DNA from: Dermatophagoides farinae
Taxonomy: Eukaryota; Arthropoda; Arachnida; Sarcoptiformes; Pyroglyphidae
DNA: 64,000 bases
Reading direction: 5' to 3'
Assembly: GCF_024713945.1 (NCBI RefSeq)
Contig: NC_134679.1
Location: 5,027,001 to 5,091,000, forward strand
Numbering within the stretch: the stretch's first letter is position 1; each line of letters opens with the position of its first letter. A program made the translations under genes and the position numbers. Below the pieces are notes generated by a model that was not told where the DNA came from, did no database searches, and saw nothing but the letters and a program-made list of their open reading frames with translations. This document shows, one piece after another, positions 1-64,000 of this stretch.

Positions 1-2505
1 ATTGTTTTCCAAATTTGGTTTTTTCCGTTTTGTTTGAATCAAAACAATCTTTTTTTTCGATATTTGTTTGTTTGTTTGCCATCGATAAATCATTTTTTCA
101 TTCATTCATTCATTCATTTTGTGATCCATTTGTTTTTTCCGGTAATTTTGACAAATATTTTCTACATATATGATGATGATGATGATGATGATGATGATTA
201 TGAATCATTTTTTTTATATATGATCATAAAAAATTATTATTATTCATAATAATCAATATTGACTTGTGTGTTTACTTTCAAATAATTGTGTGGTGTGTGT
301 GTGTGTGTTCATATTCATATTCATATTCATCATCAACATCATCATCATTCGTATTATCCTAATAAAAACAAGCAACGTCAATTGCTTCTATGATGTAACT
401 CTCGATTGTAATATTGATGTTTATACTGTGGTTATATGGCATCAAAAAAAAAAAAAATTTACCATTACAACAACGTTTGTTTTTTGTTTTTTATTTACCA
501 AAAACTCAATCGACAAAACTGCATATTTATAGTGTAATAAATAAATAAATAAATAAATTCGAGGTGATGAAATTGATGGGCGATACTGTGAAATGAGTTT
601 TTTTTTTTTTTTTTTTTTTTGTTGAATAAATTAGCATAGAACAGCGACAATGATTTTTTTTTTATCGTCAGTTTGTTTATGAATTTGATCAAGTATTTTT
701 TTTTTTTTTTGTTTTGTTTATTATTTTCATTATTATTATGTGACTCAACAAAATTGCATTCTGTTTTTTGTTTTTTGTTTTTGTTGCCCGTTTTCCATTT
801 ACTCAATTGGATTTTGATGTTAAAATTTATTTTTGTTTTTTCCTTTTTTTTTGCTCTTTTGAATTTTTTTTTTTGGCGAGGTTGTCATCACAATCAGTAT
901 AGTAGTAGTTTGGTTTCCCGACAACAAAAATCTTTGGCTGTAAAGTTGTCAATCATTGATAACATAGACAGACAGATAAAACAACAACAACAACAACAAC
1001 AACAATAGGATTGGCCTATTGGATATGAATATAGTCGCTATAGGCGACAACCTGATGGTTCAAAAATCCGGAAAATAAAAAATTTCAGACTCTTGCCATT
1101 CAATCAACCAAACAAAGATTTAGTCAGCAAGCGATTCATTTTTTTTCTATTCTTCCATAAATTGACTTTATATCATCTTGTTTGTGTGTGTGTGTGCGTG
1201 TGTCCATTTCATTATGCTATGATAAAATTCTCGAAATTTTTTTTTCGCTCTAAATTTCTATGAATCATCGTCATGGTCGTTTTCCCTTTTGTTTGTTGTG
1301 GATGATAACATAACAACAATATTCGTGATCCATTTGATTTTTTTTCCATTTAGTTTTTTTTTGTTTTGTTTTGTTGATTTCACAATTAGTTTGCTAGCCA
1401 TTATCATGGATTTTTTTTTATAACCTGTTGGTTGGTTTGTTTTTAATTTTGGTTGTTATAATATTTACCTACCTGTCAGCTTGTCAGTCAGTCATGTCAA
1501 TTCAAATGTTTGACTGTATTTGGTTGGTTGGTTGGTCGGTCGGTCGGTTTGTTTTTGTTTATTTGTGATTTTTTTTTATATGATGATGATAATGATGAAA
1601 GCAAAGATTGCCTTGCCAAAGATTCCATCATCCTGACGATGATGATGATGATGATAATGCAGAAAAAAAACCTCCCAGCCAGTTATTATTCAATTAGCAA
1701 AAATAAAAAACACTTCTCGCACATTATTGAAAGACATTCTTGGCTATAGAGACACACTTTAATAAATAAACAAAACAAAACAAAATAAACAAACCTAACA
1801 AAAAAGTCTGTTTTGATCTGATCGTCGATTGTGCGGTTTGCTTGTACCAGCAGGTCAATCGGTAATAATAATTTTAACTTTTTTTTTTATTTTGTTTCTG
1901 GTTGAATATTCATTGATATTCATGACCTTGATGACATTTTTGTTGTTTTTTTTTCTTGGAAACAAAAACAACAAAAATCCATTCCCTTGTGTCCTCAATG
2001 ATGATGATGATGATGTGATTAAATAATAATTATAATGATGATGGCGATCATGAATTGTGATAATTATATGAAAGCTATGATGATGATGAAGACTTTTCTT
2101 CCAACTATGAAACGACAAGAGATTTTCTCCTGAGATTTTTTTTATATTCTTTTTCTTCTCGATTGAAAACAATAGATAGAGGTTGTAGGTACCCATAATC
2201 ATCATCATATAGGGTGGAGATTGCATTTTGTCAAATATGTAACCCATCTGCATATATTTTCTATTCACAATAATAATGATGAAATCTATACCGACCATCA
2301 TCATTTTCAATAAGCGTGAGTACGTTGTTTTTATACAATAAAAAAAGATTCAGTCAACCTTCATCATGATGATCATCATATTTATTGATCGACATATTTC
2401 TTCTGTATGATGATGATGATGATGATGATGGCGCCTACTGCGATCATCATCAATATTTTGTTTGATAAACGAATAGACGAAAAACAAAATATCAAATAAT
2501 AATAA
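1..2505. other. AT-rich non-coding DNA with microsatellites
   Basis: No open frame here looks like a protein; the open stretches are translations of poly-T, (GAT)n, (CAA)n and (TTG)n tracts. Visible simple repeats include (GAT)n at about 172-197, (GT)n near 294-308, (AAAT)n at 538-556, poly-T at 598-620 and (CAA)n at 980-1006. The segment may be intergenic, or part of a very long intron of the aquaporin gene that begins its visible exons at 22151. Confidence 0.6.
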
Positions 2506-2533
2506 CCAGCCCGGTACAGGCGCTTCGCGCCTG
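2506..2533 (-). other. Helitron 3' terminal hairpin and CTGG end
   Basis: On the minus strand, CAGGCGC-GAA-GCGCCTG (2533 down to 2517) forms a perfect 7-bp stem. A 7-nt spacer follows, then CTGG at 2509-2506, and the next base is T. Hairpin, spacing and CTRR-T rule all fit the Helitron transposition terminator. Confidence 0.85.
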
Positions 2534-2577
2534 CCCCAGGCTGGCCCTGCGGGGCTGACTCCTGACAGTCAATATAG

Positions 2578-2795
2578 CTGGATACCCGCAGGTGTGGCGG
2601 CTGCGCCGCCCCCCTGCTTGGTACCCAGCCAAAGGTATGAATTCTTGAGGTCAATAGAGCTGGATACCCGCAGGGGTGGCGGCTGCGCCGCCCCCCCTGC
2701 TTGGTATCCAGTCAAAGGTATCAATCCTTGACGGTCAATAAAGCTGGATACCCGCAGGTGTGGCGGCTGCGCCGCCCCCCCTGCTTGGTATCCAG
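2578..2795. repeat. Three tandem GC-rich palindromic units
   Basis: Three near-identical palindromes of 51-52 nt lie at 2578-2628, 2660-2711 and 2744-2795, with repeat periods of 82 and 84 bp. Each begins CTGGATACC and ends GGTATCCAG (GGTACCCAG in the first), with an inner GCAGG/CCTGC stem and a GGCGGC-TGC-GCCGCC tip, so each unit could fold into one long hairpin. The inter-palindrome linkers are also conserved (a ...GTCAATAnAG... core). They occupy the 3' non-coding region of the Helitron remnant. Confidence 0.85.
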
Positions 2796-2977
2796 TCAAA
2801 GGTGTCAATTTTAACGCTTCGTGCTTTGTGCCTGACGGTGGATTTCTATGCACGGCGTTTTGCTTCCGGCTTTCGGTTTGGTACCGCAGGGTCAGCTATG
2901 ACTTGTGTATTGTACATGACACCTAAGAAAATGTTACGTAAATCCAACATCAACTTATCGATCAAACAGCATACTTA

Positions 2978-3163
2978 TTATTGTTCATCGATATCGATAA
3001 GTTGGCGGAATACGATATTTTTGGTGTAGATGCTGCGATCGTTGTTAACCGTCAGCAAAATAGCACCTTGCTTTTCCTCAATTTCCTCAACAAAAATCTT
3101 AAGATTATTAGGATTTTTGCATCGGGAAAGAGCCACATACATCATTCCATGTTGGAATACTGA
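2978..3163 (-). pseudogene. Helitron Pif1-type helicase, C-terminal fragment
   Basis: The minus-strand frame from 3163 to the TAA at 2980-2978 encodes about 61 residues. They begin near the peptide FQHGMMYVALSRCKNPNNLK and end IDIDEQ. The VALSR segment is superfamily-1 helicase motif VI, which carries the arginine finger; HG-x-x-YVALSR is characteristic of the Helitron Pif1 domain. Immediately upstream the frame meets TGA, so only the extreme C-terminus of a protein normally well over 1,000 residues survives. No start codon or upstream helicase motif is present. It is a relic and cannot be catalytic by itself. Confidence 0.75.
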
Positions 3164-3279
3164 TCAAAAATGATGATTAGATTAGATTAGAATATAGAAT
3201 AGAATTGATAAAAACAATACTCACTTTTCAATACTTATAATCATACAAACATACTCATCAAATACTCATATACATACAC

Positions 3280-3720
3280 ACAAAATGAAAATCACGTGGT
3301 CGCTATCAAAATTCGAATTCGAACTCTTTCTATGTTCTATTGAATGACTGCACCATCTATTGGATGCAAAAGCTGCAGCAACGTGTGCTGAGCTAGAACA
3401 ATGAAAAAAGCTTGGTCAAAGCTACATACCACAGAATGCGTTTCTTTGGAAGCGACTTCTACTTCTGAGCTGGACGAACTGTTCAGCGACATTCAAAAGT
3501 TTGCTCAGACACACACACACAACACACACTGAGTAGCTCATACCAAATAGTTATGTTTGTACTGAAAATAAGCAGGAATGGCCGGCTCAGCTTCGCCGCA
3601 TTAAATGCCAAGTTAATACACAGTGCTAGTACACAGTGCAAGCACTTGGCAAGTGTAAAAGTAGCAGTTACCGACAAATCGTTAAGCGTCATAATATAGT
3701 AGATAATGATGATGAAATGT
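3280..3720. other. Higher-complexity segment, possible degraded transposon
   Basis: Unlike its neighbours this stretch has few simple repeats and a more balanced base composition. Examples are the block around 3345-3400 containing CACCATCTATTGGATGC, and the one around 3578-3640 containing GGCCGGCTCAGCTTCGCCG. No frame gives a recognisable protein and I found no terminal inverted repeats. It adjoins the Helitron remnant, so it may be another mobile-element fragment or the eroded 5' part of the same insertion. Confidence 0.35.
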
Positions 3721-5993
3721 AAAAAAAAATAATAAAAAAAAATACGCCCAGCCATCCAGATGATGATAATCTATAATAATGAATATATATATGAACACAT
3801 TTAATTGAATGTAGAGTGAAAAAGGCGGCGTTTTATATTGTCGCCAATCAAAAATGATGTCTCTTTTTCGATGATGAAAGTCTTTTTGATTCGATTTTAT
3901 TGAATTTGATTTTTTTTTCTCTCTGTTTTGTTTTTCTATCCCCCCCCCCACACACACACACACATCATATATTGGGCTTGAGCTTTTGGTTTTGTTGTTG
4001 TTTGGTTGACTGGTTTTTGGTCTGATTGATATAGTAATAATGATGATGATGATGATGATGAAAATAATTCATTTGTCCAAATGGATGGGCCTTTTTTTTC
4101 TTGGTTGAATGAGAATTGAATTGAATTGAATTGAATTGATGAATGGTACATCGAACAGTAAATCGAAATGGTTCATTGATTGTCTTGTCGTTGTAGAGAT
4201 TGATTTTTCTCATCGTTCTCGAATTTCAATCATAAGCAAGAAAAAAATGATTTTTTTTTCCTTTCCATCCACATATATAAAAAGTGAAATCTGGACTATT
4301 GTCAACTAACCAACAACAACATTAACAACAACAACAACAACAATAACGAAAAAAAATATTGATATATATCGGAATTTAGTGAAAGTTTAATAATAATGAT
4401 ATAATTTAACCACTAGCTAGTGAATTAAGACACTAGCTTTAGAAACGAATTAACACTCGATAACTGTTCAAGTTTTTTTTTGGGTTATGTTTTTGGATAT
4501 CTGAAGCACACACACACTCATAGAATCGTAACAAATAAGACATCCATCCATATACACACTTTTGATGGTGAGATTTTTTTTTTGTAATGTGGTGATGATG
4601 ATTATAATAATGATTGAAAAACCTTCAAGTGCTCACTTGAGATTTTTTGCTTCGCGGATTCTGCAAAATCACAAAGGAGTTTTCTTTCGCACCAATTTTC
4701 GTTTCTCTATATATTCTTAATGAATTAATAGGATGATGATGATTCTTGAACACAACATCCTTGTCTATCTTCCCTTCCCCTCTATCTGATGTTCCAGAAA
4801 TCCAAAAAATAAGAAACGACCACAACAACAGTTTTGTATTTTTTTTTCCAAACTTCTTTCCAAGTTCTAATACAAAAACATGAGTGAGTGAGTGAATACG
4901 TGCGTGATCAACTTGTCCAAGGATTTTTTTCTTCTATTAGATCTTTTTTTTCTTGTTCTTTCTTTGAACAAAATCGACAATGGTCAAAAATAAAAAGGAG
5001 AATGGATTGAAATGAAATGATTATATTTATCGACAAGACCAGAATAATGATTCAATTGGTGTAAATCAAAATGATTTCTAAAGATTGTCTGTGTCTGTGT
5101 GTGTGTGTATTCACTGAAACAACATCACATAAACTTGGCGACAAAATTTTTATTTCAAAATCGATACGATGTGAATAAATAAATGAATGAATGAATGAAC
5201 CATATAATCATTTGGATCATGATGACTCATACACGCACACACATGACCGGGAACCTAGATTCTACTTTGGTCCTAATACCAGAAATTTTTATTATTATAA
5301 TCGTAATCGACACACACACACACACACACGCTCGCTTGCACTCATTTCTAATATTATATATTGCTAGGACCCAAACATTCATTTGTACACGCACCAGATG
5401 ATTTAGACAGCTTCTTTATATTATAATGATGATGATGTTGGTGGTGGTGGTGGTGGTGGTGGATTTATTCAAAAAGAAGAGAAAAAAAATTTAATTTCAA
5501 ATTTAAATTAAATTTTTTGTTACAAACTGGTGGTGGTTATGGGGGGAGAAAGAGAATGGACGTGTTTAACTTTCAAAACGACATTGAATTAATCCAAGTC
5601 GTTTTGTGCGTAAAAAAAACGTTTGAATAGAAAATAAAATACCCGTTGCATTATGCTCTTATGGGTCAAAGGTCTTTGGTTGATTTTAATTCATTTTTTT
5701 TAGAGATAGTGATGTTAGTGAGTGGTTAATGAAACGTTACATTTGATACATAGCCAAAGCTTTTTTAATTGATTCCATTTTTTTTCGGTTCATGATCATG
5801 ATCATCACCATCATTATTATGATCATATAATTTTCGCTTGACTAGTTCCGATAATTTGGGTCATATAATATGCAATGAAAAAAAAACCTTTTTAATTTCA
5901 TAAAATTCTTTAGGAGAAAAAAAAGGGTTAAAAAGCTGTCATATAAACCACACACTCATGCATATATATTACATTGCCTTTGGGCAGCAAATA

Positions 5994-6051
5994 ATTCATT
6001 TCCCGATATTGATATGAGCTCGTTGTGCTCACTTAAAATCGGGAAATGAAT
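5994..6051. repeat. Perfect 14-bp inverted repeat with nested stem
   Basis: ATTCATTTCCCGAT at 5994-6007 is exactly complementary to ATCGGGAAATGAAT at 6038-6051. The 30-nt interval contains a second stem, TGAGC/GCTCA, closing a 7-nt loop. The whole unit would fold as a 58-nt hairpin with one internal loop, on either strand. No function can be assigned. Confidence 0.8.
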
Positions 6052-6698
6052 CCGTTTTCTTTTTCCATTTTTTTTGTTTTGTTTTGTTTACAATGAAATT
6101 ATTGTAAATCGATTCACTGACGTTGTTGTTGTTCCTTCATCATTGGATATAAGGTCGCGTGTCATAATAATGTGCAAAGAAAGAAAGAACAAAAAAAAGG
6201 ATTTTTATACAATTTTTTTTCTGCATTTTTTAAGTTAAAATCTCAGAGAGAAAAAAAAATTCAAATTTAAATTTATTCATTGAATTTGATGCGACAATGT
6301 GAAATGAATAAATGAACTGGCTTGATTGTTCTTTGTGTGTGTGTGTGTATTTGTGCGAGGGAAACGAAGCAGTTCATTGTTCCCATCATCATCATCATCA
6401 TCATCTTTTCTCTGTGTGTGTATATCACATGCATCAATGATCAATTTCAATGCGAAATTTTTTTTTTTTTTTTTTTGCCATTCACTGACATCCCTGTTAT
6501 GTTGTTGAAAATGAAGAATTTTTTTTTTTTTTTTTTTTGATTCCACAAAATGAACCAACTTTGAAAAAAAAAATTAAATTATAAATAATATAATGAGCTA
6601 AACGATTCATTGGGATCAATCAAACAATCAGCTTTTAGCATCTCATCATCATCATTGTTGAGCTGTCAATTCTTTTCGGAACATCCATAAAATGGGAT

Positions 6699-6737
<39 letters not shown>

Positions 6738-9700
6738 CATGTCTAAAGGATGGGAAAAAAAATCTTTTTTGACAGATTTTTCTTGAAACTATATTTAGCT
6801 TTCTTAAATTTTTCTTCTATATATGCATGTGTTGAATATTTATTCTGAATATTAATAAAAAATTTTTTTTTCTCTGATGACACTTGATCTCATTCATGGA
6901 AAATGATGATACATTCGATCCATCCAATTTTAATCTTTAAATTTTCAATCTAGACAAATTTGTGAAAAAAAGGAAATTTTACTCAGAATTTAAATTAATC
7001 GGCATGTTGATAATAATAAGGTTATGGTGATAAACACACACACACGCACACATACACAGGTGACATTTAAAGCTTTTTCTCTTGCGTTTGTCGACGATGT
7101 TGACAAATTGAATAACCCGTTTTTTTGCCTTTCTTTTCATATCATCTATCCATCCGCCAAAGAGATTTTCGTCATTTCATTTTGGTTAATCTTATCAGAA
7201 TTTTACTACGATTTTTTGTTAAAAAAAACTAAAAAAAAACTTTAAAAACACTTTTCGGTAATAATATGATGAACATCATTCACTTCTTTCTTTTTAAATA
7301 ATTTGTTCAGGCGGATATTTTTCTATATCCATTTTTCTTTGCCTGACTTGTGTTGATTAAGCCGAAATTAAATGATCGATACATTGATTTTTTTCGGACA
7401 TAAACAGGTAAACTGAGCATCAAAATGCGAAAGTTTTATGATTCTAGTAACAAAACAATATATCTAAAGCTTTTTTTTTTGGTTTTATGAAATTCGAGAT
7501 GTTGTATCGAATAGTTTTTGGTTTCGGTCGTCGAAAGATGAATTAATCATATCGATATTTTCTTTTTTTTTCACATATATATCGATTCAAATTTCTCATT
7601 CATTTTACATCCACATAAGGCCATATATTAATTTCATCTAATAATAATCATTACACGACGACAACAACAACAACAACAGAAAATATGAAACGATCGAATA
7701 TTTTTTTTCTGGATGCTGATGAAAAAGTTTTCATCAACATCATCATCATCATTATGATTATGATGATGATGATGGTTGGAATAAATATCGATTACTCTCT
7801 CTCTCTCTCTCTCTCTCTCACAACCAACCAACCATCTTTGGGTTTTCATTTCATTTTTCGTTCAATCATCCCCCGGTAACCCTGAATGAATGAATTAATG
7901 TTAAGTGAAAGAAATGAGCCATTTTTTTTCTTTGTTGGTTACAATTAATCATTGAATCTAATGACGATGAGATCTGATATAACCGTGTATATTTCAGCCA
8001 CACACACACATTGCAGGCATCGATTTTTCAATTTTTTTTTTATTTTTTTTGGTACAAAATTTTCATTTTTTAGCTATAGCTGGCCAAAAAAAAAGTAAAA
8101 TGTAATCAAATAATGAATAATGATATATTCAGTCCCTGTGTGTTTTTTTTTCAATGTTGCCTGCTCAATTTTTCCAATTGCTTTCTTTTAATTTGTTTCA
8201 ATTTCATACATTGACATTCAATTCATTTCATTTCATGGGTTCGGTTTTTGTTGTTGTTGTTGTTGATTATGTTTATTTTTTTTTTCTCTTTCTCTCCAGT
8301 TGGTGCCTTTGTGTTTTGTTCCGTCCTATTTATCGTCTAAATCTTTTTTTTTTGTTACGAGATAAATGAATGGATAGAGACATTATTATTATTATTATTA
8401 TTTAAACTCAATGATAACCATATGCAGCGCGACAAGAAGAGACCATCATCATCATCATCATCATCATCATAATATCTTTATGAAAAAAAAATCATTCCAT
8501 TATCTTAACAATAATCTAGGTGTTCATTTTTTATTTTTTTCTTCAAATTTTCGCTTCAAGTCATACCGGAATGAAAGAGAGAAAGAACGAGAGCGAGAGA
8601 GATAAATAATTTAGTTATTTGCACGCATGCTTGCTTTGATAATGATAATGATGGTGGTGGACATATCATCATCAACACAGGGTTGTTTGTCGTTAATTTT
8701 AATTCATTTAAAATTCTTATGATGGTATGCTTATCTTGTTGAAATAAACCAAAAAAAAAAAAAAAAAAAAAAAAAACAACAACAACGAATCCTCGACCTT
8801 TTGATTTTCGCTACCTGTATTCTCTCGCTTTTCGTTGTGATTGATTTTTCTTTTTACTGTATATACACTTAATTGGACTTAATTTTATTTTTTTTTGATT
8901 TGAATCTAGTGAAAATAAGATAGATAGCTACCGATAGATCTAGTGTAATGATAGCGTCATCGGAATTCATCGAAAAAAAAATGAAAGAAAAACCAACGAT
9001 GATTTAATCGATAACGAAATAAAAACGAGACAGCAAACATTTGACAAATTGTAGCAACAACAAATCAGTTTTTTTTATTCTGGTAAACTTTTTTTTTCTC
9101 TCTAACTACCATCAATGTATTTAAATTAATTAATTGTTCTTATTACCAAAGATTTTTCTTGGTTCAGATTTTCCTGTTGTTGTTGTTGTTGTTGTTGTTG
9201 AATACTAAAAATTTGTCAACGTGATTTGTTGAGTTAGTATAGCCATTTTATTCGCAATTCGTAATACAATATCTGTCAATTTAGCCATGTCAACCTGGCT
9301 GCTAGATGATGATGATGATGTGTCTATTTATTCTACTGAAGCTTTGCATGTACACCTTGAGCTCAGTTTGTATGGATCATATTTCGAAACAAAATTTTAT
9401 TTTGCTTTTGTTTCTGGATCTAAAAAAAAAGACAGGTGACATGATCAAATTTACAAACACACACACACACACAATGAAATGGAAATTTTTTTTTCATTAT
9501 TATTTGAAACAATTCAATGACAATGTCAGAATAAGACAGAACATGTATGCATGAATGCCTTTTGTTAAAAAAAAGCTGTCATTACGATGTTTACTTGGAT
9601 CTTCGTTTTTGTTTTTATGTTGGATTTTTTTGTCCTTGTTTTATTACTATTTTTTTTGCTGAATCTATGTTTATTTTTTTCGTTGTTGTTGTTGTGAAAA

Positions 9701-12700
9701 TAATGAGCCAAAGGCAATTGGATATGTTTTTTCTTTGTCCAAATTAATTCTCGATTCAGTTTGTAAGTTGTGAATGATGACAATTTGCTGATTACGATGA
9801 TGGCCTGTTCCAATTATTTTGGAATAAATACACAACATACACACACACACACAATATCTGTCGATCTGTTTTGTATTATTTCACAGTTGTCATCATCATC
9901 ATCGATGATGATGATAATCTTGTAATACATTGACATTGGTTTAAAGGTTATTCACCAAAAAATGAACTATTCTGGCACTAATAATGAGCCATATAAAAGC
10001 TCATGTGGTTACATTCGTTTCCTTTTTCCTTTTTTTTAAAAGAATGTTTCATTCATTTTTTTCTGTGTGTTTGAAGTGATTCAATTCATTTTAATTGGAT
10101 GTATGGGAAATTTTTTTTTCTTCCAGTAGCTCTTTTCTATAATAATAGCATATATTTATCTATTTTTCTGGTTTCGAATTTCGAATCATATGTGAATCAT
10201 TATGGAAAACCGGAAATAAAATCATCTAATTCTAAACACGAAATGAGGTCATTTCACGATCCATATACGATATATATATATTTGGTCATTTATACCATCC
10301 GTTATCATGTCATCAATGTTTTATTTGACATGTTGGAATACATAAACATTCTTTACTGATCGGATCCGGTGTCGATATACCATGTCGATCGATCGATTGT
10401 TAGAAAAAAAAACTAGTACAGATGGATATATGTACAGAATTCCAAAAATCTTTCATTGTTTTCGGATAGCTTTTTGCTACATGATAATGCTGATAATGAT
10501 GGCAAACAATACACAATGTGTAATCTCACGCTTTTTTTTCGTTTTGGCTGACTATATATGGTTGAATTCATATTGAATTTTGTGCAAACATTGCATCCAC
10601 AAACAGAAAAAAAAGAAAAAAAATCATGATGAATGTGCACTTGTTTCACTTTGAACTGAACGGGTATTGAATTTCATTTATAAATAAAAATCCAATATTC
10701 TGTTCATATATGAGAATAGAGATCTTAGATTAGTTGAATGGTATTCTTTCTTCTTTTGCTTACTTAGTCATTCAGTCATCAAATCGACAGGATATTAAAA
10801 AAAATCTGTAATTTTATCCAACAACAACAACAACAACACCCTCGCAGTGGTGACATCGGCAAAAAAAAACATATGAATGATGCACAGATATTAATATTCA
10901 GGATAATTGTTGTTTCTAAAATTGACGTTAAAAACAGAATATTCTTTTATGCATGATGGTTACATCCTACGCTGGAACGATGTTATTTCGAGATAAATGA
11001 CCTTAGCATTTTTTTTCTTTAATGATAATTGAAATAAACTGTCTGACTCACTAAATTTATTGATTAGATTGATTGAAATTAATTTGGCTACACTGAAAAG
11101 ATAGCAATTCATCGCCTATTGAATATTCACCTACCATCCATTAATCGATTAATGAATTTAATTGATTTCTTTCTCGTTTTTCTTTCGGTTCTTGATTCCA
11201 ATTTGTTTTCTTGACTGATTAGGGTGCTTTTCATGAAAATCTGTATATATATGAAATTTGCATTTCATCAGACAATCAAAAAATTTTTTTTATTGATCTT
11301 GTGTTACCATGGTTAGGTGTAATATTCCTCTGAGTGTGTGTGTATGTGTGTATGTCCTGTTCGTGAGTATATATACAGAAAAAAAAACTTAATGATTAAT
11401 TGAGGCAATTATTAATTAATATTTTAAAACATCAAGACAATAACAACAACAATACAAACGAAAAGTCAATGTTCTATTGTTTTCGAAATTTTTTTCTCCT
11501 CCTACCATCATAACCATAACCATCTTAAAAATCGTGATGATCCGGTCTTTTCAAGTTTTTTTTATTTTTTATTTTTTGTTGAAAAAAATTTTCATTTTAC
11601 CTGAATCGATAGACTAAAGTTACAAGTGGTATCCATCTCTCGGTGTTTCAGTTATTAATGATCTTTATCATTTCGGCTATCATCAATTAGTTCATTTGGT
11701 TCTTGGACAATAAACAATGTTAATTTTGTTGCTGTTTTTAATTGAAATTTATTAATTACTATTGAACCTCATCATTTACTCTATTTTTTATTGAAAAACA
11801 AAAATTTTGTTTTTTTTCCAGAGGCTAGGAACCTTAAACCCTGTGTGTGTGTGTGTGTGTGTAGTTTTTATGTTTTTCGTTTTCGTTTTGTTTCGTTCGT
11901 TGGATCGATAAATAAATCCTGGTTACATTTTGTTTTTTTTTTTTTTTGCTTTCTCAATGTTGTCAATGTTTGTATGTGCGTCATAATTTATTACATCAAC
12001 TTGTATATATATCCATGTCGGTTTTCTTGTTTTTCTACACTGTTGACTTATGAGGAATATATATATAAAGAAAGGTCAAATCCATTGATTCTGTCCTTTT
12101 TTCTCTCTCTTTCTCTCGCAATTCAATTTTGGTCATAAATCTTTGCACCGACTAACTCTCTCTCTCTCAAGTTTCTTTTGAAACTTATTCAATATCCGAA
12201 CTTGTTTAAACCTGGATTCATCATGAACAAAAATTATTATTAAAAAAAAAAAATAAATAAAATTCTTAAGAATCACAATCTAGATGCATAAAAGTTGTTG
12301 TCCGCCTACTTTTTTTTTTTACTTGATAAACAGATGACTAGAGCAGTCTTGAAAAAAAATGCTAATTAATTACCATTATCGATGATGACGGTAAATATTT
12401 ATGAATTTGATATGAAAGAACAAAAAAAAACATGGCCCATTGTTTCATTGTTGTTTGTTGATGAAATTCTTTCCAAAAGATCAGTCAATCAATCTGTTCT
12501 GATGTTTTGGCATATGCACATGATACATGATGTTGTTTGCTTGTTAAATAATAGATGAATGAATGAATGAAGGTTATACCGGCCTATATGCATGTGTTTA
12601 TACCATTATAGCATCACAAAAGCACATAAAGGATTCATTCAACTTTTTTTTTGATTTTTCAGAAATTTTTTTTCTTGAATTTATTAATTATCAAATCATG

Positions 12701-13201
12701 TACATACTACATATATACACACTTTATGATTCATTGTTTTTTAATTCGTGTATTTTTTTTTTTCTTCGAGAAAAAAAACACCAACAACAACAACAACAAC
12801 AATGGTCGGAAATTCGTGAGATTTTTTTATTATTATTATTATGAAATTTGATATATGATTAGATACTGTGAATGTCCTGTCGAATGTGCATCATTAGCCT
12901 TCAAAACAACAACAATAATTATAACTATATATCCAGGTGTCATATTTTGTTGTCATCTTGATATCTATCCACAGGTGACACATTCAAAATCTTCATATTT
13001 TTCTTACACTGCTACTGTGTATGGTAATATTCAATCAAAATATATTAGAAGATTAATTCAAATCAAATTCAACTTTTTTTTTGATTGTCGTTTGTTTTTA
13101 GATATCTTTTGCCGATGTACTTATTTGTACAATTAGTTGTTGTTGATGATGATGATGATTCGTAGACACCAATCATTATTTATTCAAGTTAGTTCAATGG
13201 C

Positions 13202-13232
<31 letters not shown>

Positions 13233-16200
13233 TATTGACATGACATGTGTATATGTATTTTATACAAATTATGTATTTTGCCATGATGAGCCACATAATT
13301 CTCTTCTCTTATATTATTGATCTGATCTTTCTGTTTTCTGTTTCTATATTGCTGGTTTTTTTTTTGTAGTAATAGTTACATGGCATTTTAATATGTTGCC
13401 TCAACAACAACAAGATAACAACAATTCCGACAATGAAAATGAACGAAAGAAAAAAAAACTCACTAGATAAACTCTATAGGCCAAACAACAAAATATGCCT
13501 TACAGCTAAATATTTTTGGTTGTTGTTGTTGCTGAATTTGTTTTTTTTTCAACACATATTATATAACGCATCATTGTCGATTGGTATTCCAGTTGGGGTT
13601 GGTGAAGGGCAATGGAGAGAATAGGTAGCCGGTTCTTTCTTTCGAATATTTTTTTTTCTTCATCCAAACAGTCATTTTTTTAAGTATGGACCACACCATC
13701 ATGAGATAATGATCATAACGATTTTTATCATATAAAATGGAGTGGTTTATCCCGTTTCTATATGTATATGTGTGTGTGTGTGTGTGTGAGTGTGATTGAT
13801 AGTCAATACTTTTTTTTGTTGTGAATTAGGTCCAAAATATTTATTGGTCCACGCCATTTTCATGTCAACGATCTCTGATAATCAATTCTATTGATTTTGA
13901 AATCTAAATTGAATCATTCTCTATGAAATGTGTTCCACCACATTGATTCTATGGTAAAACCTGATAGAATGATTTTTTCTTTCATTCTAATTCTGTTTGT
14001 GTGTGGTGTGGTCTATGTTTGCGTGTATGATGATTGAACACTTGAATGAAATAATTAAGGTGAGTCATACACACACACACGCCAACAGGGCCTTAGTTTC
14101 ACAACCAGCTGGCTCTTGTATTTTTGGATGAATTAATGTATAATGGCCTCTGGTCATTATGGTGAACTTCAAAACAAGTTCATTTGCCCCAGATTTTATT
14201 CACATAAGGATTACGTTGTTGTTGTTGTTGTGAACGTCGAACTAAAACTTATACATTTGCCATTCAAATATTATAATAGGCTTATAACATTTTCATCAAT
14301 AGAAAAAAAATCGAAAACTTATTATTATCGACTAAATGATTGACAAATCATCATCATCATCACCCTTATTACAGAAGAGCGGGTACCATTCTATAAGATA
14401 ATAATCCGAAATTTTGGAATTTTGGATATTTTTCAGTATTTTTTTTTCATATATAAAATATGAATCGATCCATGCTTGAATGAATGTGAATGTGAAAGTA
14501 AAATTTTGGTATGTAATGATGTGTATTTGTCATGTTTGTTGTTGTTGTTGTTGTTGTTGAATAATCCCAACAAAAAATTGATTTTGCTTTTGAAAGATAT
14601 GTTTTCGGGTGAAAATTTTACAAGTATGTTGTCTACTATTGCACATCTGGTATTCTGGTGGATTTTTTTCCTCATACTCGATCTGCTAGAATCCTGAATC
14701 TCGTGACGTGTTTTTTTTTCTGGCTTGTCTTTTTTTTGTGTTTGGTCCGTCCATAAAATTGTTGTCTGACTGACTCCGTTTATTCATTCATTCGTTTGAT
14801 CAGTCTGTCGTTCGATCGTTAGGATAGATCGACATATAATTTGCACAAAATTTCAATTATACAACATCATTATCATTATCATGGTGGATTGCTCACCAAA
14901 TTAATCGACAAATCATTATTCATTGCATCATGACATCAATCCAAGCGAAACGAGAATTTGTTTTTTTTCGTTGATTTATCCAAAAAAAGAAAAATTTTTT
15001 TTTATTTCTATTGAACTCGATTGTTAATCGATTGTTACATTGTTCATGATTTTTGATTGGTTGTTTGTTTTTTTAATCTCTCTGCAGAACAGCATGACGA
15101 TTATAATCAGCTCAAAATTAACCAAAATCGATCTGCTGATCAATCAATCAAATAAATCAACGAAAATGCTATGATACCGAACCAATCAATGTCAATCAAG
15201 ACCAAAAAAAAAACGTTCTGGTTAACCAATTGTTTTACCCACTAACTATAACCAGAACTGGTATATTTCTAATTGTCCCCACCGAAAGCATCATCATCAT
15301 CATCATCGAATATCGATTCGTTTTGGCATGTCTTGTTATGTGCGGTTGATTTTGATTGATTAAATCGTTTTCAGACGACCGAAAAATAATTGCTACTTAT
15401 TAACATTCCTATTTGTGTCCAATGTCAAACCTGTCAAAATGATTGATATCTATTGGGTTGAGCCATTCCGGTACAATGTAAAATTATTTATATTTCTTCT
15501 TAATTAGTGAGGTTAATTCATATCTGAATATATCATTGTTAAAAGAATATTGAAAAATTATTGATAATGATGGTGAATCAGCTATTATGACTATATATAT
15601 CTTTAAATTGCCATAAATTTGAACACACGCCCATAAATTATTTTACGGATTGAAATAACACATGGCTCATCCATCCGTGTGTGTCAATTTAATATTGTAA
15701 AATTGTCATTTGTCTATTACACACACTGATGATGATGATGATGGAATCCTGGCACGAACATTGTCTACCTTTCTGTCTCTCATCATCAATATCTCATTTA
15801 TATTTTTTTTTTAATTACCCTCACATAGATTCATTGGTTGTATGGAACAACTAAAAAAAATGATTTCTCAAGAGAATCACTCAATTCTCATTCAATCATA
15901 TCGAGACATTATATAATAATGTAGATATGAAAACTAGTAATCAAGCTCATTTGTTTCGTGCAAATTTCATGTATGTGTAATCCCAATGTATGCGTGATGA
16001 TGATGAATGATAACGAATGAAATTATAATGAAATGTTTTAGTATTTTTTTTTCACCAGAAAATTGCCGGTTTCACATTCGAATATAAATAAACTCCGGGA
16101 TCACACACACACACACACACATACACAGGTATTCACAGGTCGTTATATGATGTTGATGATGACAAATTGAAAGACAAATAAACACTCTATACATTTCTAT

Positions 16201-16856
16201 GTGATTATCTGAATGATTGATATCCGGTTTGTTTAATCTGGCTCATGAATGTATCATGAATAGTTATCATTATATATAATAAAATTGGGCGTATCAAATG
16301 TGATGATACACCTGGATAACAAAAAAAAAACCAGAAGCATTTCAACAATTCAATTTACGAATTTTCCATTTGTCATTTTATAGCCATTGTGATTGTTTTA
16401 TAATTTTTTATTTTTTCGTCGGTTCACATCACGACATTCATGATTTTTTTTAATTTTTTTTTGGCGAATCGATTTGCTTTGAATTTAATCTGATGTCTTA
16501 ATGCTTGCATTTTTTTTTATTTTGGTAATCGAATAAAAAAAAGTTTTTTACAGTTTGTTCACGAATCGAATTTTTTTTTGTGAAAAAAAAATTTTCTCGA
16601 GACTTTGATGAGTTTGTCTCATCATTTTCATGATCGTTTTTTTTTTTTTGTTTAAAACCAAAAGAAAAAACATTGACCGAAATCGAATCATTCTCATTGT
16701 GTGTATACAAAAAAAGAGCAATTTCTTGAATGTCCTTGTCTTCTTCTTCTTCTTCTTCTTATTATTATCATCATCATCATCAATGTTAGCCATCACGCAA
16801 ATGTTTATAATCATGAAAATTGAAATACAATTTGACCATAGGAAAATAATTGGATT

Positions 16857-16887
<31 letters not shown>

Positions 16888-17432
16888 AAGTAGCTATTGA
16901 TATATATAATGACACATTGAAACGATGAGAAAACAATGGCTCAGATCAGTTCAATCAAAACAGGAACCTAAAACAGCTGCCGCTTGTGAATTTCAAAAAA
17001 ACAGGGGAAAAAAATTTTCTCATCCCGGTTTATTTCAATTAATTTTGTTTTCCAACAACCATTGCTATCATTTTAGCTACTGATGTTTAACTTGATTTCT
17101 TCAAAACAAAAAGATTCGATACGAGACTGATTCGTTTTTTTTTTTTTTTTTGGTTTCCAATTTGAAACACAGAAAAAAATAGATTTGCTGTTTTTTTTGT
17201 CGAGGCAAACCTCACAATTGTTAGATGGATAAAAAAAATACAATGGATTTTGGTGGCAAAAAAAGTGGAGAAAAACAAACGTTATATAATGAAGATGATG
17301 ATGATGATGATGAAATGAAATGGTCACACAGTTTATTTATGTTCTTAACTTATTAACCAAATGACCAAATCGAATTTAATGAACGACGATGATGACGACG
17401 ACGACGACAATAGAAAAAAATTTCTAAAGAAA

Positions 17433-17472
17433 ATCAGATCAGATCCAATCTGATCTGATCGGATTCAATCCG
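17433..17472. repeat. Two adjacent hairpins, 12-bp and 6-bp stems
   Basis: ATCAGATCAGAT (17433-17444) and ATCTGATCTGAT (17448-17459) are exact inverted copies around CCA. Directly adjacent, CGGATT-C-AATCCG (17460-17472) forms a second inverted repeat. No terminal repeats or ORF accompany them. Confidence 0.75.
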
Positions 17473-20400
17473 ATCGACTATAGCAATCATCATCATCATC
17501 ATCCTGTTTGCCATTTAGCTTATAGTTCATCATCATCATCATCAACATTGGGATGCTTTGATCATGAACCAAACCAAACGAAAAAAATAAAACGTACAGT
17601 TTCCTTATTCTTCTGCTCGATTTAATCAACAAATCGAATTTTTTTTCTCTTCATATTCCTTCCATTATATTTTTTTTTCAATGATTAGTTTTAGATCCAT
17701 TTGTTTGGTTTGGTTGTTTTGTTTGTATTTTGGATTTTTTTCTTTTTTTTTTCTTGCCGTTGACCACACGAATGATAAATATAGATAAAAATTGCCCATT
17801 TTCAATAAGGTTGATTATATGATGACCAAATAAATATACAATTATTTAATTTGCAATTGCCATGCATTGAAATAAATAAATGAAAATCAATTGATTGATA
17901 GATCGATTTTTTTCTTTTTTTTTGAATATGATAGACATATGATTATTGAATCATTTTTGATTGAACAACCAAAAAAAAAAAAAAAACTTTTAAAAGCCTA
18001 TAATCATTTAGGCAAATATGAAACCATCTAAATGATGATGGTTTGTTTGTGTATATTAAATGTAAAAATTCAAATGAATTTTCAATGAATAACATACACT
18101 GATTGTCATTTTTTTTCGACCGGATCATAGGTGAGGTCAGTCAGTCAGTTAATCATTCATTGTTTGATAAGTCAAGTGTGCCTGTCAAGTCAGATCTTTT
18201 TTGTGCCATTTGATTAGATCAAATATTGGCAAAAAAATGCCATATTTTTATGTTTTTAGATTTAATTGTACCATTATAATCGATGACAAGCACAAATCAA
18301 TGGCGATGATGATTATGATGATGATAATGATGATGATTTCATTCCAAAAAAAAAAAAAAAATTCCAATTGTCACCATAATAAATGTAATGATAGCATTTG
18401 TATGTGTGATGAGTGAGTAACAAAAAAAAATGATTATCATTATCAGCAATTTTTTTTCTTTGCTCTAGCATAATTTCATTTTGGATCAATAATCCTACTG
18501 GAGATCTTGGATCACGCAATCACATATCATATGATGGTGTTAATGTTCAATTACAAATTTTTTTTTATAATTCTAGGCCCACATTTTCATTTGTGTATCT
18601 ACCAATTTGTTTTCATAGCACGTGCCATAGTCGTTATTATTATTATTATTATTATTGTGTATAAGTGACTGGCCAGTTTTTTTTCTGGAAACAGTAGCAA
18701 AGCAATAAAGCCGTTAATTTTTTATTCCCAATCATTTGCTTGGAACGCTTTTCATTATTATTATAAATGAAATGATTGCAATGGATGAAATCTCATCTCA
18801 TCGACAAATTGTTGTTGATCATCATCAATATAGAAAAAGATTTTGTCGATTGTGATTGAAATTATTTTCCCTCTCTCTCTCTCTCTCTCTGTTTGTTTGT
18901 AGATATAGATAAAAAGTGAGTGTGAGATTGTAACCAAAGACCGATTAATCAGCATTTTCATACAGATTCAAAAAAAAAACAGTATAGCCACACACACACA
19001 CACACAATCTTTTGTTGTTGTTTTTTTATCAAATACAGGCAACAATGAACAGAGAAAGAGAGAGAGAAAAACATCTGTTTCTCGCTCTAGACTCTAGAGT
19101 CCCAAAAAAAAAGTTTGTATTTTTTTCTGGTATTGCTCCAGAAACATCTCCAAGAGCTCTCTCTCCCTCTCTAGTTCTTGTTGGTATTTTTTTTATTTTA
19201 TTATTATTATTATTATCTGGTATCGTAGTTATACCATTCATCCTACATACTCAACCATCATCAATCCGAATGACAAATCATCAATCTTGTTGGTTAGTTG
19301 GTTGGTTGGCTGGTTGTTAATACTATTTGGTCTATCGCTGGTATATACTCTCACCATCATCATCATTGTAAGCTGTATATTTGCAATGTTAATCAACGTT
19401 GTCTTCATCATCATCATCCAGTGTTTGTTGATCTATCTGATTTGTCTTTTTTTTCCGTTTGTTTTAGCTTTATTCGAAAAAGAAAAAAAAAGGAAATCTC
19501 AGTCTCACTAAATACTTGGCTTCAATTGAATTGATATATATGATGAACAAACTTGTTATATTTATTTATTAAGTTGAAAGCCAATAAGATATACAGTTGG
19601 TCAAGTTACTATTGAATATATATTCCATTTACTTTTATGTGTGACGAAAATCGGATAGTAAAACCCGATAGCTGGAAAGAGAATAAAAAACCGCCAGACT
19701 ATGATGTCTTCAATGTCCATTTGATTAATTGTTTTATCTTGATAAATAATATATATAAAGAGAGATCTTTTGCGATTAGTAGATAGTTATTATATATATG
19801 GTTACTTCAATATCAATCGATATTGATATTGAACATTAATGATAATTTCAATTTCAATTTTAACAACTACTCGATAATAGATTGAAAATTTCATTTTTGC
19901 CAAAAAAAAAAATAAAATAAATCAAAATATTGTTGATGACATCATTGTCAACAATTCAATAACCCAAAAAAATATCGATGATGATATCAATCACATTACA
20001 CCTTGTGTGTGTATGTGTGTGTGTGTGTGTGTTGAATGAAAACTAATTTTATTTACCGTTACTTTCGTCGTTTTGATCAATATCTAACCTCTATCGGCGT
20101 GTTCCCATTGTTTGTGTTTGAGTGTAAATGTTGAATGAAAAATGAAATTTTGAGAAGCAAAAAAAAAAATTAATTTTCAAAATTGCTTTTTTCTCCCTTG
20201 TTGTACCATTATAAAATGAATGAATGGAACACATACACACACACACAGTACATCTTGTTCGATTATGGATTGTGTTTCTATTCATGTTATGATAACAAAA
20301 ATCATCAAAAACATGATATTGTCGATGGATGAAAAATTTTTTTTTTCCATTTTTATCATGTAAAGCTCCGAATAAAGTAAAATAAACTTTTTTTGATTTA

Positions 20401-22150
20401 TATTTGGGCAATTAATTTTATGTTTTTTTTCCTGTTGTTGTTGTTGTTGTTGTCATCACACCTGAATTTTTGTTTCTGCTACCAAAAATCTAACCTGGAA
20501 TTAACCTTTTGTGTCGTTCATGTTTTATGTATATGTTTAAAAGTGTATTTTTGATTTATTTGGCAGCCGTTGCCGAAATGAAAAGAAAAGAAAACATGAA
20601 CAGATCTTTTTAAATCAGAGCAATCCATCATAATCATTATCATCATCCACGTTTCGATACCGAAAAAAAACACACACAAATTTTACGGCTGTTTTGATTC
20701 ATTCAATATTGTGTTGTCATCGATGTTATCCGATTTTTGTGATTGAGATTGAAACTTTTAGATTAGAAAAAAAATGATGATGATGAAAATGAAAATGATT
20801 CCTTTTTCAACCTAATTTTAAAAAAATATGAATTTCGGATATGTATTAAGAAAAAAAACTTGAATTCAATCACTAATGGCATTCCTGGGTATTCAAGCTA
20901 CCAGCTCACAACCCCAAATAGTCTTATTTTTTCTGCTAACATTCAAACGATTCTTGGATTCCATTAACCAATGACCAAAAAAAAGTATAGGTGTGAACTC
21001 ATCTGTTATGCATATGTCGTTGTTGTTGTTAATGTTTCATTTTCGAGGTAACATGCGTGTTCATCGTTCATCAATGGTCTTTCTCTATTTCTCTCTTTGT
21101 ATGTGTGTGTGTGGCTGTTATTATTATTTTTTATTATTTGATCAATTTGTCCAGGTTGCAATGCACGAAAGTTTACGTGACCAATGAACATTTTGTTGTT
21201 CATTTTTTTCTTTTTATATTCGGTCCATAATTAATCTGTACATTTTTTTCAACATTCACTTTGGATGGAAAAATTTTCCATCAACGATTGCTGGAAAAAA
21301 AATTGAAAGGAAAAAACCTGATTCTAAATTGTAGCAAAACAAAAAAAAATTGATGAAATCTTTTTCAAAGAACCACCACATGAATTGATTATTATTGATT
21401 GATTCACCCTCACCCCCCCCCCAAATAATTCGTATGGGCTATCGGATGCCGAATCGGAATATTTTGTTTTTTCAATTCATTTCATCAATTTCATCAAAGC
21501 GAACCGAATCAATCTAATAAATTGATGACGATGATGACTATAATCGATAATCAACTGATTTATTCGATCAACGAGAGTGAGAAATGAGAACGGAAACAAT
21601 TTCGTGTTTGATATATTTCACTTACCAGAAAACAAAATGAAAAAAAAACTCATAATAATAATAATGATGATGATGATAATCCAATCATAATTCAATCAAT
21701 CAAATGTTTTTTTCACATCCATTCTTGCTCTTTCACTAGGCACTTTTGATTCCATTCCATTGCATGTCTCATTGTTTCTTTGTTTGTTTGGTGATTGATT
21801 TTGATTTTCAAAAAAAAAAAAAAAAAAAAAAATTAAATTGAATGACCGAGCAATAGAGGGAAAAAAATGAAACCAAATGAAACAATCAAATATTACGTGT
21901 GTAATCTTTTCATTTTATATATATTGAATTTGTTCATTGTAATCATTTTTTGTACATGTGATTTTCTAATCCTGATTGATGATTGATATTTTTTTTTTTA
22001 ATTTTTTGGTGGGCCCTTGTTGTTGTTGTTGTTGAAGTAATTCAACATGTTACGTTATTTATTTATTTATTGAATTAAAATAAAGATTAATTTTCATTTT
22101 GTACTTTGTTTTTTTTCCATTTTTTTTCTTTCTTTTTTTTTATGGAACAG

Positions 22151-38970
<16,820 letters not shown>

Positions 38971-39400
38971 TTGGTCCAATCAAGTCATTTAAACTTCGAA
39001 CTTTTTTTTTAAACATACCCATTTAGTCTCAAAACTATTTTTGTATTATAATCAAACACACGCACCTAATTTTTTTGTTTGTTTTTGTAGACAGAATAGT
39101 GGATCTATATTTTCATAAAAACATGTTTTGTTTTCAAATATACACACATACACATAATATTTAGAATGTCAAGAAAAAAAACAAATCACTGTAATTTGTA
39201 AATAATTGCACATTATCATCACCATTATTATTCAAAATCTTTCCAAATCCAACCTACCGAAATTGTTGTAATGATTATTTTTTACAAATTAAAATTTATA
39301 TATATAATACAGACATTTGTAAATATTATTCTGGTCCATCATGTCGTATTTTATAAAAACAAATATTAAATCATAGAAAAGTATATATACTATATGATAA
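38971..39400 (+). other. Probable aquaporin 3' UTR
   Basis: AT-rich sequence after the stop codon. No AATAAA is close by; ATTAAA variants at 39288-39293 and 39365-39370 are the best polyadenylation signal candidates. Confidence 0.4.
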
Positions 39401-42400
39401 TCTAATAGTTTACTTCCACCTACACACACACACACACAAACGCACACTTTTTTCCGAAATTGAATTGTTCGGAAAAATGCCTTTGCCCATACTGTAAATA
39501 ATACATAATACTATTGGTGGTGATATGTGTAATAATAAGAAAAATCGATCAAGCGAACAAAAATGAATGCAGCCAACCATTTCAAAAAGAAGAGAAAAAA
39601 AACGATAAATATCAAGGTGCCATATACCAGAATTCAATTCATTTGATTTCAAATCAATTCAATGATGATGATGATGATGATGACCAACACAAAAGGTCAC
39701 ATCATAACACAACAAAGAAACAAAACAAAACAAAAAAAAACTGGCTCATAATTTTGATTTGTATTTATAAATATTATCATTATCACATTATTATTATTAT
39801 TGAAACATTCCCCAATTTTTCTTCGCCCTTCCGCCCCTACCCCTCATTCCAATTTGTTGTCATTGATTGATCCACATATGTTTGTTTGTTTTTTTTTCTA
39901 TTCAATTAAATGTCCATGGATATTGTATCAAAGAAAAATTTCGCCATTTGTATCTCATATATGTCTTGTCTAGAAAGAAACTACTAATTCGCAAATTCAT
40001 TAAATAAAAAAAAACCTGTCCAAATCTTTTTTTTTGTTGCTTTTTACGTATAAAATTCAATCAATTCTTCGTTTTTTATCAATATGTGGCCAATAGCAAA
40101 GGCCATCATTGTTTTGAGTCTGCGTTTGTGATCAAAATGAAGAAAATTGAATTAAATGAATGAAGCATATTCTGATGATGAGAGGGGGCAGGCCACCGAA
40201 TTGTCGGATAAGAAAAATAAAACAGTTTTGTTAAAGTTCCGTTGAATGAATAATCCATTCACAAAAAAAACGATCCATTGCAGCGGAATGAATTTATTTA
40301 ACACCAATGTTGACGATAGCCAATATATATCCAAAATAAAAAATATAGACACACAAAAACTTGGATTACCAGTATCATTTCCATGGGATTTTTAGCATCA
40401 TCATTTTTTTTATTTTACAGCTCCATGATTCATTTGGCTTCATTTTATATTTATATTTTTTTGTGTTCATTTCAGAATTTGTTTTTTCTCTTGAACTGTT
40501 TTGGCATAAGAATATTGGATCTTTTTTTTTTTGGTTAAAATTACACATACACAGACATAGACACACAAGTTGAATGATGAGATAGAATAATAATGAAGGC
40601 CAGAGAGAGAGAGAGAGAGAGAGAGAAAAAAAACCAATTCTTAAGAAGAATCAAATTCAAGGAAAATTGATTCACAAGAGAGAATGAGAGAGGGAAAAAA
40701 ACTTATAAATTTAGGATTTTCTTTTTTTTTCTCTCTCTCTCTCTTTTTCACTCGTTTTCACTCGTCGATTCCGTTTTTCTTGAGCAAGGCTAAATTCAAA
40801 GTTTATTGAAGCGTAGCAATGAACGAATGAATGAAGCAAAGATTTTTTTTTTGTTTTTGTTTTACTTCATGTTGAAACATCAAGCTTGGACCCAAGAATG
40901 AACAAAAAAAAACTCTATTATATTAAATGGTCCAATCGAGAATCGAATGCAGATGAAGACGCCTTTTGAAACAAAACAAACGAAATGTGTGTGTGTAAGG
41001 ACTCAATTTATTTATGATCAGTGCAAAAAAAACAACTATTGTTTTTAGTTGAAATTGTGAAATTTTTTTTTCTTTAAAGTACATCATCATTTGATTTGAT
41101 TTGATTTTATTCTGTACAAAAAACCAACCACCAACTTGCATATCTCTATGGAATGATTTTGGTGCCCAATAATGATATAACCGATATGGATGATTGAACT
41201 TGAAACTTTTTTTTTCTGTATGGATTCTTTATAGTGACAATTGAATTATTCATCAATCCAATTTCTATCGTTTTCATACATAATATAAACTAAATTTCGA
41301 TTATGGTTAAGATAAGATAAGAATATTCTGATAAGTTTTTTTTTTGTTACTTGGAAATTATGAAATTATGACGCCCAGTTTTGTAAAGCCATAAATTCAT
41401 AAATCTGACCATCGGAAAAAACTGGTAAATTGAACAACGATTATCCAGACGAAACATTTTTCAATTTCTATAGTTTTCATACATAATATAAAATAGATTT
41501 CGATTATGGTTAAGATAAGATAAGAATATTCTGATAAGTTTTTTTTTGTTACTTGGAAATTATGGAATTATGACGCCCAGTTTCGTAAAGCCATAAATTC
41601 ATAAATCTGACCATCGAGAAAAACCACACACACACACACAACATAAAAAATGTGTACATAAAGAATTTTCTTTTCCAAATAGTTTTTTTTTTTGAAGGAT
41701 TTCTTGGCCATACTATGCCATCATTATCATTAGTTTAACCAATGAAATAAACTTGATATAATCTTTTCTTTTTCTTTGAAAACAAAAATCATTCTTGTGG
41801 AAAGAAGAACAGTTTATAAGAGGATAGACAGAGAGAGAAATAAAATTTGTATCCATTTTTGTTTGGCATCTAACCGTTTGAATTATATGGAATGATGATG
41901 ACACAAAAAAAAATCAACTGAACATTGAAATATTCCCAGAACAAAATTACATTGTCTCAAACAGAAATTTAATTATACCGTATGGTTGGTTGCAATGATG
42001 ATGCTGATGATGATGATGTTCATAATGATATGACATAACTTTGACAATAATTTCTAGTTTTTTTTCAATTTTAAAATTTTATTTTCACAATGTTCTAGTT
42101 CTTGGTATTAATGGATTTTTCCTGTTTGACTGTTTTTTTTTTAAATATATATGTGCCATGTATTTTGTTTCATTCGATTATGGCTATCATTATCAAATGT
42201 ATGCCTGTCTGTATTTCTGCATGAAATGAATTTTATCAAAAAAAAAAGTTCAACTATTAGAATTTCATTTCTGATCAACAATAGATAACTGATCTTACTG
42301 ATCAACTGAAACCAAAAAAAAAAAAAAAACAAAACAAAACAAAACAATCGGACAATTCATTCTGTTGAGCTGTTGTTGATGATGAAGACTATAACCGAAG

Positions 42401-44743
42401 CAGAGTTTCCCGTTCCTGGTATTTTTGCTTCACACAATACGAACACACATTATTAGAGTCAAATGAAATTTTATCCATACATTACATTGCATACATACAA
42501 ACTAACAATCAATCAGTCAGTCAGTACAGTGGCAAAGTGGTTGAATTATTTATTACTTTCTGTGAAAATGAAAATTTATATGCATAACCATAATATATCG
42601 ATTTCCGTGTTTGATTGATAGTATATAGTTTGATGCCATTTGAATATAAAAACTTAAGTTTGTTTTTGTTTTCTCTCTTTAAAAAACCATCTTGTTGTAT
42701 GCAGAATTGTTCTTTTAGTAGTAGGTCGATAATTTAGAATTTTTTTTTTTTTTTTTGAAATGAAATTCACATTGTTTTGTTCTATTGTTTTTTTTTCATA
42801 ATCTAGATTCTAGATTCTAGAATTTCATCATCTGTTTAGTCATGTTTTTATTTTTTTTTTCGCCAAGTTTTTGATGCCATCATTCATTCACGTATGAACA
42901 AAAAAAAACGGAATAAAATAAAAGAATTCTGTTCATCATCATTGTCTTGAATTGGTGGGCGTTTAATTAAAAAGATAAATATTTGTTCATTTTACATTTG
43001 TTATTACATTTTTTTTCTGTGAAAGTCAAATATCTCCATTTATTTTATATATGAAGAGACAAATTTGAAATAGAAAAAATTTAAATTATATACTATCATC
43101 AACCATGGTAAGTGAATAAAAACTGTTCATTTCATTCACGAGTTTTTATTTTCGTTTTTTCTTTTCTCCAGAATAGGTAGGTTTTTTTTCTGTTTATGGA
43201 TTCCATAATTTTTGTGCTTGTTGGGTATATTTATCGCTGCTACTAACATTTGTCTTATGAATTTTTTTTACGCCCACAATCACATATCAAAATTTTTTTA
43301 ATAAGAACCATTCTGTGTGTGTGTGTGTGTGTAACTACTGTCTGGACAAAATGAATTTGATTAATTATTTACTGGACATTTCTCTATTATCATCATCAAC
43401 ATTAACAACAACAAGAAACACAGTTGGAATCCTAAAAACAAAAATTAATAATAATTTCTACTTGGACTTGGACTCTTGGATCAACAGCACAATTGTACAT
43501 TGTGCCTTATAAATGAAAGTTTTTCTTCGCCAATGACTGATGAATATTTTTTTGTTTCTTGGTCGATCTTGTTCTTTTTTTTCACGTCCAATTCGATTCT
43601 GTAATCATTACTTGGCTTTATAGTTTTACTTGCATCCATTTTTTTTTCATAATTTTTCACATGTGAATTAAAGACAATCCATTCGTCCATTCCGAAAAAA
43701 TAATATCTCGGCTCATTAGTTTTTCAACGGCTGACATAACGAAAGACAAAGAATCCGCGAATGAAGTGGAGAAGAAAAAAAAACAAATGATCATCATTCG
43801 TTTGGTTGTTGTCTGATTTTGACTGGAAAAAAAATTTTCGCTCGATTGCTTTGCCGGCATGAATTTGTCACACAATTTATCATTATTCGAATGTTCAAAT
43901 AATAATAATAAATAAAAAAAACATGAATATTATGATGCAATTAAATTGATGAATTGCTAAATTACAAATTCTTTTTCTTTTTCATCATTTTGAGAATCTA
44001 AATTAAAAATGAAAGCATAAATGATTATTTTTTTATTTGATAAATGAAGATTGTAATTTTGGATTCAAATTCATCAATTTATAAAAATAAAAAAAAACCT
44101 GGCACTATTTTTGCGAAAAAATTCAAAAAAAAATCATGCGATTACAATGACATCTATCGTCAACGATTATTAATTATTAGAATTTTTCAAATCAATTTTC
44201 CACTTTTCTAACACAAGATGGTGGTGCCATCAAAAGCAATGTGTTCTGTTTTGATTTTGTGCGAATGATTTTCGATTTTAATCAAAGAATTTGGATTTGG
44301 ATTTATTATTAATCAATAATAAATATCAATGTTCTCATTTCAAAATGATTGGATTCATAATGTCAACAAAGTTCAATACAAATTCCGAACAAAAAAACAT
44401 TTTTTTATTATTGTGAAATATGACGTTAATTGAATTATTGAATTGTCGACCTGACCAGTGATCGATTTTGATTGAATGAAGAAAAAATAGAAATAATTAT
44501 GATTCAAGAATTAACTGACAGACACAGTAAGAGAAAAAAAATCGATTCTACGCTCAATTACTTTTTTTACATGGTTGTACGCAAATATATTGATATTTCT
44601 AAATGTTTATCGACCTCTTAATAATAATAAGCTTAGCAAGATGATCATGATCGATAAATCGACAAAAAAAAACAACAACAACAACAACAAAATTAGTTCC
44701 AAATATAATTAATTAACTTCTCGATTTTCATTCTCGTACAATT

Positions 44744-44788
<45 letters not shown>

Positions 44789-45511
44789 TATAAGATGATA
44801 ATCGTTCAACTCGGAAATATTTATCTCAAAAAAATAAAAACATTTTCAATTCATTGACTCTATTTCTTAGTAGAATGTCAGTGTGTCGTTGATCGTATTG
44901 TTTTTCGACAAAAATTTGGAGCTTTCTATACTGTGTTGCAGTGAAAGTGAAGAAAAATAAAGACAACAACAAACTAAAGAGAAAACACTCAATCGAATTC
45001 ATTCTCCATTGAGAATGGATGGAGTTGGGAATTTTTTTTTTTGATCTCATTACAATCAAGATGTAGCATTTTTTTGACATCAAAGCCTTCAAAGAAAAGT
45101 TGGTGTGTGTGTGTGTGTGATTCCACACAGTGGCACAATTAATTCGATTATATCTGAAATAATGCATATATCAGACGTTCGTCATCATCATTATTGCATC
45201 AAATACCGAACGACTTATTTGGCAGATGATATCATGATTTAAAGTTTTATAAAACTAAGTGAAAATGAATTTGACTTGATTTTTTTTTAAAGTTAACTTA
45301 TCTATAGACAATATTGTCTTTCTTTTTTTTTCCTTTGATCTTGATAAGTTTGACAACCCAACTCAGCTTAGGTCAGAACTAGATCAAATCATTCACTTAG
45401 TTTAGTGATGGTGGTGGTGGTATCCATCATCAGTCATTTCTAATTTACACCAATGATTCCGATTATGCACATATATGCAGTTGATATTTAGTGTAATTTA
45501 GTGTTTATGTA

Positions 45512-45542
<31 letters not shown>

Positions 45543-46956
45543 GGTTATTCTCGCATACATACACATAACTTGTGATTATTAATCAATTCAAGAATTTTAT
45601 TGGCTATTCAGATTGTTTCAAATGATTCTATTCGTTTGAATGATTGATTGATTGATTGATTGATTGATCGATTGATGGATGGATGGATTGATGGATTGAT
45701 TGAATCTATAAATGGAATATATAAAGTGAATGAATGAATGAATAAATAAGTAGAATTGTAAATAAAGTCTTAAATCGATATTTTTTTATATTGATCGATA
45801 TGTATACAATTCTGACGGCCGCTCTTGATGGATTTGATTGATCATAGAAATGAGAATTTTGACTTATTGATAATGTTTTTGCAGATGTCCGCGCGCTTAC
45901 GTTGCCGTGTGTGCATATCAATCAACTTGTTCACTGTTTTCTATAACGTGTTAAATAAGTTCTCAATTTTGAATTGAATTCAATCATCATCATCATCATC
46001 ATCAGCATCAAAAGGGAAAAAAAATCATTCCTCATCATCATCACTATTAATAGTTGAATACAGAATATTCTGACAATCGTATTTCGAGTGTTTGTTTGTC
46101 GTGTGTGGGTGTTCAAGTGTATGTTGATTGGTTTATTGCTATTTGCATTAATCAACGAATCAGTAATCATCGCTTGTAATCATTTATCGTAATAATGTTT
46201 TTGTTTGTTTATTTCATTCTTCTTTTTGTTTTGTTTTGTTCCACGTTTCATATGTAATGTGCCAAAACCATTTCGATTGATAATGATGATTATAACACTT
46301 CCTGGACCACTCTTTCTCTCTATCTCTGATATCGATATTATCAGATAAATCAAAATTACAAACGATCAAAAAAAAAATATATCTAAACATATAATATTAG
46401 AAAAAAATGGATCAAACAAGAATTGTGTGACACATCGTCGTCGTTTGCTCAGCTCGACCAAGGAATAACAATTAATTTTTTTGTTAACATTCAATTCTTT
46501 GCTTTAGGCTTTTTTTTCTTCTTCCATTTCGTTTTTTTTTTGGATCGGTGTTATCGAGTGAAAGTTGAAAAAGAGAATCAGATTTAACAGCCTTTGGTCA
46601 TTGTATGATTTCATTGCTTTTTATTGTCATATATATATATAGAGAATATATATATGTGTGTGTGTAAGACATTTTTTTTCTTGGTTCCAATTACAATTTT
46701 TCATTTTATTCGATTTGTTTCCATTCATCATCCATCCATCCATCCATCCATCTATCTACATTGTGATCTAATCAAAAAAAATAACGATGATGCTATTCCT
46801 ATTGTTTATAAAAACTATGAACACAACTGCTGCTGTGAGCGATATATATATCCATGGATGGAGATTTTGTAATTCGATTAGAACAACATTACAACTCTCC
46901 CAAATGTTATTACAAACACACACACACACACACACACAAAAAAAAATAGCCTTGTG
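39401..46956. other. Intergenic AT-rich DNA
   Basis: Simple repeats dominate: (CA)n near 39421, (GAT)n near 39661-39681, (GA)n near 40603-40624, poly-T at 45516-45542, (ATTG)n at 45642-45666 and (CATC)n at 46726-46750. One tandem duplication is described separately. No gene was recognised; several short open frames are too weak to annotate. Confidence 0.5.
41259..41625. repeat. 203-bp tandem duplication
   Basis: The segment starting CAATTTCTAT at 41259 recurs at 41462 with only scattered substitutions, including shared blocks GGTTAAGATAAGATAAGAAT and CTGACCATCG. The second copy stops after CTGACCATCGAGAAAAACC, so it lacks the last 30-40 bp of the first. It does not encode a protein. Confidence 0.9.
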
Positions 46957-47150
46957 TGTACACTACTAAATCGTAGTGGAGTGGCGAAACTACCAAATCA
47001 GCTAGTACACTACCAAAATCGATAGTACACTACCAAATCAGCTAGTACACTACCAAAATCGATAGTACACTACCAAAATAGTGCACACTACCAAATCGAA
47101 TAGTACACTACCAAAATAGTGCACACTACCAAATCGAATAGTACACTACT
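46957..47150 (+). repeat. Left GTACACTACC array
   Basis: Ten or so copies of an about 20-bp unit (for example GTACACTACCAAAATCGATA, alternating with a CAGCTA-ending form, then with GTGCACACTACC forms), all in the same direction. Confidence 0.9.
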
Positions 47151-47279
47151 TTGATTTTTGACCTCTCCCCCTTTTTAACCCTTTCGACCTCCTTTTCATT
47201 ATTTGTATTGAATTTAAATTTTATTGTAAAATTAAATGAATATAAATAAATTATAAATTATTTTTAAAAACAAAATATC

Positions 47280-47498
47280 ATGATAATGCACAAATTGTAT
47301 TATGCTGATCCAAAATCCAACATTTTATGGTATGAATTTTTGTTGTCCAATAGAAAAGATATATTGTTCCGTTCTCCAAGTTCTAAATGTTTTCAACACA
47401 ATGTCCGAGTTTACAAATCCCAAAAATATGTTAATATTGCAATTCGAATCATATCAGCGGCATTGAGAGATTTGACTACATGGCATTATACTAAATAA
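47280..47498 (+). CDS. 72-residue ORF inside the repeat-bounded element
   Basis: ATG at 47280 to TAA at 47496-47498. The peptide is mixed in composition and not a repeat translation, for example YADPKSNILWYEFLLSNRKD early and IRIISAALRDLTTWHYTK at the end. An AATAAA follows 62 bp after the stop (47561-47566). I recognise no domain. It could be a small element-encoded protein, a last exon, or chance; the absence of simple repeats and the polyadenylation signal favour a real transcript. Confidence 0.4.
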   Translation: MIMHKLYYADPKSNILWYEFLLSNRKDILFRSPSSKCFQHNVRVYKSQKYVNIAIRIISAALRDLTTWHYTK

Positions 47499-47560
47499 TT
47501 GAAAAGGATTAGTTGTAACCGTGGATTTTCAATTCAATTACATACCTGTTTGTTTTTTTA

Positions 47561-47573
47561 AATAAACTTTATT
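47561..47573. terminator. Two-sided polyadenylation signal
   Basis: AATAAA at 47561-47566 on the plus strand is followed one base later by TTTATT at 47568-47573, which is AATAAA on the minus strand. This would serve convergent transcripts from the plus-strand ORF at 47280 and minus-strand exons around 47710-47811. Confidence 0.5.
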
Positions 47574-47709
47574 TACCCCTATATCTTAACAAAAAAAGGG
47601 GAAAAAACATGTAAATATTACAAAAAAAAGAGAAAGAAAAAGAAAAAAAATAAACAACAACAAATTACAATAAGTTAAAAATATTAGAAAAAAATATAAA
47701 TAAAAATAC

Positions 47710-47811
47710 CTGTGTTTGTATCGATGATTCAAACGTGATTTGATTTCCGTGGTCATTGATAAATTGAAATTGGTTGAGATTCAATGCATCAACATCGACG
47801 GAAATCTGAAT
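47710..47811 (-). CDS. Candidate minus-strand exon inside the element
   Basis: Thirty-four codons in phase 0 lie between an AATCAG acceptor (47813-47812) and a CAG|GTATTT donor (47709). The peptide begins IQISVDVDALNLNQFQF and ends SSIQTQ. Another exon-like piece, around RIQYRLDFNQREPDK, lies at 47989-48034, but its phase does not join this one directly. No family is recognised and the gene model is incomplete. Confidence 0.3.
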
Positions 47812-48662
47812 CTGATTATGACTTGAAAATAGGAAGAATTTTTAATAGTAAAATAAAAATAGTTATATTATACTTAACACGTTCGTATTGAAATACACAA
47901 AACAAACAGTTCAAATAATTATTGAACAATCAATCTACAACACATAGTAAAGAAAAAATCAGTTGTTAGCATGATTTAAAAACATAACTTATCTGGTTCT
48001 CTTTGATTGAAATCTAGCCGATATTGAATTCGATCTAAGACTCAAATACTAAACGAAAAGACATTTGTCGTTATCATTAATCAATTCAGATACATACCAT
48101 TATTCATACTCTTGGATTTAATGGGAAAAAAGTCACGTCTTTAATTTCAACATATATGAAATCAAAAACGATAAAATATTCATTTCGTTTTTAGGAAACC
48201 AGAACTTGTTCAAATATTTTATCTTTTTCCAAAAAACAATATTAATCTACGTATATTAGAGATATTTGTAAAAATATTAATTAATTGATTTTTTATAAAA
48301 AAATGATGCAATAGTGCATGACACTTCGCATCTTATTATTTTAATAAATAAATGAATAAATGCCCCAATATTTTACAATATGTTTAATAACAACAAAACA
48401 TTGTTACATATTTGCTCCAAAAATCAATCAGCTACTTACTATTTACCATGGCAAAAAAATAGAAAAAATATCAAAGTTAAACATTTCGAACATGAAAAAA
48501 TTCAATGTTGAAATTTTTTGAAACAGAGAATGATGATTGGGCATTTTTATAGTTGTTGCAATTATAAGTCAATACATGTATGAAATATATTTAATGCCGT
48601 TCATAGACAATGTTATAATGTTGTAATTTTTTAAATTGTTGTAAACTACTTTCAAAAATGAT

Positions 48663-48922
48663 AGTGTACACTACCTAGTTGAGGTCGTGTACACTACCTA
48701 GCTGAGGTCGTGTACACTACCTAGTTGTTAAGTACTTATTCATTTGGTAGTGTGCACTACCATTTGCACACTACCTAGTTGTTAAGTACTTATTCATTTG
48801 GTAGTGTGCACTACCATTTGCACACTACCAACTAGTAATGTACACTACCTAATTGTTAAGTACTTATACATTTGGTAGTGTGCACTACCATTTGTACACT
48901 ACCAAATCGAATAGTACACTAC
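48663..48922. repeat. Right array with palindromic GTGCACTACC units
   Basis: It opens with three copies of GTGTACACTACCTAG at 22-23-bp spacing. Three longer units follow, starting at about 48721, 48775 and 48849, each carrying GTTAAGTACTTAT and the imperfect palindrome GGTAGTGTGCACTACC. It closes with the unit shared with the left array. Confidence 0.9.
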
Positions 48923-50261
48923 ATGCTTTTTTCTCTGTGCACACACATTGTGATTGACAAATTGCATTCAAGTTTATATTTGTAATTGTGTGTCCACTCT
49001 TCATTATGTGTGTGAGTGGTGTGTGTGTGTGGTGTATTTGTTTATGTTTGTTTTTTTTTGTATTATTATATAATTTCAAGAATTTCGATAGTTATCACAT
49101 CAATCAATTGTATTATTTATAAAATGACTGTTGTTGTTGTTGTTGTGTTGAAACAAAATGAATTCGGTAAAGTAAATTGAACAATGTTGGCTATATATTC
49201 TGTATTTTGTAAAGAAAGAATTGATTTGATTCCAAATTGGTCAATAGCATAATATTAACTGAATTGTCTGCAAAAGAAAGTTTGTCATTTTGTCATCGCT
49301 TGAATGACCTTCAATCTTTTATTGAAGATTGATACATTTTTCATATGTTTTTTGAAAAATTTTGTTTTTCTATTCAATCTATCTATAGCAATCAATTTGT
49401 TGTCGTAGCTAAAGAATATATTTATGTTCACCGCTTGTAGCTTAACATGGCAGGTTGATAAATGGTTACATATTTATGATTGATTGCTATCCAGGGAATT
49501 GAATGTTTGATTGATTGATTGAATGATGTAATACTGCCACCATTAGATTCGTGCATTTATTTTATGTACACACAATTATTGTATGTTTAGACATATATTT
49601 GTAAACCTTAATTTCATTGTCAATTTTGAACAAATATTCTGGGTTGTTCATATTACTCACCAGCACCACCACCATCATCATCATCATTCAAAACCAATGA
49701 GTATTCGTGTTATGTTGTAGTCGTCGTCATAGTTGTTCCAATAATTACACATCGGTCACAACCTACAATGTCATATACACATAACAAAACTTTTATTGAA
49801 TGCCTCTAGGGAATCGGGCTACAATTTTTATGGAAATGGCGATGATGATGATGATGATGAAAAATTTGGCGAATCGAATAGTAATGAAGGATGACAATGT
49901 CAAACAATAGAAAACATCATCATTATTCGTTGAGATGGATAAAAAGAGATGGAATAATAATTGAAATTCTACAATCTTCTTGAATCTTTTCAATTCTTTT
50001 TCTTTTCGTTTTTTTTGCTGTCTCATCGATTTTTAAATAGAAAATTGTATAAGCCATCAAACATTCTATTCACTGTGAAAATCTTTGCTTTTGTACCCAC
50101 CACACATTTTTTCTTCAAATTCGTAAAATAAATATAAAAAAAATTGTTCATGAATTTGTCGTCTATTCACAATGTTGTCAGATTTTTTTGATGATAGATC
50201 TTACTAATTTCTAATGAGGTTGAAACTTTTTTTTTAGGGACATCTGCTTTCATCAAAGACT
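48923..50261. other. Intergenic, no gene seen
   Basis: AT-rich sequence with (TG)n at 49008-49032, (GTT)n at 49130-49145 and (GAT)n around 49840-49860. No protein-like frame was found. Confidence 0.5.
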
Positions 50262-50465
50262 TTATTTGTTGACATGTCCATGTCGTTGTTGTTGCTGTTG
50301 CTGTTTTTGTTGTTGTTGATAAATGTCCAATGTTTTTTGTAGATATTGATTCATTTGAATTGTGATATAGATTGCCAACACTGTGACAATTATGATTATA
50401 ATTGTAAGCCACAGAAAAACGTTTCCTAAATCCCATCTATCGTCAATGGATTCGTTTTTTTTCAT
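50262..50465 (-). CDS. Small one-pass membrane protein candidate, 67 aa
   Basis: ATG at 50465-50463, stop TAA at 50264-50262. An acidic/polar N-terminus (KKNESIDDRWDLGN) leads into a strong hydrophobic helix (VFLWLTIIIIIVTVLAIYIT), then a short amphipathic stretch and a Gln-rich end encoded by CAA/CAG repeats. The frame is also open upstream to a possible acceptor (TTTCAG at 50491-50486), so an earlier exon could exist. It lies 113 bp downstream of the protease stop on the same strand, beyond the protease polyadenylation signal. After the Gln tract a different frame looks coding (peptide KSLMKADVPKKKVSTSLE), which suggests a frame change in the repeat. Function unknown. Confidence 0.4.
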   Translation of the reverse strand: MKKNESIDDRWDLGNVFLWLTIIIIIVTVLAIYITIQMNQYLQKTLDIYQQQQKQQQQQQRHGHVNK

Positions 50466-50550
50466 TATCACATTTACAAGTAAAACTGAAATGGAAAACC
50501 ATGCTATATAGAGAATTTATATAAGTAATTTATAGTAACAATGACAGAAT

Positions 50551-50556
50551 TTTATT
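50551..50556 (-). terminator. AATAAA for the protease transcript
   Basis: TTTATT on the plus strand is AATAAA on the minus strand, 22 bases past the protease stop codon. No other copy is nearer. Confidence 0.6.
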
Positions 50557-50578
50557 TTAATCGAATAGAATTTGTGTT

Positions 50579-51543
50579 TCATTCTACTTTGTTTTCATTG
50601 ATCCAATCTTTATAATAAGAAATATTTGTAAAAACATTGACTGAACCAACTGGACAATATCTAGTACCAAATGAAACAATACCAATCTGTTTTTTACTTA
50701 TGGTATCGACTAATGGACCACCGGAATCACCATTGCATGCAGATCGATTCGGTGCTGAAGCACAAAACATTCCAGGAGATTTTTCAATATTAAGATTGGC
50801 GATATGTTTTGCACATTCTTTTTCATCCATTACGATTAATGTAGTCTTTTGCATTCTGGTTGCTGGTTGATTACCATTACCTTGGGTCAATCCAAATCCA
50901 TACAACGATGCATTTGTACCAGCTAAAACTGCTGTGTCGGCCAATTCGATTGTTTGAACATTAGATCCGGGTTTGATTGGATTTTTCAATATAAACAAAG
51001 CGATATCATTCTGAACAGTAGATAAATCGAATTTAGGATGCGGTTTCATCATTTTTACTTCAACTTCTGGAAATGGTGACCATAATATGCTATTGGTACC
51101 ATAACGAATTCGATAGTTGGTGAAACTACACATAAACAATAGGATTAATATCTATATATTTGAAATTATGGTTGAAATAATACTCACTAGTTAACACAAT
51201 GAGCAGCAGTCAACACTGTACGTGATGTGATCAACGATCCACCACAAAGGAATCGATTACTAAACAAAAATCTTCGAAACAATTGTGTTATGAATGGAAC
51301 TTCACCTGGTTCAGCATCTACACCACCAATTATCCGATTCGGTATTTTGCTGTTCGATGATGATGATGATGAGGAAATTCCGTTGTTATGAATCAGATAT
51401 TGTTGCAAAAATTCATCGGCTAACCAAGCGATCGGTGATTCATCACCACCATAGACCAATGAATCCATTTCGATTGAACGGCATGAAACGGCAATTATCA
51501 TTGCCAATAATTGTATGAAAACAAAGAAATTGAATGATGTCAT
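50579..51543 (-). CDS. Chymotrypsin-like S1 serine protease, secreted zymogen
   Basis: Two exons, 51543-51188 and 51125-50579, joined by a 62-bp GTGAGT...TGTAG intron that splits a Tyr codon, encode 300 residues. Residues 1-21 form a signal peptide (FFVFIQLLAMIIAVSC). A propeptide with a Ser run ends at Arg70, followed by IIGGVDAEPG, the new N-terminus after activation. The catalytic triad is His115 (TAAHC), Asp159 (NDIAL) and Ser253 (NGDSGGP). Cysteine pairs expected from the fold are 100-116, 223-240 and 249-276. The specificity-pocket position six residues before the catalytic Ser is Ser247, as in chymotrypsins, not Asp as in trypsins; activation after Arg implies a trypsin-like activator. 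The usual SWG near the pocket is SFG and the GWG motif is GFG. Mites carry related digestive proteases (allergen groups 3, 6 and 9); this looks like a divergent paralogue. The start is the first ATG before the signal peptide. Confidence 0.93.
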
Positions 51544-51603
51544 TTTGCTTGATTTAATCAGCAGCTTAAGATTAAAGATTAATTAATTATTCTTTCTTCA
51601 GTA

Positions 51604-51927
51604 TCACTCTTGTTGAGTAAAATGTCTGTATTGATATGTAACGGGAGAACTAACATCTGATATATATAGCTTTAAAAAAGAAAAAAAAGGTTGAAAGTGA
51701 TCCACATTTTTCTGGGTAATAAATGTCCATTTATAGTCAACAATCAGGTTCTTTTTCTCTGTATCACAGTGTAGCCAATGTAAAATTATATGAGGCCATG
51801 ACTTGTCGTCAAGATTCTTATTCCTTGAATTATTATTATATCTTATTGGAACAAGGTCCATCAGACCTTTATTTTCTGTTTCTATAATGAATAATTTACC
51901 AGAATCATTGATTGATTGCTTCTCGTC
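51604..51927 (-). CDS. Candidate terminal exon of an unknown gene
   Basis: Read from a possible AAG acceptor (51929-51928) to a TGA at 51606-51604, 107 codons give a non-repetitive, charged peptide, with pieces such as NDSGKLFIIETENKGLMDLV, SWPHIILHWLHCDTEKKNLI and SSPVTYQYRHFTQQE. The phase fits the upstream candidate exon at 52207-52363. It ends only 60 bp before the protease ATG on the same strand, and a TATATATA at 51660-51667 inside it could be the protease TATA box. I recognise no domain. The acceptor is weak, and an oppositely oriented candidate exon starts just above it, so the model is tentative. Confidence 0.4.
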   Translation of the reverse strand, partial: DEKQSINDSGKLFIIETENKGLMDLVPIRYNNNSRNKNLDDKSWPHIILHWLHCDTEKKNLIVDYKWTFITQKNVDHFQPFFSFLKLYISDVSSPVTYQYRHFTQQE

Positions 51928-51948
51928 CTTTATGCCAACAGAAAAAAA

Positions 51949-52107
51949 ATGCAATACCGCAACAATTTAAATGATGAACTTGCCTTGATTAATGTTGCAA
52001 TGCATCATTTACGACGACGACGACGACTACCATCATCATACTGGCCTGACATTAATGATACATCAAAAAAAATGATGTTGACATTATCATCACAATTTGG
52101 GCCATAA
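51949..52107 (+). CDS. Weak plus-strand ORF candidate, 52 aa
   Basis: ATG at 51949 follows a reasonable acceptor (GCCAACAG ending 51941); the frame runs to TAA at 52105-52107. The peptide contains QYRNNLNDELALINVAMHHL, an Arg run from (CGA)n, and SSYWPDINDTSKKMMLTLSS. A 24-base poly-A tract begins 13 bp after the stop. It conflicts with the minus-strand gene model on either side; at most one is right. No family is recognised. Confidence 0.2.
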   Translation: MQYRNNLNDELALINVAMHHLRRRRRLPSSYWPDINDTSKKMMLTLSSQFGP

Positions 52108-52206
52108 AATTATATCAAAAAAAAAAAAAAAAAAAAAAAATGAATTGTCTGTTACCTATCAAAAATGATGGCCTACATTTAATTCTTTTATATTCATTAC
52201 ACTTAC

Positions 52207-52363
52207 ACGACCTTTTTTTCGACCTAAATATTTGGCCACAAACACACACAAAATAACAACATTGCAATACAAAAATGGATTTACTTTTTTTTGTGTAATT
52301 TCAAACAATGAAATTATGAGAATCATAATACCAAAGGTATAAAACCGTTTTTTTTTGTTGGAA
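52207..52363 (-). CDS. Candidate exon with two membrane helices
   Basis: A CTAG acceptor after a T-rich tract (52365-52364) and a strong GTAAGT donor (52206-52201) enclose one base plus 52 codons. The peptide has NKKKRFYTFGIMILIISLFE and then VNPFLYCNVVILCVFVAKYL before GRKKGR, two hydrophobic helices with basic ends. Phase 0 at the donor matches the candidate exon at 51604-51927. A further coding-like stretch upstream on this strand (about 52780-52600, including SIRLANLPEVKEEKYDKIVS) may belong to the same gene, but no clean donor was found. Possibly a small multi-pass membrane protein; unidentified. Confidence 0.4.
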
Positions 52364-52599
52364 CTAGAAAAAAAATAAGAAGTTTTGTTCGAAACGGGCA
52401 AGAAAAAATTAATAGACTTATCTTTCATTCTCTCGATATTGATCAATTCGATTTATTGCTTTTTGGTTTAGTTGTGTTTGTGTGTGTGTATGTGTAAACA
52501 AAACAAAACAAAAAAAAATGATTGGGTCCAGATTTTGATGATGATTGCTGATGGTGAGTGTGTGTGTGTTTGTGTGTGGTTGTGGACATTTTTTTTCTC

Positions 52600-52790
52600 T
52601 CATTTTCCACTTTTCGATAATAATTTGAATCCTTGAAATCCACACCATCACTATTGTTCATTGTTGAAACAATTTTGTCATATTTTTCTTCTTTCACTTC
52701 TGGCAAATTGGCCAATCTAATACTGGTACTTATAAATCGAAATGTAATGATTTTGTTCAAAACAACCAACAGTGTGTTCAGAATAGCGAC
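52600..52790 (-). CDS. Coding-like stretch, possible upstream exon
   Basis: An open minus-strand frame reads a hydrophobic run (NIVAILNTLLVVLNKIITF), then SIRLANLPEVKEEKYDKIVS and DGVDFKDSNYYRKVENERKK before dissolving into a (CA)n-encoded His/Thr stretch. Composition is far more protein-like than the local background. No confident start or donor site was found. It may be the first part of the gene whose later exons are at 52207-52363 and 51604-51927. Confidence 0.3.
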
Positions 52791-52939
52791 AATGTTGTTT
52801 GTTTATTTGTGTATGGTGTATTGGATAGTAAAAACAGATGGATCAACATTGAAAATTTTCGTAACAATTTTGTTTTTTCACTCGTTTTGTGAATTGTATC
52901 TATATTTTGTTATTGTTGTCGTCGGTTGTTGTTATTAGA

Positions 52940-54204
52940 TTATGTTTGAGATTCATTTCATTTGAATGGCACACACACACACACACACAAGAATCAGATC
53001 TAGATCTTCAACAATGATGATGATGATGATGATCTATAGAATTTGTTTCATTTTCACTTCGTTTTATGTTGCTGCTCTATTATTATCATGATTCGACCCA
53101 ATTTACATAACATATATAAAAGAAAAAATATGAAAAAAGAATCGGGTTTTTTTTCTCTTCTTGAATCATGAATATAATATCATCATTCTCATATTGTTTT
53201 GCATTCATTCATTCATTCATTCATTCATTCATTTTTTTTGCAATTTGACTACAGAAATATTTTATTTGTTGAAGCAATTTGAAATATGATTCGCCGCTAA
53301 AAAAAAAATCATAATCAACACCATATATTTTCTATATCATCACGATCCTATTATTTGTGATTTGGACATTACGAGAGAGAGAGAGAGAGATATTCGACGT
53401 TGTTATTATTGAAGCGACCAATATTATATGGTAATTGGATGAAAAAAAAAGAATTATGGCGCATATCCTCTCTCTCCTTTTTTCTTCATATATGCTACAT
53501 CATTTATTATCTATTTATCCATTTCTATACTTGGTTCTGATCACATAAATGATCTAGCTGCCTGTCAGGATTGTACATATGATGCTTCAATTTCATATAG
53601 TTTCTACGTTCATTATTCGTTTTCTAATTAAAACAAAAGACATGGAATCAAGAGTCCGAAATTTGTATATTCTGTTTGTCATCAAGCAACACTAAGCTTG
53701 ATTGTAGAACATTCTTTAATTTCTATTTCATAATCGATAATAATTTAAAGTAGAAATTAATTTTTCCTTTTTTTTGTTTTTCTTTTCTTTTCATTTAAAA
53801 ATTGGTCTATGCTGCGTGTATATGTGTGTTTGTGAGTGTTCATCGATTATAATCATCATAATAATGATGAATGAATGGTGTTGGTGAATGCGCGTGAATC
53901 ATTTCATAGATTTTCCATAAAATACGAAATGGAATGGAAAAAATTCTCTTGAACAATCAACTCTTTTTTTCAGTTCTGGATTCTTTCTCTCCTAAATTAT
54001 ATATTTTAATTGAAATCATACGCACACACACACACACACAAGAATATTAAAAAGGTTTAGATTGCGACATTATATGATTCTTTCATTTTCTATTTTTTTT
54101 TTATATTCAATTCCATCATTTTTTTTGTCATACACTCACAATTGCAAAATTAATTCACCTGCAAAAAAACGTAATTTATGTTTGGTATTTGATTATTACT
54201 ATGA
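52940..54204. other. Intergenic, no gene seen
   Basis: Microsatellites (CA)n at 52971-52989 and 54021-54041, (GAT)n at 53014-53032, (CATT)n at 53202-53231 and (GA)n at 53374-53390. No coding-like frame was found. Confidence 0.5.
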
Positions 54205-55263
54205 TTAGATATAATGAATAGTGACTAACTGATCAAATTGGACTTTTTTTCCAGGCCAATTCCATGCCAATGTTGATTGATCATCATCATCATCATTTTT
54301 TTGATGTCCAAATAATAATTTTTTTGAACATTTTTTGGCCATCTTTGTTGGTCGCCGTAGTATTGATTTTATTTTTAATCGTTTTTTATGTTTTTTATCA
54401 CTGTGACGATGATGATGTTTGTCATGTTTGTTAAGCTTTTTTTTAATTTTCTTTGAAATCAATGATGATGATGATAATGATTTTAAACCTTTCTTTTTTT
54501 TCATTATTTTATCCATAAGTTTTCGACGACTTTCACTTGTTTGTAATTCTCCAGGTTCAGTGTCGATATCATCATTTAAAACAACAATGAATCCATCATG
54601 AGTCAATGAATTCTTTTTCCGTTCATCTGGATTGCTATCTGATGTGGTTTTGGTTAATAATTCACCATTATAGTATTCTCCTGCACAATCATCAATAAGC
54701 TGTCTGGATCCAAATGAATCACATATGGTTGTTGTTGTGTTTGTTGCTGAATCCAATTCAGTAGTAGCCAGTTCGGGATCTAACAATTTATTCTTGTAAT
54801 AAGTATAACGTTGAGGATTACTATAAGTCAAGCTTGCATTATTTGTGATGGTAGTTGATAAATCTTCCGAGTAATGACGATTTTTCATCGGTTTTGATTT
54901 AATTATTTTGTCATTGTCAGAAATATGAAGCGAATGTTGATCTGTTGGAAAATCAATGTCATCTTTTGATTGAATTTTGTTTGTTTTATAATGCATGATA
55001 AACAACACGGTTATAGCAATTGCCAATATTGTTACCAATAATGCAAATAGAGCAAATAGACCAGTCTTGTGCATAACCAATAACATTACCTGATCATTAT
55101 TAATTCGTATGGTAGCATCTTCTTGTTTTTTTGGTTGTTGTTGCATTTCGACATGTTTCTTTAATGGTTTTCGTTCTTCAATTTCAACCAATGAATAAGC
55201 AAATAAAGCTTTGTACAGTAGTATAACACAATACAATATGATTGATTGAAAAATTACAGCCAT
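54205..55263 (-). CDS. Membrane protein with basic tail and PP1 docking motifs
   Basis: A single open frame of 352 codons from ATG 55263-55261 to TAA 54207-54205. Residues 3-25 are hydrophobic (signal peptide or signal anchor), and residues 67-91 form a clear transmembrane helix (LFALFALLVTILAIAITVLF). The rest is hydrophilic, with Ser/Thr/Asn-rich middle parts and a very Lys/His-rich section from about 250. Two short motifs stand out: SILR at 300-303, fitting the SILK-type consensus [GS]IL[KR], and KVQF at 340-343, fitting the RVxF consensus, in the usual N-to-C order. Both dock protein phosphatase 1 in known regulators. This suggests a membrane-anchored PP1 partner, but the motifs are short and I do not recognise the family. 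A GTTAGT just after the KVQFDQ codons could be a donor giving a different C-terminus. Confidence 0.75.
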   Translation of the reverse strand: MAVIFQSIILYCVILLYKALFAYSLVEIEERKPLKKHVEMQQQPKKQEDATIRINNDQVMLLVMHKTGLFALFALLVTILAIAITVLFIMHYKTNKIQSKDDIDFPTDQHSLHISDNDKIIKSKPMKNRHYSEDLSTTITNNASLTYSNPQRYTYYKNKLLDPELATTELDSATNTTTTICDSFGSRQLIDDCAGEYYNGELLTKTTSDSNPDERKKNSLTHDGFIVVLNDDIDTEPGELQTSESRRKLMDKIMKKKKGLKSLSSSSLISKKIKKKLNKHDKHHHRHSDKKHKKRLKIKSILRRPTKMAKKCSKKLLFGHQKNDDDDDQSTLAWNWPGKKVQFDQLVTIHYI

Positions 55264-56458
55264 AATAACAACTGTGTAGAATATTTTGATTGGAAAATCG
55301 ATTAATATTTGTATCGGTCATTGTTTTCTATTGAATTCTGGAACAATTATAAAAATCCAACAATTACTATTTTTTTCCTATTGTTCAATATATTGGTTAG
55401 CAACTAAACTATTAACAAATAAACAAATAAAACAATTAATTAGTCACTACACATGAAATTGTTCATTAGGTTAGTTGATTAATGTGATTACCGATTAACA
55501 AGAAGCTGCACAAGAATTTATGCTATAGAATTCAACTTTTCTAATGGATAATAAATCGATATTAAAGATCATTGATCATTCTATTGAAAAAACATCATCA
55601 TCATCTATGAGTGGCCATTTGTTTACCGTTTTTTTTACTGGCTACATTAAGAATCAAATTCGTTTGTGTGTACTATTTGTGTGAATTTTTATATTTGGTT
55701 GCCATGTCATTTCAAAAAATTGTCAATCCCGGGAAACATTTAGATCAAAAAAAATTTTAAATGTCGAATGGTTCATTGTTTTTTTTTTTTTTGAAAAGAA
55801 TATTGTTGCTGACGGCGGCTGTTATCCCTAAAAAAAAGAGTTACGACAATGACGACAACCATCTCTCATGGTGATGATCAATATGAAAATTATCTGTGAT
55901 GGAAAACAATACAATACCTCTTTCACTGGGACACACACACATAAATTATTATTAGATAGATATTTGGGCGTCGGTCTTCTATTTATTTCATCATCATTCA
56001 ATTCACACGAAACAAACATTAAATTATTCGATCTTATAATGAATGAATGAATGAATGATGATAATGTATATGCAACACCATAGAGAATGTTGAATAGAAT
56101 AAAAGAACAATAGATATTGCACATTGTCAATGATTCTGAATTTAATTACAAACTCTCATCAATTGACAATGAAAGCTTTTCGATCAAAAATACGAAAAAA
56201 AAAATTGATCATTGGCCTAACCATGAAAAAAAACATTGATCAGATCATCATCATCAATTCATTTTTTTTGTTTTATTTTGAAAAAGGTCAGCAAGATTCT
56301 GTTTTTTTATATGAAGGACAAATGGAATGATTTTTTCTTTTTTTTTTTTGGGAAGACTGTCAATTGATAAATTCACAATAATTTTATAACTGCAACTTTT
56401 GACTTTTTCATTCTCATTAAATATTATTAAACTGATATCAATTCATTCATATGTGAAA
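55264..56458. other. Intergenic, likely 5' region of the membrane-protein gene
   Basis: AT-rich, with few long microsatellites. No TATA box is evident immediately upstream of the 55263 start codon. A (GAAT)n run lies at about 56040-56056. No protein-like frame was found. Confidence 0.45.
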
Positions 56459-56647
56459 ATGGTCACATACACAGTTCATTTGCTTGGTTTATGTTGTTCA
56501 CCATCACCAAAAGGTATTGAGCTGACTAAAGCATTGATGATGGTGAAGAAAAAAGAAAAAAAAAGTTTAACTGGTAAATTTAACAGCTTGACAATACAAA
56601 ATTTGATCCAATGGATGCATCCAAATGTGAACATTTGGCCCCTTTGA
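56459..56647 (+). pseudogene. Possible GST N-terminal relic, 62 codons
   Basis: ATG at 56459, TGA at 56645-56647, AATAAA shortly after (about 56659). The peptide opens VTYTVHLLGLCCSPSPKG, resembling the first strand and catalytic-Ser turn of delta/epsilon glutathione transferases (x-L-x-G-x-x-x-SPP-x-R). Near its end it has a KK-x-LTG-x(3)-LT pattern and MHPNVNIWPL, which aligns position by position with the family's NPQHTIPTL-like cis-proline segment but with the proline displaced. The following exon (Glu-Ser turn and all-helical domain) is absent. The resemblance is weak and partly composition-driven; an unrelated small ORF is the alternative. Confidence 0.3.
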
Positions 56648-57938
<1,291 letters not shown>

Positions 57939-58148
57939 TTGGTGTCTATAAATGAGAATTATATTGAATGAACATAATAAAATATTAAATCATTTAGCAA
58001 GCGATTGCGCCAGTTAAGTAAAGCTCATATATGTGTACAATACTCAAAAGTAACATTATTTGTATACAGAGAGGATGTGTTCAAATTTGGTTATTGTTTT
58101 TATACTACTTGTTTTTCTTTTCTTTGAATAAAAAAACTTCTTTACATC

Positions 58149-58923
58149 TTAGGCATCATAATCCGATTTGAATTTAGCCGGATCATAGATCGCGAAATGA
58201 ATAGCATCATAGTCAGTAAACATAATTTTTAGTGTTTGAAATACAATGCGTGAGCATGATTCAATACAGTTGTTATAAAAAAAACATAGTCTTAACCATA
58301 TCATTATAAATTTTGGTAGCCATCTTCACCATTTGTTTCTAACAATATTGGTTCTGAATGTGCAACAAAAAAAAACTCAGGGCATACATTATTATTTGGG
58401 GCCCGTGTTAAGTGAACAATTGGGAGACAACGAACAAAAAAAAAAGAATCAATAAAACTCTCATTATGTAAGAAAGCATAGTTTTTCCGTCTTTTCGTCA
58501 AACTATATGGGGATTTTAGATCAATTTTGTTTCAATGTAAAGGGTATGTTGCCATACATTTAATGGCAACTTTTTCATTCTGGATGTTGGATAACATTCA
58601 TTTCGAATACAATAGTTTGTGTTGGCAAAACTAAAAATTTTTCATTTTATATATATATTGAAGATCGATATAAAGGCAATTTTTATTTTCTTTTTTTTCA
58701 TTCTTTGGTTTTTTTTCTGAGTTGTATGGTAACCATTCACGATTTGTGATAAGTGTCGAATGTCTTCAACAACAAAGAAAAAATGGTTCGGATGTGATGA
58801 ATACAGAACCTGTGTTCGAACATCATCATCATCATCAGATGTGAATGGGTGACCCATTAAATTTACAATTTTTATTGTAGATAATTGCACTTTCACCAAA
58901 CAAAAAAAAAATCTCAATCTCAA
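58149..58923 (-). pseudogene. Frame-broken coding region of unknown family
   Basis: On the minus strand a chain of protein-like segments runs in changing frames. From high to low coordinate they include DVRTQVLYSSHPNHFFFVVE; after a possible intron ending TTTTTAG (58631), NYCIRNECYPTSRMKKLPLN; then SPYSLTKRRKNYAFLHNESF and HSEPILLETNGEDGYQNL; and finally ESCSRIVFQTLKIMFTDYDA to a TAA at 58151-58149. Each change of frame falls at or near an A/T run (about 58520, 58308 and the T8 run near 58279). Either this is a recently decayed gene or the assembly carries homopolymer indels. The clean frames of the aquaporin, protease and membrane-protein genes argue for true decay. I do not recognise the family; the first segment has a vague Tudor-like look, which I would not rely on. 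Confidence 0.4.
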
Positions 58924-60752
58924 TGATCATGAAGAAAGAAATTTTTTTTTTTGTAAAATCATGCTCGTAAATTCCCCACACAAAAACATGCACACATTAT
59001 TTCATTTGGTTCAATTGTCTGGCCTTAATTTTCATTTATTTTTTTTTGTTTTGTTTTGTCTGTAAAAAAAAAAATTCCAATCAGTTACGACGTGTATAAT
59101 CAATGCTTTTTTGTTTGTATACAGATTTTCCTAATTTATTATATCAAAAAAAACGTAAATGTATGATATAACTGATGAGCTAAGATTCATTCAAGCAAGA
59201 ATTAGTCGTGTTTTGTGTGTGTGTGTGTGTGTGTGTGATTATAATAATATTCAGAATCAATCAGTATTGTATTTGGTTCTCAATAGTTCATGTTGGTTTT
59301 TTTTGTTCTGATTTTCGATTGTCGGTATCATCATCATCATCATCATCATTATTCTTTCTATTCATATAAATGCCAATGGCAAATATGGCCATACAAATAT
59401 CTGTTTGTTTCGTTTATATTTTTTTTTGTGTTTCAGGAATTCATGGCCAATTTAGTTACCCATTGTATGTGTCTGTGTGTGTTTGTCTATACGCACACAC
59501 ACACAATGAATGCCCCGTAAACAATAGCCGATTCTATTTCATTCCATTCCAATCTCAGGTTGTTTAAATGTTTTGATGCTTGATTTTGTTGTTGTTGTTG
59601 TTGTAGTTGTTTTTTTTGCTGATTTCAAACATTATTCTTCTAAATAGAATGAAATTCAAATAGAAATGAATTTATCATTCAATATTTGTTATGTTATTGG
59701 CTGTTGTTGTTTGGTTTGTTTCCATCTTTTATCTTTTTTATTTTCATTTTTTTTTATTATATGTCGACAGGAAAAAACGTCGTCGTCGTCGTTGTTCAGG
59801 TTGATGTTGATGAATATTTCAATTCAGAAATTCACCAAACGAAAAAAAAATTCAATGGATGCATTCATTCATTGAAACTTTACTTCAATAGTTCGTAATT
59901 CACATTCTTTATTCGAATATTATTATTTTATTCTTTTTTCTTCGTTCATATACAAACAACACAATAGCCATTCGCCATATACAATTTTACTTAAAAGTAA
60001 AATTTTTCTTTTGTATAGTTTGTGTGTGTGTGTGTGTGTGTGTGGTTGCCATTTTGAAAATTGAAAAAAAAATATACAAGTAAAATGAAATAAATTTCTG
60101 ACATGCTTGTTGTTTTCCCGTCTCTTTTTTTTTCTTATTCCAAAATTCTGGTTGGTTGTCGTTGTTTCTTTATTTCTATGTTCATACAGACCACACACAC
60201 ACACACACACACACACAATCGCTGGTGGTGGTAAATATAAAGTATGCAAAAATTTTTGATAATCAAATTGAATCAATATATACTCTTCAAATTCTATTCA
60301 ACTTTCTCATTCTCTTGTTTAGCAGCATTAATGTTTGAATTATAACAATACAGCACACACATACACACACACTTAAAGAGGATATTAAATGGAAAATAAC
60401 AGGACCTCGATATTAGTTAACCTCGATCAAAAACTCGTTCCAAGTAGAAACAAAGATTTTTAACCCAGATAGTTTCTTTCATTAAATAGTCATTAAATAT
60501 AATATATGTATGGAGAATGATTTTCAATCATACTACAATCTCTATTCATTCTATTGGTCCCTCCTTCTCTCTCTTTTTTTTTTTTTTGGTCCATATGAAT
60601 ACTGTTATACTACATTTCTAAATATTCCATATTCTCTGTCTCGAATAAGGATTACTCTTCATTATTATAATTTGAACATTTAACATCCAGTAACTATTAT
60701 CATCATCATCATCATTATCTATGATGATCCCCATCATTACTGGATTGCTCAT
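58924..60752. other. Intergenic, no gene seen
   Basis: (GT)n at 59214-59237, (CAT)n at 59329-59348, (TTG)n at about 59587-59605, and (TG)n and (CA)n near 60020-60042 and 60192-60218. A possible terminal motif of a pogo-type element lies at 60400-60442. No confident coding was found. Confidence 0.45.
60400..60442 (+). mobile_element. Possible pogo/Tigger-like terminal remnant
   Basis: The block opens CAGGACCTCGAT and repeats ACCTCGAT 16 bp later (60404-60411 and 60420-60427), followed by an ACTCGTTCC stretch. Terminal repeats of pogo/Tigger-type elements begin CAG and carry repeated ACCTCGAT-like words. I found no matching inverted end and no transposase nearby, so this is at best one eroded end. 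Confidence 0.25.
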
Positions 60753-60981
60753 TTACTTTTCATAAACATACAATGGATTGCCGGCTTTGTAACGTGGACA
60801 TGTTTGACCTAAAACGATTTCATCGGTGGGCTAGAAGGATCCATATTTTAGTTATTTTTTTCCACTGATAGAAAGGTGAAATTATTATTATTGAATCTAA
60901 CCATTGAGCTTACTGGTTATATTGGAACCACTACCACTTGTTTCGATAAATAGAATGAATGATCCAATCGGACCAGAATGC
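60753..60981 (-). pseudogene. Two orphan exon-like pieces
   Basis: A piece at 60981-60914 has a TTAAACAG acceptor and GTAAGC donor and reads HSGPIGSFILFIETSGSGSN. A second at 60830-60753 follows a TTCTAG acceptor and reads PTDEIVLGQTCPRYKAGNPL then YVYEK and TAA. The first ends in phase 1 but the second needs phase 0, so they do not join in frame. They may be remains of a decayed gene or parts of a gene whose other exons I missed. An upstream candidate with FGAERLNIGKKYET and a GTAAAG donor lies near 61090-61135. Confidence 0.3.
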
Positions 60982-63758
60982 CTGTTTAAAGAATAAAAGA
61001 AAAAGAGCTGCCTATTCACAATTTACATTCACAGTATGTCGATATTTGATGAACATCATGGTTGTGGATATTGTCTCACTCTTTACTTGTTTCATATTTT
61101 TTTCCAATGTTTAGTCGCTCGGCTCCAAAATGACAGACTCAAATGACCGTTATATTTTCATTGATGTAGTGGTCTTCATTTTTTTTCTTGGCGATGACAT
61201 TCTCAGTACGCCACTACGCCACAAGAAAAAAAACCGATAGAAGACAGCAAAAAGCAAGTTATACTAGCTATGAATCAGGCGCCAGTTTTAAATGTTCGAA
61301 TATATTCTGTCTGTGAAATTTGCGTTTACATCTAATGCCATTTTTTTTGTATAGCAACTGAATGAATGAATGAATGGAAGAAGAAAAAGACCAGCCCACA
61401 CATAGCCCACATGCAGGAATTCTGAATTTTGTGTCGTCATTATTGATTGTGAATTGAAGAATTGTGAAAAGAGATGTTCGAGTTACGACCAAACCATTCA
61501 ATAAGTGTTCAGTGCTTGGCCAGACATCCGCTGGACCATATCGTCGTTAGTGTCTAATGTTGTTGTTTGATTGACGTTTGTGCGTGTGTGTGTGTTTGTT
61601 GATCATCAACGTGTTGGTCCTAGAATACCAACAATATGTCCATTGTGTTTGATCATAACAACAGCCAAATCAATTCGGATTGATTTATATAATTATTATT
61701 ATTATTATTGGATCATCTTCATCAATAATTTGATTTTTTTTCAAATCAAATTCTGATTATTATCATCGCCGTCATAGTGTTTGTGCTAGTGGTTGCTTGC
61801 TGTTCATATTTCCATTTATCAATTTTAAAGTGTCTATTGTTCATTTTTATCACCATTTGTAATAACTAATACCAAAAAAAAAACATCGACTAACCAACCA
61901 CCTAAACGACAGAATTTTTTTTCTGACTTATTCTTCGTCATCGATACGACTTTGTAATTTGTTTTTTTTTTGTTTTTTGTTTTAAGGGTAAGCAGAGGCT
62001 ATTTAAAAATTGGAAAAAAAGTCAGATTCACACTTACGGGTTTAATTATCCGATTCGGCACACATCTTATTCATTTGATTAAACATTTTTCATTACTAAT
62101 TACATCATGAGCATAATCTATTTATTGGCATAAATATGTATTTTCAAAGTTAATTATGTAAATAAGTTATGATTACATTTACATTGACGGAAAATTTATT
62201 CCGCTAGCTAAAATAGATTATATTCAGTTTTTAAGATTGAATATTCACTGGAAATTATCAGCACCCAAGATGTTAATGTGATTTGAGTCATATCTATATT
62301 GTGCAATTAAAATCAATTTTTTTTTGCATTCGTTTCATGAATTTTAATGAATGAATGCCATGATTACATCATGAATGGCAAATTTTTCATTTCTTGATTT
62401 TGTATCTTTTTTTTATGAAATCGACAATCATAAATTCTTATATTCTTTAACCTTGGTGATAATTAACTATTTCTATGCTTTGAAGTTGATTTAACATGAT
62501 GAATTTTGATAATATTATCGTGGTGTGTTTTTATCATCCGATACTACTATTGCATCGTTAATTCGGAGGATCATTTCGGATTTACTCGATCAGTCAGAAG
62601 AAGAATCTATTCAATGTATCCATTCATCCGGTATATTAATCATGCTTGAAACAAATGAGATCATTGGATAAAAAGAGACATTCATTCGATAATGGCCACT
62701 GAACAGGCTTATCTTAGCAAAACACACAAACACAAACACATGATCATCATTAGGGTTGATATTTTAAATCGAGTAATTTTCCAGAAAAAGATTCCATTAA
62801 TTAGCTATTAGTGACTTGAATTATCAACAATAAGTATCTGTAACAAACAACATTAACGGTAAATTCTATAGGGTCAATAAATCTAATATATGTATAAGTT
62901 ATCCAATGAAACTATGGTAGGCAAAGGATTCTTTCATCATATTGAGTTTGTTTTCTAGGTAATATAGCCTGGCCTTATGCATTCATTTGGCCATAACATC
63001 TCTTGAGGTTTATTTTTTTTCCTGATTCATCCAATTTATTTGGGTTTGTTATAAATTCTTGTTCTATTTATCTAAATAATTAATAGTAATACATTTTTTT
63101 TCTTGATTACGCATCGTGAAATATAATTTTCTGGGTCCCAGACCCACACACACGATGAACAAGAGATAAAGAGAGAAAGATAGATAGAAAAACTAATTTA
63201 GCATCATCCACCACACCACGAATCCAATCAAGAACAGAGAAAAAAAAACTAATTCTATATGTGAAAAAATTCATTGAAAATGAGGATGCTCTTAGATTTT
63301 TTTTCCAGTTTTTACATGTGCATTCAATTGCTTTAAATGTAATGATGATGATGAAAATGAAAATAAAAGTTTGAGCCATATTTGATACTATCTTGAATCA
63401 ATAATTGGTAACAATATATATCATCATCATTTGTTAGAATTGTGAAACGAGCAAAATCAAAAAAAAAAAAAAAAAAATAAAAAATAAAAAATAAATTATT
63501 GCCATTCAAATGTATCATATACAGGAATGAAATAACTGAAAAACGAATAGACGAATGAACGGATGAATTTAAAATGTATAAAGCCACCAAAAATCGATTT
63601 TTATTGACTTGAAATAAAAATTTAAAAAAAAATTCCAAAGAAATGACTGGCTAGCCTTAGAATTGTTGTAAAAATGCATATAAAAAAAAGTCTGAAAACA
63701 GAATTATTATTATTATTATACGAGATTCCTATTCAGAATGAGACTTGTTTACGCATGC
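60982..63758. other. Intergenic, no confident gene
   Basis: AT-rich with moderate microsatellite density. Scattered short protein-like stretches occur (for example on the plus strand around 62555-62650) but none has a convincing start, splice sites or family resemblance. Confidence 0.4.
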
Positions 63759-63965
63759 TTATTGTTTGTCAGTAGTAAAATTCCATAGTTTCATAGTCCA
63801 TTTCAATAGACTATGATAGTCAAAAAAAAAGAAGAAAAAATTTATGTTTTCCAATCTCAACTCTTCAATTAAAATGGATTTGGCCATCAAAGTTGGCCGT
63901 TGTTTATTGTTGTTTACAAACATTACTAGACTTTGCTTGGCTTCCATCAATAATTGTAGTAACAT
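63759..63965 (-). CDS. Small ORF at the right edge, 68 aa
   Basis: ATG at 63965-63963, preceded in frame by TAG and TAA, and a TAA at 63761-63759. The first 40 residues look helical and protein-like (LLQLLMEAKQSLVMFVNNNK, then LMAKSILIEELRLENIN). A Phe run from a T-rich tract and a Trp-containing end follow. It may be a real first exon, with the T-rich tract non-coding, or chance. No family is recognised. Confidence 0.25.
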   Translation of the reverse strand: MLLQLLMEAKQSLVMFVNNNKQRPTLMAKSILIEELRLENINFFFFFFDYHSLLKWTMKLWNFTTDKQ

Positions 63966-64000
63966 ATCAATCTATTAATCATTTGCATTTGAGTAGGTTT

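Follow-up and report, generated by a model that had tools for sequence, protein, structure and literature searches.

TnpA binds subterminal repeats in maize En/Spm. Subterminal direct and inverted repeats are described as a feature of CACTA elements (PMC8978399), and plant members are presented with CACTA/TAGTG termini (PMC4158355) and a target-site duplication (TSD) of 3 bp (PMC4158355, PMC8978399). For CACTA-related elements of animals a TSD of 2 bp is given (PMC1636069). The termini of these animal elements, named TRC, begin with CCC in the three species on which the statement rests, and the word 'subterminal' is absent from the TRC paper (PMC1636069). For mites, EnSpm fragments are mentioned in a paper on the scabies mite genome (PMC4641413), and a whole-word search of the available papers retrieved none naming both CACTA and Dermatophagoides. 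For Dermatophagoides farinae, a common allergenic house dust mite (PMC11074847), a loss of the piRNA pathway is reported, with siRNAs as the probable means of transposon control (PMC5805368).

The window, a stretch of 64,000 bp (contig C3:5027001-5091000) from the D. farinae genome, of which all 62,435,336 bp in 22 contigs were searched, contains one copy of a mobile cut-and-paste DNA transposon of this mite (Table 1). The initial annotation, made from the letters of the window, had drawn a unit from 46957 to 48922; the unit exists and extends another 24 bp to the left and 17 bp to the right. On the reverse strand at 50579-51582, approximately 1.6 kb from the element, two frames belong to a trypsin-like serine protease, whose RIIGG and GDSGGP motifs were recognized by eye. 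Far from it, at 2563-2809 of the window, three G+C-rich 84-bp tandem units are embedded in A+T-rich mite DNA.

Table 1. Features of the transposon copy in the window (positions in the window; strand + or -,. for none).
Feature	Position	Strand	Remarks
Whole element	46933..48939	+	2,007 bp; boundaries set by 12 full copies with 12/12 exact 2-bp TSDs
Left 2-bp TSD, CA	46931..46932	.	
Left terminus CACACAAAAAAAAATAGCC	46933..46951	+	
Left termini elsewhere			sister copies L019/L020 CACAGAGAAAAAAATAGCC; C5 copy CATAGAGAAAAAAATAGCC
Left subterminal array	46957..47149	+	period ~20 bp, motif (G)TACACTACCAAAT; CACTACC: 7 forward, 0 reverse
End segment common to coding C5 copy	47123..47250	+	95 % over 128 bp
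Interior without recognisable transposase	47150..48639	.	100 % identical in C4 copy
76-aa open frame (stop to stop)	47268..47498	+	ATG at 47280
Stretch holding the ~300-bp replacement in L019/L020	47733..48050	.	limits approximate
Right subterminal array	48664..48922	+	CACTACC: 10 forward, 3 reverse
Palindrome GGTAGTGTGCACTACC	48746..48761, repeated at 48800-48815 and 48874-48889	.	right array
Right end common to coding C5 copy	48836..48939	+	85 % over 104 bp
Right terminus TTTTTTCTCTGTG	48927..48939	-	equals CACAGAGAAAAAA read inward; inverted repeat imperfect in window copy
Right 2-bp TSD, CA	48940..48941	.	

A DNA search of the genome with the unit yielded 65 matching pieces, which resolved into 12 full-length copies on six contigs (four on C2, two each on C3, C4 and C7, one each on C8 and C10) with lengths of 2,007-2,371 bp and an identity of 90.1-99.9 % over aligned columns. 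Mobility is established by exact 2-bp TSDs at every one of the 12 full copies (copy by copy CA, TG, TG, TC, CA, GA, TG, AA, TA, TA, TA, CA). Among 729 settings that varied the boundary shift and the duplication length, the best was satisfied by 12/12 copies and the next best by 5/12, while the left and right dinucleotides of different copies, taken as control, agreed in 18 of 132 pairings. These dispersed copies with their duplications bear out the novel or highly diverged DNA transposon that the initial annotation had suspected. Tc1/mariner elements insert at TA target sites only; as TA was duplicated at 3 of the 12 full copies, this group and strict TA insertion in general are excluded.

The 1,490-bp core is 100 % identical between the window copy on C3 and a copy on C4, which indicates recent movement. 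A segmental duplication of the host locus instead of transposition could also account for two copies with an identical core, but is refuted with next to no probability left: the flanks of different copies (24 flanks of 1 kb each, compared with the low-complexity filter on) had no match to each other at E 1e-5, TSDs are present, and on C8 the match of an element-less host copy breaks off no more than 2 bp from where the element begins on the left. This host copy belongs to a locus (L021, C8:3561000-3566000) where a 289-bp host sequence is present twice (98 % identity), on either side of a truncated copy that carries the sole unpaired left array among those found. As a partial pre-insertion sequence, the element-less host copy speaks for the left boundary of the element and cannot show the duplication.

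TG/CA runs directly adjoin five of the insertion sites (L009-L012 and L015; by eye), and the dinucleotides TG, GT, CA and AC constitute a fraction of 0.50 in the 40-bp target sites compared with 0.25 in the window, which alone served as background; none of 20,000 resamples reached this enrichment. One copy (L013) is situated on C10, ~11.6-11.9 kb from the contig start, where a telomere-like (CCTAA)n run ends ~40 bp from its left end; the preceding 1,501 bp contain 46 CCTAA.

All 12 full copies begin with CACAC or CACAG and end with CTGTG. The left end reads CACAGAG in the sister copies L019 and L020, CATAGAG in a diverged copy on C5 and CACACAA in the other 10 full copies; the terminal inverted repeat CACAGAGAAAAAA is perfect over 13 bp in L019 and L020 and imperfect in the 10 others. 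The right-end 17-mer, allowing at most one mismatch, occurred 13 times in 62.4 Mb, its reversed control not at all. These occurrences were 11 full copies, the C5 copy and one place on C1; the remaining full copy (L011) was missed due to an extra CT in its end. The pattern of the left end, with 213 matches versus 88 for its control, was too loose to inform.

The sequence CACTACC or GGTAGTG is present 20 times in the window element (17 forward, 3 reverse), exclusively within the two ends, and twice elsewhere in the window (61,993 bp); by chance, 1,000 first-order Markov simulations gave 0.1 on average and 2 at most for the element. Two arrays sharing a short motif had been recognized in the initial annotation, and this count leaves them beyond doubt. 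The block common to both, noted there with 20 bp, is 27 bp long and lies in direct orientation at 47085-47111 and 48896-48922, and the palindromes of both motif orientations in the right array were recovered as three exact ones. Subterminal direct and inverted repeats, a CACTA/EnSpm feature, are therefore present in the window copy. Across the family, array units are direct at both ends with inverted units at the right end only in 11/12 full copies, and arrays are restricted to the two ends in the same proportion. The exception is L013, whose longer right array exceeds the 450-bp limit used and places one inverted unit past it. The unit number differs from copy to copy.

Genome searches located left arrays at no fewer than 14 and right arrays at no fewer than 13 loci, counts that are lower bounds, as the searches score the best candidates only. 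Among the left arrays found, 13 of 14 were accompanied by a right array within one 2.0-2.8-kb unit, the co-occurrence at a fixed spacing and at several places that the initial annotation had named as a check of mobility. None of the right arrays found was solitary, and all arrays found sit in units of this family. Satellite DNA was rejected on this pairing; the independent scatter of an ordinary satellite was not seen. If the arrays belonged to an immobile host locus, or were satellite DNA, to which a host factor binds, they could likewise be tandem and variable in unit number, and the initial annotation had offered a host locus controlled by a motif-binding factor as its second reading. Such a locus does not fit the dispersed paired arrays, the 12/12 TSDs and the unrelated flanks, and its probability is practically nil. 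A Helitron-like or other TSD-less element, to which a right end rich in palindromes could belong, as could a non-coding interior, is very improbable and refuted by exact 2-bp TSDs of varied sequence, together with the inverted termini.

The distinct interior claimed for the unit holds one small ORF, the 76-aa frame; the exon-like pieces had no counterpart, as no known kind of exon or domain emerged from the searches made. The frame is open in 12/12 full copies (73 aa in L018, which has gaps there), and its genome matches were these 12 copies and two fragments only. In sliding comparisons of the window copy with five others, some other interior stretches were about equally conserved, so that selection on the frame cannot be inferred, and Pfam and NCBIfam each gave a single match at chance level (E 0.092 and 0.14) instead of a known domain. 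A selected small protein was consequently rejected. A transposase inside the window copy, which according to the initial annotation a translated search of the interior could reveal, was not found: within the window, tblastn with nine ORFs from transposase-bearing loci hit nothing but the end segment common to the C5 copy and, elsewhere, a single match at chance level (E 0.91). The candidate of a transposase remnant was thus dismissed as well. The main difference of L019 and L020 to the window copy is a replacement by ~300 bp of unrelated sequence. Pieces of the interior match places on C4, C7, C3 and C2; two of these pieces are within a few kb of other transposase-like places, in inconsistent orientation.

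The thirteenth paired-array locus (L022 on C5) is a diverged relative of 2,815 bp with a coding capacity. Three parts are common to it and the window copy: a left array that has diverged, 128 bp at and beside the inner end of this array, and the last 104 bp; the interiors gave no match to each other, hence homology with the coding relative is limited to the ends. The third base of its left end is changed, and it fails the TSD test with TT on the left and AA on the right flank. Its ORF of 217 aa contains an FDDF motif and PPDLFH near its end (by eye), and looks truncated because the frame stops just after PPDLFH. Relatives of this ORF were present on C9, C7 (two loci) and C3 (two loci) with 43-69 % identity in aligned pieces, and four weaker ones had 31-32 % identity. 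A frame at the relative C7:2797883, which is 56 % identical to the C5 ORF and has stops inside, scored 20.8 bits (E 2.4e-4) against Pfam Transposase_21 (PF02992), short of the 28.6 bits of the curated cut-off; the next-best family followed at E 0.12. The other five ORF-family members scanned (C5, C9, two on C3, one on C7) had no match to Transposase_21, the best Pfam match of the C9 member being an unrelated family at E 0.01.

The ORF family has colinear motifs that appear CACTA-like by eye (DDF, NLP, a KPFV-E block, CDNLAQ and CxxC). In a profile comparison with an over-threshold Transposase_21 protein of the same genome the probability was 6 % at E 0.0058, with D, LP-x-x-R, KP-V-E, a second D and CxxC aligned colinearly (by eye). 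The first conserved Transposase_21 motif is described as D-G-x3-F/Y ... W-P (PMC1636069); at this position the ORF family has D-D-x-x-F, keeping the first D and the F without W-P (by eye). Profile comparison with a second transposase-like family (C2/C4) reached 90 %, which adds kinship and no class name, since that family is without a Pfam transposase match too. A PDB search with the C5 ORF returned 0 matches at E <=1, and no relatives were found in viral contigs. Genome-wide, the Transposase_21 model had no match in any of 14 control genomes and exceeded its cut-off at three other places of D. farinae. These are frames without interruption at C1:3953091, C5:1079329 and C9:417437 (926, 926 and 700 aa), which make up another CACTA family, possibly an active one. 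Several transposase-like places cluster at ~407-428 kb of C9, a possible transposon-rich island. Although the copies are young, no intact driver transposase was found in the assembly.

These findings are likely to describe a recently active, non-autonomous CACTA/EnSpm-like cut-and-paste transposon, the arrays of which would bind a transposase supplied in trans. The signals in cis would be short terminal inverted repeats, consisting of CACAGAG and an A-run (most copies have CACACAA on the left), and the arrays of the (G)TACACTACC motif. A related coding element may supply the transposase and/or an accessory DNA-binding protein; the supplied protein would bind the array units and bring the ends together, and the element would be excised and reinserted with a 2-bp staggered cut, which would produce the 2-bp duplication. 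As no transposase was found in it, the window copy probably moved in trans. The ends alone stay alike between coding and non-coding copies, and for this reason the simplest reading of the arrays is that of protein-binding sites; the short repeats at the two ends are probably handles for an enzyme made elsewhere. Arrays and termini being nearly all that coding and non-coding copies have in common, this idea is directly testable.

Rather unlikely, yet the main competitor, is a non-autonomous transposon of another or undescribed superfamily with 2-bp TSDs, in which the C5 ORF would be a passenger or part of a non-CACTA lineage. Termini that are neither CACTA nor CCC would suit such a superfamily, as would the sub-threshold link to Transposase_21 in one of six ORF-family members and the failure to find an intact coding partner, but the C5 copy has both ends and the arrays in common with the window element, its ORF family carries the colinear CACTA-like motifs (by eye), and strict TA insertion is excluded. 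CACTA-like appears the most likely class, not a proven one; strict CACTA membership is not claimed because the termini are CACAGAG or CACACAA. Within the CACTA-like assignment, we tentatively consider a distinct CACTA-related lineage, which would have CACAG ends and direct-orientation arrays, would still be moving in a piRNA-less animal and would prefer TG/CA-rich sites; its driver would be absent from the reference assembly and might segregate in populations, or a distantly related enzyme might act across families. Being young and having two core-identical copies at unrelated loci, the family offers a traceable element for asking how well siRNA control works, and insertions of the family could be strain markers.

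Among the known systems, the animal TRC elements as portrayed for SmTRC1 of Schistosoma mansoni and its Tribolium and Aedes relatives (PMC1636069) share with the mite element the 2-bp TSD, terminal inverted repeats and a Transposase_21-like lineage, the latter weak for the mite element. Their termini start with CCC, whereas those of the mite element start with CACAGAG or CACACAA, and the window element encodes no transposase found by the searches made. The Transposase_21 family of the same genome (the C1, C5 and C9 places) has colinear motifs in far diverged sequence, and its C1 copy, the one fetched, contains 0 CACTACC in 3,201 bp, unlike the mite element. With the plant CACTA elements (En/Spm) it shares termini that start with CAC and end with GTG; in place of CACTA/TAGTG and a 3-bp TSD, it has CACA ends and a TSD of 2 bp, and its array units are direct at both ends with inverted ones at the right only.
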